DNA of 51,578 nt from Modestobacter sp. DSM 44400 (lineage in GTDB: Bacteria > Actinomycetota > Actinomycetes > Mycobacteriales > Geodermatophilaceae), in assembly GCF_900107175.1 (NCBI RefSeq), contig NZ_FNOZ01000029.1, positions 1 through 51,578 of the forward strand, read 5' to 3'. Positions within the stretch are counted from its first letter, which is position 1. Every line of letters begins with the position of its first letter. Below the pieces are notes generated by a model. That model had not been told where the DNA came from and made no database searches. It worked only from the letters and a program-made list of their open reading frames with translations. The position numbers were made by a program, and so were the translations under genes. This document shows, in pieces, positions 1 through 51,578 of the stretch.

Positions 1-273
1 AAGTCCCACGCGTGGTGGGCTCTGGCCCAGGACGAGCGGCGGGAGCTGTTTGAGGAGACCTCCCACCACATCGCCATCGGGATGCAGTACCTGCCTGCGG
101 TGGCCCGCCGGCTCTACCACGGCCGGGATCTGGACGAGCCCTTCGACTTCCTCACCTGGTTCGAGTACGTCCCCCGAGACGCGCCTGCGTTCGAGGAGCT
201 GGTGTCCCGGCTCCGCGCGACCCCGGAGTGGGACTACGTGGAACGCGAAGTCGACATCCGCCTCGCATGCTGA
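1..273 (+). CDS. Chlorite dismutase-like heme protein, C-terminal part (5' end outside window)
   Basis: The first 90 codons are an open frame that ends at TGA 271-273 and is cut by the window start. Visible landmarks are WWALAQDERRELFEE, then a His-rich HHIAIGMQYLP segment (the proximal heme His lies in this kind of region in the family), RLYHGRDLDEPFDFLTWFEY, and a closing EWDYVEREVDIRL. This matches the C-terminal half of the chlorite dismutase fold (PF06778). The RLYHGRDL..FDFLTWFE pattern is closer to true chlorite dismutases than to actinobacterial HemQ, but half a protein cannot settle that. Family members are cytosolic heme b enzymes that split chlorite to chloride and O2, or decarboxylate coproheme. 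No co-oriented gene follows. The family call is fairly sure, the activity is not. Confidence 0.7.
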   Translation, partial: KSHAWWALAQDERRELFEETSHHIAIGMQYLPAVARRLYHGRDLDEPFDFLTWFEYVPRDAPAFEELVSRLRATPEWDYVEREVDIRLAC

Positions 274-388
274 GCTACGTCAGAGCCCTCACCCCCGTCT
301 CGTTGGCCGATCGGCTATCGGACGAAGCGCGGTGGCTCTGCGAGCTTGCAGCGTGCTCGGCGGTGGGCCGCGGCGTTCGGTTCCGTTA

Positions 389-520
389 GTGCGTCGACGT
401 CCGCTGCGGGTGGTGATCGCGGGTGCGGGCATCGCTGGTCCGACGTTGGCCGGCTTGCTCGGCAGGGCCGGTCATCGGGTCATCGTGGTGGAGCGGGATC
501 AGGGCTACGAAAAACAGCAG
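389..520 (+). pseudogene. FAD-dependent monooxygenase N-terminal fragment
   Basis: From GTG 389 one frame reads VRRRPLRVVIAGAGIAGPT and then LAGLLGRAGHRVIVVERD. This is a complete Rossmann dinucleotide-binding motif (GAGIAGPTLAG) with the acidic end of strand beta2 (VVERD), as in PheA/TfdB-type FAD monooxygenases. After about 40 residues the similarity stops and the frame runs into the 3' end of glnA on the other strand. The fragment is too short to work. It is best read as the relic of a gene lost when the sequence next to glnA was rearranged. The 115 bases before it (274-388) show nothing I recognise. Confidence 0.6.
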
Positions 521-540
521 GTCAGACGGTGCACTCCGTC
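510..540 (-). terminator. Possible glnA terminator
   Basis: On the minus strand a short hairpin (GACGG at 540-536, CCGTC at 529-525, six-base loop) begins in the glnA stop codon. A run of five T follows at 514-510. The stem is only 5 bp, so this is a weak candidate. Confidence 0.35.
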
Positions 541-1972
541 AGAGGTCGTAGTACATCGCGAACTCGTGCGGGTGCGGGCGCAGCCGGATCGGAGTGATCT
601 CGTTCTCCCGCTTGTACTCGATCCAGGTCTCGATCAGGTCGGAGGTGAACACGCCACCGTCGAGCAGGTAGTCGTGGTCGACCTCCAGCCGGTCGAGGAC
701 GGCGTCCAGCGAGGCCGGCACCTTCTCGATGCCGAGGGCCTCCTCGGGCGGCAGCTCGTAGAGGTCCTTGTCGACCGGGGCCGGGGGCTCGATCTTGTTC
801 TTGACGCCGTCCAGGCCGGCCATCAGCATCGCCGAGAAGGCCAGGTACGGGTTCGCCGACGGGTCGGGCACCCGGAACTCGATGCGCTTGGCCTTCGGGT
901 TGTCCCCCGAGATCGGGATGCGGGTGCACGCCGAGCGGTTGCGCGCGGAGTAGACGAGGTTGATCGGCGCCTCGAAGCCAGGAACCAGCCGGTGGTAGCT
1001 GTTCACCGTCGGGTTGGTGAACGCCAGCAGCGACGGGGCGTGCTTGAGCAGGCCGCCGATGTAGTGCCGGGCCATATCCGACAGGCCGGCGTAGCCGGTC
1101 TCGGCGGCGAACAGCGGCTCGCCGTCCTTCCACAGGCTCTGGTGGCAGTGCATCCCCGAGCCGTTGTCACCGAAGAGCGGCTTGGGCATGAATGTCGCGG
1201 ACTTGCCGTGCGCCCAGGCGGTGTTCTTGATGATGTACTTGAACAGCATCAGGCTGTCGGCCGAACGCAGCAGGGTGTCGAACTTGTAGTTGATCTCGGC
1301 CTGCCCGCCGGTACCCACCTCGTGGTGGCCCCGCTCGAGTTCCAGCCCGGCATTCGCCAGGTTGACCATCATCGCCGACCGCAGGTCGCTCTGGTGGTCG
1401 ACCGGCTCCACGGGGAAGTAGCCGCCCTTCTGCCGGGTCTTGTAGCCCAGATTCGGGCCGCCGTTCTCCCCGGTCAGCGAGCCCGAGTTCCAAGAACCCT
1501 CGATAGCGTCGATGTGGTAGTAGCCCTCGTTGATGCTGGTGTTGTGCCGCACCGAGTCGAAGACGTAGAACTCGGCCTCCGGGCCGAAGTACGCGGTGTC
1601 GGCGATCCCGGAACTGGCCAGGTAGGCCTCGGCCTTCTTTGCCACGTTGCGCGGGTCGCGGCTGTAGGCCTCACGCGTGATCGGGTCGTGGATGAAGAAG
1701 TTCACGTTCAGCGTCTTGTAGGTGCGGAACGGGTCCACGAACGCGCTGCTGGCATCGGGGAGCAGCAGCATGTCGGACTCGTTGATCGCCTGGAAACCGC
1801 GGATGGACGAACCGTCGAAGCCCAGGCCGTCGGCGAAGGTGTCCGGGCCGAAGGTTTCCGCCGGGATGGTGAAGTGCTGCATGACGCCGGGGAGGTCGCA
1901 GAACCGGACGTCGACGAACTTCACGTCGTTGTCGCGGATGTACGCGGTGACCTCGTCGGGACTGTTGAACAT
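539..1972 (-). CDS. glnA: Glutamine synthetase type I
   Basis: A 477-residue cytosolic enzyme that condenses glutamate, ammonia and ATP to glutamine. I chose ATG 1972 ([29 protein letters not shown]), because GGAGG sits 5 nt upstream; the open frame continues further but gives no homologous sequence. The beta-grasp N-domain is followed by the [12 protein letters not shown] segment, the FFIHDP strand, [10 protein letters not shown] (metal ligands), the [16 protein letters not shown] loop, [12 protein letters not shown] (ATP/ammonia site) and [14 protein letters not shown] Lys-rich [19 protein letters not shown] adenylylation-type loop near the C-terminus suggests control by GlnE. Length fits GlnA1 (about 475). 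It is divergent from the RDD gene, and a tandem GlnR operator lies upstream. Confidence 0.98.
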
Positions 1973-2022
1973 CGATCCTCCGGGAGTGGACGGCCAGCTC
2001 AGCGGGAAACTACGAGCGGGGA

Positions 2023-2060
2023 GTTGCTCAGGGGTGACCCCTGTGTTTCGTCGCCGTAAC
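2023..2060 (-). promoter_or_regulatory. Tandem GlnR operator upstream of glnA
   Basis: Read on the minus strand from 2060, the sequence is GTTAC-N6-GAAAC, and exactly 22 bp further GTCAC-N6-GCAAC. The known actinobacterial GlnR consensus is gTnAC-N6-GaAAC in two copies 22 bp apart, so site 1 is a perfect match and site 2 has one mismatch. The second site covers the expected -35 region of a promoter whose -10 is TAGTTT (2012-2007), 34 nt before the ATG. This predicts nitrogen control of glnA by GlnR. Confidence 0.85.
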
Positions 2061-2127
2061 GTCGGCTTTCGGCGTGTCGCCGACGGGAGTGGAGCACGCG
2101 CCGCCGGGGGGCCGGCGGATCGCGCCC

Positions 2128-2133
2128 TACCCT
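2128..2133 (+). promoter_or_regulatory. -10 box, leaderless promoter of the RDD gene
   Basis: TACCCT (TANNNT type) ends 7 nt before ATG 2141. No Shine-Dalgarno is present, so the mRNA probably starts at or next to the ATG. Confidence 0.6.
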
Positions 2134-2140
2134 GACGGAC

Positions 2141-2566
2141 ATGGCGAACGAGTCGGTACCAGCCTCTCAGCACCGCGTCCGCGGCGCAGCGCTGGGGCTG
2201 CCGCGGGAGGGCCCGGGCTCGCTGGCCGGCTTCGGTCGGCGCGCCGGCGCCTTCGTTGTCGACGCGTTCGCTTCGGCGCTGGCGACCGGGCTGGTGACCG
2301 CCCCGGATCTGCCGGGCAACTGGAGCCTGCTGACCTTCGGTGTGATGACCGTCGTCTTCCTGGTGGTCACCGGGCAGACGCCGGGCATGCGGCTGCTGGG
2401 ACTGCGGCTGGCCCACCCGCAGCAGGGACGGCGGCTGGCGCCGTGGCGCGCCGTCGTTCGGACCGGGCTGCTGGTCCTGCTGGTGCCGGCCCTCGTCGTC
2501 GACGGTGACGGGCGCGGCCTGCACGACCGGCTGACCGACACCGCCGTCGTCCGGGAGAGGGGCTGA
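2141..2566 (+). CDS. RDD family membrane protein
   Basis: A 141-residue protein with the RDD core: [21 protein letters not shown] near residue 32 and [21 protein letters not shown] near residue 79. A last hydrophobic stretch [16 protein letters not shown] is followed by [15 protein letters not shown]. Two to three membrane segments are visible. RDD proteins are mostly of unknown function; some RDD proteins have been linked to Na+/H+ exchange, and nothing here supports that. The same small RDD protein stands beside glnA and DUF4191 in mycobacteria (Rv2219A). It is divergent from glnA and leaderless by its promoter. Confidence 0.85.
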
Positions 2567-2702
2567 GCACACCGCGACCCCGGGCCGCACCGCGTCCATG
2601 TGCCGTCCTGGCCGACATTGAGTCGTTGCCCGCGTTCCCGTCGGGAGCCTGCGGCCCCGCGCCGGTCCCACGGAGCCCAGCACGCTCGGCGGGGCTCGAG
2701 AC

Positions 2703-3569
2703 TTACCTCCGGCGGACCTGGCGCTGGCTGACCGACATCTGCTTGCCGCCGGGCAGCGGTCCGCCGGGCACCGGGGGACGGGCGCCACCGAGCGCGGACA
2801 TCCGCTTGGCCAGGGCATTGACCTCGGCGCCGGTGAGGTTGCGGGGCAGCTTCACCACATGGGAGTTGAGCTTCTTCAGCGGGACCTGCCCCTCGGCGTC
2901 GCCCACGCTGACGTCGTAGATGGGAGTGTCGCCGACGACCTTGGAGATGCGGCGCTTCTCCGCCGCGATCAGCCCGCGGACCCGCTGCGGGGCGCCCTCT
3001 CCGACGAGGACGACGCCGGGCCGGCCGAGCACGCGGTGCACGGCGTCCAGCTCGCGGGTGCCGGCGACGCCTGAGGCGACCCGCCAGTCGCCGCGCATGC
3101 CCTCGAGCACCCATGCCGCGGCGCCGGGCTGGCCCTCCACCTGACGATAGGCAGATCCCTGCGCCCGTCGTCCGAAGATGATCAGCGCAGCCAGCAGGCC
3201 CAGCAGGACAGCGATGGGCAGGAGCAGGAACGGGGAGTCGAGCAGGATGCCGATCAGCTCGACCACGGCCACGACCACCACGAAGGCGATCAGCATGATC
3301 CAGGGGAGCTTCGGATCGTTCTTGTAGGTGAGCTTGTAGGCCTGGCCGATCATCCCGACCTGACTCTTCAGCTTGGCCACCCGGCCGACCTTGGGCTTGC
3401 CGTCCTTGCCCAGCTTCGCCGCCTTCGGCGACTTTGTGCCGCTCTTGCCGGGAGCGCCCTTGCCGGCGCCCACGGCGGTGGCGCCGGTGCTCCGTCCGGG
3501 CGCACCGGCCGGACCCCGGCCCGCCTTGCCGGTGGGGGCGGGAGTGTCGGTGGACCTGCTGCGTGCCAT
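2703..3569 (-). CDS. DUF4191 membrane protein (Rv2219-like)
   Basis: A 288-residue actinobacterial protein. Residues 1-80 are a charged Lys/Ala/Pro-rich tail, followed by the conserved entry [19 protein letters not shown]. Two adjacent membrane helices follow ([19 protein letters not shown] and [21 protein letters not shown], roughly 90-135). A cytosolic domain then carries [21 protein letters not shown] and [11 protein letters not shown], with the conserved VVKLPRNL near the end. Function is unknown. It sits between lipA and the RDD gene/glnA, its usual place in actinobacteria. ATG 3569 follows a TATCCT -10 at 8 nt, which supports the start. Confidence 0.88.
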
Positions 3570-3577
3570 GTCTGTAG

Positions 3578-3583
3578 AGGATA
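3578..3583 (-). promoter_or_regulatory. -10 box, leaderless promoter of DUF4191
   Basis: On the minus strand TATCCT ends 8 nt before ATG 3569. It directly follows the end of intergenic repeat copy A, whose edge reads TCCTTTGACTATCC, so the repeat abuts or contributes the promoter. Confidence 0.5.
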
Positions 3584-3643
3584 GTCAAAGGACCCGCTGC
3601 CCCCCGCCACTCGCGAGCTCGCGCCGGGCCCCTGCAGCGGGCC
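3584..3643 (+). repeat. Dispersed intergenic hairpin repeat, copy A
   Basis: The element begins AAAGGACCCGCTGCCCCCC, has a central CGCGAGCTCGCG and ends GGGCCCCTGCAGCGGGCC. An 8-bp stem is formed by CCCGCTGC (3593-3600) and GCAGCGGG (3634-3641). It is related to copies at 23863, 27270, 28421 and 49338. It lies between the 3' end of lipA and the promoter of DUF4191. Confidence 0.7.
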
Positions 3644-3650
3644 GAGGGGC

Positions 3651-4628
3651 TCAGGCGGTGGTGACTCTGAGCCCGCGGGCCTCGGCGGCCTGCTGGTAGA
3701 GCCGGCCGGCGCGGTAGGAACTGCGCACCAGCGGCCCGCCCAGCACGCCGGCAAAGCCGATCCGCTCCGCCTCGGCGGAGAACTCGACGAACTCCTCGGG
3801 CTTGACCCACCGGACCACCGGGTGGTGCCGGACGCTGGGGCGCAGGTACTGGGTGATGGTCAGCAGGTCGCAGCCGGCCTCGTGCAGGGCCTGCATCGCC
3901 TCCACGACCTCGTGTGGCTCTTCGCCCATGCCCAGGATCAGGTTGGACTTGGTGACCAGGCCGGCCTCGCGGGCAGCGGTGATCACCGACAGGGACCGCT
4001 CGAAGCGGAAGCCGGGGCGGATCCGCTTGAAGATGCGCGGCACCGTCTCCACGTTGTGTGCCAGCACCTCGGGCCGGGAGGAGAACACCTCGGCCAGCTG
4101 GTCGGGCTCGGCGTTGAAGTCGGGGATGAGCAGTTCGACACCGCAGCCGGGGACGGCCGCGTGGATCTGCCGCACCGTCTCGGCGTACAGCCAGGCCCCG
4201 CCGTCGGGCAGGTCGTCGCGGGCGACGCCGGTGATCGTGGCGTAGCGCAGCCCCATGGTGGCCACGCTCTCGGCCACCCGGCGCGGCTCGTCGGCGTCGA
4301 AGTCGGCGGGCTTGCCGGTGTCGATCTGGCAGAAGTCACAGCGCCGGGTGCACTGGTCGCCGCCAATGAGGAAGGTGGCCTCGCGGTCTTCCCAGCACTC
4401 GTAGATGTTGGGGCAGCCGGCTTCTTCGCACACGGTGTGCAGGCCCTCGCGGCGCACCAGGGACTTCAGCTCGGTGTACTCGGGGCCGGTCTTCAGCTTG
4501 GTCTTGATCCAGGCGGGCTTGCGCTCGATGGGGGTCTCGCTGTTGCGGACCTCCAGACGCAGCAGCTTCCGGCCGGCCGGCTCGATCCGGGACGCCCCCC
4601 CCGGGGTGGTCGTCGACGCCTCGCTCAT
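3651..4628 (-). CDS. lipA: Lipoyl synthase
   Basis: A 325-residue radical-SAM enzyme that inserts two sulfurs into octanoyl-lysine on lipoyl domains. Both clusters can be placed: the auxiliary [4Fe-4S] cysteines are C67, C72 and C78 ([12 protein letters not shown]), and the SAM-cluster motif CTRRCDFC gives C93, C97 and C100. The C-terminal VRSSYRAG provides the serine that ligates the auxiliary cluster. Also conserved are [12 protein letters not shown] and [11 protein letters not shown] 4628 was chosen because TACCGT lies 7 nt upstream and residues 1-30 fit the family. Its substrate domains (sucB E2) and partner lipB lie further right in the window. Confidence 0.97.
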
Positions 4629-4635
4629 GGTCAGC

Positions 4636-4641
4636 ACGGTA
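4636..4641 (-). promoter_or_regulatory. -10 box, leaderless promoter of lipA
   Basis: TACCGT on the minus strand ends 7 nt before ATG 4628 and no Shine-Dalgarno is visible. This is the same arrangement as at most other genes here. Confidence 0.5.
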
Positions 4642-4703
4642 CTCCCGGGGGCCGGCCCGCCCGCTGGTCGCCGGAGGCGGTCGCCGTTCCCGGCGGGAAC
4701 GCG

Positions 4704-4751
4704 AACGGGCCCGGTGCCGCCTCCCGCGCGGGGAGGAGCACCGGGCCCGTT
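4704..4751 (-). terminator. Hairpin terminator after the repeat-helix protein gene
   Basis: Perfect 13-bp arms AACGGGCCCGGTG (4704-4716) and CACCGGGCCCGTT (4739-4751) enclose a second stem CCTCCC/GGGAGG (4720-4725 with 4731-4736). It stands just after the stop of the gene at 4769. The short T run is on the plus side only, so termination would rest on the stem. Confidence 0.65.
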
Positions 4752-4768
4752 TTCGTCGGGCCTGCGGG

Positions 4769-6274
4769 TCAGGCCTTGTTGCCGCCGCCCCCGGGCTCGA
4801 CGCCGCGGTCGGCCACCGGCGTACCGGCCGGGCCGCGGGGTGTGTCGGTGACGTTGGTCGCGTCGGTCGTCGGGTCGACGCCGTCGGGACCCTCGGTCAC
4901 CGACCCACCCGCGGGCCCCGCGGTGGTCACCGGCGCGTCGGGGTCGTTGTGGGTGCTGGTGGCGGGGGTGGGCCGGTCGTCGTAGGTGCGCGCCTCGGAA
5001 CCGCGGGCCAGCTGTGCCTCCTGGGTGCCGAGATCGGTCTCTGGGGGAGTGGCATCGCCGGGGGCCGACTGGGCCGAGGAGACGACCTTGCCGCCCTGCG
5101 ACTGGGGGCTCGCGGTCCCCCCGGCGGGGGTGGACGGGTTGCTCGGGGCGCTGGGCACGGGGTCCTCTCGGTAGTTGGGAACGGGGCCGTCGCCGGTCGG
5201 CGCCGGTGTCCAGGGGTCGTCGGTGTTCTTCTTCCGCAGGACGACGGCCACCCCGGCGACGATGGCCAGCACCGCCAGCAGCCACGGCCAGCGGCGCGGC
5301 GGCGGCTCCTCGATGCCCACCCGGCGCTTGACCGTGGTGGCCGTGGCGGCTGCCCGCTTGGCGGTCTGCTTGCGGGCCTTGGCGGTCGCCTTCTCCAGCT
5401 CGACGCGCTTCTTGCGTGCCTTGGTGGTGAGCTTGTCGGCCTTCTTGCCCAGCTGCTCGGCCTTGGCGCTGGCGACCTGGGCATTGGCCTCGGCCGCTGC
5501 CCGCAGGGCGACCGCCTTGACGGCGGCCTGGTCGCGGGCGGCCTCTGCGGCGGCGAGCGCCGCGGTGCCGGCCGCCGCCGACTGGGTCGCTGCGTTGGTC
5601 AGCGAGCCCCGGGCGTTCTCCAGGACCGGGCCCGCGGCCTCCCGGGCCGCGGCGACCAGCGGGGCCGCATACGCGGCGGCGGCGGAACCGGCGGCCGCGA
5701 GCCTGGGTGCCGCAGCGTCGCGGGCCACCTCCCACCGGGGACCCGCGCTGGCGACGGCGGTCTCGATGTTGGCCCGGGTGGCCCGGGCAGCGGCCTCCAG
5801 CGTGGGCCCGGCGGCCTCGCGGGCGGCCTCGATGCGTGGCACGGCGGCGGCGAGGGCGACGTCGAGGTTCGCCCGCGCGGTCTTGCTCGCCGCCTCCAGC
5901 CGCGGGACGACGTCGGTTGCGTAGGCCTTCTGGGCCGCCTCCAGGTGTGGGGCGAGTGTCTTCTGAGCTTCCTCGAGGCGGGGCGCGAAGGTCTTCTGCG
6001 CCGCCACGACCGTCTTCTGGGCGGCCTCGACGCGCGGCTCGAGCACCTCCAGCGCGGCGTCCAGACGGGGGCCGAGGGCGGCGACCGCCGCCTCCACCTT
6101 GGGAGCGAGGTCGGCGGCGTAGGCCTGCTGGGCGGCCTTGGCGGCCGCCTCGACCCGCGGACCGAGGTGCTCCGCCGTCGCGCGCCCGGCCTCGGTCACC
6201 GCCGCGCCGATGTGGGCGAAGCCCTCCTGGAACTCGGCACCGATGACCTGGGCCCGGCTCTTGTTGCGGAACAC
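4769..6274 (-). CDS. Apolipoprotein-like amphipathic-repeat membrane protein
   Basis: A 501-residue protein of unknown function. GTG 6274 ([16 protein letters not shown]) is preferred because GGAGG lies 8 nt upstream; an ATG 20 codons earlier has no such site. Residues about 30-230 are a run of imperfect 11/22-residue amphipathic helices around xAPRLEAAxKA, each with a Pro-Arg/Lys step ([42 protein letters not shown]). A Lys/Arg-rich coiled coil ([20 protein letters not shown]) follows, then one membrane helix ([18 protein letters not shown]), then a Pro/Thr/Gly-rich acidic tail. The design recalls Streptomyces DUF5324 proteins and apolipoprotein A. I infer that the repeats lie along membrane or lipid on the cytoplasmic side. 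Confidence 0.75.
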
Positions 6275-6642
6275 TGGAAGCACCTCCGAGTTGATCGTCT
6301 CCCGATCATCCTGCCCGCCATCGGCGGTGGGCACACCCCGGGGGCGGGGTCGTCCCCGGCGGGACGGGGCCGGAGCTGGTCAGCGTTCCTCCCCGTGCAG
6401 CTACGGATCTTCACCGAACCCCAGATGGGCGCCCCCTGCGACGACCTCCGAGGTGGCTCCGCAGCTGGGCTGATGCACTGCTCGCGTCGGCGTGGCCGGC
6501 CGATGGCGAGTCAGCGCTCCATCCCGCCCGGCGGGGTGAGGTTGGTTCAAATCTGGTCCGTCCGCGCCGATGTATCGCTCATGACGAGTGCTGACAGGGT
6601 GGTCGGCGGGTAGTCCACCTCGCCGCCTCCGCGCGGCTGCAG
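6275..6642. other. Intergenic stretch, no gene seen
   Basis: It contains the Shine-Dalgarno and, presumably, the promoter of the gene ending at 4769. I find no convincing ORF, RNA gene or repeat. A GGTTCAAAT near 6544 resembles a tRNA T-loop, but the flanking bases do not pair. Confidence 0.5.
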
Positions 6643-7385
6643 GTGACCCTGGGCCGTGCGGTCCAGAGCAGAGCCGCCGAGGTGGGCGCTGCCGTCGTCG
6701 CGGACTGGTCGCGACGGAGCTGGTCCTACGGCCTGACGTATGACGACGTGGTCCCGATCATCGGGCGCACCTGCAGCCTCGGTACCGATCTGATCGGCCG
6801 GTACCTGGCAACCGGTGACGGTGCCAGTCCCGAGGAGGTGCAGGCGCTGGCCGGCAGCGGTCGGCTGACGGTGGACGACTCCTTCTCCCTCACCGACCTC
6901 ACCAAGAACTACCTGATCTGGACCAGGCTGGCATCGCAGCTCTTCTGCACCACGGTGACCGCGGCCTCCAAGACGTCTCTGTCGATGTCGAGCCGGTCGC
7001 CCTCTTCCAGCACCACCCGCATGGTCGTATCGCGCCAGGTCACGAGGCCGGGGACCGGCTACTGGTGGCGGTCGCCGATTGCCTCGCCGGGCTGGTCCGC
7101 CCTGCCGACACCGTGGCCCGGTGGGGCGGGGACGAGTTCGTCATCGTCTGCGAGGACACGGCCGCCTGTGCGCCGGGGGCCACGGCGCTTGCCGATCGGA
7201 TCCAGGCCGGGGTGGCCGCCTGCTGCGAGGCGAGTGAGGGTCTGATCGTGTCGGTCAGCACCGGTATCGCGATCGCCCCCACCGGCGCTGATCCGGAGCG
7301 GGTTCTGGCCCAGGCCGATGCCGCGATGTACGCCGCCAGGCAGGGTGGCGGGGCACGCCGCGAGATCCATCTGGCGGCCGGCTAA
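6643..7385 (+). pseudogene. Broken GGDEF diguanylate cyclase with internal inversion and deletion
   Basis: The N-terminal sensor-like region is intact from GTG 6643 to about 6918: GLTYDDVVPIIGRTCSLGTDL, then a GASPEEVQALAGSGRLTVDDSF piece, ending LTKNYLIW. The C-terminal GGDEF domain is in another frame from about 7038: GHEAGDRLLVAVADCL, RWGGDEFVIVCED (intact A-site) and STGIAIAP...ADAAMYAARQGG. Between them, bases about 6919-7040 make sense only on the opposite strand, where they read TWRDTTMRVVLEEGDRL and then DVLEAAVTVVQKSCDASLVQ. That is just the segment expected after LIW. The stretch normally holding DPLTGLPNR and the start of the GGDEF domain is missing. So a segment was inverted and the adjoining 150-200 bases lost. 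It cannot make a working cyclase; c-di-GMP synthesis was the ancestral role. Confidence 0.85.
6919..7040 (-). other. Inverted coding segment inside the cyclase pseudogene
   Basis: Its minus-strand translation continues the plus-strand frame that ends at LIW near 6918. The breakpoints share only CTGG (left, about 6918-6921) against CCAG (right, about 7035-7038), which suggests microhomology-driven inversion and not a site-specific invertase. Confidence 0.75.
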
Positions 7386-7434
7386 CGAGCCCCCGCGGTG
7401 AGCTCGCCCTCGGGATCGGCGGCCACCGCGTGGC

Positions 7435-8253
7435 TCAGCTGAACCCGCCGGCCAGCGGCTCCAGCCTGGCCCGCGAGCTCAGCCAGGTGTTGGCCCGCTC
7501 CAGGTCGCTCTCGAAGTCCACCTCCACAGCGGAGAACTGGGAGATGTCCAGCGGGCGGAAGCGCAGCCCGGCCTGCTGGATGGCGGTCTCCATGCCGCGC
7601 TCGAAGTAGTCGGTGTCCGCGCAGGCCGCGAGGTGCTCAATGAGCGCGGGCTTGTCGGTCGCGGAGACGTAGTTGATGCCCACAGCCTCGCCCAGTCCAC
7701 CGACGACGGTCTTGGACAGCTCGACGATGAAGCCGTCGCCGTCGACGGTGTACTTGACCTCTTCGTCGGCCACCGTGGCGGTGTCCACGCAGACGAAGCT
7801 CTGGTCGACGTCCACCAGTGCCGTCGTCTGGTCCAGGACGGCGGGGTCGAACACCACGTCGCCGTTGAGCCACAGCACGCCGCCGGGCTGCGACGTCCGC
7901 AGCGCCCGGAACAGGCTCTGAGAGGTGTTCGTCGTGGCGAAGTCAGGGTTGAACGCGAACAGCAGGTCCGGCTGGGCCCGCATGATCGCCTTGCTCCGGT
8001 AGCCGACGACGACGGTGACCGGGGCCGCGGGGCCGAAAACCTCACGGATGCCGTCCAGCTGCTGCTGCATGATGCTGCGGCCGTCCATCAACGGGGTCAG
8101 CGGCTTGGGCAGCGAGCGGCCCAGCCGGGTGCCCATGCCCGCGGCCAGGATCACCACCTGCGGGACGCGGTGGGTCCGGGGTGCTGGACGGGTGACCGGC
8201 GCGCGCGCCTGGCGATCACGGCCGTGGGTCCAGATCGGCTCAGCGGTGCGCAT
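7435..8253 (-). CDS. Sugar/polyol-phosphate cytidylyltransferase-like NTP transferase
   Basis: About 272 residues. The nucleotidyltransferase signature is VVILAAGMGTRLGRSLPKPL near residue 33, with LNGDVVFDPAVL supplying the metal-binding Asp about 100 residues later and a closing SAVEVDFESDLERAN. It looks most like the LicC/CTP:phosphocholine and glucose-1-phosphate transferase group, which activates a phosphorylated small molecule as CDP-X (or an NDP-sugar). Two ATGs lie six bases apart; the second (8253) has GAGGAG at a good 6-nt distance, while the first (8259) abuts it. The start overlaps the end of the upstream CDP-glycerol-type transferase, so the two are cotranscribed. I infer that it makes the CDP-polyol donor for its partner; the substrate is not proven. 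Confidence 0.75.
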   Translation of the reverse strand: MRTAEPIWTHGRDRQARAPVTRPAPRTHRVPQVVILAAGMGTRLGRSLPKPLTPLMDGRSIMQQQLDGIREVFGPAAPVTVVVGYRSKAIMRAQPDLLFAFNPDFATTNTSQSLFRALRTSQPGGVLWLNGDVVFDPAVLDQTTALVDVDQSFVCVDTATVADEEVKYTVDGDGFIVELSKTVVGGLGEAVGINYVSATDKPALIEHLAACADTDYFERGMETAIQQAGLRFRPLDISQFSAVEVDFESDLERANTWLSSRARLEPLAGGFS

Positions 8254-9379
8254 GCTCATCTCCTCGTTCGGTCTGCGGTGCGGGGGTGGTCAGGGGGTTC
8301 GGTCCGGCGGCGGCCGGCGGGAAGAAACGGGCGATGACCCGGTCGGTGGCGCGGCCGTCCTCAAGGGAGCAGAACGTCTGCCGGAACCGCGCATAACGGG
8401 CTGTGCGCTCCGCCGGTTCCCGGTCCGCGTCCGCCAGGGCCGCCAGGACCTCCGCGCTGGTGGTCAGCAGCGGTCCGGGCGCGGCCTCGGCCAGGTCAAA
8501 GTAGAAGCCCCGGAGCTCGTCCCGGTAGTGCTCGATGTCGTACGTGAAGTGGATGATCGGCCGCCCGGTGACGGCGAAGTCGAACATCGTGGAGGAGTAG
8601 TCGGTCACCAGCACGTCGGCGGCCAGGTACAGGTAGCGGACGTCCGGGTGGTCGGAGACGTCCAGGACCGGTGCGCCTTCGGCGACCGCCGGGCGGTCGG
8701 ACACCATCGTGTGCAGCCGGAGGAGCAGCACGTGGTCGGCCGGGAGGCCCCGGACGAGCTCGTCGAAGTCGGGTGGGAAGGCGTGGTCGGGCCGGCCGAC
8801 CGCCAGGACGAGGTCGTCGCGCCAGGTCGGGGTGTAGAGGACGGCGGTGACCCCGTCGGCGATCCCGAGCCGCGCCCGGACCTCGGCGCGCAGCCGGTCC
8901 CGCTCGGGGAAGCTGAGGACGTCATTGCGGGGGTAGCCGGTCTCGTGGACCGGCCCCCGGTAGCCGAAGGCGCTCCGCAGCCGGGGGGTGCTCGCAGCGT
9001 TGGGTGACAGCAGGTGGTCCCACCGGGCGACGTCGGCGTCCAGGGCGGCCAGCCGGCCTGCCGGCGGGCAGCTGACGTCCTGGTGCATCCGCTTGAGCGG
9101 CGTGCCGTGCCAGGTTTGCAGGTACGTCGCCCCCGGCTGCTTGTCCCAGTCGAGGGAGATGCCGTTGTTGGCGACGACGATGTCGGCCGACTCCAGGGCG
9201 GCCCGGCCCTCGGGGCTGCCATACACCACCGTCGCCACGTCGGAGGGGAAATCCCCCAGCCGGTCCGGGCGGACCAGCCAGACGTGCGAGAACTCGTCGC
9301 CCCGGCCGAGCAGCGCCTCGTAGAGCGCCCGCGGACTGTCGGAGTAGCGCCCCGAGAAGCTGTTCCAGACGATCTTCAC
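8240..9379 (-). CDS. CDP-glycerol:polyol glycerophosphotransferase family protein (TagB/TagF type)
   Basis: A 379-residue protein of the PF04464 family, which moves polyol-phosphate from a CDP donor to a wall polymer or glycolipid at the inner membrane face. Landmarks are VVANNGISLDW, TYLQTWHGTPLKRMHQD (catalytic-site His91 region), TGYPRNDVL, YTPTWRDD (182-189), LLRLHTMV and VLVTDYSSTMFDFA with GRPIIHFTYD. It is a single domain, shorter than full TagF. GTG 9379 is chosen because homology begins there and its GTGA overlaps the stop of a 17-codon ORF with a good Shine-Dalgarno. No Shine-Dalgarno precedes this GTG itself, which fits translational coupling. With the downstream cytidylyltransferase it forms a compact polyol-phosphate module, unusual in a lineage not known for classic teichoic acids. 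Confidence 0.82.
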   Translation of the reverse strand: MKIVWNSFSGRYSDSPRALYEALLGRGDEFSHVWLVRPDRLGDFPSDVATVVYGSPEGRAALESADIVVANNGISLDWDKQPGATYLQTWHGTPLKRMHQDVSCPPAGRLAALDADVARWDHLLSPNAASTPRLRSAFGYRGPVHETGYPRNDVLSFPERDRLRAEVRARLGIADGVTAVLYTPTWRDDLVLAVGRPDHAFPPDFDELVRGLPADHVLLLRLHTMVSDRPAVAEGAPVLDVSDHPDVRYLYLAADVLVTDYSSTMFDFAVTGRPIIHFTYDIEHYRDELRGFYFDLAEAAPGPLLTTSAEVLAALADADREPAERTARYARFRQTFCSLEDGRATDRVIARFFPPAAAGPNPLTTPAPQTERGDEHAHR

Positions 9380-9429
9380 CGCGACGTCGTGCCGAGCGTG
9401 CGATGGTCGAGCAGGGTGCGGTGGGTCAT
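9376..9429 (-). CDS. 17-residue upstream ORF coupled to the glycerophosphotransferase gene
   Basis: ATG 9429 follows GGAGG at 8 nt and encodes MTHRTLLDHRTLGTTSR. Its TGA (9378-9376) shares bases with GTG 9379 of the transferase (GTGA). This is the normal geometry of termination-reinitiation, and the transferase has no ribosome site of its own. The peptide resembles nothing I know. It may only deliver ribosomes, or its His, Leu and Arg codons may sense something. It is 17 codons, so it would be missed by usual gene callers. Confidence 0.55.
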   Translation of the reverse strand: MTHRTLLDHRTLGTTSR

Positions 9430-9739
9430 CTGCGCGTCCTCCACGGGGCGGTCGACGGTGGCTGCCACGGTGGCGCGCCGGGCGCCTGCGACGCGGCCCG
9501 GGCGGCACGTCGCGGACCGCGGGACGCGGCCGCGGTGCTCGCCGAGCAGGGAAGGGGACACCGTGCGCCGGGAGGCCGGGCGGGGTGGGCGCTTCTTCTG
9601 CGTCGTGCGTCCCGGGCACCACCGGTCTCGCGAGCCGGCGGCGGGAACGACGCTGAGGAACAGCGCCGATGCTCCATGATGTACGGACGGGGACCGCCCG
9701 TGGCAAGGGGTTGGCCGGGTGACGCTGGCCACCTCCCGC
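9430..9739 (-). other. Long 5' leader of the polyol-phosphate genes, no gene seen
   Basis: If transcription starts from the left half of the palindrome at 9740-9794, the mRNA has about 310 nt before the first start codon. An open frame exists, but its composition is unlike a protein (runs of Arg/Pro/Ser) and no start has a ribosome site. I see no known RNA motif. Confidence 0.4.
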
Positions 9740-9794
9740 GCCCCCAGCCTACCGCGGGGACGGCGCAGCGCCGTCCCCGCGGTAGGCTGGGGGC
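9740..9794. repeat. Perfect 55-bp palindrome with mirror-image -10 boxes
   Basis: Arms of 27 bp (9740-9766 and 9768-9794) are exact reverse complements around a single A at 9767. Each arm contains TAGGCT reading outward: 9783-9788 on plus, 7 nt before GTG 9796 of the leuS leader peptide, and 9751-9746 on minus, facing the polyol-phosphate genes. It therefore sits in a divergent promoter region. As RNA it would be a very strong hairpin, but the -10 positions suggest it acts mostly as DNA. Confidence 0.85.
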
Positions 9795-9795
9795 T

Positions 9796-9831
9796 GTGAC
9801 CGGCGGGTTCCTCCTTCTCCGGCCGTGCTGA
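9796..9831 (+). CDS. Leucine-codon leader peptide of leuS
   Basis: GTG 9796 starts an 11-residue peptide, MTGGFLLLRPC, ending at TGA 9829-9831. Three consecutive Leu codons (CTC CTT CTC, 9811-9819) sit in its middle. A TAGGCT -10 box ends 7 nt before the GTG, so translation is probably leaderless. A hairpin and a T-tailed terminator follow, then leuS. This is the classic layout of transcription attenuation: low charged tRNA-Leu would stall ribosomes on the Leu run and favour read-through. The codon run and the terminator are seen directly; the regulation is inferred. Confidence 0.75.
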   Translation: MTGGFLLLRPC

Positions 9832-9855
9832 CCTGATCCGATCAGACAGCACGGC
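9822..9855 (+). promoter_or_regulatory. Leader hairpin before the leuS attenuator
   Basis: GCCGTGCTG (9822-9830) pairs with CAGCACGGC (9847-9855), and CTGAT (9833-9837) pairs with ATCAG (9841-9845) inside. The left arm covers the last codons of the leader peptide, so a ribosome stalled at the Leu codons would melt it. No clear antiterminator partner was found. Confidence 0.6.
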
Positions 9856-9856
9856 G

Positions 9857-9882
9857 ACCCCTCCTGCGTGAGGGGTTTTTTT
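9857..9882 (+). terminator. Attenuator terminator upstream of leuS
   Basis: ACCCCTC (9857-9863) and GAGGGGT (9870-9876) form a 7-bp stem with a CTGCGT loop. Seven T follow (9876-9882). No plus-strand gene lies upstream except the leader peptide, so this intrinsic terminator only makes sense as an attenuator of leuS. Confidence 0.85.
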
Positions 9883-9920
9883 CTGCCCGCCGCCGGTACG
9901 AGGACCCAGGAGCACCCGAG

Positions 9921-12821
9921 ATGAGCCAGCCGGCCAGCCAGCCGACCACCGAGCCGACCGCCGATGGGGTGCCTCCCCACCGGTACACCCCGGCCCTGGC
10001 GCAGTCCATCGAGCTCGCCTGGCAGGACCGCTGGGAGGGTGAGGGGACCTTCCACACGCCGAACCCGACCGGAGCGCTCAGCGAGGGGTTCGAGCGGGTC
10101 GCCGACCGCCCCAAGGCCTTCGTGATGGACATGTTTCCGTACCCCTCCGGCGCCGGTTTGCACGTCGGCCACCCGCTGGGCTACCTGGGCACCGACGTGA
10201 CCAGCCGCTTCCTGCGCATGGACGGCCACAACGTGTTGCACCCGATGGGCTACGACGCCTTCGGGCTGCCGGCCGAGCAGTACGCGGTGCAGACCGGCCA
10301 GCACCCGCGGGTGACCACCGAGGCGAACATCGAGGCCATCGCGGCGCAGCTGCGGCGGCTGGGCGTCGACCACGACATCCGGCGCACCTTCGCCACCATC
10401 GACCCGGGCTACTACAAGTGGACCCAGTGGATCTTCACCCGGCTCTTCGAGGCGTGGTTCGACCCGGACGCCGACGGTGGCCGCGGGCAGGCACGCCCGA
10501 TCACCGAGCTGGTCGCCGAGCTGGACGCCGGTACGCGTCAGTCGGCGCCGGGCACGCTGCCCGAGGGCCGGGTCTGGGCCGAGCTGTCCGAGGTCGAGCG
10601 TCGCCAGGTGGTCGACGCCCACCGGCTGGCCTACCGGCACGAGGCGCCGGTCAACTGGTGCCCCGGGCTGGGCACGGTGCTGTCCAACGAGGAGGTCACC
10701 GCCGACGGCCGCTCCGAACGCGGCAACTTCCCGGTCTTCCGGCGTCCGCTGACCCAGTGGATGATGCGGATCACCGCCTACGCTGAGCGCCTGCTGAGCG
10801 ATCTGGACCGGCTGGACTGGTCGGATTCGCTCAAGCAGATGCAGCGCAACTGGATCGGCCGCTCCACCGGCGCGCGGATCGCCTTCCCGGTGGGGCCGGA
10901 ATCGGTGGAGGTGTTCACCACCCGGCCCGACACGTTGTTCGGCGCCACGTACCTGGTGCTGGCGCCCGAGCACCCGCTGGTCGAGGCGCTGGCCGCGGCC
11001 GACTGGCCCGACGGCGTCGACCCGCGGTGGACCGGCGGTGCCGCGACCCCGGCCGAGGCCGTGGCCGCCTACCAGCGGCAGGCCTCCCGCCGCTCGGAGC
11101 TGGACCGGCAGGCCGAGGGCCGGGAGAAGACCGGTGTCTGGCTGGGCGCGACCGCGGTGAACCCGCTGACCGGGCGCGACCTGCCGGTGTTCATCGCCGA
11201 CTACGTGCTGACCGGGTACGGCACCGGCGCGATCATGGCGGTGCCCGGTGAGGACACCCGCGACTGGGAGTTCGCGCAGGCCTTCGGGCTGCCCGTCGTC
11301 CGCACCGTGCAGCCGCCGGCCGCCTTCGACGGCGGCGCGTACACCGGCTCCGGCCCGATGATCAACTCCTCCAACGACCAGTTGTCCCTGGACGGGCTGG
11401 ACAAGGCCGGCGCCATCGCCACGGTCACCGAATGGCTGGTCGCACACGGGCACGGCGAGGCGACGACGACCTACAAGCTGCGCGACTGGCTGTTCAGCCG
11501 GCAGCGCTACTGGGGCGAGCCGTTCCCCATCGTCTACGACTCCGACGACCTGCCGATCGCCGTCCCCGAGTCAATGCTGCCGGTGCTGCTGCCCGAGGTC
11601 GACGACTACTCGCCGAAGACGTTCGCCGACGACGACGACACCTCGCTGCCCGAACCGCCGTTGTCCCGCGCGACCGAGTGGGTCACGGTCACCCTGGACC
11701 TGGGCGACGGTCCGAAGACCTACCGCCGCGAGACCAACACGATGCCCAACTGGGCCGGCTCGTGCTGGTACTACCTGCGCTATCTCGACCCCGCCGACGA
11801 CGAGCGGTTCGTGGACCCGGCGCTGGAGCGCTACTGGATGGGTCCGCGCTCGGCCGGGGACACCGGCGGGGTGGACCTGTACGTCGGTGGTGTGGAGCAC
11901 GCGGTGCTGCACCTGCTGTACGCCCGGTTCTGGCACAAGGTGCTGTTCGACCTGGGCTACGTGAGCAGCGAGGAGCCCTTCCGCCGCCTGGTCAACCAGG
12001 GCTACATCTCCGCCTTCGCCTACACCGACGCGCGCCGTTTCTACGTGCCGGCCGCCGAGGTCGTGGAGCGCGACGGACAGTTCTTCCACGACGGCGAGCC
12101 GGTCAACCGGGAGTACGGGAAGATCGGCAAGAGCCTGAAGAACATGGTGACGCCGGACGAGATGATCGAGGCCTTCGGCGCGGACACCTTCCGGGTCTAC
12201 GAGATGTCGACCGGCCCGCTGGAGCAGTCCCGGCCGTGGGAAACCAAGGCCGTCGTCGGCTCGCAGCGCCTGCTGCAGCGGGTGTGGCGGGTGGTCGTCG
12301 ACGAGGAGACCGGGCAGCCCCGGGTCGCCGACACCGAGCCGGATGCCGGCACCTCGCGGGCGCTGAACCGGGCGATCGAGGCCGTGCGGGACGGCATGGG
12401 GACGCTGCGGTTCAACATCGCCATTGCCCGGATCACCGAGTTGACCAACCACCTGACCCAGGCGTTCGGCCCCGGCACGGCGGTGCCCCGCTCGGTGGCC
12501 GAACCACTGGTCCTGCTGCTGGCCCCGCTGGCACCGCACGTGGCCGAGGAGATGTGGTCGCGGCTGGACCACCCGGACTCCGTGGCGTGGGCGCAGTTCC
12601 CGGTCGCCGAGCAGCGCTGGCTGGTGGACGACACCGTGGAGGTCGCCGTGCAGGTCAACGGCAAGGTGCGCGCGCAGGTGTCGGTGCCCGCGGACGCGGA
12701 TGCAGCCGCCCTGGAGGCGGCCGCCCGGGCCGACGAACGGATCACCGGATACCTGGACGGGGCGACCGTCCGACGCGTGGTCGTCGTGCCGGGCCGGCTG
12801 GTCAACTTCGTCCTGGGCTGA
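9921..12821 (+). CDS. leuS: Leucyl-tRNA synthetase
   Basis: A 966-residue cytosolic class I synthetase that charges tRNA-Leu. The HIGH motif is HVGH (81-84, in [18 protein letters not shown]) and KMSKS is KIGKS near 733-737, followed by LKNMVTPDE. The CP1 editing domain lies between ([38 protein letters not shown]). The catalytic core resumes at [17 protein letters not shown], and the tail [12 protein letters not shown]...[17 protein letters not shown] is the C-terminal tRNA-binding domain. An insertion with [20 protein letters not shown] is typical of actinobacterial LeuS. ATG 9921 has AGGAG 8 nt upstream. It is preceded by the leader-peptide attenuator and separates lipA from lipB in this genome. 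Confidence 0.98.
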
Positions 12822-12827
12822 GAACGT

Positions 12828-12868
12828 GGAGGAGGCGCCGGTGCAGGTCGCCTGCGCCGGCCACCTCC
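12828..12868. terminator. Bidirectional terminator between leuS and lipB
   Basis: GCCGGTGCAGG (12837-12847) pairs with CCTGCGCCGGC (12851-12861) through one G-U, and GGAGG outside pairs with CCTCC (12864-12868). The two genes converge on it. Confidence 0.65.
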
Positions 12869-12877
12869 GCCCGGGGC

Positions 12878-13519
12878 TCAGCTGGCTAGGACCGGCGCCA
12901 GCACCCGGCGCATCGCCGCCTCGACCGGGTCGATCGCCTCGGCGACGGTCACGTCCCGGCCCAGCTCGGCGGTCAGCGAGGTGGCCCCGGCGTCGGGGAT
13001 GCCGCAGGGCACCATGTTGCTGAAAGCCGCCAGGTCGGGGTCGCAGTTCAGGGCGAACCCGTGCATCGTCACTCCGCGGGCGACCCGGACGCCGATGGCG
13101 GCCACCTTGCGGTCGGGACCCCGCTCGTCGGCTCGCACCCACACCCCGCTGCGGCCCTCCACCTGTTCGGTGGCCAGCCCGAAGCCCGCGCACACCTCCA
13201 TCAGCGCGGTCTCCATCCGGCGGACGTGCGCGACGACGTCAACCGGGTCGGGCAGCGCCACGATCGGGTAGCCGACCAGCTGGCCAGGACCGTGCCAGGT
13301 GATCTTGCCGCCGCGGTCGACGTCGACGACCGGAGTGCCGTCGAAGGGACGCTCGTGCCGCAACGTGCGCTTTCCGGCGGTGTAGACGGGGGGATGCTCC
13401 AGCAGAAGCAGGGTGTCCGGCCCGGTGCCGGCGACCCGCTGCTCGTGGACCTCGCGCTGCCTGGCCCACGCCTGCTCGTAGGGGACCAGACCCGCGCGCA
13501 CGACGGTCAGCTCGCTCAT
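12878..13519 (-). CDS. lipB: Lipoyl(octanoyl) transferase
   Basis: A 213-residue enzyme that moves octanoate from acyl carrier protein onto the lysine of lipoyl domains, before LipA acts. Seen are [14 protein letters not shown], the [16 protein letters not shown] motif, the catalytic Lys in [22 protein letters not shown], and the catalytic Cys in [12 protein letters not shown] 13519 ([11 protein letters not shown]) is taken as the start: TAAGGT lies 7 nt upstream, while a GTG three codons earlier would overlap that box. It is convergent with leuS and followed upstream by the peptidase E gene. Confidence 0.96.
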
Positions 13520-13526
13520 GACCTCC

Positions 13527-13532
13527 ACCTTA
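13527..13532 (-). promoter_or_regulatory. -10 box, possible leaderless promoter of lipB
   Basis: TAAGGT on the minus strand ends 7 nt before ATG 13519. An overlapping AAGGTGG could also act as a ribosome site, so the two readings compete. Confidence 0.4.
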
Positions 13533-13540
13533 TGCCGGGC

Positions 13541-14275
13541 TCATCGGAGCCGGCGGGGCTCGATGCAGGTCTCGATCACCGTGCCGTCGGCACCGGGCAC
13601 GACCCGGTAGGCGACCTTGCCGGGGCGGTCGGCGACGGCCTCGGCGAGCTCGGTGCCGCGGTAGACCAGGCCCACCCCGTCCTCGGTGGCGTACCCGGCC
13701 GGGAGGATGCCGTCGGCGACGAGCTGCCGGTAGAGCGGCCGGCGCTGCTCCTCGGAGTCGTGGTGGACGCTGTTGGAGAACGGCAGCAGCGCGAGGCCGT
13801 CGGTGACCGCGCGCAGGTCGGGGCCGAAGGAGTCGGTGGTCCCGCCCACGTGCCAACACAGTGATCCGGCCGAGACCCCGCCCAGTACGACCCCGGCCTG
13901 CCAGGCCTCGCGGAACACCTCGTCCAGCCCGTGCACCCGCCAGACCGCGAGCAGGTTGGCCACGCTGCCGCCGCCCACCCAGACCACGTCCTGGGCCAGC
14001 AGGTGCGTCCGGACGTCGGCCACGGTGGGCATGCTGAACAGGCTCAGGTGCGAGGCGGCGACGTCCCCGCCCGCGAAGGCACCGTAGAAGCCGCCCACCC
14101 GCGCCGGGTCGTCACCGGTGGCGGTGCCCAGGTAGCAGACCTTCGGCCGGCCCGGCGCACCGGCCAGCTCGAACGCCAGGTCGAAGACGGGACCGGGCGC
14201 CCAGTCGTAGGGCCCGCGGCTGCGGGAGTCGAAGCCGATGCTGGTTGCCAACACGGTGGGGGCGGTGGCGGGCAT
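13541..14275 (-). CDS. Peptidase E (S51 family)
   Basis: A 244-residue cytosolic serine peptidase-like protein. The nucleophile elbow is GGVSAGSLCW with Ser135, reached after VVWVGGGSVANLL. FSNSVHHDSEEQRRPLY and GYATEDGVGLVYRGTEL complete the class I glutamine-amidotransferase-like fold. S51 members cut Asp-X dipeptides; cyanophycinase is a relative. The ATG overlaps the stop of the upstream FAD oxidoreductase as TGATG, so it is translationally coupled to it. Substrate is unknown. Confidence 0.85.
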   Translation of the reverse strand: MPATAPTVLATSIGFDSRSRGPYDWAPGPVFDLAFELAGAPGRPKVCYLGTATGDDPARVGGFYGAFAGGDVAASHLSLFSMPTVADVRTHLLAQDVVWVGGGSVANLLAVWRVHGLDEVFREAWQAGVVLGGVSAGSLCWHVGGTTDSFGPDLRAVTDGLALLPFSNSVHHDSEEQRRPLYRQLVADGILPAGYATEDGVGLVYRGTELAEAVADRPGKVAYRVVPGADGTVIETCIEPRRLR

Positions 14276-15531
14276 CAGGCGGGACCACCGGTCGGCACGG
14301 CAGCGGTCGGGGAGAGGCGGCGGAGAACGGCCCGCGCCGTCCGGGCGCCGCTGGCCATCGCCCCCTGGATCGAGGGTGTGTCCCGATGGTCGCCACACAC
14401 GAACAGGCCACCGCCGAGGTCGACCGGGCGGCGGAGCTGCAGCGGGGGAGTGGCGGCCGGCTGGGCGCCGGTCACCGTGACGCTGGTCAGGTGCTCCAGA
14501 TCGGCCGACGACACGCCCTGGGCGCGGGCGACCTCCTCCCGCACCTCGGCTTCCCTGGTTGGGGTCAGCGTGGAACTGGCCACCAGGGCGCGCCCGTCGG
14601 GGCTGTAGGCAGGCTGGGCGTCGGACACCACGACGGAGTTGACCAGCCGCCCGCCGGGGGTGCCCAGGACGATGAGCGGGTGCTGCCAGGGTGAGGCCGG
14701 CAGCACGTGCAGGTGCGTGGTCACCTGACGGGGCGCGGATGCCTCGACAACCGGTATCAGCGCGGCGGCCGTGTCCGGGTCGGTGGCCACCACGACGGCG
14801 TCCGCGGTCGTCGTCCCGGTGGCGGTGCGCACCGACCTCCCGTCGACCTGCTCCACCCGGACGCACAGGTGCACCCGATCGGGGTCCAGTCGGCCGGCGA
14901 GCTGCTCACCCACCGACTGCATGCCGGCGGCCGGCAGCCCGACCCGGCCGCGGATGAAGCTGCGCCAGACCAGGTCGAGGTAGCGACTGGAGGTCTCCAG
15001 CGCCGACTCCAACAGCACGCCGGCCAGGAACGGCCGGAAGAACCGCTCCATCGCCACCTCGCCGACGCAGGCGGAGCGCAGCGCCTGCTCGGCGCTGCGC
15101 TCGCGGGCGGACAACAGCCGGGTGACCGGCTCGTAGCCGGCCCGGACGGAGAAGCCGGCGATGGCGGCCTTGCGGAGCAGGGACCCCAGCGGCGAGCGGA
15201 CCGTCTCCCAGGTGCCGGCGGGGTGCCGCCGCGGGTCGACCACGGAGTGCGCCCGGCCGTCGGCCCACACGGTCGCCCCGGTCCCGAACCAGCCCATGTC
15301 CAGCGCGTCGACGTCGAGGTCGGCGACCCGGGGGTAACCGGTGTTGAAAACCTGGAAGCCGCGGTCGACCAGGAAGCCGTCGATCCGCTCGCTGGACAGC
15401 CGTCCGCCGGCGTGCGCGGCAGCGTCCACGACGTGCACGTCGCGGCCGGCGGCGGCCAGTCGCGTTGCCACCGACAGGCCGGCCAGGCCCGCTCCGACGA
15501 CGACGACCTCGGCACGGGCGGGCAGCGGCAT
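14275..15531 (-). CDS. FAD-dependent oxidoreductase (amine oxidase/phytoene desaturase-like)
   Basis: A 418-residue flavoprotein. The N-terminal dinucleotide-binding motif is VVVVGAGLAGLSVATRLAAAGRDVHVVDA with the following AHAGGRLSSERIDGFLVDRGFQVFN, as in protoporphyrinogen oxidase and carotene desaturase relatives. The FAD is closed by the C-terminal GLFVCGDHRDTPSIQGAMASGARTARAVL. The middle domain is variable, so the substrate cannot be told. ATG 15531 lies 6 nt after TAGGTT. It is cotranscribed with peptidase E (1-nt overlap). Confidence 0.85.
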   Translation of the reverse strand: MPLPARAEVVVVGAGLAGLSVATRLAAAGRDVHVVDAAAHAGGRLSSERIDGFLVDRGFQVFNTGYPRVADLDVDALDMGWFGTGATVWADGRAHSVVDPRRHPAGTWETVRSPLGSLLRKAAIAGFSVRAGYEPVTRLLSARERSAEQALRSACVGEVAMERFFRPFLAGVLLESALETSSRYLDLVWRSFIRGRVGLPAAGMQSVGEQLAGRLDPDRVHLCVRVEQVDGRSVRTATGTTTADAVVVATDPDTAAALIPVVEASAPRQVTTHLHVLPASPWQHPLIVLGTPGGRLVNSVVVSDAQPAYSPDGRALVASSTLTPTREAEVREEVARAQGVSSADLEHLTSVTVTGAQPAATPPLQLRRPVDLGGGLFVCGDHRDTPSIQGAMASGARTARAVLRRLSPTAAVPTGGPA

Positions 15532-15537
15532 GTCCCG

Positions 15538-15543
15538 AACCTA
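15538..15543 (-). promoter_or_regulatory. -10 box, leaderless promoter of the FAD oxidoreductase operon
   Basis: TAGGTT on the minus strand ends 6 nt before ATG 15531. No Shine-Dalgarno is present. Confidence 0.45.
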
Positions 15544-15637
15544 GGCGTCCCGTGGGTCGGGGACCTGCCGGGCGTCCCGGCCTGTGGACGGCGACCAGGC
15601 CTGTGGACGACGCCGGCACAAGGTCGGCCGTGCGCCC

Positions 15638-15643
15638 TACCGT
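15638..15643 (+). promoter_or_regulatory. -10 box, leaderless promoter of the kinase gene
   Basis: TACCGT ends 7 nt before ATG 15651. The divergent FAD oxidoreductase promoter is about 95 bp away. Confidence 0.5.
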
Positions 15644-15650
15644 CCCCGGC

Positions 15651-17351
15651 ATGCCCGTCGATCCCGTGGTCCGGCCGTTTCCGGTGGTGCCCGGCTACGT
15701 CCTGGAGGAGCTGCTCGGCCGGGGTGGGTCCGGTGAGGTGTGGCGGGCCCGCCCCCGCGGTGGTGGGGCGCCGGTCGCGGTGAAGGTGCTCGTCCGCGGC
15801 GACCCGGAGCGCCAGGTCCGCGAGGCGGCCATGCTCAGCGAGCTGAACCATCCGCACCTGGTGCGGCTGCATCGGGTGGTGCGCCGCGAGGTGCGCGGTG
15901 GCGGCACGGAGGTCGCCCTGGTGCTGGACCTGCTGGCCGGCGGGAGTTTGGCCTCGCTACTGGCCCGCCGCGGCCGGCTGCGCCCCGGCGAGGTGGTCAC
16001 CACGGTCGCGCCGGTGGCCGCGGCCCTCGCCCAGGCCCACGGCCGCGGCGTCGTGCACGGAGACCTGTCTCCGGGCAACGTGGTGTTCACCGCCGAGGGC
16101 CGTCCGGTGCTCACCGACCTGGGCACCGCACGGGTGGTGGGGGAGGTCGGCCGGGCCGAGGTCACGCCGGCGTACGTCGATCCGGTCGTCGCCAGGGGCG
16201 GTGCGCCCGGCCCCGCCTCCGACGTGTTCGGTGTGGCGGCGGCCGCCTTCCACGCGTTGACCGGGATCGCGCCGTGGAACGCCGCCGACCCCGCCGGCAC
16301 CCTCGCCGTGGCGTCCAGGGGGGAGGTGCCCGACCTCGCGCTGCTGGCTCCCGATGCGCCCGCCGATCTGGTGCGCGTGGTGGAGCGTGGTTTGTCCCTG
16401 GAGCCGCACCTGCGGGGCTCGGCGGCCGCCTTCGCCCTGGACCTCCGGCACGCGTGCCGGCCGGAACCGGTCCGGCTGCCCGCCCCGGGTGTCCCGGACG
16501 AGGTGCTGGGATTGACCGGACGTGGCCCCCGGACAGAGCTGACCCACCAGGTCGGCGGCCGTCGCCCTGGGGCGGCACACGCCGCGCCGGTGGTCCCGAG
16601 CCGGCTGGCCGGCGCGCGTCGGGCGCTCACACGGGTCCGGGGCGGGACCGCCGCCGAGCCGGTGCCCGTGCGTGAGCGGCTCGGGCCGGTGCTGCGGCGC
16701 TGCGCCGTGACGCTCACTGCCGTCGTGGCCGTGGCCGGGGCCCTGGTGGGAGCGGCTTGGCTGGGCGCCGGGTGGGGTGGGGGCCGGATCGACCCGGTGC
16801 CGGCGGCGGAGATGGCTGGGGTGGAGAGGCAGGCGCCCGGGCCCGCGGCCTCGGGCAGCACGACCACGGCCGAGCCGGTGCGGAGCACGGCCGCGCCGTC
16901 CCCGGCCGCGCCGTCCCCGTCGGGCACACCGACGTCCGTCAGCGAGCTGGGCACGGGGGACCTGGATGGTTGGGCGGCGTTGCTCGGTCAGCTCTACGCG
17001 CGCCGTTCCGGTGCCTACACCGCCGGCGACGCGGCCGCCCTGTCCGAGGTCTACAGCGTTGACAGTGCGTTGCTGCGGCGGGACGCCGAGCAGGTGTCTG
17101 CGCTGGCCGCGGCCGGAGAGACGGTCATGGGGTTCGCGCCGGCCGTGCGCCAGGTGACCGCGGTGACCGGCGACGACAGGTCGGTGGTCGTCGACCTGGT
17201 GGACGAGGTGCCCGGGTACCGCCTCGTCCCGGCGCGGGACCCCGGGCGTGCGGCCCGGGAGGTGGCCGGTCGCGGACCGGCCGAGGTGCGGATGACCCTG
17301 CACCACATCGACCGGGGGTGGCGCATCGTCGACGCCACGCGGCGGAGCTGA
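15651..17351 (+). CDS. Membrane Ser/Thr protein kinase with extracellular NTF2-like domain
   Basis: A 566-residue kinase. The P-loop is LLGRGGSGEVWRA (21-33) and the ATP lysine is K45 (VAVKVL). The catalytic loop is HGDLSPGNVV (near 135) and the magnesium loop is DLGTAR, so the usual HRDLKPxN/DFG is HGDLSPGN/DLG. The catalytic Asp, Asn and DxG Asp are kept, so activity is likely. A basic juxtamembrane part leads to one membrane helix near 350-378 (AVTLTAVVAVAGALVGAAWLGAGW). A Ser/Thr/Pro linker and a roughly 110-residue outer domain follow (WAALLGQLYARRSGAYTAGDAAALSEVYS...RMTLHHIDRGWRIVDATR), which looks NTF2/SnoaL-like. ATG 15651 follows a -10 box. The ligand and substrates are unknown. Confidence 0.85.
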   Translation: MPVDPVVRPFPVVPGYVLEELLGRGGSGEVWRARPRGGGAPVAVKVLVRGDPERQVREAAMLSELNHPHLVRLHRVVRREVRGGGTEVALVLDLLAGGSLASLLARRGRLRPGEVVTTVAPVAAALAQAHGRGVVHGDLSPGNVVFTAEGRPVLTDLGTARVVGEVGRAEVTPAYVDPVVARGGAPGPASDVFGVAAAAFHALTGIAPWNAADPAGTLAVASRGEVPDLALLAPDAPADLVRVVERGLSLEPHLRGSAAAFALDLRHACRPEPVRLPAPGVPDEVLGLTGRGPRTELTHQVGGRRPGAAHAAPVVPSRLAGARRALTRVRGGTAAEPVPVRERLGPVLRRCAVTLTAVVAVAGALVGAAWLGAGWGGGRIDPVPAAEMAGVERQAPGPAASGSTTTAEPVRSTAAPSPAAPSPSGTPTSVSELGTGDLDGWAALLGQLYARRSGAYTAGDAAALSEVYSVDSALLRRDAEQVSALAAAGETVMGFAPAVRQVTAVTGDDRSVVVDLVDEVPGYRLVPARDPGRAAREVAGRGPAEVRMTLHHIDRGWRIVDATRRS

Positions 17352-17374
17352 GCCCGGTGTCCGACGGCCGGGGC

Positions 17375-17391
17375 GCCCGGTCGTTCCGGGC
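17375..17391. terminator. Small hairpin between convergent genes
   Basis: GCCCGG (17375-17380) and CCGGGC (17386-17391) with a TCGTT loop lie between the stops of the kinase and epimerase genes. Confidence 0.4.
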
Positions 17392-17409
17392 CGGTGGCGC
17401 CCGGCGGGC

Positions 17410-18315
17410 TCAGCCCTGCCGGACCTCCGCCCGCAATGCTGCCTCGAGGTCGCGGTGGGTGAACGAGAAGCCGGCAGCGGTCAGCGCACCGGGCACCGCT
17501 CGTTGGCCGGCCAGCACACCCACCCGGGCGAACTCACCGAGCACCACCCGCAGCGCCGCGCCGGGGACCGGGAGCACCGCCGGCCGGTGCACCACCCGGC
17601 CGAGCGCTGCGGTGAACTCGGCGTTGGTCACCGGCGTCGGGGCGCTGAGGTTGACCGGGCCGGACACCGGCGCGGTGAGCAGGAACCGGATGGCGTCGAC
17701 CTCGTCGGTCAGGCTGATCCAGGGCATGTACTGCCGTCCCGAACCCAGCCGCCCGCCGAGGCCGAGCCGGAACAAGGGGAGCATCCGAGCGAGCAGGCCA
17801 CCAGATCCGAGCACCAGCCCGGTGCGCAGCGTGGCGACCCGGACGTCGGCGTCGACGGCAGGCGCTGTCGCCGCTTCCCAGGCGACGCAGACGCGGGCCA
17901 GGAAGTCCTCGCCTGGCGGCGCCGACTCGTCGACCACCCGATCGCCGGTGTCGCCGTACCAGCCCACCGCCGAGCCGGAAAGCAGCACGCGGTCCCGGGT
18001 GGGGTCCGCGGCGGCGGCGTCGGCCAGGGCCTGGCTGACGGTGGCGGTCCCATCGACCCGGCTCTCCAGCACCGCGCCCTTGTGCCGGGCGTTCCAGCGG
18101 TGGTCGGCGACCCCCACACCTGCCAGGTGGACGACGGCGTCGACGTCGGAGAGCAGCGCCGGGTCGATCCGCCGGTGCTGGGGGTCCCAGCGGTGCTCGT
18201 CGGCCCGTCGCGGGGTGCGCCGGACCAGGCGGATCACCTCGTGGCCGTCGGCGGCCAAGGTCGGTACCAGCCGACGGCCGATCTGCCCGGAGGAGCCGGT
18301 GATCGCGACCTTCAA
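17410..18315 (-). CDS. TIGR01777 family NAD(P)-binding epimerase-like protein (Rv2216-like)
   Basis: A 301-residue short-chain dehydrogenase-type protein (YfcH/DUF1731 group). It opens KVAITGSSGQIGRRLVPTLAADGHEVIRLVRR (NADP site) and keeps VVHLAGVGVADHRW, LLSGSAVGWYGD with its Tyr, LRTGLVLG, and the C-terminal DUF1731 GEFARVGVLAGQRAVPGALTAAGFSFTH. The start is TTG 18315, inferred because homology begins there and AGGAGG precedes it by 5 nt. Function is unknown. It sits between lipB and sucB as in mycobacteria, where the link to lipoate enzymes is only positional. Confidence 0.88.
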   Translation of the reverse strand: MKVAITGSSGQIGRRLVPTLAADGHEVIRLVRRTPRRADEHRWDPQHRRIDPALLSDVDAVVHLAGVGVADHRWNARHKGAVLESRVDGTATVSQALADAAAADPTRDRVLLSGSAVGWYGDTGDRVVDESAPPGEDFLARVCVAWEAATAPAVDADVRVATLRTGLVLGSGGLLARMLPLFRLGLGGRLGSGRQYMPWISLTDEVDAIRFLLTAPVSGPVNLSAPTPVTNAEFTAALGRVVHRPAVLPVPGAALRVVLGEFARVGVLAGQRAVPGALTAAGFSFTHRDLEAALRAEVRQG

Positions 18316-18397
18316 AGGAGCCTCCTGGGCAGACGCGCCGGGGCGGAAGACGACGACGGAGCCCCGGCGAATCCGCTGGGGCCCCGATCGAGGCAGG

Positions 18398-20272
18398 TCA
18401 GGCGAGCCCGAGCTCGCCCTGGAACTGCCCTGCCTCCAGGCGCTCGCGCACCGTGGTGAGGAAGCGGGCGGCGTCGGCACCGTCGACGATCCGGTGGTCG
18501 TAGGTCAGCGCCAGGTAGACCATCGAGCGGACCGCGATGACCTCACCGAGCTCGGGGTCCTGCACCACGACCGGGCGCTTCACGACCGACCCGACACCGA
18601 GGATCGCGACCTGCGGCTGGTTGATGATCGGGGTGTCGAACAGCGCACCCCGGCTTCCGGTGTTGGTGAGTGTGAACGTGCCGCCCCCCAGTTCGTCCGG
18701 GGTGACCTTGTTGGTGCGGGTCCGCTCGGCCAGGTCGGCGATCTTGCGGGCGATCCCGGCGAGGCTCAGGTCACCGGCGCTCTGGATGACCGGCACCAGC
18801 AGGCCGCGCTCGGTGTCCACTGCCACCCCGAGGTTCTCGGAGTCGTGGTAGGTGACGGTGCCGGCCTCGAGGTCGACCGACGAGTTGACGCTCGGGTGCA
18901 CCTTGAGCGCCTCGACCGCGGCCTTGGCAAAGAAGGGCAGGAACGACAGCTTGACGCCCTCGCGTGCGCCGAAGTCGGCCTTCGCCTGGTCGCGCAGGCG
19001 CGCGATCCGAGTGACGTCCGCCTCGACCACGGTGGTCAGCTGGGCGCTGATCTCCAGCGACTCCACCATCCGGCGGGCGATGACCGTCCGCAGCCGGGAC
19101 AGCTTCTCGGTGCGCCCCCGCAGCGACGGGTCCTGGCTCGCCGCGGCCGACGGCTTGCCCGCCGCAGCGGCAGGCGCCGCCGTGGCCGGCGCGGCCGGCG
19201 CCTCGGGAGCAGCCGGCGTGGCGGCGGCAAGCACGTCCTGCTTCCGGATGCGGCCACCGACCCCGGTGCCCTGCACCGAGGACAGGTCGACGCCGTGCTC
19301 GGCGGCCAGGCGTCGCACCAGCGGGGTGACGTAGGCGCCGGCCGCGCCATCGCCGGCCGCGCCATCGGCGGAGGCGGCCGCGGGGGCCGGCGTCGACGGG
19401 GCCGCGGGGGCGGCGGCGGGGGCCTTCGGTGCCGGTGCCGGTTCCTTGGCTTCCGGCGTGGTGGCGACCTCGGCCTCGGGCGCAGGGCCGCTGTAGTCGG
19501 ACTCCGCCGAGCCGGCGGTCGACGCCGGGGACGCCGGGGCTGACGGGGCCTCAGCGGGGGCCGGAGCGGCCGGGGCCGAGGCCGGCGTGCCACCGGCGGT
19601 GCCGATCACGGCGAGCTCGGCACCGACGTCCACCGTCTCGTCCTCGGCGACGCTGATCGACAGGAGGGTGCCGGACACGGGCGCGGGGATCTCGGTGTCG
19701 ACCTTGTCCGTGGACACCTCGAGCAGCGGCTCGTCGGCGGTGACCTCGTCCCCGACGGCCTTGAGCCAGCGGGTGACGGTGCCCTCGGTGACGCTCTCGC
19801 CCAGCGCCGGCATGGTCACCGAGGTGCCCTCGCCACCGCCGGTCGAGCCGCCACCGGAGCCGGAGTCGGCCGACCCGGACGCGACCGGCTGCGCGGCGGC
19901 CGGCTCGGCCTGCTCCGCCGGAGCCTCCTGCGCGGGGGCCTCCTGCGCGGGGGCCTCCTGCGCGGGGGCCTCCTCGGTCGGGGCCGGCTGCGCGGGGACC
20001 TGCTCCGCGGGGCCACCCGCGTCACCGCCGCCGCCGTCGCCACCGATCACCGCGAGCTCCGCGCCGACGTCCACGGTCTCGTCCTCGGCCACCAGAATCT
20101 TGGTGAGGACGCCGGCCGCGGGAGAGGGGATCTCGGTGTCCACCTTGTCGGTGGAGACCTCCAGGAGGGGTTCGTCGACCTCGACCTGGTCACCCTCCTG
20201 CTTCAACCATCGGGTGACCGTGCCCTCGGTGACGCTCTCGCCCAGGGCGGGCATGGTGACGGACGTCGGCAT
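18398..20272 (-). CDS. sucB: Dihydrolipoamide acyltransferase E2 with two lipoyl domains
   Basis: A 624-residue core subunit of a 2-oxoacid dehydrogenase complex (DlaT/SucB of actinobacteria). Two lipoyl domains, about 1-78 and 147-225, both carry [14 protein letters not shown] with the lipoylated Lys (K43 in the first). Ala/Pro/Glu linkers follow each. The E3-binding domain is [34 protein letters not shown]. The catalytic domain ends [16 protein letters not shown], with the His and Asp that transfer the acyl group. The substrate (acetyl or succinyl) cannot be read from sequence. ATG 20272 has GAGGAG about 11 nt upstream. lpdA (E3) lies directly upstream, lipB and lipA downstream. Confidence 0.93.
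19923..19967 (-). repeat. 15-bp tandem repeat in the sucB linker
   Basis: Three exact copies of a 15-bp unit encode APAQE repeats in the flexible linker between the two lipoyl domains; partial units flank them. Such arrays change length easily by slippage and stay in frame. Confidence 0.85.
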
Positions 20273-20341
20273 CGAAGGCAGGTCTCCTCAGGTCGTGGCA
20301 GTACAGGTAGGGGTGTGGCGGACCGGGCCGGAGCCCGACGA

Positions 20342-21724
20342 TCAGCTGTGCGCGTGCAGCGGCTTGCCAGCCAGCGCCAGGTGGGCTTCGCCGAGGGCCT
20401 CGCTCTGGGTCGGGTGCGGGTGGATCAGCTGGGCGACCTCGTCGGGCAGGGCCTCCCAGTTGTAGATCAGCTGCGCCTCGGCGATGAGTTCGCCGACCCG
20501 GCTGCCGACCATGTGCACGCCGACCACCGGACCATCGGCAGCGCGGATCAGCTTCACCGCGCCGGCGGTCTTGAGGATCTGGCTGCGGCCGTTGCCGCCG
20601 AGGTCGTAGGTGAGCACCTCGACGCCGTCGCCGTACTTCTCCTTGGCCTGCGCCTCGGTGAGGCCGACGGAGGCGACCTCCGGCTCGGAGTAGGTGATCC
20701 GCGGGACGCCGGCGTAGTCGATGGGCACGACGGGCAGACCCGCCAGCCGCTCGGCGACCAAGATGCCCTCGCCGAAGCCGACGTGGGCCAGCTGCAGGGT
20801 GGGGATGAGGTCGCCGACGGCGGAGATGGTCGGCACGTTGGTCTGGCAGTACTCGTCGACGAGGACGTAACCGCGGTCCATGGCGACCCCGGCCTCCTCG
20901 TAGCCCAGCCCCTGGCTCGTCGGTCCCCGGCCGACGGCGACCAGGACGAGCTCGGCCTCGTACTCCTTGCCGTTCTGCAGGGAGACCTTCACCCCGTCGG
21001 TGGTGGTCTGCACGCCGGAGACCAGGCTGCCGAGCGAGAAGTCGATCTTGCGGCGACGGAAGGCGCGCTCGAGGAGCTTGGAGGAGGACTCGTCCTCCAG
21101 CGGCACGAGGTGCGGCAGGCCCTCGACGATGGTGACGTCGACGCCGAAGGACTTCCACGCGCTGGCGAACTCGCAGCCGATGACCCCGCCGCCGAGGATG
21201 ATCGCCGAGCTGGGAACGCGGTCGAGCTGGAGCGCATGGTCGCTGGTGATGACCTTGGTGCCGTCGGTCTCGATGCCGGGTAGCGACCGGGCGTACGAGC
21301 CGGTGGCCAGCAGCACGTGGCGGCCCTCGTAGGTCTGGTCGCCGACCTGGACCGCGGTGGCGGAGACCAGCTTGCCCGCGCCCTCGACGTAGGTGATCTT
21401 GCGGCTCTTGATCAGCCCCTGCAGGCCCTTGTAGAGCCGGGAGACCACGCCGTCCTTGTAGGCGTTGACGCCGTCCATGTCGATGCCGGCCAGCGACGTC
21501 TTGACGCCGAACTGCTCGCCCTCGCGGGCACTGTCGGCGACCTCCCCGCTGTGCAGCAAAGCCTTGGTCGGGATGCAGCCGCGGTGCAGGCAGGTGCCGC
21601 CGACCTTGTCCTGCTCGATGAGGACGACCGACAGGCCGAGCTCGGCCGCGCGCAGGGCGGCGGCGTAGCCACCGGAGCCACCACCGAGGATGACCAGGTC
21701 AGCGGGGGTGGTCGGTGCGCTCAC
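20342..21724 (-). CDS. lpdA: Dihydrolipoamide dehydrogenase (E3)
   Basis: A 460-residue flavoprotein disulfide oxidoreductase that reoxidises dihydrolipoyl groups with NAD+. FAD site LVILGGGSGGYAAALRAAELG; redox pair C45/C50 in GGTCLHRGCIPTK; NAD site SSAIILGGGVIGCEFAS; FAD phosphate motif TISAVGDL; dimer-interface catalytic pair in HPHPTQSE. GTG 21724 is the start, with GAGGAG 7 nt upstream; the longer open frame upstream is not homologous. It is in the same direction as sucB, 69 bp apart, and serves the same complex and the glycine cleavage system. Confidence 0.96.
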   Translation of the reverse strand: MSAPTTPADLVILGGGSGGYAAALRAAELGLSVVLIEQDKVGGTCLHRGCIPTKALLHSGEVADSAREGEQFGVKTSLAGIDMDGVNAYKDGVVSRLYKGLQGLIKSRKITYVEGAGKLVSATAVQVGDQTYEGRHVLLATGSYARSLPGIETDGTKVITSDHALQLDRVPSSAIILGGGVIGCEFASAWKSFGVDVTIVEGLPHLVPLEDESSSKLLERAFRRRKIDFSLGSLVSGVQTTTDGVKVSLQNGKEYEAELVLVAVGRGPTSQGLGYEEAGVAMDRGYVLVDEYCQTNVPTISAVGDLIPTLQLAHVGFGEGILVAERLAGLPVVPIDYAGVPRITYSEPEVASVGLTEAQAKEKYGDGVEVLTYDLGGNGRSQILKTAGAVKLIRAADGPVVGVHMVGSRVGELIAEAQLIYNWEALPDEVAQLIHPHPTQSEALGEAHLALAGKPLHAHS

Positions 21725-21890
21725 AGGTGGCTCCTCAGGTGCTGGTGGGCCGACAGGGACTGACCCTGCCGGACACGGTGGTCGTGCGCCGCCCCATCCT
21801 GCCACTTCCGGGAACGCCGCGTTCGAATGCACCGTTGGCGTGCCAGGGGCGCCGTGGGCATCGGCCGCGGACCAGGGACGGGAGCACGCG

Positions 21891-22241
21891 ATGGGGCTGT
21901 TCGACCGGCTGCGCGGTCGCCGCAGTACAGGCGGTGGGGGCCGCGACCGGGGCAGCACACTGGACCGTGCCTCCGGCTCGGCGGATCTCGCGCACCTGGA
22001 GCGGTTCGTCGCCACCCGGCGGGGGGTTGAAGGCTACGTGGAGCCGCGTACGGCAGTCACCGAGACCACCATCCTGCTGGTCGCCGCCGACGGGGAGTGG
22101 ACCCGCCGGCGGATCGACGGGCCTGAGACCGCCCGCAAGCTGTCCCGCGACCTCAGCGTCCCGGTGTACGACGCGCAGGTGACCGGTTACCCGCAGCGCA
22201 TGCGGGACTGGAGCGCCCAGCAGAAGAACAAGCTGAGCTAA
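21891..22241 (+). CDS. Conserved small actinobacterial protein, unknown function
   Basis: 116 residues, soluble, no signal peptide. It opens MGLFDRLRGRRSTGGGG and has a folded part, AHLERFVATRRGVEGYVEPRTAVTETTILLVAADGEWTRRRIDG, then LSRDLSVPVYDAQVTGYPQRMRDW. ATG 21891 follows GGGAG at 8 nt. I know similar proteins only as hypotheticals next to lpd or pepA in actinobacteria. Coding is supported by the ribosome site and the sensible composition. It diverges from lpdA and converges with pepA. Confidence 0.8.
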   Translation: MGLFDRLRGRRSTGGGGRDRGSTLDRASGSADLAHLERFVATRRGVEGYVEPRTAVTETTILLVAADGEWTRRRIDGPETARKLSRDLSVPVYDAQVTGYPQRMRDWSAQQKNKLS

Positions 22242-22246
22242 CGCTC

Positions 22247-22266
22247 GCCGAGGGCCAGGCCTCGGC
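22247..22266. terminator. Hairpin between convergent genes
   Basis: GCCGAGG (22247-22253) and CCTCGGC (22260-22266) enclose a six-base loop, just after the stop of the small protein gene. Confidence 0.5.
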
Positions 22267-22337
22267 TGCGCCAAGCGTCCTGCTGTTTCGCCCGAGCGGA
22301 GCGCGGGATGCTGCGCATGCCACGCCCGCTCGCCCGG

Positions 22338-23849
22338 TCAGCCGGCGATCAGGGCCTCGATGGTGGCCAGCAGGGTGCGCACGGGCACGCCGGTCCCGCC
22401 CTTGGGCGTGTAGCCCCAGGGCGCCCCGGTGTTGTAGGCCGGCCCGGCGACGTCGATGTGCGCCCACGGCAGCCCGGCGGGCACGAATTCGGACAGGAAG
22501 TGCCCGCCCACGAGCATGCCGCCCATCCGGTCGGCGTTGGCGTTGACCAGGTCGGCGATCGGGGAGTCCAGGCCCCGGCGCAGCTCGGGCGGCAGCGGCA
22601 TCGCCCACATCGGCTCGCCGCTGCGGACGCTGGCGGCCACCACTGCGTCGCGCAGGTCGTCGCTGCCCATCACCCCGGAGGTACGGGTGCCCAGCGCGAC
22701 CAGCTGCGCACCGGTGAGGGTGGAGGTCTCCAGCAGGTACGCGGGGGAGTCCTCGACCGCACGGCAGATCGCGTCGGCCAGCACCACGCGGCCCTCGGCG
22801 TCGGTATTGGTGATCTCGGCCTTCCGGCCGTTGCGGAAGGTGACCACGTCGGCCGGGCGGTAGGCGGCCCCGCTGGGCATGTTCTCCGCGATCGGCACGG
22901 TGGCGGTGACGTCGACGGGCAGGCCGAGCTCGGCGACCAGGCACACGGTGGCGATCACCGCGGCTGCGCCGGCCATGTCGCTCTTCATGTCCTCCATCTT
23001 CAGCGCCGGCTTGATCGAGATGCCACCGCTGTCGAAGGTGATGCCCTTGCCGATCAGCGCGACGCTCGTCCTGGCCTTCTTGCCCCGGTACTCGAGCCGC
23101 AGCAGCCGCGGCGGCCGGGCCGAGCCGGCGCCGACGGCCAGGATCCCGCCGTATCCACCGGCGGCCAGCGCCTGCTCGTCCAGCACCTCGACCGAGAGCC
23201 CGACCTTCTTGCCGGCCGCGGCGCCGCGGCCGGCGAGCTCGGCGGGGTAGAGGTCGTTGGGCGGGGTGTTCACCAGGTCGCGCACCAGGGCGACGGCGTC
23301 GGCCACCGCGCGGACCCGGGCGAGTGCGGCCTTGGTGGCCCCGGCGTCGGGCACGACCAGCTCCACCGAGGACGGCGGGGCGGGGCGGTCGGCGGTCAGC
23401 CCGGACTTGTAGACGGTGAACTCGTAGGCGCCGAGCAGGGAGCCCTCGCCCACCGCGTGCAGCCGCTCGGTGTCCGGGGTGCCACCGACGGCGGCGAGCA
23501 GCGTGACCACCGAGCTGCGCCCGGTCAGCGCGCGGCTGGCGGCACCGGCGGCCCGACGGACTGCCTCCGGCCGGTAACCACCCTCGGCCAGGGTGGCGCC
23601 CAGGCCGGCGACCGCCACGACGGGGAAGGGGCCCTGGCCGAAGGTCGGCAGCCGGGTGACCTCGTCCTCCGCGCCACGCGCGCCCAGGTCGGCGAGAGCT
23701 GCGAGCAGCCGTCCGCCGAGCAGGCGGTCCACGGCGTCGGCCCCTGGTGTGCTGAGCACGCCGTCGGGTCCTTGGCCCACGCCGACGACGACGGCGTCGG
23801 CGGAAAGCTTCTCGAGCGGGCGGTCGGTGGCAGAGATCATCGGCGGCAC
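22338..23849 (-). CDS. pepA: Leucyl aminopeptidase (M17)
   Basis: A 503-residue cytosolic dizinc aminopeptidase. The signature NTDAEGRVVLADA carries metal ligands and the catalytic Arg. Upstream are VALIGKGITFDSGGISIKP (Lys and Asp ligands) and MKSDMAGAAAV. An N-terminal macro-like domain covers about residues 1-170. GTG 23849 lies 6 nt after a TAGGAT -10 box, which supports this start over the ATG three codons in. It is the Rv2213 (pepB) equivalent by place. Divergent from gcvT. Confidence 0.95.
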   Translation of the reverse strand: MPPMISATDRPLEKLSADAVVVGVGQGPDGVLSTPGADAVDRLLGGRLLAALADLGARGAEDEVTRLPTFGQGPFPVVAVAGLGATLAEGGYRPEAVRRAAGAASRALTGRSSVVTLLAAVGGTPDTERLHAVGEGSLLGAYEFTVYKSGLTADRPAPPSSVELVVPDAGATKAALARVRAVADAVALVRDLVNTPPNDLYPAELAGRGAAAGKKVGLSVEVLDEQALAAGGYGGILAVGAGSARPPRLLRLEYRGKKARTSVALIGKGITFDSGGISIKPALKMEDMKSDMAGAAAVIATVCLVAELGLPVDVTATVPIAENMPSGAAYRPADVVTFRNGRKAEITNTDAEGRVVLADAICRAVEDSPAYLLETSTLTGAQLVALGTRTSGVMGSDDLRDAVVAASVRSGEPMWAMPLPPELRRGLDSPIADLVNANADRMGGMLVGGHFLSEFVPAGLPWAHIDVAGPAYNTGAPWGYTPKGGTGVPVRTLLATIEALIAG

Positions 23850-23855
23850 GGGCCG

Positions 23856-23861
23856 ATCCTA
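23856..23861 (-). promoter_or_regulatory. -10 box, leaderless promoter of pepA
   Basis: TAGGAT on the minus strand ends 6 nt before GTG 23849. As at DUF4191, it directly follows the TCCTTTGAC edge of an intergenic repeat copy. Confidence 0.5.
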
Positions 23862-23862
23862 G

Positions 23863-23923
23863 TCAAAGGACCCCGCTGCCCCCCGCGCCTCGCACGCTCG
23901 CCGCGGGCCCCTACAGCGAGGCC
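23863..23923 (+). repeat. Dispersed intergenic hairpin repeat, copy B
   Basis: It begins AAAGGACCCCGCTGCCCCCC, has CTCGCACGCTCGC in the middle and ends GGGCCCCTACAGCGAGGCC. The outer stem CCCCGCTG/CAGCGAGG has one mismatch. It lies between the divergent starts of pepA and gcvT, where neither gene needs a terminator. Confidence 0.7.
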
Positions 23924-23927
23924 GGAC

Positions 23928-23933
23928 TAGCGT
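23928..23933 (+). promoter_or_regulatory. -10 box, leaderless promoter of gcvT
   Basis: TAGCGT ends 7 nt before GTG 23941. Confidence 0.5.
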
Positions 23934-23940
23934 CGTCCCG

Positions 23941-25059
23941 GTGAGTTCGCTGATCTCTCCCCTGCACGAGCGGCACGTGGCAGCCGGCGCCAAGTTCGCC
24001 GACTTCGGCGGCTGGTCCATGCCGATCGAGTACGCCGGTGGCGGGGTGCTCGCCGAGCACACGGCGGTCCGGGAGAACGTGGGTCTGTTCGACGTCTCGC
24101 ACCTGGGGACGGCCACCGTCCGCGGCCCGGACGCGGCCGCCTTCGTCGACTCGTGCCTGACCAACGACCTGTCCCGGATCGGCCCCGGGCAGGCGCAGTA
24201 CACGCTGTGCTGCCTGCCCGACGGGGGGGAACACGCCGGTGGTGTGGTCGACGACCTGATCGTCTACCTGCATGCGCCCGACGACGTGCTGCTGGTGCCC
24301 AACGCGGCCAACGCAGCCGACGTGCTGGCCCGGCTGTCCGCTGCTGCACCCGCGGGGATCACAGTGACCGACCGGCACACCGAGGTGGCCGTGTTGGCGT
24401 TGCAGGGCCCGCGGTCCGCAGAGGTGCTCGCGGCCGTCGGGCTGCCCGCCGAGCTGGATTACATGTCCTTCGCCGACAGCCCTGGTGGCGGCGGGGACGA
24501 GGTGACCGTCTGCCGGACCGGCTACACCGGGGAACACGGGTACGAGTTGCTCGTGGCCGCCGAGTGGGCGCCGGCGCTGTGGGACGCCGTCCTGGCCGCG
24601 GGCGAGCACGAGCACATCCGGCCGTGCGGGCTCGGTGCCCGCGACACCCTGCGCACCGAGATGGGTTATCCGCTGCACGGCCACGAGCTCTCGCACGAGA
24701 TCACCCCCAACCAGGCCCGGTCGGGATGGGCCGTCGGTTGGGGGAAGCCGGCGTTCTGGGGCCGGGAGGCGCTGCTCGCCGAAAAGGCGGCCGGTCCGGC
24801 GCGCCGGCTCTGGGGGCTGCAGGCAGCGGGCCGGGGTATCCCGCGCCCAGGCATGGCCGTGCTCCGCGCCGACGGCGCGGTGATCGGGCAGGTCACCAGT
24901 GGCACGTTCTCCCCGACCCTGCGCACCGGGATCGCCCTGGCGCTGCTGGACACCGCGACCGGGGTCGGTGAGGGCGACGAAGTCGCCGTCGACGTCCGGG
25001 GGCGGCCCCAGCCGGTGACGGTCCGCCGTCCGCCGTTCGTGCCCTCGCACGTGCGTTGA
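23941..25059 (+). CDS. gcvT: Glycine cleavage T-protein (aminomethyltransferase)
   Basis: A 372-residue cytosolic enzyme that takes the aminomethyl group from the lipoyl arm of H-protein onto tetrahydrofolate, releasing ammonia. Seen are [30 protein letters not shown], the conserved [10 protein letters not shown] with its catalytic Asp, [21 protein letters not shown], and [21 protein letters not shown]. The C-terminal barrel has [24 protein letters not shown] 23941 follows a -10 box at 7 nt. Other gcv genes are not in the window. It needs LipA/LipB/Lpd products encoded nearby. Confidence 0.96.
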
Positions 25060-25107
25060 CCGTCCGAGCGACGCGGCATGCGAAACACCCCGCGTCTGCT
25101 CGGACGG
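25060..25107. terminator. Strong bidirectional terminator
   Basis: CCGTCCGAGC (25060-25069) pairs with GCTCGGACGG (25098-25107), continued by GACGCGG (25070-25076) with CCGCGTC (25090-25096), one base bulged. It starts right after the gcvT stop, between convergent genes. Confidence 0.8.
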
Positions 25108-25153
25108 AACAGCGCAGAGCTCGGCACAGCCGGGACGGCGCACTCCCGGGGCG

Positions 25154-26329
25154 TCAGGCGTGCTGCTTGCTCTCCTTGGTGGGCACCGGCGGGTCGGGCA
25201 ACTCGTCGGCCATCGTGGCGTCCCGTGTGCCCATCGGCACCGGGTCGCCCTCCGTGGTGTCGACCGCGGTCTGGTGCTCGGTCTCGGAGTTGATCTCCGC
25301 GCCGAGAAGCACCAGGTAGCAGGTCAGGTACAGCCACAGCATCAGCACGATGACCCCGGCGATGGCCCCGTAGGTCTTGTCGTAGGAGCCGAAGTTGTCC
25401 ACGTAGATGCTGAACAGCAGGCTGACGACCGCCCAGATGACGGTGACCACGACCGAGCCGAGGCTTACCCAGCGCATCTTCGGCGCGTCCCGGTCCGGCG
25501 CGAGCCGGTACAGGACGGCGAGGGAGCCGGCCACGACGCCCAGCAGCAGCACCCAGCGGAGCACCTGGGCCAGGATCGTGCCGACGATGCCGAGCGGCAG
25601 CGCGTCGAGGACCACCGGGACGACGGCGATCAGCGCGAAGGTGATCAGGACGAACACGATCGCGCCTATCGTGAGCCCGAGAGCGATCGCCTTGCGCTTG
25701 ACGAATCCGCGGGTCTCCACCTCGTCGTAGGCCAGGTTCACGGCGGTGATCAGGTTCCCGGTGCCGCCCGACGCACTCCAGAGCGCCGCCAGGATCGAGA
25801 TGATCAGGCTGAACGTCAACGCGCCGCCGCTGTTCTGCGTGATGCTGGTGAGCTGGTCGGTGAGCAGCGACTGGGCGCTCTCCGGCAGCTGGTCCGACAG
25901 CGACTCGATCTGGGAGGTCACCTGCGCCGGAGAGGCGACCAGGCCGTAGATGGAGATGGTCGCGATCAGCGCCGGGAAGACGGCCAGGAAGGCGAAGAAG
26001 GCCACGCCGGCGCCGATGATGGGCATGTTGTCGGCGCTGTTCTCCGCCCACGCCCGCCGGACGATCTGCAGCCAGCCCCGCGCCGGGATGTCGGTGGGCT
26101 TCTCCGCGTGCACGCCGGGCAGCTCTTTCTCGCTGGGCACTGAGGGCGCCGGACGGGCTGCCTCACGCTGCTCGGTCCGGACCGACGTAGCCGAGGAGGC
26201 ACCGGTCTGCTGTGGGGCGTCGGCCGCCCGCTCACCGGCGACCCGGACAGCCGCCCGCCGCTCGGCCTTCTCCTGGACCCGCCGCTGGATCCGCTCGACG
26301 GCGCTCTCCGGCCGCTTGGTGTCAGCCAT
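25154..26329 (-). CDS. YihY/BrkB family inner-membrane protein
   Basis: 391 residues. An N-terminal 90-residue charged tail precedes the YihY domain: GWLQIVRRAWAENSADNMPIIGAGVAFFAFLAVFPALIATISIYGL, then NLITAVNLAYDEVETRGFVKRKAIALGLTIG, and VYGAIAGVIVLMLWLYLTCYLVLLGAEINSE-like end (the sequence has KTYGAIAGV). Six membrane helices are visible. The family is widespread and its transport role is not established. It is third in an operon after DUF3618 and DUF4235 genes, small membrane proteins that often accompany it in actinobacteria. Confidence 0.9.
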   Translation of the reverse strand: MADTKRPESAVERIQRRVQEKAERRAAVRVAGERAADAPQQTGASSATSVRTEQREAARPAPSVPSEKELPGVHAEKPTDIPARGWLQIVRRAWAENSADNMPIIGAGVAFFAFLAVFPALIATISIYGLVASPAQVTSQIESLSDQLPESAQSLLTDQLTSITQNSGGALTFSLIISILAALWSASGGTGNLITAVNLAYDEVETRGFVKRKAIALGLTIGAIVFVLITFALIAVVPVVLDALPLGIVGTILAQVLRWVLLLGVVAGSLAVLYRLAPDRDAPKMRWVSLGSVVVTVIWAVVSLLFSIYVDNFGSYDKTYGAIAGVIVLMLWLYLTCYLVLLGAEINSETEHQTAVDTTEGDPVPMGTRDATMADELPDPPVPTKESKQHA

Positions 26330-26377
26330 CTGGTGGCCCTTCTTCTGCAGTCGTGGGTGTGCTCGGTGTGCGGACGG

Positions 26378-26650
26378 TCAGTCGCCCGGCCAGGCGCCGG
26401 TGAGCTTGGTGAAGCCCCGGGCGCCACCACGGCTGACCAGGGCCTTGATGACCCCGACGATCGCGCCGCGCGCGGCGGAGGCAATGAGGAGCTCCCGCAA
26501 CCGGTACTCGCTCTGCAGCGCGGTGGGGGCGTCCTCGGCGTGCGTGACCTTCTTCCACACCAGCTGGAAGATCGACGCGGCCACGACGCTCGCCGCCAGG
26601 CTGCCGATCAACCCGATCGGCCAGTAGACGATCTTGACGCCCTTGCTCAT
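26378..26650 (-). CDS. DUF4235 small membrane protein
   Basis: 90 residues with KIVYWPIGLIGSLAASVVAASIFQLVWKKV (one helix) and RLRELLIASAARGAIVGVIKALVSRGGARGFTKLTGAWPGD (second amphipathic/hydrophobic stretch). This is the whole DUF4235 pattern. ATG 26650 overlaps the stop of the DUF3618 gene as ATGA, so the two are coupled. Function unknown. Confidence 0.88.
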   Translation of the reverse strand: MSKGVKIVYWPIGLIGSLAASVVAASIFQLVWKKVTHAEDAPTALQSEYRLRELLIASAARGAIVGVIKALVSRGGARGFTKLTGAWPGD

Positions 26651-26925
26651 CGCTTCCTCCAGATCACCAGGCTCGCGACCAGCGCGACCAGGACGGCGGC
26701 GGCCCCCACGACGACCGGGGGGCTCTCCCGGTAGGTCTCCACGGCGGTGTCCCGCGCCCGGGCGAGGCCCTCCTTGGCTCGGCCGGGGACGTCCAACCGG
26801 TGGCCGAGCGCGTCGACCGTCCGGCCGAGCTGCTCGCGGGTTGCCTCCATGTCGGCCCGGATGGCGTCGGGGTCCGGCGGCCCACCGTCGGACGGGGCTT
26901 CACGCCCCGAGGTGGGCCGGCTCAT
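26647..26925 (-). CDS. DUF3618 small membrane-anchored protein
   Basis: 92 residues. A polar N-terminus, the conserved PDAIRADMEATREQLGRTVDALGHRLDVPGRAKEGL helix pair, then one membrane helix VVVGAAAVLVALVASLVIW ending in RKR. ATG 26925 follows GGAGG by 4 nt; an earlier start 14 codons up lacks a site. First gene of the DUF3618-DUF4235-YihY operon. The family is tied by context to envelope stress; a function is not known. Confidence 0.85.
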   Translation of the reverse strand: MSRPTSGREAPSDGGPPDPDAIRADMEATREQLGRTVDALGHRLDVPGRAKEGLARARDTAVETYRESPPVVVGAAAVLVALVASLVIWRKR

Positions 26926-26965
26926 GGGTCCTCCGTTGTCTCGGGGGAGGGATCGAGACCCGGAC

Positions 26966-26991
26966 ATGCCCGGTGCGCTACGACGTAAACC
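26966..26991 (-). promoter_or_regulatory. Putative SigB/SigF-type stress promoter
   Basis: On the minus strand GGTTT (26991-26987), 15 nt, then GGGCAT (26971-26966). This fits the actinobacterial general-stress consensus GGTTT-N14-17-GGGTAT with one mismatch. It lies 40 nt before the DUF3618 start. Confidence 0.5.
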
Positions 26992-27043
26992 AAGATCGCG
27001 GGGTGTTGCGCCGCCCCGGTCGGCCCGGGGCGGCCGACCCGGC

Positions 27044-27049
27044 TAGCCT
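27044..27049 (+). promoter_or_regulatory. -10 box, leaderless promoter
   Basis: TAGCCT ends 7 nt before ATG 27057. Confidence 0.5.
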
Positions 27050-27056
27050 CGCCGCC

Positions 27057-27269
27057 ATGAGCTGGACCTGGCAGCTGGAAGACCCGACGGGCGAGCCCGT
27101 GGACCCCGCCACGCTGGGCGTGGAGGTGCTCGAGACCGACAACCAGGGTGACGCGGAGTCCTGGTTGGGGGAGAACTGGCGCGACCTGCTCGAGCGTGGC
27201 ATCGCCACGGTCACGCTGCTGCGGGACGGGGAGCGCGTCTACGGACCGATGAACCTCGCCGCTACATGA
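27057..27269 (+). CDS. Small acidic protein, unknown function
   Basis: 70 residues: MSWTWQLEDPTGEPVDP, then FQ-less core EVLETDNQGDAESWLGENWRDLLERGIATVTLLRDGERVYGPM. No membrane segment. I know close relatives only as short hypothetical actinobacterial proteins. Coding is supported by the -10 box 7 nt before the ATG, the acidic composition, and the fact that the next feature starts right at its stop. It is monocistronic and diverges from the DUF3618 operon. Confidence 0.75.
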   Translation: MSWTWQLEDPTGEPVDPATLGVEVLETDNQGDAESWLGENWRDLLERGIATVTLLRDGERVYGPMNLAAT

Positions 27270-27361
27270 GAAAGGCCCCCTCCTGGGTCACCTCGCACGC
27301 TCGGGGACGCCCTGGAAGGGGCCGTTCCGCGCTCGGAAAGGCGAGGAGGGGGTCCTTCTTC
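27270..27361 (+). repeat. Dispersed intergenic hairpin repeat, copy E, with inverted partial copy
   Basis: The first half begins AAAGGCCCCCTCCTGGG, has CTCGCACGCTCGGGG and ends GGAAGGGGCCG. The second half, read on minus, is AAGGACCCCCTCCTCGCC. The two outer ends therefore pair (AAGGCCCCCTCCT with AGGAGGGGGTCCTT) and make a large hairpin between convergent genes, where it could terminate both. Confidence 0.6.
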
Positions 27362-27374
27362 AGCCCGGGACGTC

Positions 27375-28358
27375 TTAGCCCCGGGAGGTCTTGTCCGGGT
27401 CCCGCTCCACGACGTCGCCGAGGGCCTCGTCGATGCGGGTCAGCACCTCGGCCGGCAGCTGGACGCCGGCGGCCCTGACGTTGTCGGCCACCTGCTCCGG
27501 CCGGCTGGCGCCGATGATCGCCGCGGCGACGTTGGGGTTCTGCAGCACCCAGGCGATCGACAGCTGGGCCATCGTCAGCCCCAGCTCGTCGGCGATCGGT
27601 CGCAGCTGCTGCACCCGGGTCAGGACGTCGTCGCGCAGGAAGCCCTGAATCGAGCCGGAAACCGCCGGGTTGCCGGCTCGGCTGTCGGCCGGGGGCTGCT
27701 GGCCGGGCAGGTACTTGCCGGTCAGCACGCCCTGGGCCAGCGGCGACCAGACGATCTGGGACAGGCCGTGCTGCTCGCTGGTGGGGACCACCTCGGCCTC
27801 GATGACCCGCCACAGCATCGAGTACTGCGGCTGGTTGCTGATCAGCTGCACCTTGAGCTCGCGGGCGAGCTCGGCGGCGGCCGCGATCTCCTCGGCGCGC
27901 CACTCCGATACCCCGATGTAGAGCACCTTGCCGGCCCGCACCAGGTCGGCGAAGGCGGTCATCGTCTCCTCCAGCGGTACGGAGGAGTCGTAGCGGTGGG
28001 CCTGGTAGAGGTCGACGTAGTCGGTCTGCAGCCGCTTCAGCGAGGCGTGGCAGCTCTCCATGACGTGCTTGCGGGACAGCCCACGGTCATTGGCCCCGGG
28101 CCCCGTGGGCCAGTAGACCTTGGTGAAGACCTCCAGGCCCTCGCGGCGCTGGCCGGCCAGGGCCCGGCCGAGCACGGACTCGGCCTTGGTGCCCGCATAC
28201 ACGTCGGCGGTGTCGAAGGTGGTGATCCCGGCGTCGAGGGCCGCGTGCACGCAGGCGTGCGCGGCGTCCTCCTCGACCTGACTGCCGTGGGTGAGCCAGT
28301 TGCCGTAGGCGATCTCTGAGATGGTCAGGCCGGAACGGCCGAGGCGTCGAGTCTGCAC
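27375..28358 (-). CDS. Aldo/keto reductase (Kv-beta-like)
   Basis: A 327-residue NADPH-dependent TIM-barrel oxidoreductase. The AKR signature is seen in TTFDTADVYAGTKAESVLGRAL (catalytic Asp and Tyr), VFTKVYW (Lys) and VDLYQAHRYD (His). The cofactor part near the end has AAAIIGASRPEQVADNV. The close match is to the voltage-gated K+ channel beta-subunit group (YghZ/AKR14-like). Substrate unknown. GTG 28358 is 8 nt after TAGCGT. Confidence 0.92.
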   Translation of the reverse strand: MQTRRLGRSGLTISEIAYGNWLTHGSQVEEDAAHACVHAALDAGITTFDTADVYAGTKAESVLGRALAGQRREGLEVFTKVYWPTGPGANDRGLSRKHVMESCHASLKRLQTDYVDLYQAHRYDSSVPLEETMTAFADLVRAGKVLYIGVSEWRAEEIAAAAELARELKVQLISNQPQYSMLWRVIEAEVVPTSEQHGLSQIVWSPLAQGVLTGKYLPGQQPPADSRAGNPAVSGSIQGFLRDDVLTRVQQLRPIADELGLTMAQLSIAWVLQNPNVAAAIIGASRPEQVADNVRAAGVQLPAEVLTRIDEALGDVVERDPDKTSRG

Positions 28359-28366
28359 GGCCGCTG

Positions 28367-28372
28367 ACGCTA
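28367..28372 (-). promoter_or_regulatory. -10 box, leaderless promoter of the aldo/keto reductase
   Basis: TAGCGT on the minus strand ends 8 nt before GTG 28358. Confidence 0.45.
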
Positions 28373-28420
28373 GTCCTCAGCCTCGCTAACGACCCGTGAC
28401 GGTCCCGTCCCGGGGGACGG

Positions 28421-28480
28421 CGGCCCCCTTGCAGAGTCCCGCCGCGAGCCTGCGAGTGGTGGGGGGCAAGGGGGTCTTTC
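28421..28480 (-). repeat. Dispersed intergenic hairpin repeat, copy C
   Basis: On minus it reads GAAAGACCCCCTTGCCCCCC, then CACTCGCAGGCTCGCGGCGGG and TGCAAGGGGGCC. The outer stem is CCCCCTTGC (28424-28432) with GCAAGGGGG (28466-28474), a perfect 9 bp. Against copy A two stem pairs differ on both sides. It starts 1 nt beyond the DUF3043 stop and could end that transcript. Confidence 0.7.
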
Positions 28481-28481
28481 G

Positions 28482-29090
28482 TCAGACCTCCGCGCTCGGG
28501 TCGACCGCCGGCTTGGGGAACCGCCACTTGCGGATCATGGTCGCCCGGCTGATGCCGTACCAGACCAGCGTGCGGGTCTTCTCCGGGTGGTCGGGCAGCC
28601 GCTCGGCCAGCTTGGCCTTGATCTTGCGGCCGAGCACGAACGAGTCGGCGATGATGAGCAGGAAGAACGCGAGCCAGAGGTAGACGGTGTAGCCGCGCAC
28701 CGCCTGGTTCGGGATGACGTAGCCGACCAGCACCAGGGCGGCCACGACCAGGAAGAAGCTGCCGGCGTTGCGCCGGGAGTCCACGACGTCGCGCACCAGC
28801 CGGCGGGCCGGGCCACGGTCGCGGGCCGGCAGGGCGCTCTCGTCGCCCCGTGCCGCGGCGGCCCGGGTGCTGCCCCTGCCGGCGGCCTGCGTCTCGCGCT
28901 GCCGCTTGTAGGCCTCCTTGCGCGTGGTGGGCGGCGGCGGGGGAGGACCCTGCCGGCGGCCCTGGGCCTCCGCGCGCTTGGGGGTGGGGCGGCCCTTGCC
29001 CACGCCGGCCGCCAGCTGGGCGGCGAGGTCGGTGGCGGAGTCCGGCGTCGTCTCGGACTGGGGGCGGCGGCCGGGCAGGCGGAGCTTCAC
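28482..29090 (-). CDS. DUF3043 membrane protein
   Basis: 202 residues. The N-terminal 95 residues are Arg/Lys/Pro-rich (KGRPTPKRAEAQGRRQ, then RKEAYKRQRETQ), followed by RDRGPARRLVRDVVDSRRNAGSFFL. Two membrane helices come next (VVAALVLVGYVIP and YLWLAFFLLIIADSFVLG), then the conserved KIKAKLAERLPDHPEKTRTLVWYGISRATMIRKWRFPKP. This is the full DUF3043 pattern of actinobacteria; function unknown. GTG 29090 follows TAGACT at 8 nt. Divergent from the Fe-S carrier gene, its usual neighbour. Confidence 0.9.
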   Translation of the reverse strand: MKLRLPGRRPQSETTPDSATDLAAQLAAGVGKGRPTPKRAEAQGRRQGPPPPPPTTRKEAYKRQRETQAAGRGSTRAAAARGDESALPARDRGPARRLVRDVVDSRRNAGSFFLVVAALVLVGYVIPNQAVRGYTVYLWLAFFLLIIADSFVLGRKIKAKLAERLPDHPEKTRTLVWYGISRATMIRKWRFPKPAVDPSAEV

Positions 29091-29098
29091 GGCTGGGG

Positions 29099-29104
29099 AG
29101 TCTA
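29099..29104 (-). promoter_or_regulatory. -10 box, leaderless promoter of DUF3043
   Basis: TAGACT on the minus strand ends 8 nt before GTG 29090. Confidence 0.5.
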
Positions 29105-29193
29105 CGTGCGCCCGGGGCCCGTCCGGACCGCTCGCACGGGGGAGACACCGCCCGACCGGGGTGCGGGAGGGGCGACCGGTCTGTCCTGCGCCG

Positions 29194-29199
29194 TACAGT
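29194..29199 (+). promoter_or_regulatory. -10 box of the Fe-S carrier gene
   Basis: TACAGT, about 92 nt before ATG 29291. Unlike its neighbours this gene then has a long 5' leader with a Shine-Dalgarno and a strong inverted repeat. Confidence 0.45.
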
Positions 29200-29224
29200 G
29201 GGAAGCAGCTCCGCCACGGCGGTG

Positions 29225-29259
29225 TTGGTCGTTCCGGCAGATCCGGCCGGAGCGACCAA
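29225..29259 (+). promoter_or_regulatory. 13-bp inverted repeat in the leader of the Fe-S carrier gene
   Basis: TTGGTCGTTCCGG (29225-29237) and CCGGAGCGACCAA (29247-29259) pair with one G-U, leaving a 9-base loop. It lies downstream of the predicted -10 and 31 nt before the ATG. It could be an operator (dyad) or an mRNA hairpin. An Fe-S responsive repressor is possible but not shown. Confidence 0.55.
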
Positions 29260-29290
29260 GGCAGGACACCCTCGAGTGGGAGGACCACAC

Positions 29291-29647
29291 ATGACCGTGC
29301 AGGACACGCAGGCCCCCGGCGCCACCGGCGTCCTTCTCAGCGACACCGCCGCCCTCAAAGTCAAGACGCTGCTGGACCAGGAAGGCCGCGACGACCTGCG
29401 GCTGCGCATCGCCGTGCAGCCCGGTGGCTGCTCCGGCCTGCGCTACCAGCTGTTCTTCGACGAGCGGTTCCTCGACGGCGACCAGACCCATGAGTTCGGT
29501 GGGGTCGAGGTCATCGTCGACCGGATGAGCGGCCCCTACCTCGGCGGCGCGACGATCGACTTCGTCGACACCATCGAGAAGCAGGGCTTCACGATCGACA
29601 ACCCGAACGCCGGCGGATCCTGCGCCTGCGGCGACTCGTTCTCCTGA
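29291..29647 (+). CDS. erpA: A-type Fe-S carrier (ErpA/HesB/IscA family, Rv2204c-like)
   Basis: 118 residues. The three conserved cysteines are present: C47 in QPGGCSGLRYQL, and C111 and C113 in GGSCACGDSFS. These bind a transient [2Fe-2S]/[4Fe-4S] cluster for delivery to apo-proteins. The conserved SGPYLGGATIDFVDTIEKQGFTIDNPNA is also there. ATG 29291 has GGAGG 7 nt upstream. Nearby clients would include LipA and the Rieske protein, but that is inference. Confidence 0.93.
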   Translation: MTVQDTQAPGATGVLLSDTAALKVKTLLDQEGRDDLRLRIAVQPGGCSGLRYQLFFDERFLDGDQTHEFGGVEVIVDRMSGPYLGGATIDFVDTIEKQGFTIDNPNAGGSCACGDSFS

Positions 29648-29667
29648 TCGCCGCCTGAACCGACGCC

Positions 29668-29705
29668 ACGGCGCCCGGCACCCCGCAGGGGGCGCCGGGC
29701 GCCGT
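29668..29705. terminator. Hairpin terminator between erpA and the lipoprotein gene
   Basis: ACGGCGCCCGGC (29668-29679) and GCCGGGCGCCGT (29694-29705) are perfect 12-bp arms, placed between convergent stops. Confidence 0.75.
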
Positions 29706-29718
29706 CGCGCGCGTGGGG

Positions 29719-30033
29719 TCAGTCCTGCGGGGCGGTGGGGATCGGGATGCCGGTCTCCGGCGCTGAACTGGGCACCGGCACCGTCGTCCCCGGCGGCAGG
29801 GTGAGCGTCTCGCGGCTGCCGGCGGATGTCGGTGCGGCCGGGGCGGCGCTGCCCGGTACCGTGCCGCTGGAGGTCGGTCCGGACGTCGTGGTCCCGGTCG
29901 TCGTCCCGCTCGTGCTCCCGGGGGTGGACGGAGTGTCGTCGTCCCCGCCGGAGCAGCCGGCCAGCCCACCAAGCCCCGCCGTCAGAGCGAGGGCCGCGGC
30001 GAGCGGCCGTGCCGCTCCCGCTCGACCCGTCAC
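29719..30033 (-). CDS. Small Ser/Thr/Pro-rich lipoprotein
   Basis: 104 residues. GTG 30033 gives MTGRAGAARPLAAALALTAG and then the lipobox LAGC with SGGDDD after the Cys, so it should be exported and lipidated. The mature part is low-complexity (TSGTTTGTTTSGPTSS, TVPVPSSAPETGIPIPTAPQ) with no domain. Its GTGA overlaps the TGA of asnB, so it is the last gene of the asnB transcript. Function unknown; it may be a surface linker or spacer. Confidence 0.7.
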   Translation of the reverse strand: MTGRAGAARPLAAALALTAGLGGLAGCSGGDDDTPSTPGSTSGTTTGTTTSGPTSSGTVPGSAAPAAPTSAGSRETLTLPPGTTVPVPSSAPETGIPIPTAPQD

Positions 30034-31982
30034 AGCCGGACCGGGTAGACGGTCTCCGGGATCTGCGGCTTGATCCGCTCCTCCACGAAGATGCCGTGCC
30101 AGACCATGAAGACCAGCACCTCCCAGACCTGGCGCGCGATCCGCTTGCTGCTGTTCCGCTTCGGGTCCGCGGCGGCCAGTTCGGTGAGCAGGTCGCCGAC
30201 CCGGCCGCGGTCCAGCCACTCGTCCGTCTGGCTCTGCGCCACGACGTCGTGCGCCCACTCGTGCAGCGGCCCGGCCAGGAACTCCGCCGTGGGCACCGGG
30301 AAGCCGAGCTTGCGGCGGTTCATGATCTTCGCCGGGACGATCTGCTCCATCGCGCGGCGCAGCGCGTACTTCGTCGTCCCGTGGGAGATGCGCTGGTCGA
30401 CGGGGATGGTGCTGGCCAGCGCGAAGACCTCGGGGTCCAGGAAGGGGACGCGCAGCTCCAGGGAGTTGGCCATCGTCATCTTGTCGGCCTTGACCAGGAT
30501 GTCGCCGCGCAGCCAGGTGAACAGGTCGACGTACTGCATCGAGGTCACGTCGTCGTAGCCGGCCGCGCGGGTCTGCCGGTACAGGTCCTCGGTGACCGTG
30601 ACGTGGGACAGGTCGCGGTCGTGCCCGCGCAGCAGTCGGGACAGCTCGGCGTCGGAGAAGTTGCGTGCGTTGCCGTAATAGCGCTGCTCCAGCGGGAGGG
30701 CCGCGCGGCGCAGCAGGTCCTTGCCGCGGACGTCGCGACCGAACAACTCGTCGGGGACTGCGCGGGAGATGGCCCCCATCGCCCGCCGGCCCGCGCCGGG
30801 GACCCGCTCTGCCCAGGCCAGGCTGATCGGCTCGCGGTAGACGGTGTAGCCGCCGAACAGCTCGTCGGCACCCTCGCCGGAGAGCACCACCTTGACGTGC
30901 CTGCGCGCCTCGCGGGCCACGAAGTAGAGCGGCACGAGCGCCGGGTCGGCGACCGGGTCGTCGAGGTACCAGACCACCTCGGGGATGGCCTCGGCGAACT
31001 GCTCGGCGGTGATCACCACCGGCACGTGCGCCACGCCCAGCTCCGCCGCCGACTCCGCGGCGATGTCGACCTCGGAGGTCGACTCCCGCTCGAAGCCGAC
31101 GGTGAAGGTCATCAGGTCCGGGTTGTATCGGTGGGCGAGGGCGGCGATGGCCGTGGAGTCGATGCCGCTGGAGAGGAACGAGCCCACAGTCACGTCGGCG
31201 CGCATGTGCACCCGGACCGACTCGTCGAGCGCCTCGGCGATGCGGTCGTAGAGCCCCTGCTGCTCGTCTTCGGCCACCGGCCTGATCGGGAAGGAGGGGT
31301 GGAAGTACCGGCGGGTGTGCAGCTCGCCGTCGACGACGGTGAACGTCGTTCCGCTCTCGATCCGGCGGATACCGCGGTGCAGCGTCGCGGGCTCGGGGAC
31401 GTACTGCATCGTCAGGTAGTGCTGCAGGGAGGCCGGGTCGACGCCGCCGGCGGCGGCGCTGCCGCCGAGCACTTCTAGCACCGCCTTCTTCTCCGAGCTG
31501 AAAACCAGCCCGCCGTCGGCCAGCCGGGCGGTGAACAGCGGCTTGATGCCGAACGGGTCGCGGGCGCCGAACGCCGTCCGGGTCCGGGTGTCCCAGATGA
31601 CGAAGGCGAACATCCCCCGCAGCCGGGGCACGATGGCCTCGCCCCACAGGTGGTACCCGGCGACGATCGCCTCGGTGTCGCCCTCGGTGGCGAAGGTGGC
31701 CCCGGCGGCGGCGAGTTCCTCGCGCAGCTCCAGGTAGTTGTAGATCTCGCCGTTGAACAAGATCCGGTATCGGTCGCCGGCGTAGGCCAGCGGCTGCGGG
31801 CTGCCGTCGACGTCGATGATCGACAGCCGGTTGAAGCACAGCACGACCCGCTGGTCGGACCACACCGCGGTGTCGTCGGGACCGCGGTGGTGCAGGCAGT
31901 GCAGCGCGGACTGCACCCCGGACACGGTCTGCTCGTCGACCCGGTCGGCGTCGGTGGACAGGTAGGCCAGCAGGCCGCACAT
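30030..31982 (-). CDS. asnB: Asparagine synthase (glutamine-hydrolysing)
   Basis: A 650-residue enzyme. Removal of Met exposes the N-terminal nucleophile Cys2 (MCGLLAYLS). The glutaminase domain has HHRGPDDTAVW, FNRLSIIDVDGSPQPL and LFNGEIYNYLELREEL. The synthetase PP-loop is SFLSSGIDSTAIAALA, with VVLSGEGADELFGGY downstream. ATG 31982 is fixed by Cys2; CTGGAG lies 9 nt upstream. In actinobacteria this gene stands next to ctaC, and relatives also amidate cell-wall peptides (LtsA), so a wall role is possible. A lipoprotein gene follows with a 4-bp overlap. Confidence 0.95.
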   Translation of the reverse strand: MCGLLAYLSTDADRVDEQTVSGVQSALHCLHHRGPDDTAVWSDQRVVLCFNRLSIIDVDGSPQPLAYAGDRYRILFNGEIYNYLELREELAAAGATFATEGDTEAIVAGYHLWGEAIVPRLRGMFAFVIWDTRTRTAFGARDPFGIKPLFTARLADGGLVFSSEKKAVLEVLGGSAAAGGVDPASLQHYLTMQYVPEPATLHRGIRRIESGTTFTVVDGELHTRRYFHPSFPIRPVAEDEQQGLYDRIAEALDESVRVHMRADVTVGSFLSSGIDSTAIAALAHRYNPDLMTFTVGFERESTSEVDIAAESAAELGVAHVPVVITAEQFAEAIPEVVWYLDDPVADPALVPLYFVAREARRHVKVVLSGEGADELFGGYTVYREPISLAWAERVPGAGRRAMGAISRAVPDELFGRDVRGKDLLRRAALPLEQRYYGNARNFSDAELSRLLRGHDRDLSHVTVTEDLYRQTRAAGYDDVTSMQYVDLFTWLRGDILVKADKMTMANSLELRVPFLDPEVFALASTIPVDQRISHGTTKYALRRAMEQIVPAKIMNRRKLGFPVPTAEFLAGPLHEWAHDVVAQSQTDEWLDRGRVGDLLTELAAADPKRNSSKRIARQVWEVLVFMVWHGIFVEERIKPQIPETVYPVRL

Positions 31983-32037
31983 GCGCGGGGGCTCCAGGGG
32001 GTCGGGGAAGGGGGCGTGCGCTCGGGGTCGGTGCGCC

Positions 32038-32388
32038 TCAGACGGACTGGCCGGTGCGCATGCGGTGGGTGACCTTGCGCTCGACGTAGAAGGACAGGAA
32101 CGGAACGGTGCCGGCGAGCAGCACTCCGAGGGTGCCCCACATCGACCACCGGGCCCGCAGCGCGAGGTCGAAGGCGGCCAGCAGGTAGACGGCGTAGAGG
32201 AAGCCGTGCGCGGTGCCGATGACCGCAACCGGGCCGGGGGTCTCGGCCAGGTACTTCAACGGCATCGCCACCAGGACGAGGACCAGTAGCATCACGCCGA
32301 CGACGTAGGCCATCACCCGGTACCGCGTCATCGCCGCGGGGACGCCTCGGCGCACCGCCGCCGCGCTCAGCGCCTGCTCAGTGACCAC
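32038..32388 (-). CDS. DUF3817 membrane protein
   Basis: 116 residues with RYRVMAYVVGVMLLVLVLVAMPLKYL, VIGTAHGFLYAVYLLAAFDLALR and MWGTLGVLLAGTVPFLSFYVERKV: three helices and the complete DUF3817 pattern. GTG 32388 overlaps the previous gene by 11 nt; ATG 32331, 19 codons in, is an alternative start just before the conserved part. Function unknown. Confidence 0.85.
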   Translation of the reverse strand: MVTEQALSAAAVRRGVPAAMTRYRVMAYVVGVMLLVLVLVAMPLKYLAETPGPVAVIGTAHGFLYAVYLLAAFDLALRARWSMWGTLGVLLAGTVPFLSFYVERKVTHRMRTGQSV

Positions 32389-32743
32389 CGTTCACCCGCT
32401 GCCCGAGGGCCTTCTCGTTGAGCTCGGCGAGGTGGGCGTTGTAGGCGGCCAGTTCGGGGTCGCCGGTCGTGTCGATGCGGGGGCGCTGATAAAGCACCAG
32501 GGCCGAACCCGGCTCGTCGGCGTCGGGGTCGCGGCGGAGCTCGTCGCGCAGCATCCGGGTGTAGAACCACAGCCCCATGAAGCCGTAGAGCGGCCACTGC
32601 AGCGCGTAGCTCCAGTTGACCGGGCCGCCGCCGGCCTCGGCCTTGGTCAGCTGCCAGTGGCCCAGGAAGAACGTGGCCACGAACAGCGCTGCGACGACCA
32701 GGTGCAGCAGCACCCAGGCAGGGGTCAACAGCCGTCGGTACAC
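32378..32743 (-). CDS. Conserved membrane protein next to ctaC
   Basis: 121 residues. MYRRLLTPAWVLLHLVVAAL leads into one helix ending FLGHWQLTKAEAGGGPVNWSYALQWPLYGFMGLWFYTRMLRDEL, a second helix. The LTPxWLxxHLxxxAxxxxxxxLGxWQ pattern recalls the first helix of SURF1-type proteins, which help assemble cytochrome oxidase, but the rest of SURF1 is missing. The C-terminus is polar. GTG 32743 lies 6 nt after TACAGT. It diverges from ctaC, so a link to oxidase assembly is plausible and unproven. Confidence 0.8.
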   Translation of the reverse strand: MYRRLLTPAWVLLHLVVAALFVATFFLGHWQLTKAEAGGGPVNWSYALQWPLYGFMGLWFYTRMLRDELRRDPDADEPGSALVLYQRPRIDTTGDPELAAYNAHLAELNEKALGQRVNGGH

Positions 32744-32749
32744 ACCACG

Positions 32750-32755
32750 ACTGTA
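32750..32755 (-). promoter_or_regulatory. -10 box, leaderless promoter
   Basis: TACAGT on the minus strand ends 6 nt before GTG 32743. Confidence 0.45.
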
Positions 32756-32895
32756 ACCGCCGCGGCCCGCGGGGCGCGGGCCGCGGCCGCCTCACGGACC
32801 TGCGTCGCGCCTCAGCCCGGGGGAGCGCTGCCGGCCGCACCGGCGCGACCCGCCGCACCCCCTCTCCCGGGGCCGGGATGCCCGGCGGGGTCGGC

Positions 32896-32901
32896 TAGTC
32901 T
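32896..32901 (+). promoter_or_regulatory. -10 box of ctaC
   Basis: TAGTCT, about 105 nt before GTG 33007. The long leader contains the palindrome at 32965. Confidence 0.45.
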
Positions 32902-32964
32902 CGGCCAGACTGTGGTGGGCGTGGACGCATCCCCCCGAGGGACTGTGCAGCGCCGCCGGTGGGA

Positions 32965-32985
32965 CCACGTGGTGCCACCACGTGG
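32965..32985. promoter_or_regulatory. Perfect 21-bp palindrome upstream of ctaC
   Basis: CCACGTGGTG (32965-32974) and CACCACGTGG (32976-32985) are exact reverse complements around one C. It lies 21 nt before the ctaC start, after the predicted -10. As DNA it looks like a repressor operator; as RNA it is a 10-bp stem just above the ribosome site. Confidence 0.7.
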
Positions 32986-33006
32986 GGGATGAGGAGGCAG
33001 CGGGCA

Positions 33007-33897
33007 GTGGCTCGACGCAACAAGGTCGCGCGGGGAGCCGCGCTGGGTCTCCTGGGAGCGCTGACGCTCGGCGGGTGTGAACTGGGCGACCGCTCCGTCT
33101 GGGCCATCGGCTGGCCCGCGGGGATCACCGACGAGGCCGACAAGATGCGGTCGCTGTGGATCGGCTCGACCATCGCCGCGATGGTGGTCGGCGTCCTCGT
33201 GTGGATCCTCATCGCCTGGGCCGCCATCCGGTACCGCAAGCGCCGGGGGAGCGACGCCGAGCTGCCGCGGCAGACGGCGTACAACCTGCCGCTGGAGGTC
33301 GTCTACACGATCATCCCGTTCGTCATCATCGCCGTCCTGTTCTTCTACACGGTGACGGTGCAGAACCGGGTGCAGCAGCGTAGCGACAACCCCGACGTCA
33401 CCGTCGCGGTCAACGCGTTCAAGTGGAACTGGCAGTTCGTCTACCCGGACACCACCGACGCGAACGGTGGCGAGCCGGTGTCCACGGTGGGCACCAGCAC
33501 CGAGATCCCGATCCTGGTGCTGCCGACCGACCAGACGGTCCGGTTCGAGCTGGCCTCCGCCGACGTCATCCACTCGTTCTGGGTACCGGAGTTCCTCTTC
33601 AAGCTGGACATCATCCCGGGCAACGAGAACGGCCGGGACAACGTCTTCGAGGTGACCGTCCGCGAGGAGGGCTCCTTCGTCGGCCGGTGCGCCGAGCTGT
33701 GCGGCACCTACCACGCGTTCATGAACTTCGAGGTTCGCTCGGTGTCGCCCGACGACTTCCAGGACTACCTGAGCGCGCGGGAGAGCGGACTGTCGACCTA
33801 CGACGCCCTGGAGTCCATCGGGCAGAACGGCACCGCGACGTCGACCTCGCCGTTCCAGCTGGACCGGCAGCAGCAGGCGGCGCGTCAAGGTGACTGA
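33007..33897 (+). CDS. ctaC: Cytochrome c oxidase subunit II
   Basis: 296 residues. An export signal with lipobox-like LGALTLGGC, then two membrane helices (STIAAMVVGVLVWILIAWAAI and VVYTIIPFVIIAVLFFYTVTV), and the outer cupredoxin domain. CuA ligands are in HSFWVPEF and GRCAELCGTYHAFM (Cys, Glu, Cys, His, Met). The enzyme passes electrons from cytochrome cc to subunit I. GTG 33007 is preferred because GAGGAGG lies 9 nt upstream; an ATG at 32989 precedes that site. First gene of ctaC-ctaF. Subunit I (ctaD) is not in the window, as is usual in actinobacteria. Confidence 0.95.
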   Translation: MARRNKVARGAALGLLGALTLGGCELGDRSVWAIGWPAGITDEADKMRSLWIGSTIAAMVVGVLVWILIAWAAIRYRKRRGSDAELPRQTAYNLPLEVVYTIIPFVIIAVLFFYTVTVQNRVQQRSDNPDVTVAVNAFKWNWQFVYPDTTDANGGEPVSTVGTSTEIPILVLPTDQTVRFELASADVIHSFWVPEFLFKLDIIPGNENGRDNVFEVTVREEGSFVGRCAELCGTYHAFMNFEVRSVSPDDFQDYLSARESGLSTYDALESIGQNGTATSTSPFQLDRQQQAARQGD

Positions 33898-33936
33898 CCG
33901 GACCACCCCCCAGCACGAGCACCAGGAGGACCGGCC

Positions 33937-34338
33937 GTGAAGGTCGAAGCGCTCATCTTCAATGGGATCGCGGTCTTCTGCATCGCGACCGCCGTCATCT
34001 ACGGTGTGTGGTCCCACGAGCCCATCGGGACCACGGCCCTGGCCCTCTCGGCTGGGCTCACGGCCCTGATCGGCGGTTTCTTCTGGTTCGTCAGCCGGCG
34101 CATCGACGCCCGGCCGGAGGACCGCAAGGACGCCGAGATCGCCGACGGCGCCGGCGAGCTGGGCTTCTTCAGCCCCGGCAGCTACTGGCCCTTCGGCATG
34201 GCTGTCTCCGCGGGTCTGATGGGCCTGGCCCTGGCCTTCTGGTATCCCTGGCTGGTCATCCTCGCCGGCCTCGCCCTGCTGCTCACCATCGGCGGTCTGC
34301 TCTTCGAGTACTACGTCGGACAGAACGCGCACACCTGA
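33937..34338 (+). CDS. ctaF: Cytochrome c oxidase subunit IV (actinobacterial CtaF)
   Basis: 133 residues with four membrane helices: ALIFNGIAVFCIATAVIYGVW, LALSAGLTALIGGFFWFVSRR, PFGMAVSAGLMGLALAFWYPWLVILAGLALLLTIGGLLFEYYVG. The loop RIDARPEDRKDAEIADGAGELGFFSPGSYWP is the family hallmark. It is a small subunit of the aa3 oxidase in the III2IV2 supercomplex. GTG 33937 has AGGAGG upstream; 39 bp after ctaC, same operon. Confidence 0.93.
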   Translation: MKVEALIFNGIAVFCIATAVIYGVWSHEPIGTTALALSAGLTALIGGFFWFVSRRIDARPEDRKDAEIADGAGELGFFSPGSYWPFGMAVSAGLMGLALAFWYPWLVILAGLALLLTIGGLLFEYYVGQNAHT

Positions 34339-34351
34339 CCCGCCGGTTCCA

Positions 34352-34391
34352 CAGGAGGGCCCCGCCCGCTCCGGCGTGCGGGGCCCTCCTG
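34352..34391 (+). terminator. Terminator of ctaC-ctaF
   Basis: Arms of 14 bp (34352-34365 and 34378-34391) around AGGAGGGCCCCGC are perfectly complementary with a 12-base loop. It starts 14 nt after the ctaF stop. Confidence 0.8.
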
Positions 34392-34529
34392 CTGTCTGGG
34401 GGTGCTCTGCTGTCGGTCGGGCGCCCGGCCCACCGGCCCGCCTCCGGTCAGTCGCGTCGGGGCGCTGCGGGGTGCCGGACAGCACCGTGTGCAGACGCTC
34501 GACCAGGCGGTCGACCGGGCCGGGCTGCT

Positions 34530-34692
34530 GGTCCGGTCGGCGGGTGCAGGCGGGCATGAACGCCCACAGGAGCAGGTAGACCAGGATCCCGGCGCCACCG
34601 GCAGCGGTGGCGCCGACGGAACTTATCCGCCACAGCAGCGGGTCGGTGCCGGTGTGCTCGGATCGCCGGTGCCCGTGCCCATCGTTGAACAC
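34530..34692 (-). pseudogene. Remnant of a PspC-domain protein
   Basis: On minus, from GTG 34692, the frame reads EHTGTDPLLWRISSVGATA and then AGGAGILVYLLLWAFMPA, the second half of a PspC domain (usual form DPLLWRxxFVxxxxxGGxGILxYLLLWLLMP). The first 20 residues with the GVCGGLA motif are missing or scrambled, a stop precedes the frame, and after MPA there is no stop for hundreds of codons opposite ctaF. It is probably a decayed stress-response membrane gene. The rest of 34392-34775 shows nothing else. Confidence 0.55.
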
Positions 34693-34775
34693 CCCGATCC
34701 GTCCCTGGTTGTCCGGTCAGCACCCAACGGGCCCCGGGGGTCAGCGGGGGAGGAGGACGAGCGGGAGGGCGAACG

Positions 34776-34814
34776 CCGGAGGCCCCGGCGGACGATGTCC
34801 GCCGGGGCCTCCGG
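34776..34814 (-). terminator. Terminator of the ctaE-qcrCAB operon
   Basis: Perfect 17-bp arms (34776-34792 and 34798-34814) with a CGATG loop lie 15 nt beyond the qcrB stop. Confidence 0.85.
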
Positions 34815-34829
34815 ATGGTGCTGTGCTGA

Positions 34830-36545
34830 TCAGTCGCGCGGCTCCTGCTGGGGCCGGCCTCCCTCGGCGGGGCGACCGCCCTCGGCCGGTCGGCCGCCCT
34901 CGGAGGGACGGCCCGAGCCGGTCAGCTCACGCGCTTCCCGTGCCGACTCGAGGCCGCGGGGCTCCTGCTGTGCCTCGGCCTGCACAGCGGCGGGCTCCTC
35001 GATCGGTGTGAAGAAGCCCTTGATGGCCCGGCGGGCGCCGCCCACCTGGTTCATCTTCTTCGGTACCGAGGCGCCGCCGTAGGCGAGCTCGCCGTGGCCG
35101 TGCGCGTCGACCGGCCCCAGGGGCTGATGAACCTCGATGAACTCACCGCTGGGCAGGCGCCGGATGACACCGGTCTCGATGCCGTGCTCGAGCACCTCGC
35201 GGTCGTGACGCTCCAGGCCCAGGCACAGCCGGTAGGTCAGCGCGTACGCGATCGGCGGAATGATGATCAACCCGATCCGACCGAACCAGGTCATCGCGTT
35301 GAGGCTGATGTCGAACTTGTCAGCGATGATGTCGTTGCCGCCGGTGATCCACAGCACGATGTAGAACGCCAGCGCCATGGCGCCCAGCGACGTGCGCACC
35401 GGTACGTCGCGGGGCCGCTGCAATAGGTGGTGCGAGGCCGTGTCGCCGGTCAGTTTGCGCTCGATCACCGGGTAGACGGCCAACATGGTGAACAGGAGAC
35501 CGGGGATCACGACGGTCGCCCAGAACACCGGGGGGATGTGGTAGCCCCACAGCACGATCTCCCACGGCGGGAACATGCGCGCGGAGCCGTCGAGGAAGCC
35601 GATGTACCAGTCCGGCTGCGAGCCCGACGACACCTGGGCCGGGTTGTACGGGCCGAACAGCCAGATCGGGTTGATCTGTACCAGGCCGCCCAAGGCGGCA
35701 CACAGGCCGAAGACAATGAAGAACAGCGCCGTGGCCTTGCCCGCGAAGGTCGGAAAGAGCCGGTTGCCGACCACGTTGTGCTCGGTCCGCCCAGCGCCGG
35801 GGAACTGGGTGTGCTTCTGCTTGACCAGGATCAGCAGGTGCCCCGCGATCAGGGCCAGCAGGATCGCCGGGATGATCAGCACGTGCAGGATGTAGAGCCG
35901 GCCGATGATCAGCTCGCCGGGGAAGTCGCCACCGAAGGCGGTGAAGTAGATCCACGTGCCGATGACCGGGATCGACAGGAACACCGCGGAGAAGATCCGC
36001 AGCCCGGTTCCCGACAGCAGGTCGTCGGGGAGGGTGTAGCCCGCGAAGCCCTCGAGGAGGGCCAGCACCAGCAGGCCCACACCGATGAACCAGTTGGTCT
36101 CACGGGGCTTGCGGAAAGCGCCGGTGAAGAAGATGCGCAGCAGGTGCACGCAGATCGAGGCGACGAAGAGCAGGGCCGCCCAGTGGTGCAACTGCCGGAT
36201 GAGCAGGCCACCGCGGACATCGAAGGAGAGACCGAGCGTCGACTCGTACGCCGCGGACATGTCGATGCCGCGCATGGGTGCGTACCCGCCGTTGTACGTG
36301 ACCTCCTTCATCGACGCGTCGAAGAAGAAGGTCAGGTACGTGCCGGACAGGAGGAGGACGACGAACGAGTAGAGCGCGATCTCCCCGAGCAGGAACGACC
36401 AGTGGTCGGGGAACACCTTGTTCAGGGTCCGGCGCAGCGGGCCGGCGACGATCAGTCGCTCATCGACCTCGAGGGCTGCACTGCCGAGCTTGGTGCTCGG
36501 CCGGCCGGGCGCCGGTCGACCCGGTGCCGCTGTCGTGGTCGCCAT
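34830..36545 (-). CDS. qcrB: Cytochrome bc1 complex cytochrome b subunit
   Basis: 571 residues. Heme ligands lie in [22 protein letters not shown] and in [27 protein letters not shown], and the Qo-site motif is PPWE ([12 protein letters not shown]). Eight or more helices. Other marks: [24 protein letters not shown] and [12 protein letters not shown]. The C-terminal tail, typical of actinobacterial QcrB, is long and cytoplasmic, and here ends in three to four GGRP(A/S)E repeats. ATG overlaps the qcrA stop as TGATG. It oxidises menaquinol and is the target of Q203-type drugs in mycobacteria. Confidence 0.97.
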
Positions 36546-37660
36546 CAGCTGAGTCTCCCCATATTCCAGAACGACGGCCCGACGGGTTCGGGGAAGTCGC
36601 TGCGCGCCACGAAGTATCCCTCGTCGTCCACGGCGATGGGTAGCTGCGGCAGGGAACGCGTCGCCGGGCCGAAGATTGGCTTGGCTCCCTGGGTGACGTC
36701 GAACTGCGACTGGTGGCAGGGGCAGAGGATCTTGCCGGTCTGCTGCTCGTAGAGCGACACCGGGCAGCCGGCGTGGGTGCAGATCTTCGAGTAGGCGACG
36801 TAGTCACCGTAGCCGAAGTCCTGCTGACCCGGACGGGGCTGGATCGCCGTCACCTGCTCGGGCCGCAGCCGGATCAGCATGAGCGGGGAGTCGGCGGACC
36901 GGTTGCCACCGGCGACCGCCGGAAAGACCGTGGCCAGCGAGCCGGGCTCCTGGTCGCCGGGGCGGATGGGGGTGCCGTCGCTGCGGACCAGACGCACACC
37001 GTCGGCCCACAAGGTGGTGCCGAGCGGGTTACCGCTGTTCGGGTTCTTGATCAGACCGCCCAGGGGGGCGATCAGCATGGCCCCGAAGGCGGCTCCCATG
37101 AGACCCAGTGTGCGCGTCATCGCCTTGCGGCGGGTGAGCCCGGAGTTGCTCAGCGCCTGGCTCAGCGTGGCGGTGGTGGTGACGCGGTCGAAGCTCGACC
37201 CGTCGTGCTTGTCCTGGACCGCCGTCTCGTGCGGCAGCAACTTCTTGACGAACAGCACCAGGCCGATTCCGACGCTGATCAGGCAGAGCCCCATGGTGAG
37301 GCCGAGCATCGTCGTGAACAGCGCGCTCCAGAGCGTGCCGCCGACCTCCCACTCCCAGCTCGGCAGGAACCAACCGGAGCCGGCGTAGACGACCAGGAAC
37401 AGGACGGCGAACACCGCGGCCAGGAAGAACCACAGCGTGACCTGCCGGCTCGCCTGCTTCTCCAGCGGCGATCCGGGGGCGGGCGCGGGGTCGACGTGCA
37501 GCACCTCGACGCCGTCGTACTGGGCACCGAGCCGGTCGAGCTCGGTGCGGTCCATCTGGGCGAGACGCTCGGGCGGGTACTCCTCGTCCGGACCGCCGTG
37601 CTGCGGACCTGCCTCGTCCACGCCGCCGGCCGAACCGGGACGGTGGTCGTTGGTACTCAC
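36545..37660 (-). CDS. qcrA: Cytochrome bc1 complex Rieske iron-sulfur subunit
   Basis: 371 residues. The [2Fe-2S] site is complete: [29 protein letters not shown] gives Cys-His and Cys-His pairs plus the two disulfide Cys. Three membrane helices ([53 protein letters not shown] and [19 protein letters not shown]), as in other actinobacterial QcrA, and a twin-Arg-like TRRKAMT before the third. GTG 37660 overlaps the qcrC TGA (GTGA). Confidence 0.96.
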
Positions 37661-38538
37661 GCCTTGGTCCCCATCCAGAAGATCCCGAACAGTAGGGCAC
37701 CCATGCCCACGACCCAGATGACCAGGCCCTCGGCCACCGGGCCGACGCGGCCGATGCCGGCGCCGCCGGGGTCGGCTGTGGTGGTGATCGTCTGGACGTA
37801 GGTGATGATCGAACGCTTCTCGTCCGGCGTCAGCTGGTTGTCGCCGAACACCGGCATGTTCTCCGGCCCGGACAGCATCGCCGAGTAGAGCTCCAGGTCG
37901 TTGGCATCGAGCAGGGACGGCGCGCGCTTGCCCGAGGACAACGCACCGCCCTCGCCGACGAAGTTGTGGCACTGGGCGCAGTTGAGCCGGAACAGCTCGC
38001 CGCCCTCGGCGAGGTCGCCATCGCGCAGGTCGCCGGAGGGGAGGGTGGGACCGCCGCCGTTCTCCTGCACGTAGGCCATCAGCTGGTCGATCTCCTTGTC
38101 GGTGAAGAGGACCGGGTGCACCGCGGCCTGGGCCTCCTGGCGCACGAGCGGCATGCGCCCGGTGTGCACCTGGAAGTACACCGCGGCCTCGCCGACCCCG
38201 ATGAGCGAGGGGCCGCGGTCCTGGACGCCCTGCAGGTTCGACCCGTGGCAGGTGATGCAGCTGCGCGTGTAGATCTCCCGGCCGGCCTCGACCGCCGAGG
38301 ACGTGGTGCCGGTCGGATCGTCGGCGGCGTTCGCGCCGGGCGCCACGGCGGAGTAGCCGACCCCGGTGAGCACCAGGGCGGCCATCAGACCGGCGACGTT
38401 GGCGACCCGGCGGCGCTGCTTGGAGCGGCGCCGGGCGCGGGCTGCGGAGGCCGGTGCCCCGTCGGGACGGCGGCGCAGGCGCAGGCCGCTGCGACCGCCC
38501 TCGAGAGGGGCAACGGATTCGGGGTTCGTGGTGGACAC
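37657..38538 (-). CDS. qcrC: Diheme cytochrome c subunit of the bc1 complex
   Basis: 293 residues. A basic N-terminus, one signal-anchor helix (VAGLMAALVLTGVGYSAVAPG), two heme c sites CITCH and CAQCH each followed by a c-fold with PVLF and NMPVFGDNQLT, and a C-terminal helix (LVIWVVGMGALLFGIFWMG). The diheme cc replaces a soluble cytochrome c and hands electrons straight to CtaC. GTG 38538 lies 7 nt after the ctaE stop, with AGGGA near it. Confidence 0.96.
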   Translation of the reverse strand: MSTTNPESVAPLEGGRSGLRLRRRPDGAPASAARARRRSKQRRRVANVAGLMAALVLTGVGYSAVAPGANAADDPTGTTSSAVEAGREIYTRSCITCHGSNLQGVQDRGPSLIGVGEAAVYFQVHTGRMPLVRQEAQAAVHPVLFTDKEIDQLMAYVQENGGGPTLPSGDLRDGDLAEGGELFRLNCAQCHNFVGEGGALSSGKRAPSLLDANDLELYSAMLSGPENMPVFGDNQLTPDEKRSIITYVQTITTTADPGGAGIGRVGPVAEGLVIWVVGMGALLFGIFWMGTKA

Positions 38539-38545
38539 CGGTTCC

Positions 38546-39160
38546 CTAGCGGATCAGGTAGATCGTGGCGAAGAGCCCGACCCACACGACGTCGACGAAG
38601 TGCCAGTAGTAGGAGACCACGATCGCGGAGGTCGCCTGCGCTGGTGTGAACCGGCCCATGGTGGACCGGAGGAGCACGAACACGAAGGCCACGAGGCCGC
38701 CGATGACGTGCAACGCGTGGAACCCGGTGGTCAGGTAGAACACCGAGCCATAGGCCGACGAGGAGATCGTCGTGTCGTGGTTCATGATCAGGTTGCGGTA
38801 CTCGTTGGCCTGCCCGAGCACGAAGGCCAGGCCCATCACGAAGGTGATGGTGAACCAGCGGCGTAAGCCGTAGACGTTGCCGCTCTCCGCGGCGAACACG
38901 CCGAACTGACAGGTCACCGAAGAGAGCACCAGGATCAGCGTGAAGACCGTGGCATACGGCACGTCGAGCTCGGTGGGCGCCGGCGGCCAGCCGTCGAGGG
39001 CGCGGGCGCGCGCGGTGAAGTACATGGCGAACAGGCCGGCGAAGAACATCAGCTCACTGGCGAGCCAGACGATCGTGCCGACGCTGACCATGTTCGGTCG
39101 GGTCAGGGAGTGCACCCGCGAGGTGTCGAAGGTGCTGCTCGCCACGGGGGCCGTTGTCAC
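38546..39160 (-). CDS. ctaE: Cytochrome c oxidase subunit III
   Basis: 204 residues with five membrane helices: [90 protein letters not shown] and [22 protein letters not shown]. The conserved Glu in ASELMFF and the HALHV and YWHFVDVVW motifs are present. GTG 39160 is chosen where homology starts; a few upstream codons remain open. No clear Shine-Dalgarno, possibly leaderless from CATGAT at 6 nt. First gene of ctaE-qcrC-qcrA-qcrB. Confidence 0.95.
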
Positions 39161-39281
39161 GGGGTCATCATGGCATCGGGACAGGTCTCCCACGACGTGG
39201 GGTGGAACGGGCGTGGCGTGCCTGGTCGGGAGGCTGGTGGGGGGCGCGCGGCGTGCCGCCGGCGGATGGCCCGGCTGCCAC

Positions 39282-39287
39282 TAGGCT
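39282..39287 (+). promoter_or_regulatory. -10 box, leaderless promoter of the receiver-like gene and trpD
   Basis: TAGGCT ends 7 nt before GTG 39295, as at the leuS leader. Confidence 0.5.
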
Positions 39288-39294
39288 CGCGTCC

Positions 39295-39717
39295 GTGAGC
39301 GACGTCGCAGTGCCGGCCACCGTGCTGGTCTTCAGCCAGCGGGCCGAGGTCCGCGCAGCCGTCCGGACCGCCCTGGGGCGGTCCCCAGCGGCCGGGGTGG
39401 GTCCGCTGACCTACGTCGAGTGCGCCACCGGCGAGGAGGTCGTCGCGGCCGTCGACGCGGAGGGCATCGACCTGTGCGTGTTGGACGGCGAGGCCCAGCC
39501 GACCGGTGGGATGGGCATCAGCCGGCAGCTCAAGCACGAAGTGGCCGACTGCCCGGAGCTTGTCGTGCTGATCGCCCGGCAGGCCGACCGCTGGCTGGCG
39601 CACTGGTCGCTTGCCGATGCGACGCTGGCCTACCCGATCGACCCGCTGACCGCTCCCGACGCGGTGGCCAAGCTGCTGCGCGACCGCGCGTCGCGGCGTC
39701 CGGCCGTCCGCCGCTGA
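39295..39717 (+). CDS. Receiver-like (orphan response-regulator) protein
   Basis: 140 residues that fold like a lone receiver domain: [20 protein letters not shown] at the N-terminus, [24 protein letters not shown] at the phosphorylation-site position (Asp in VLDGE), [14 protein letters not shown] for strand 4, and [16 protein letters not shown] replacing the usual Lys region (K105 equivalent is not obvious). It lacks an output domain, so it may be a pseudo-receiver. It lies between ctaE and trpD and is followed by trpD after 2 bp, so both are coupled. Confidence 0.75.
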
Positions 39718-39719
39718 GC

Positions 39720-40778
39720 GTGGGCACGCCGTCCCCGACCTGGCCGGGGCTGCTGACGCGGCTGGTCCGTCGGGAGAACCTGTCGGCCGCCGACACGCGC
39801 TGGGCCATGCAGCAGGTGATGACCGGCGAGGCCAGCCCGGCCCAGGTCGCGGGTTTCATCGTGGCGCTGCGGGCGAAGGGCGAGTCGCCGGAGGAGGTGG
39901 CCGGGCTGGCCGCCACCATGCTGGACCTGGCGACGCCGGTGACCCTGCCGATGGCCTGTGTCGACATCGTGGGCACCGGCGGTGACGGGGCCCAGACGGT
40001 CAACATCTCCACCATGGCCGCGATCGTCACGGCGGCGGCCGGCGTCCCGGTGGCCAAGCACGGCAACCGGGCGGCCTCCTCGAAGTCCGGCACCGCCGAC
40101 GTGCTCGAGGCGCTCGGGGTGGTGATCGACCTCCCGGCGCCGGCCGTGGTCCGGTGCGTCCGCGAGGCGGGGATCGGCTTCTTCTTTGCCCCGGTCTTCC
40201 ATCCCGGGTTCCGGCACGCGGCCGCGCCGCGCCGGGAGCTGGGCATCGGCACGGTCTTCAACTTCCTGGGGCCGTTGGCGAACCCGGCGCGTCCGATCGC
40301 GGCCGCGATCGGCTGCGCCGACAGCCGGATGGCGCCGGTGCTCGCCGCGGTGCTGGCGGCCCGTGGCACCCGGGCGCTGGTCTTCCGCGGGGACGACGGT
40401 CTCGACGAGCTGACCACGGCCACCACCTCGGCGGTGTGGGTGGTGCGGGACGGCGAGGTGCTGGCCGAGCGGCTGGACCCGACTGCCCTCGGTATCCCGG
40501 TCTCCGAGCCGGGCGCGCTGCGGGGCGGTGGGCCCGACGTCAACGCCGAGGTGGTGCGCCGCCTGGTGGCCGGCGACCCGGGCCCGGTGCGGGACGCCGT
40601 CCTGTTGAACGCCGCCGCGGCGCTGGCCGCCTTCGACGAGCGCGGTGCCCGGCTGCACGACGCGCTGGGTGCTGCCCTGCCGCGGGCGGCCGCCGCCATC
40701 GACGACGGCCGGGCCGCGGCCAAGCTCGAGGACTGGGTGCGGGTCAGCCGGTTCGCCCGGGACGCCGCGCGCCGCTGA
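39720..40778 (+). CDS. trpD: Anthranilate phosphoribosyltransferase
   Basis: A 352-residue enzyme of tryptophan synthesis joining anthranilate and PRPP. Marks: [53 protein letters not shown] (PRPP and anthranilate sites), [37 protein letters not shown], and [13 protein letters not shown] (Mg site). GTG 39720 lies 2 bp after the preceding stop, with no separate ribosome site, so it is coupled. Other trp genes are absent here, which is also the case in mycobacteria. Confidence 0.96.
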
Positions 40779-40826
40779 GCCGTCGGGCCTCGGGCCGGGG
40801 CGCGGCATTCCGTCGGAGGGGCGGCC

Positions 40827-41114
40827 TCAGTCGGCGGACTCGAGGCCCAGCGAGAACGCCGCCTCCAGGTCGTGCCGGGAGTAGGCGCGGAAGGCGATGT
40901 GGGTGGCGGTGTCTAGCACGCCGGGCACCTTGTTGATCCGCCCGGCCACCACGTCGGCGATCTCCTCGAACTGGTGCACCCGCACCAGCGCAACGAGGTC
41001 GACGTCGCCGGCCACGGAGTAGACCTCGCTGACGCCGGGCAGGTCGGCGACGGCCTCGGCGACCTCACCGATCGAGTCGGTGGCGGCGTCGATCATCACG
41101 ATGGCGGTGATCAC
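40827..41114 (-). CDS. Stand-alone Lrp/AsnC ligand-binding (RAM) domain
   Basis: 95 residues with only the alpha/beta sensing fold: MITAIVMIDAATDSIGEVAEAVADLPGVSEVYSVAGDVDLVALVRVHQFEEIADVV...KVPGVLDTATHIAFRAYS. The helix-turn-helix half of Lrp/AsnC regulators is absent. Such proteins form dimers to octamers and may bind amino acids; the direct output is unknown. GTG 41114 overlaps the stop of the exonuclease gene by GTGA, and TAGCAT lies 7 nt upstream, so it can be read both by coupling and from its own promoter. Confidence 0.88.
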   Translation of the reverse strand: MITAIVMIDAATDSIGEVAEAVADLPGVSEVYSVAGDVDLVALVRVHQFEEIADVVAGRINKVPGVLDTATHIAFRAYSRHDLEAAFSLGLESAD

Positions 41115-43030
41115 GTCCGGGATGCTAGCCGGGCCGGCGCGCGGCCGCGGCGCTCCGCGTCGCGCGGCGACCGGCCTGGGGCGATGCGGTCGGGCCGGCT
41201 GGTGGTGCCCAGCGCCCGGGTGTCGGCGAAGGGGTCGCGTTCGGTGCGCCCGGCCTCGACGAGGGCCAGGAACTCGCTGTAGTCGCCGGTCCCGGGGGTG
41301 CGGCTGGCCAGGGTGCCGGTGAGGTCGACCAGGCGGGTGCCCGGCTTCTCCATCCAGCGCAGCACGAGCTCGGTCTCGTCGACCGATGCGGCCAGCTCCC
41401 CCTCAGGCCCGAGGGGGGTCTCCGCCGTCGCGCGCAGGTCGGCCAGGTGACCGCGGACCGACCGGCCCCGGACGGCGACCCCGGCCGCGACCAGCCGGCC
41501 GCGGCGGACCACCGACAGTTTCCAGCCGCCGGATCCGTCGGGTCGGGCGAGCACCAGCTCCGGAACGGCGGCCAGCGACTCCAGGCGCTGCCGGCGACGC
41601 ACGGCGCGCAGGAGCACGGCGATCCGGTCGCGCAGCACGGCGGCGTCCTCGTAACGGCCCTCGCCGGCGACCCGCTCGACCCGGACGAGCAGCGGCGCGA
41701 CCAGGTCGCGCGGGTCGCACTCGACAGCGGTGCGGAAGACCGCGGCGACAGAGGCGTACTCCTCCCGGCTCTGTGCGCCCGTGCACGGGGCTCCGCACCG
41801 CCCCATGTCGGCCAGTGCGCAGGCGGTGCCGAAGACGGTCGGCGACAGCCGCCTGGTGCACTGGCGCAGGGGCAGGGACTCGTGCACGGCGGCGACCGCG
41901 GCGTCCGCCGCGCGCCGGTCGGGAAACGGGCCGAGGAAAGAGCCGGCGCCGGGGCGGACCCGGCGCACGACCGACAGCCGGGGGAACGGCTCATCGGTCA
42001 GGCGCACCCACAGCGCGCGCTCGGGAAACCGGGACCGGCGGTTGTAGCGGGGCTTGTGCTCGGCGATCAGCCGCAGCTCCCGGACGGCGGCCTCGAGGTC
42101 GTGCGCGCACAGCAGGGCCTCCACCCGCTGTGCGAGCGCAACCATCTCGGTCATCCGGCTGCGTTGCTCGCCGGCGGTGAAGTAGCTGCGCACCCGGGTG
42201 CGCAGGTCGGCCGACGTGCCCACGTACAGCGGCTCGTCGCGAGGCCCGCGGAAGACGTAGACGCCCGGGCCGTGCGGCACGGACTCGGCCAGGTGCCGCT
42301 TGCGCCGCCGCTGCGGGTCGACGTTGCGGGTGAGCCCGGTCAGCTCCTCCAGCGAGGTGACCCCGAGCGGGCCGAGACGCTCGAACAGCCCGTGGAGCAC
42401 GTCGACGGTCGCCCGGGCGTCGTCCAGCGCGCGGTGGCAGGGCTGGGTGCTGGTGGAGAAGAAGGGCGCCAGCGTGCCCAGCTTGCAGTTGGGCACCTCG
42501 TCGCGGGTGAGCAGCCGGCGGGCGAGCACCGCGGTGTCGACGGAGGCGAACGCCGGCCAGGCGATCCCGGAGCCCTCGCAGGCCGCGCGGAGGAAGCCGA
42601 GGTCGAACGGGGCGTTGTGGGCGACCAGCACCGTGCCGCGGGCGAACTCCAGGAAGGCCGGCAGGACGGACTCGATGCGCGGGGCGGCCGCCACCATCAT
42701 CGAGGTGATCCCGGTCAGCACGCTGATGTAGGGCGGGATCTCCCGGCCGGGGTCGACCAGCGTCTGGAACTCGCCGAGCACCTCCCCGGCGCGCACCTTG
42801 ACAGCGCCGATCTCGGTGATCGCGCTGTCCTTCGGGGAGCCGCCGGTGGTCTCGAGGTCGACCACGACGAACGTCACGTCGGCGAGCAGGGTGCCCAGGT
42901 CGTCGATCGTGCCCTGCACGAACTGCAGCACCCTGTCGGGGGAGGCGGTGCCGGCCGGCAGCGGCGGCAGCTCGGCGGACCCGGCCCGGGAGGCGGCCGG
43001 CGGGGACGACGGGACGGGGAGGAACGGCAC
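41111..43030 (-). CDS. DEDDh exonuclease fused to a GIY-YIG/UvrC-like nuclease (Rv2191-like)
   Basis: 639 residues. Residues about 55-215 are a DnaQ-type 3'-5' exonuclease: FVVVDLETTGGSPKDSAITEIGAVKV (ExoI), LVAHNAPFDLGFLRAAC (ExoII), and CHRALDDARATVDVLHGLF (ExoIII with His). A GIY-YIG domain follows: GPGVYVFRGPRDEPLYVGTSADLRTRVRSYF, ending EHKPRYNRR. Then comes a UvrC-like middle with a four-Cys region (LRQCTRRL, GTACALADMGRCGAPCTG) and a UVR-like YEDAAVLRDRIAVLLRAV. GTG 43030 follows TAGCGT at 7 nt. A repair role is likely; the pairing of both nucleases is a known actinobacterial architecture. Confidence 0.92.
   Translation of the reverse strand: MPFLPVPSSPPAASRAGSAELPPLPAGTASPDRVLQFVQGTIDDLGTLLADVTFVVVDLETTGGSPKDSAITEIGAVKVRAGEVLGEFQTLVDPGREIPPYISVLTGITSMMVAAAPRIESVLPAFLEFARGTVLVAHNAPFDLGFLRAACEGSGIAWPAFASVDTAVLARRLLTRDEVPNCKLGTLAPFFSTSTQPCHRALDDARATVDVLHGLFERLGPLGVTSLEELTGLTRNVDPQRRRKRHLAESVPHGPGVYVFRGPRDEPLYVGTSADLRTRVRSYFTAGEQRSRMTEMVALAQRVEALLCAHDLEAAVRELRLIAEHKPRYNRRSRFPERALWVRLTDEPFPRLSVVRRVRPGAGSFLGPFPDRRAADAAVAAVHESLPLRQCTRRLSPTVFGTACALADMGRCGAPCTGAQSREEYASVAAVFRTAVECDPRDLVAPLLVRVERVAGEGRYEDAAVLRDRIAVLLRAVRRRQRLESLAAVPELVLARPDGSGGWKLSVVRRGRLVAAGVAVRGRSVRGHLADLRATAETPLGPEGELAASVDETELVLRWMEKPGTRLVDLTGTLASRTPGTGDYSEFLALVEAGRTERDPFADTRALGTTSRPDRIAPGRSPRDAERRGRAPARLASRT
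41122..41127 (-). promoter_or_regulatory. -10 box for the RAM-domain gene, inside the exonuclease 3' end
   Basis: TAGCAT on the minus strand ends 7 nt before GTG 41114 and lies within the last codons of the exonuclease gene. Confidence 0.4.
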
Positions 43031-43037
43031 GGGGCGG

Positions 43038-43043
43038 ACGCTA
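43038..43043 (-). promoter_or_regulatory. -10 box, leaderless promoter of the exonuclease gene
   Basis: TAGCGT on the minus strand ends 7 nt before GTG 43030. Confidence 0.5.
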
Positions 43044-43205
43044 GGTCGGGGGTCCGACAGTCCCGGGGAGGCCACGCCGCGCCGCCCGCCGTCCCCCGGC
43101 CGGGTGACCGGGGCCGCAGGCAGGCAGCCCGATCACGTAGCAGGTCCGCGACGCAGCTGGCGTCCGCCCGTTGACCTGTCGACGTCGACGGGGAGAGGAG
43201 GTCCG

Positions 43206-44850
43206 GTGTCGCTGCGCACCTCGTGGCGCCTCGGGGTGACCGCGGTCGGGCTGTGCTGGCCCTGCTGCTGTCCCGGGCGCCGTGGCGCTCGCCTCGCCGA
43301 GCGACCAGCCGGGCGGGACGACGGGGTGCTGGACAGCGCCGAGCTCGGCGCCCTGCAGCACCGGGCGGCCGACGTGCAGACCGACCTACGGCAGCGGCAG
43401 GCCGAGGTGGTCGATGCCCGTGAGCAGCAGGCACCGTCCAGACCGCCGCTGACGCCGCCGCCTCGGTCGTCGCCGACGCCGACGGCGTGCTGGCCCAGCG
43501 GCAGGCCGCCGCAGTACGCCTCGGCGGTCTACCGGGACGGCGGCACGCCCAGCGCCCTCAGCGTCCTACTGCGGGGCGGGGACCCCGGCGACGTCATCTC
43601 GGCGCTGGGCTACCTGGAGGCGATCGACCGCCGCGCCACCGCCGTCCTCGCCGCCACGGAGCAGGAGCGCCAGCGGGCCCTGGCCGAGGCCGGCGCGGCC
43701 AAGCAGGCGCTCACCGAGGCCCGGGCCCGGGCCGACGTGGTCGATGCCCAGGTCGGCGAGCTGAAGGCGACCGCCCGGGCGGTCACCCGGGACCTCGACC
43801 GCGCCCTGGGGGCGGTAGACCTGCAGCTGGCCCAGCTGCAGCAGGACCAGACGGACGTCAACGCCTGCACGGCCGGCAACTGGCGGCCCTACGTGGACGA
43901 GCTGGCGGCCGCCGGCGTCGTCCCCCCGCCGGCCGCGGCGCTGCGCGACCCGGTGGCCGGGCTGCCCGGTGGGCTGGTGCCCGTGGGTGCCGCGGGGGGA
44001 GGAGCCCAGCCGGGGGCCGCCCAGCTGTCGCGCCGGCCCAGTCCCTGCTCGTGCTCTCCGGCGGAGACGATCGCAGCGGTGAGCGCGGCGATGGCCGACC
44101 TCGGGATGCCGTACGCCCCGGGTCCGGAGGCCTTCGACTGCGGGTCGCTGGTCGCCAGCGCCAGCGCCGCGGCCGGGCTGGCCCTGCCCGGCGACCAGTC
44201 CGGGCTCTTCTCGGTCACCGCCCCGGTCGCGGCCGCGGACGTGCTGCCGGGGGACCTGGTGTTCCTGGGCAGTGCGGAGTCGGATCTGAGCCACGTCGGG
44301 ATCGCCCTGGACCCCGCCACGATGGTGGCCGCCGACGCCCGCGCCGGCGCGGTGGTGGTGCGGACGCTGCCCGCCGACCAGGTGCTGGGGATCGGCGGAC
44401 CAGCCTGGCCCAGCGCGCACCGGTGTCGCCGCCGGGCCCCAGGACGGCGCGCTGCCCGTCGAGTGCGGCAACACCGTCCACCCGGCCAGCTACGACGGGA
44501 CGCGGGCCTGGGGCGGCTCTCCCAACGGCCTCGTCCCGCCCAGCGCGCTGTGCCCGCTTTGAGCCGGCGGCCACCAACTGCGTTGCGATGCCGGGCGGCC
44601 TACCGGGCGATGTCCGCCGCCGCCCAGGCGGCCCTCGGCGCGCCGATCTGCATCACCGACTCCTACCGCGCCTATGCCTCCCAGGTGCGCCTCTACGGCG
44701 AGATGCCCGCGCTGGCCGCGGTGCCCGGCACCAGCAACCGCGGCTGGAGCCTGGTGGTCGACCTGTGCGGCGGCATCGACTCCTTCGGCACCGCGCAGTA
44801 CGCCTGGATGGTGGCCTACGTGGGGCGCTTCGGCTTCGTCCACCCGACTA
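43206..44850 (+). pseudogene. Decayed NlpC/P60 plus VanY-type wall hydrolase gene
   Basis: GTG 43206 with GGAGG upstream starts a signal peptide (SLRTSWRLGVTAVGL) that continues only by changing frame: VLALLLS, then GAVALASPSDQPG, then DDGVLDSAELGALQHRAADVQ. A coiled-coil stretch is broken again near 43440-43500 and returns at YASAVYRDGG. The NlpC/P60 part has DLGMPYAPGPEAFDCGSLVASAS (catalytic Cys, but DCGS for the usual DCSG) and LSHVGIAL (His). After about 44400 the frame changes (LPVECGNTVHPASYDG) and meets a TGA near 44560. The VanY-like domain (ICITDSYRAYASQVRLYGEMPA) has SNRGWSL where a zinc His is expected, and its end is cut after FGFVHP. At least five indels plus lost active-site residues mark a dead gene. 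Confidence 0.85.
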
Positions 44851-44913
44851 GATGTCGGTGGCTGCCCCTAGCGTCCGCGGCGTTCGGACCACAGGGAGAG
44901 AAGGGGAGCCGCC

Positions 44914-45276
44914 GTGCTCATCGACTGCGACACCTGCACCGTCCGCGGGCCCGGCTGTGACGACTGCGTCGTCACCGTGCTGCTGGGCGCACCGCCGGGC
45001 TGGCGGAACAGCGAGCCCACCGTCGTGCCACTGATCCGCCGGCCCCGGGTCGCCGACCACCCCTTGGCCGTGACCCCGTCCGTGGCCGTCGCCGGTGACC
45101 TGCCGCACGTCCACGGCGAGGGCGAGGAGCTCCGCCCGGTCGTCGAGCTCGACGACGTCGAGCGTCGCGCGGTGCGGGCGTTGGCAGATTTCGGCCTGGT
45201 TCCGCCGTTACGTCATCAGGATGCGTCAACCGGCACGCCTGGACGCGACACGGCGGGAAACCGCCACGTGAGCTGA
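44914..45276 (+). CDS. Small CxxC protein, conserved in actinobacteria
   Basis: 120 residues. The N-terminus has two Cys pairs, CDTC (5-8) and CDDC (15-18), with VRGPG between, which suggests a zinc or Fe-S knuckle: MLIDCDTCTVRGPGCDDCVVTVLLGAP. The C-terminal part has ELDDVERRAVRALADFGLVPPLR, found in relatives. GTG 44914 has AAGGGGAG upstream. I know it only as a hypothetical located beside NlpC/P60 genes. No signal peptide. Its stop lies just before the riboswitch region. Confidence 0.8.
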   Translation: MLIDCDTCTVRGPGCDDCVVTVLLGAPPGWRNSEPTVVPLIRRPRVADHPLAVTPSVAVAGDLPHVHGEGEELRPVVELDDVERRAVRALADFGLVPPLRHQDASTGTPGRDTAGNRHVS

Positions 45277-45384
45277 CGAATCGCGTGCTTGTGATTTGTC
45301 ATGGTCTGTGCCGGATTGGACGTTTGACGGGGCTATGTCTCGGTCGGATCACGGACTTACTGTCTCCTCGTCCGGGAGAGTGGT

Positions 45385-45583
45385 CGTCGCCGCACACAGG
45401 GTGACCTCGATCGGGCACCGCCGAACCAGCCGGCCACACAGCCGTCTGGACCGGGGACCCACCGCAGTCCTGGGTGAGTTCTCGCGCGTCCCGCACGCCG
45501 GGTCGCACGCGTCGACGACGGCGCGCAGAGATAGGGCCGTCTCCTTCCGGCCCGAACCCGTCAGCTAACTCGGTAGGCGGTCG
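45385..45583 (+). promoter_or_regulatory. c-di-AMP riboswitch (ydaO-yuaA class)
   Basis: The 3' hallmark CCCGAACCCGTCAGCTAACT (45551-45570), followed by CGGTAGGCGG, is nearly identical to the conserved end of ydaO riboswitches. Upstream lie the other conserved blocks: CACCGCCGAACC (45416-45427) and GGGGACCCACCGCAGTCCTGGGTGA region (45450-45476). It ends about 30 nt before the start of an NlpC/P60 hydrolase. In actinobacteria this class turns off wall hydrolase genes when c-di-AMP is bound. A TACTGT -10 at 45358-45363 could be the promoter. The rest of 45277-45611 holds nothing else. Confidence 0.88.
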
Positions 45584-45611
45584 ATGTGGAGGAAATGGAG
45601 TCCCGCCAACT

Positions 45612-46769
45612 GTGGCGAGCCCTCACCTGTCTGTCCAGCGCGCCCGCACCGCCTCCTCGACGGAGCCGGCTCTCACCGCTCGTGCTCCCCGCCGGGTCGG
45701 CCGGTTCCGCGCCGCCGTGCTGCTCACCGCCGCCGCCAGCCTCGGCCTGACCCTCCTGCCCGGCACGGCCGACGCCACTCCGGGTAACGCGGTCACCCAG
45801 GCGAGGACCGCCGCGGAGGCGACCCAGCTGGTCGCCGACGCGCAGCACCACCTCGAGGCCGTGAGCGAGCAGGTCAACGACGCACAGGTCACCCTCGAGC
45901 AGCAGCAGGGCGCCGCGGACGCCGCCGGTGCGGCGCTCGCCGCCGCCCAGGAGCAGCTGGCCGTCCTGGACGGGCAGATGCGCCAGGTCGCCCGGAGCGC
46001 CTTCACCGGTCAGAACCTCTCCCGGTTCAACGCGCTCATGACCAGCGGCTCGGCTGAGGAGTTCCTCGCCCAGGTCAACACCCTCGACGTCATCGCCGGG
46101 CACACCAGCGACGTCCTCGCCCAGGTCGGTGCCGCGGCTGCGGCCGCCACCGAAGCGGAGACGGCCGCCGACGGCGCGGCCGCCGCCGCAAAGCAGTCCC
46201 TCGACGACGTCAGCGCCCAGCAGGCCGACCTGCAGGCCGGGATCGCCGACTACACGGCCCAGTACGACGAGCTGAGCGCCGCCCAGCAGGCGCAGGTCGC
46301 CCAGGCCCACGCCGGGCCGGCGCTGGAGGCGCCCGACACGGTGTCGGTGTCGACCGTGTCCTCGCCGTCCGCCGCGTCCGCCGCGACCGACGCGACCGCC
46401 GGAGCCCTGGCGCCCAGCGAAGCCGCGCAGACGGCGGTCGAGACGGCGCTGGCCCAGGTCGGCGATGCCTACGTGTGGGGCGCGGGCGGGCCGAGTGCCT
46501 TCGACTGCTCCGGGCTGATGCAGTACGCCTACGCCGCCGCCGGGATCACCCTGCCGCACTCCAGCCGGGCGCAGTCCGCGATGGGCGCCGCCGTGTCGCG
46601 CAGCGAGCTGCAGCCCGGCGACATGGTTTTCTTCTACAGCCCGGTCAGCCACGTCGGCATGTACGTGGGCAACGGCAAGATGGTGCACGCGGCCACCTTC
46701 GGGGTGCCGGTTCAGGTGACCAGCGTCGACATGAAGGGCTACGTGGGCGCCCGCCGCATGGCCGGCTGA
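45612..46769 (+). CDS. Secreted NlpC/P60 peptidoglycan hydrolase (RipC-like)
   Basis: 385 residues. GTG 45612 (MASPHLSVQRARTASS) is the likely start, with GGAG about 11 nt upstream and just after the riboswitch. A signal peptide spans about 30-60 (FRAAVLLTAAASLGLTLLPGTADA). A long coiled coil (about 65-240, rich in Ala/Gln/Glu) regulates such enzymes, often through FtsEX-type partners. The NlpC/P60 domain is VWGAGGPSAFDCSGLMQYAY (catalytic Cys), PGDMVFFYSPVSHVGMYVG (His) and HAATFGVPV (third polar residue). It cuts D-Glu-mDAP bonds. It corresponds by place to Rv2190c. Confidence 0.93.
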   Translation: MASPHLSVQRARTASSTEPALTARAPRRVGRFRAAVLLTAAASLGLTLLPGTADATPGNAVTQARTAAEATQLVADAQHHLEAVSEQVNDAQVTLEQQQGAADAAGAALAAAQEQLAVLDGQMRQVARSAFTGQNLSRFNALMTSGSAEEFLAQVNTLDVIAGHTSDVLAQVGAAAAAATEAETAADGAAAAAKQSLDDVSAQQADLQAGIADYTAQYDELSAAQQAQVAQAHAGPALEAPDTVSVSTVSSPSAASAATDATAGALAPSEAAQTAVETALAQVGDAYVWGAGGPSAFDCSGLMQYAYAAAGITLPHSSRAQSAMGAAVSRSELQPGDMVFFYSPVSHVGMYVGNGKMVHAATFGVPVQVTSVDMKGYVGARRMAG

Positions 46770-46819
46770 CCGGCTCGGCGGGTCCGTGAGGCCGGCGCCG
46801 AACGCACAGGTCCCGCGCC

Positions 46820-46825
46820 TAAGCT
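46820..46825 (+). promoter_or_regulatory. -10 box upstream of the M48 protease gene
   Basis: TAAGCT ends 7 nt before GTG 46833 of a nine-codon ORF, the spacing seen at other leaderless starts here. Confidence 0.4.
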
Positions 46826-46832
46826 GCGCAAC

Positions 46833-46859
46833 GTGTGCGAGGTGCGAGCTCACGCATGA
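46833..46859 (+). CDS. Possible leaderless short ORF ahead of the M48 protease
   Basis: GTG 46833 to TGA 46859 encodes MCEVRAHA. It is placed exactly like the other leaderless starts and 73 nt before the protease GTG. It may be chance. Confidence 0.3.
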   Translation: MCEVRAHA

Positions 46860-46898
46860 GCCCAGCAGCACCGCGAACGCGGTCGGCGAGCTGGCGGC

Positions 46899-46929
46899 AC
46901 CTCCCGCTTGCGGGGGACAGCGAGGAGGT
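46899..46929 (+). promoter_or_regulatory. Possible ribosome-site sequestering hairpin
   Basis: ACCTCC (46899-46904) can pair with GGAGGT (46924-46929), the Shine-Dalgarno of the M48 protease. A competing small stem (CCCGC/GCGGG) lies between. Confidence 0.35.
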
Positions 46930-46932
46930 CGC

Positions 46933-48198
46933 GTGAGCGCCCGACGCCTCGCGCTCCTGGCGGCGCTCGTGCTCGGCGCCGCCGTGGCCGTGGTCATCGT
47001 CGTCGCCACCCCCTGGGACCTGCTCCCCACCCCGCCCGGTGGGCGCACCCCGGTCGACCCGACGGCGACCTTCACCCCGGCGCAGGTCGACCGGGCGGAG
47101 TCCTTCGCCGCGGCGCTGCGCCCGGCCTCGCTCGTCTCCCTTCTGCTCAGCCTGGTGGTGGCCGGGCTGTTCGGGCTGACCCGGGCCGGTGCGGCCATCG
47201 TCCGGGCGGTGGCCCGCCCGCTCGGCGGGGGCTGGGTCTGGCAGGTCCTGCTCGGCTCGATCGCGCTGCTGGTCCTCGGCCGCCTGGTCACGCTGCCGTT
47301 GTCGGCCTACGGCGAGGTGGTCCGTCACCGGTACGGGCTGTCCACCCGGGGGTGGGGGCTGTGGGCCCGGGACGTCGCCACCTCCACGGCCATCAACGCG
47401 GGGCTGACGGCGCTGACGCTGCTGGCGGTCGTCGCCCTGGCCCGGCGGGCGCCCCGCACGTGGTGGGCCTGGGCGGCCGGGGGGGCTGCCGCACTGGTGT
47501 TGGTCGGCTCGTTCCTCTACCCGCTGGTCATCGAGCCCGCGTTCAACCGCTTCGAGTCGATGCCGGCCAGTGCTCTGCGCACCGACCTGCTGACCCTCGC
47601 CGAGCGCAACGGCACCCCGGTGGACGACGTCCTCGTCGCCGACGCGAGCCGGCGCACCACGGCGCTGAACGCCTACGTCTCCGGGTTCGGCTCGACCCGG
47701 CGGATCGTCATCTACGACACGCTGCTGAACCAGTTGCCCGACGACGAGGTGGAGTCGATCGTCGCCCACGAGCTCGGCCACGTCTCCGCCGACGACGTGC
47801 TCACCGGCACGCTGATCGGTGCCCTCGGCGCGGCCGCCGGGGTCGCCCTGCTCGGCTGGCTGCTCGGCTGGACCGCGCTGCTGCGGCGGGCCGGCGCCGA
47901 CGGCCCCGGCGACCCGCGCGCGGTCGGCCTGGTGCTGTTCCTCATCGCCGTCGGCACGCTGCTGTCCACCCCCGTGCAGAACGGCGTCTCGCGGCAACTC
48001 GAGGCGCGGGCCGACCTGCATGCCCTGGACCTCACCGAGGACCCCGCGGCCTTCGCCGACGTCCAGCGGAAGCTGGGGGTGGCCAACCTCTCCGACCCGG
48101 ACCCCCCCGCGCTGTGGCAGTGGATCTTCGGCACCCACCCGACCACCGCGCAGCGGATCGCCTTCGTCGGCGACTGGGCCGCGCTGCACGACCGGTGA
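46933..48198 (+). CDS. M48 family membrane metalloprotease (Ste24/CAAX-like)
   Basis: 421 residues. A lipid-facing N-terminal helix, then three to four helices (SLVSLLLSLVVAGLFGLT, VWQVLLGSIALLVLGRLVTLPL, AAALVLVGSFLYPLVIEPAFNRF). The Ste24-type domain has RRTTALNAYVSGFGSTRRIVIYDTLL, the zinc motif HELGH (279-283) in IVAHELGHVSADD, and the third ligand Glu in RQLEARADLHAL. The active site faces the membrane interface. GTG 46933 follows GAGGAGG. It overlaps pimB by GTGA. Substrates unknown. Confidence 0.92.
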   Translation: MSARRLALLAALVLGAAVAVVIVVATPWDLLPTPPGGRTPVDPTATFTPAQVDRAESFAAALRPASLVSLLLSLVVAGLFGLTRAGAAIVRAVARPLGGGWVWQVLLGSIALLVLGRLVTLPLSAYGEVVRHRYGLSTRGWGLWARDVATSTAINAGLTALTLLAVVALARRAPRTWWAWAAGGAAALVLVGSFLYPLVIEPAFNRFESMPASALRTDLLTLAERNGTPVDDVLVADASRRTTALNAYVSGFGSTRRIVIYDTLLNQLPDDEVESIVAHELGHVSADDVLTGTLIGALGAAAGVALLGWLLGWTALLRRAGADGPGDPRAVGLVLFLIAVGTLLSTPVQNGVSRQLEARADLHALDLTEDPAAFADVQRKLGVANLSDPDPPALWQWIFGTHPTTAQRIAFVGDWAALHDR

Positions 48199-49328
48199 CC
48201 GCCACCCCGCACCGGACGCTGGTCGTCACCAACGACTTTCCGCCGCGGCAGGGCGGCATCCAGACCTTCGTCGCCGCGCTGCTGGCCCGCCGCCCGCCGG
48301 GGTCGCTGGTGGTGCTCGCCTCGGACCACCCGGGCGCGGCCGAGCACGACGCGGCCCTGCCGTACCCGGTGGTCCGCGCGCCGACCGGCATGCTGCTGCC
48401 CACCCCGGCGACCGCCCGGACGGCGACCCGGCTGGTTCGCGAGTACGGCTGCCGGACGGCCTTCTTCGGTGCGGCCGCGCCGCTGGGCCTGCTCGCCCCG
48501 GCGCTGCGCCGGGCCGGCGTGGAGCACCTGGTCGGGGCCACCCACGGCCACGAGACCGGCTGGGTGGCGCTGCCGGGCGCCCGGGCGGTGATGCGCCGGA
48601 TCGCCGGCGGCCTCGACGTCCTGACCTACATCAGTGAGTACACCCACGACCGGCTGGCGCCGGCGCTGGCCGGCCGCACCCGTCTCGCGCAGCTCTCCCC
48701 GGGCGTGGACGTCGACGCTTTCACCGCCGACGTCGACGGCCGCACCGTACGGGCCCGGTACGGGCTCGGCGACGCCCCGGTCGTGGTGTGTGTGTCCCGG
48801 CTGGTGCCCCGCAAGGGCCAGGACGTGCTGGTCGAGGCCTGGCCCCGGGTGCTGGCCCGGCACCCGGACGCGCGCCTGCTGCTGGTCGGCGGCGGGCCGT
48901 TGGAGCAGCAGCTGAGGCGCGCGGTCGCCGACCGCGGACTGGCGGCCTCGGTGGTGCTGACCGGGGGAGTGGCGGGAGCCGACCTGCCCCGGCACTACGC
49001 CGCCGGTGATGTGTTCGCGATGCCCTGTCGTACCCGCCGTCGCGGCCTGGACGTCGAGGGGCTCGGCATGGTCTACCTGGAGGCGGCCGCCTGCGGGCTG
49101 CCGGTGGTGGCCGGCACCTCTGGCGGGGCGCCGGAGACCGTCCAGGAGGGCGTCACCGGGCACGTCGTCGACCCGCGGTCACCCGCCGCGGTGGCCGCGG
49201 CGCTGACCGGGCTGCTCGACGACCCGGCCCGGGCGCGGACCATGGGCGCCGCCGGCCGCGCGTGGGTCGAGCAGCGCTGGTCGTGGACGTCGATCGCCGA
49301 CGCGTTCGGCCAGCTGCTCGACGGCTAG
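48195..49328 (+). CDS. pimB: GT4 mannosyltransferase, PimB'-like
   Basis: 377 residues. N-terminal acceptor domain: TLVVTNDFPPRQGGIQTFVAALLARRP and ATHGHETGWVALPGARAVMRRI. C-terminal donor domain: VVVCVSRLVPRKGQDVLVEAWPRVL, LLLVGGGPLEQQL, and the donor-site EX7E-type stretch DVEGLGMVYLEAAACGLPVVAGTSGGAPETV, preceded by PCRTRRRGLDVEG. These are hallmarks of PimB', which adds the second mannose to PI-monomannoside from GDP-mannose on the inner leaflet. The same gene stands next to fadD15 in mycobacteria (Rv2188c). GTG 48195 overlaps the M48 stop. Confidence 0.88.
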   Translation: MTATPHRTLVVTNDFPPRQGGIQTFVAALLARRPPGSLVVLASDHPGAAEHDAALPYPVVRAPTGMLLPTPATARTATRLVREYGCRTAFFGAAAPLGLLAPALRRAGVEHLVGATHGHETGWVALPGARAVMRRIAGGLDVLTYISEYTHDRLAPALAGRTRLAQLSPGVDVDAFTADVDGRTVRARYGLGDAPVVVCVSRLVPRKGQDVLVEAWPRVLARHPDARLLLVGGGPLEQQLRRAVADRGLAASVVLTGGVAGADLPRHYAAGDVFAMPCRTRRRGLDVEGLGMVYLEAAACGLPVVAGTSGGAPETVQEGVTGHVVDPRSPAAVAAALTGLLDDPARARTMGAAGRAWVEQRWSWTSIADAFGQLLDG

Positions 49329-49337
49329 CGGCTCCGC

Positions 49338-49434
49338 GGCCCCCTCCCGGGTACCGCCCCGAGCCTGCGAGGGGTGGGGAGGACGGGGTCCTTCTACCGA
49401 GCCTGCGAGGGGTGGGGGGCAGCGGGGTCCTCTT
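49338..49434 (-). repeat. Dispersed intergenic hairpin repeat, copies D1 and D2 in tandem
   Basis: On minus: D2 starts GAGGACCCCGCTGCCCCCC, reaches CCTCGCAGGCTCGG and breaks off; D1 follows with AAGGACCCCGTCCTCCCC, CCTCGCAGGCTCGGGG and ends GGAGGGGGCC. D2 lies inside the last 12 codons and stop of the fadD gene. D1 could act as its terminator and as the end for convergent pimB. Confidence 0.7.
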
Positions 49435-51220
49435 GGTAGAGCGCCGCCACCTCGTCGCCGAACTCTTTCATCACCACGGCCCGCTTGAGCTTCAGGCTGG
49501 GGGTGAGGGTGCCGTTCTCCTCGGTGAAGTCCGCGGCCAGCACGCAGAACTTCCTGATCGACTCGGCGTGCGAGACGGCCTTGTTGGCGTCGGCCACCGC
49601 GGCCTCGAGCTCGGACCGCACGTCGGGGTCCTCCCGCAGCTGCTCGGCAGTGAGCGAAGGGTCCTTGCCCTGCGCCTTGAGCCAGGCCGGCAGCGCGTCC
49701 TCGTCCAGGGTGACCAGTGCGGCGATGAAGGGTCGCTGGTCGCCGACGACGATGCACTGGCTGATCAGCTTGTGCGCCCGCAGCCGGTCCTCCAGCACGG
49801 CGGGGGCGACGTTCTTTCCCCCGGCGGTCACCAGCATCTCCTTCTTCCGGCCGGTGATCCGCAGAAAGCCCTGGGTGTCGAGCTCCCCGAGGTCGCCGGT
49901 GTGGAACCAGCCGTGCTCGTCGATGGCCTCGCGGGTGGCCTGCTCGTTCTTCCAGTAGCCGCGCATCACGATCCCGCCGCGCAGCAGAACCTCGCCGTCG
50001 TCGGCGATGGCGGCGTCGACCCCGGGGAGCGGACGGCCGACGGTGCCGATGCGCAGCGCGGCATCGTGGTTGACCGCCGCGGCGGCGGTGGTCTCGGTCA
50101 GGCCGTAGCCCTCGAAGATCGGAACGCCGAGGCCGCGGAAGAAGTGGCCCAGCCGCTCGCCCAGCGGCGCCCCGCCGGAGACGGCGCCCACGCAGCGGCC
50201 GCCGAGGGCTGCCCGCAGCTTGCCGTAGACCAGCTTGTCGAACAGCGCGTGCTGCGCCTTGAGCGCCAGCCCGGGTCCGCCGGTGTCCTGGGCGCGGGAC
50301 CAGTCAACGGCCACCTGGGCGGCCTTGTCGAAGACCTTGCCCTTGCCGCCCTGGTCGGCGGTGGCCTTGGCGGTGTTGTAGACCTTCTCGAACACCCGCG
50401 GTACGGCCAGCACGAACGTCGGTGAGAACCGGCCGAGGTCGCCGACCAGGTCCTTCACATCGGGGGTGTGCCCGATGACCGTGCGGGTGTAGATCGCGCC
50501 GACCTGCAGCACCCGGGCAAGCACGTGCGCCAGCGGGATGAACAGCAACAGCGACCCGTCCCTGTTCAGGAAGCGGCCCAGCAGCGTCATGCCGTTGCGG
50601 ATCTCGAACAGGAAGTTGGCGTGCGTCAGCTCGCAGCCCTTGGGCCGGCCGGTCGTACCGCTGGTGTAGATCAGCGTGGCCAGGCTGTCGGCGGTGAGGG
50701 TCGCGCGGCGGGCGGCCAGCTCGCTGTCCGGGACGTCGGCGCCGGCGGCGGCCAGGGTGTCCAGCGCGCCGTCGTCGATCACCCACACCAGGCCCAGCTC
50801 GGGGGCCCCGGCGCGCACCGACTCCACCGACGCGGCGTGCTCGGCGGTCTCCACGACCATCGCCCGGGCCCCGGAGTCGGCCAGGATCCAGGAGATCTGG
50901 TCGGCGCTGGAGGTCTCGTACACCGGGACGACGACCGCGCCGGCGGTCCAGATCGCGTAGTCCAGGACCGTCCATTCGTACCGCGTCTTGGCCAGCAGGC
51001 CCACCCGGTCACCGGCCTGGACGCCGCCGGCGACCAGGCCTTTGGCGACCGCGCCCACCCGGGCGGCGAACTCGGCGTGGGTGACGTCCTCCCAGCGGCC
51101 GTCGCGCTGGATGCGCAGGCCGACGTCGGCGGGGTGCTGCGCCGCGTTGCGGGCGACCATGTCCGTCAGGGCCTCGTCGGCCCCCACGGTGGCGGTGGGG
51201 GGAACGCTGAGCTCGCGCAC
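49394..51220 (-). CDS. AMP-forming long-chain acyl-CoA ligase (FadD15-like)
   Basis: 608 residues. The phosphate loop is LIYTSGTTGRPKGCELTH, then GGRCVGAVSGGAPLGERLGHFFRGLG, FEGYGLTETTAAAAVN, GWFHTGDLGELDTQGFLRITGRKKEMLVTAGGKNVAP (hinge) and the catalytic Lys near the C-terminus in TPSLKLKRAVV. It activates fatty acids with ATP and CoA. GTG 51220 follows GAGAGGA. Its last 12 residues (EDPAAPHPSQAR) come from the intergenic repeat D2, so the natural end probably lay near AALYQ. It is the Rv2187 counterpart beside pimB. An IS element lies 75 bp upstream of the start. Confidence 0.93.
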   Translation of the reverse strand: MRELSVPPTATVGADEALTDMVARNAAQHPADVGLRIQRDGRWEDVTHAEFAARVGAVAKGLVAGGVQAGDRVGLLAKTRYEWTVLDYAIWTAGAVVVPVYETSSADQISWILADSGARAMVVETAEHAASVESVRAGAPELGLVWVIDDGALDTLAAAGADVPDSELAARRATLTADSLATLIYTSGTTGRPKGCELTHANFLFEIRNGMTLLGRFLNRDGSLLLFIPLAHVLARVLQVGAIYTRTVIGHTPDVKDLVGDLGRFSPTFVLAVPRVFEKVYNTAKATADQGGKGKVFDKAAQVAVDWSRAQDTGGPGLALKAQHALFDKLVYGKLRAALGGRCVGAVSGGAPLGERLGHFFRGLGVPIFEGYGLTETTAAAAVNHDAALRIGTVGRPLPGVDAAIADDGEVLLRGGIVMRGYWKNEQATREAIDEHGWFHTGDLGELDTQGFLRITGRKKEMLVTAGGKNVAPAVLEDRLRAHKLISQCIVVGDQRPFIAALVTLDEDALPAWLKAQGKDPSLTAEQLREDPDVRSELEAAVADANKAVSHAESIRKFCVLAADFTEENGTLTPSLKLKRAVVMKEFGDEVAALYQEDPAAPHPSQAR

Positions 51221-51295
51221 GCCGGTCCTCTCTGTCCCGCCCGGCAGAAGGGCGCCGTCGCCCTCCGACCCCCGGGCCGGGTCCAGGCGAATCTA

Positions 51296-51578
51296 GAGCG
51301 TGTCTGCTAACTGCGGACGCGGTGATGGATGATCATGCAGCCGAGGAGGACACCGCCGAGGTAGGTGGTGGCGTATTTGTCGTAGCGGGTGGCGATAGCG
51401 CGCCACTGCTTGAGCCGGCCGAACCCGCGTTCGACGGTGTTGCGGTCCTTGTAGAGCTCGGCATCGCAGGCCGGTGGTCGCCCACCGGCCGAGCCCTTGG
51501 CCTTGCGGCGTGCGATCTGGTCGCTGCGTTCGGGAATCGTGTGAGCGATCTTCTTCGCCCGCAGGTGCGCCCGCGTAC
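51296..51578 (-). mobile_element. End of an IS5-family insertion sequence (continues outside)
   Basis: GAGCGTGTCTGCTAA (51296-51310) looks like the terminal inverted repeat, following CTA in the flank; the transposase stop overlaps it. The other end is outside the window, so target duplication and completeness cannot be checked. Confidence 0.7.
51307..51578 (-). CDS. IS5-family transposase, C-terminal part
   Basis: The last 89 residues are visible. The DDE Glu region reads DRNTVERGFGRLKQWRAIATRYDKYATTYLGGVLLG, typical of the IS5/IS427 group, after KKIAHTIPERSDQIARRKAKGSAGGRPPACD. The frame is open to the window edge. IS427-type elements often make the transposase by frameshift from two ORFs; only the second is here. 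Confidence 0.88.
   Translation of the reverse strand, partial: TRAHLRAKKIAHTIPERSDQIARRKAKGSAGGRPPACDAELYKDRNTVERGFGRLKQWRAIATRYDKYATTYLGGVLLGCMIIHHRVRS

Follow-up and report, generated by a model that had tools for sequence, protein, structure and literature searches.

A probable leader-peptide attenuator of leuS in Modestobacter sp. DSM 44400, its conservation in Actinomycetes and an isoleucine version upstream of cimA

The stretch of DNA that was analysed (contig NZ_FNOZ01000029.1 of Modestobacter sp. DSM 44400, 51,578 nucleotides, hereafter the window) was found to contain the leucyl-tRNA synthetase gene leuS on the plus strand (9921..12821), with an ATG start codon at 9921 preceded by a Shine-Dalgarno-like AGGAG sequence (9908-9912). 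The gene was identified by TIGR00396 (leuS_bact; 884.9 bits against a cut-off of 548.4), and the LeuS protein was 88% identical to that of M. caceresii, which places the window close to Modestobacter. A short leader ORF was found upstream of leuS on the same strand (9796..9831), running from GTG 9796 to TGA 9829-9831 and encoding MTGGFLLLRPC (VTGGFLLLRPC before the stop as read). It contained the Leu codons CTC 9811, CTT 9814 and CTC 9817 (9811..9819), of which CTC 9811 and CTT 9814 form the conserved pair, preceded by a Phe residue in this organism. A -10 box, TAGGCT (9783-9788, plus strand), was present 7 nt upstream of the GTG, and a leaderless transcript is expected.

The ORF was followed by the presence of a plus-strand hairpin of 9 bp, P1, seen in the fold and in two alignments, whose 5' arm GCCGTGCTG (9822..9830) overlaps the final leader codons and the stop and whose 3' arm CAGCACGGC was located at 9847..9855. 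P1 abuts an intrinsic terminator (9856..9882, plus strand) with a stem at 9856-9863/9870-9877 and a U-tract at 9876-9882, which was found by scan, fold and alignments and contained 8 bp (-13.4 kcal/mol) and seven U. In the proposed attenuator, leuS would be the controlled gene. The -10 box, GTG 9796, the CTC CTT CTC codons, the hairpin, the terminator and the leuS start at 9921, all reported in the preliminary description, were read at the same positions; the terminator given there as 9857-9882 was confirmed, with the stem limits adjusted to a start at 9856/9857 and an end at 9876/9877.

The leader promoter was found to lie within a perfect palindrome of 55 nt (9740-9794), with arms of 27 bp and a spacer of 1 nt, and a mirrored -10 box is therefore present on the minus strand. 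The palindrome was present as a single copy in the genome. Upstream of 53 other leaders of the family, the last 100 nt contained no palindrome whose arms exceed 11 bp, and a recent duplication by template switching or an error of assembly may explain the palindrome of the window. Elsewhere in the window, a c-di-AMP riboswitch was found at 45409-45596 (RF00379, 52.6 bits).

When 9796-9890 was folded, both P1 and the terminator (9856-9877) were part of the structure of lowest energy (-43.8 kcal/mol; z -3.5), and an equally good fold was given by one of 200 shuffles. The terminator scan of 9500-10100 returned two overlapping matches against 0.2 expected. A hairpin fused to a terminator at 0-2 nt was found once on the plus strand of the window and not on its minus strand, and the same arrangement was present on the plus strand of one in ten Markov-random windows. 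In a single window the tandem of hairpin and terminator is unusual, yet possible by chance, and from this window by itself the leader and terminator could be read as an ordinary small transcript or a chance arrangement, with leuS transcribed from its own promoter.

The arrangement was found to be conserved, and a chance origin of the leader, P1 and the terminator is excluded for that reason. In a search of 56 Geodermatophilaceae genomes, a leader with adjacent Leu codons followed by P1 and the terminator was present in all 55 with a readable leuS start, and the remaining genome (73% complete) gave a weak match only (E 3.5e-4). Two adjacent Leu codons instead of at least three were found in six of the 55 (L016, L021, L129, L131, L133 and L135). 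Of 80 named loci, 34 of them from other phyla, the 46 actinobacterial ones were read, and 39 of these contained the element; they comprised 32 loci of Streptomyces, four of Geodermatophilaceae, and those of Amycolatopsis, Kibdelosporangium and Lentzea. The element was absent from the other seven, namely two Nocardia, Aeromicrobium, a Mycolicibacterium MAG, an Acidimicrobiaceae MAG, an Aeriscardovia MAG (containing an LLL ORF by chance) and Buchananella.

A covariance model, R1, was built from alignment A1, containing 91 distinct leaders after three identical copies were dropped. At a cut-off of E <= 0.01, matches to R1 were found in 165 of the 394 genomes sampled from the class, spread over 69 of 138 genera; among the negative class genomes, the 20 listed all belonged to family f2 of the same order, beside 209 others. 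A sample of the phylum gave 15 matches in 296, one of them outside the class, where the leader MAAALLLSPPR was followed by leuS. Sixty places in 59 class genomes were fetched, and LeuS was found downstream of 55 of them by tblastn, with one contig end and four places preceding another gene. The leader ORF passed the filter in 48 of the 55 leuS places; the other seven were L174, cut by the contig end, five places whose LLL or LLLL run was followed by a longer tail, and L192, where the only Leu codon of the leader MASQQQRLIGPR was a CTT at the place of CTT 9814. Among the matches listed, G264 was the only genome with two places (L199 and L200). They contained two leuS-like genes, each with its own Leu leader; either a genuine second gene copy or contaminating DNA may account for this.

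A TAnnnT box was found 4-9 nt upstream of a suitable start codon in 88 of 88 leaders; starts with such a box were preferred in the choice of leader start, and the fall-back was never needed in these leaders. Between the terminator and leuS, such a box was present in one of 56 family sequences, against 5.5 expected from shuffling, and leuS therefore seems to be reliant on a promoter upstream of the terminator. This scarcity of -10 boxes, together with the presence of the element in half of the genera, the covariation and the gene-matched codon swap described below, makes it very improbable that chance or an ordinary small transcript accounts for the leader and terminator, with leuS transcribed independently.

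P1 contained 99.3% paired cells in each alignment. Changes on both sides were found in three pairs of P1 and three pairs of the terminator in A1, and in five and seven pairs, respectively, in A2, which was fitted to the covariance model, leans towards it for this reason and includes two spurious rows. The terminator followed P1 at a spacing of 0 nt in 116 rows, 1 nt in 21 rows, 2 nt in 12 rows and 4 or 5 nt in two rows, so that 149 of 151 rows had a junction of 0-2 nt. A cruder regex anchor, which could slip by 3 nt, placed the junction at 0-2 nt in 137 of 151 rows and gave roughly 7 to 61 nt for the apical part of P1. The sequence CTNCTN was found in 91 of 91 rows of A1, without a gap between it and the 5' arm of P1. 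The preliminary description had proposed a leader-peptide attenuator before leuS, to be given up if the Leu codons varied while their flanks were conserved; the opposite was found, as two Leu codons were invariant in all 91 distinct leaders and P1 and the terminator were conserved with them, which supports the proposal.

Codons were counted by alignment column in the 153 rows of A1 and A2, of which two spurious antisense matches and four Ile rows were set aside and 147 leuS-type rows were kept. The codon at the position of 9814 (8-6 nt before P1) was found to be CTT in 130 leaders, CTC in 16 and CTG in one, and it was preceded by a Leu codon in 146 of the 147; the cruder anchor gave CTT in 126 of 146. 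CTT 9814, located 5 nt before P1, is presumed to be the sensor codon. Among the Leu codons of leuS bodies, CTT was found in 5 of 2526 in Geodermatophilaceae and in 0 of 2255 in Streptomyces, a yardstick that includes near-identical copies and, with leuS being highly expressed, may understate CTT. The genome contained five tRNA-Leu genes, one each with the anticodons TAG, CAG, GAG, TAA and CAA, and no tRNA-Leu with an AAG anticodon was found among its 48 tRNA matches. According to wobble rules, a tRNA with the anticodon GAG reads CUC and CUU. The tRNA-Leu(GAG) is the only tRNA-Leu of the genome with an anticodon matching CUC and, by wobble, CUU; the TAG tRNA may read CUU as well. Codon bias in leaders is explained by selective charging of isoacceptors, from theory and experiments, in the available part of PMC1183508.

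The C-terminus of the leader is unlikely to act as a peptide sequence, because in some families the ORF ends with LLLT, LLLA or LLLS and a stop just before the conserved P1. The ORF was found to stop one codon past the Leu run, with the P1 RNA kept, in L186, L187, L190, L202, L207, L215 and L216.

The stop codon was located between -2 and +25 nt relative to the start of P1 in 147 of 147 leuS-type rows, and a ribosome at the stop would therefore open P1. The 5' arm overlaps the final part or the stop codon of the ORF, which fits a hairpin whose folding depends on the position of the ribosome. Counted from the first base of the P-site codon, the distance to P1 is 11 nt when CUU occupies the A site. 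According to PMC7282821, 11 nt of mRNA fit into the bacterial channel, and hairpins 11-12 nt from the P-site codon lie at its mouth and inhibit the binding of tRNA in the A site.

P1 and the terminator share no bases. Seventeen sequences were folded with parts masked, the P1 anchor of Streptomyces being too far upstream and the 'stall' and 'stop' labels unreliable there; no terminator-excluding fold was found, as the terminator formed in every state holding both of its arms. The alternative pairings returned by the helix scan were short, G-U-rich or hidden under the ribosome. The weak pairing of the Leu codons with the 3' arm of the terminator, mentioned in the preliminary description, does exist as sequence: 5-bp windows (G-U allowed) were found in 50-62% of Geodermatophilaceae rows and in up to 97% of Streptomyces rows. 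It was not taken as an antiterminator because a pyrimidine stretch pairs here with a G-run beneath the stalled ribosome. The 5' arm of P1 and the terminator loop contained a 5-bp pairing in 84% and 94% of the Geodermatophilaceae and Streptomyces groups, respectively.

A true antiterminator helix, as in classical attenuation, might be formed by the 3' arm of P1 (9850-9853) and the terminator loop (9867-9870). This helix was found to be paired in 95.1% of cells of Geodermatophilaceae and Streptomyces, with one change on both sides from A-U to G-C, and two 5-bp registers of the P1 3' arm with the loop were present in 100% and 94% of Streptomyces rows; antiterminator and terminator hairpins are also named for Streptomyces leuS leaders in the portion of PMC1262725 that was accessible. 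However, the helix contains 4-6 bp against the 8 bp of the terminator, many other families have a different loop, and the native pairing (-6.51 kcal/mol) was not better than the swapped one (-6.78 kcal/mol) in 78 non-redundant sequences in which P1, the positive control, passed. Among the four segment pairs of the swap tests, co-evolution was found only for the two arms of P1, and swapping P1-arm or apical segments did not weaken their pairing with the terminator loop and 3' arm, so that a classical base-pairing switch is not supported. A convincing antiterminator of the trp type, sharing bases with the terminator, was found neither in the folds nor in the helix scan nor in the swap tests, and classical attenuation through such a helix is considered improbable.

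A candidate long-range pairing was found between leader codons 2-7 (9799-9816) and the stretch after the terminator (9882-9909). Duplexes of this type had a native mean of -15.8 kcal/mol against -14.5 kcal/mol when permuted, with none of 5000 permutations as low, a signal that kinship among the sequences can also produce. The loop motif TG[CT]G, 12 nt after P1, presumably resembles the core of the pause consensus; its reading as a pause site was dropped, as the loops differ in other families.

Four class matches were found to precede a protein starting M[PR]DDSFHVFDTTLRDGAQREG, with leaders of MPSQVIIISRRAG or similar in which Ile replaces Leu. The best match of the two that were tested was citramalate synthase (TIGR00977), below the cut-off because the sequence contained only about 180 residues. 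In these four matches, from another family, the model alignment puts the start of P1 4 nt past the last Ile codon, or 5 nt past it with the outermost pair uncounted; the spacing of 4 and not 5 nt counts against the proposed geometry. The genome of Modestobacter sp. DSM 44400 itself contained an Ile leader, MYATDTIIIT, with the same attenuator design upstream of cimA (L281, contig C128). Nine relatives were examined alongside: the five of the same genus contained an Ile leader of the MYATDTIIIT kind, one of another family contained a two-Ile variant and three of other families contained none.

The cimA gene was found in 50 of 54 family genomes searched, and 30 loci were returned, of which 27 contained the element and three did not. 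The 27 leaders contained an Ile codon followed by one more codon and a TAG overlapping the first base of P1, and the terminator was present 0-2 nt after P1. Their P1 was unlike that of leuS, being GCGCGCAGTC/GACTGCGCGC in most loci and a covarying variant of it in three, and the Ile codons were interspersed, without a run, in four leaders. The Ile codon nearest to P1 was ATC in 26 leaders and ATT in one. ATC is the usual Ile codon of GC-rich genomes, and its use here would fit if there were no second isoacceptor worth choosing. The role of the Leu codons suggested in the preliminary description is strengthened by this natural exchange of Leu for Ile, which accompanies the change of the downstream gene. 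The common layout, with a different P1, different codons and a matching gene, argues strongly that codon sensing works here through translation.

A T-box or another ligand-sensing RNA in place of a translated leader has a negligible probability. T-boxes control most synthetase genes of Firmicutes and unusual ones precede actinobacterial ileS, as stated in the accessible part of PMC1262725. At the locus, by contrast, no family reached its cut-off in the Rfam scans, the T-box family model included, and the 32 sub-cut-off matches of a permissive search contained no T-box; the sequence of P1 also differs between the Leu and Ile versions, in which the codon run and the layout are constant.

The leader contains a codon run matching its gene, and the terminator is located between the ORF and that gene. 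The parts, their spacing, the codon choice, the gene linkage and the codon swap are borne out by comparison, and the region is, with high probability, a ribosome-mediated transcription attenuator of leuS. We infer regulation in vivo, its direction and an antagonism between P1 and the terminator. Transcription would begin at or beside GTG 9796, and the leaderless leader would be translated by a ribosome. With charged tRNA-Leu(GAG) available, the ribosome would pass CUC-CUU, reach the stop within P1 and open P1; the adjacent terminator would then fold freely and transcription would stop near 9882. With charged tRNA-Leu(GAG) scarce, the ribosome would wait while CUU 9814 occupies its A site. P1, lying where the mRNA enters the ribosome, would stay folded and perhaps even help the ribosome to wait. 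An intact P1 joined directly to the terminator base could not be taken in at the RNA exit channel, the terminator would stay unclosed and RNA polymerase would read through into leuS. Termination under plenty and read-through under starvation are assumed because an Ile leader before a gene of Ile biosynthesis would otherwise be senseless, and if P1 is folded while RNA polymerase reads through, it would have to counteract the terminator. This steric step, taken by itself, is tentative and is held with slightly less than even confidence.

Adjacent hairpins are described as joint, effective terminators in the accessible text of PMC8355165, an effect opposite to the one proposed. P1 and the terminator might accordingly form one strong tandem terminator, in which a stalled ribosome keeps the base of P1 open and leaves a lone terminator that is too weak. 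In 149 of 151 rows P1 is fused to the terminator, and some relatives have poor U-tracts (e.g. TCTCTTC in L006 and L009), which agrees with such a tandem; termination in the absence of leader translation, as classically expected, is also retained. However, CUU in the A site leaves P1 at 11 nt, the distance of the channel mouth (PMC7282821, as far as accessible), a ribosome at the stop would open P1 most and give read-through under plenty, and the terminator of the window looks strong alone, so a tandem terminator appears unlikely though not far-fetched. Against the attenuator as proposed, the mutation of candidate regulatory codons in the ilvB leader of S. coelicolor was without effect, according to the excerpt of PMC1262725.

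Classical attenuators were predicted before leuS of S. avermitilis and S. coelicolor in 2005 (PMC1262725), and the leuL2 peptide of S. lividans, MRAVRLLLSEPR, was described in 2021 as leaderless and followed by a hairpin and a uridine stretch, with transcript data (PMC8079986), both as given in the accessible parts of these papers. The preliminary description knew of no account of leuS attenuation in this group. Within the accessible text of the open-access PMC literature, none was found for Geodermatophilaceae either, and neither the CUU preference nor a cimA version was seen described there. Judged by the common alignment A1 and model R1, the locus is an orthologue of the Streptomyces leuS attenuator. 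Both contain a three-Leu leader peptide, a hairpin and a U-tailed terminator with leuS downstream, they align without a gap between the Leu codons and the 5' arm of P1, and the peptide MRAVRLLLSEPR was identical in many of the Streptomyces loci examined. The Modestobacter peptide ends with RPC, whereas that of Streptomyces ends with SEPR, and the apical part of P1 is shorter in Modestobacter.

In the enterobacterial leu attenuator, alternative hairpins overlap. Rare Leu codons serve there as control codons, as here, but the control codon is CUA and a biosynthetic operon is controlled instead of leuS; the replacement of CUA by CUG lowered the sensitivity in experiments cited in PMC1183508, as far as its text was available. 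The LEU element before leuA of Actinobacteria also contains a leader ORF with a Leu run but controls leuA through a pseudoknot and pairing of the Leu codons with the leuA Shine-Dalgarno sequence (PMC1262725, partial text). The leuA leader of S. lividans contains no typical terminator according to the available portion of PMC8079986, whereas a terminator is present here and the gene is leuS. The frameshift hairpins of dnaX and HIV begin 11-12 nt beyond the first P-site base, comparable to the 11 nt of P1, but serve frameshifting and not attenuation, and the geometry alone is common (PMC7282821, in its accessible part).

The attenuator is of a kind already known, and it was found here to be more widespread and strikingly uniform, with an Ile sibling before cimA. 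New features are the rare CUU at the conserved Leu codon nearest to P1 (130 of 147 leaders), and the 11-nt spacing of P1 from the P-site codon together with the 0-2 nt junction to the terminator. A further new feature is the lack of a convincing antiterminator pairing and of co-evolution in the swap tests, whereas an antiterminator hairpin is named for Streptomyces in the available text of PMC1262725. A distinct modular design of Actinomycetota, with a steric P1, no overlapping antiterminator, reuse as Leu/leuS and Ile/cimA, and CUU as the codon reading out tRNA-Leu(GAG), is possible, although it is regarded as doubtful.

The missing convincing antiterminator and the Ile sibling may make the locus more than another attenuator of a known kind, and they raise the questions of whether attenuation can proceed without a competing antiterminator and whether leucine is sensed through one tRNA isoacceptor. 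LeuS is essential, and attenuation of leuS is reported in only a few Streptomyces in the literature found, as far as its text was accessible. A uniform attenuator with a rare sensor codon, a fixed spacing between ribosome and hairpin and a sibling before a biosynthetic gene is present across much of the class, and it very probably raises the output of LeuS when charged leucine tRNA runs low.
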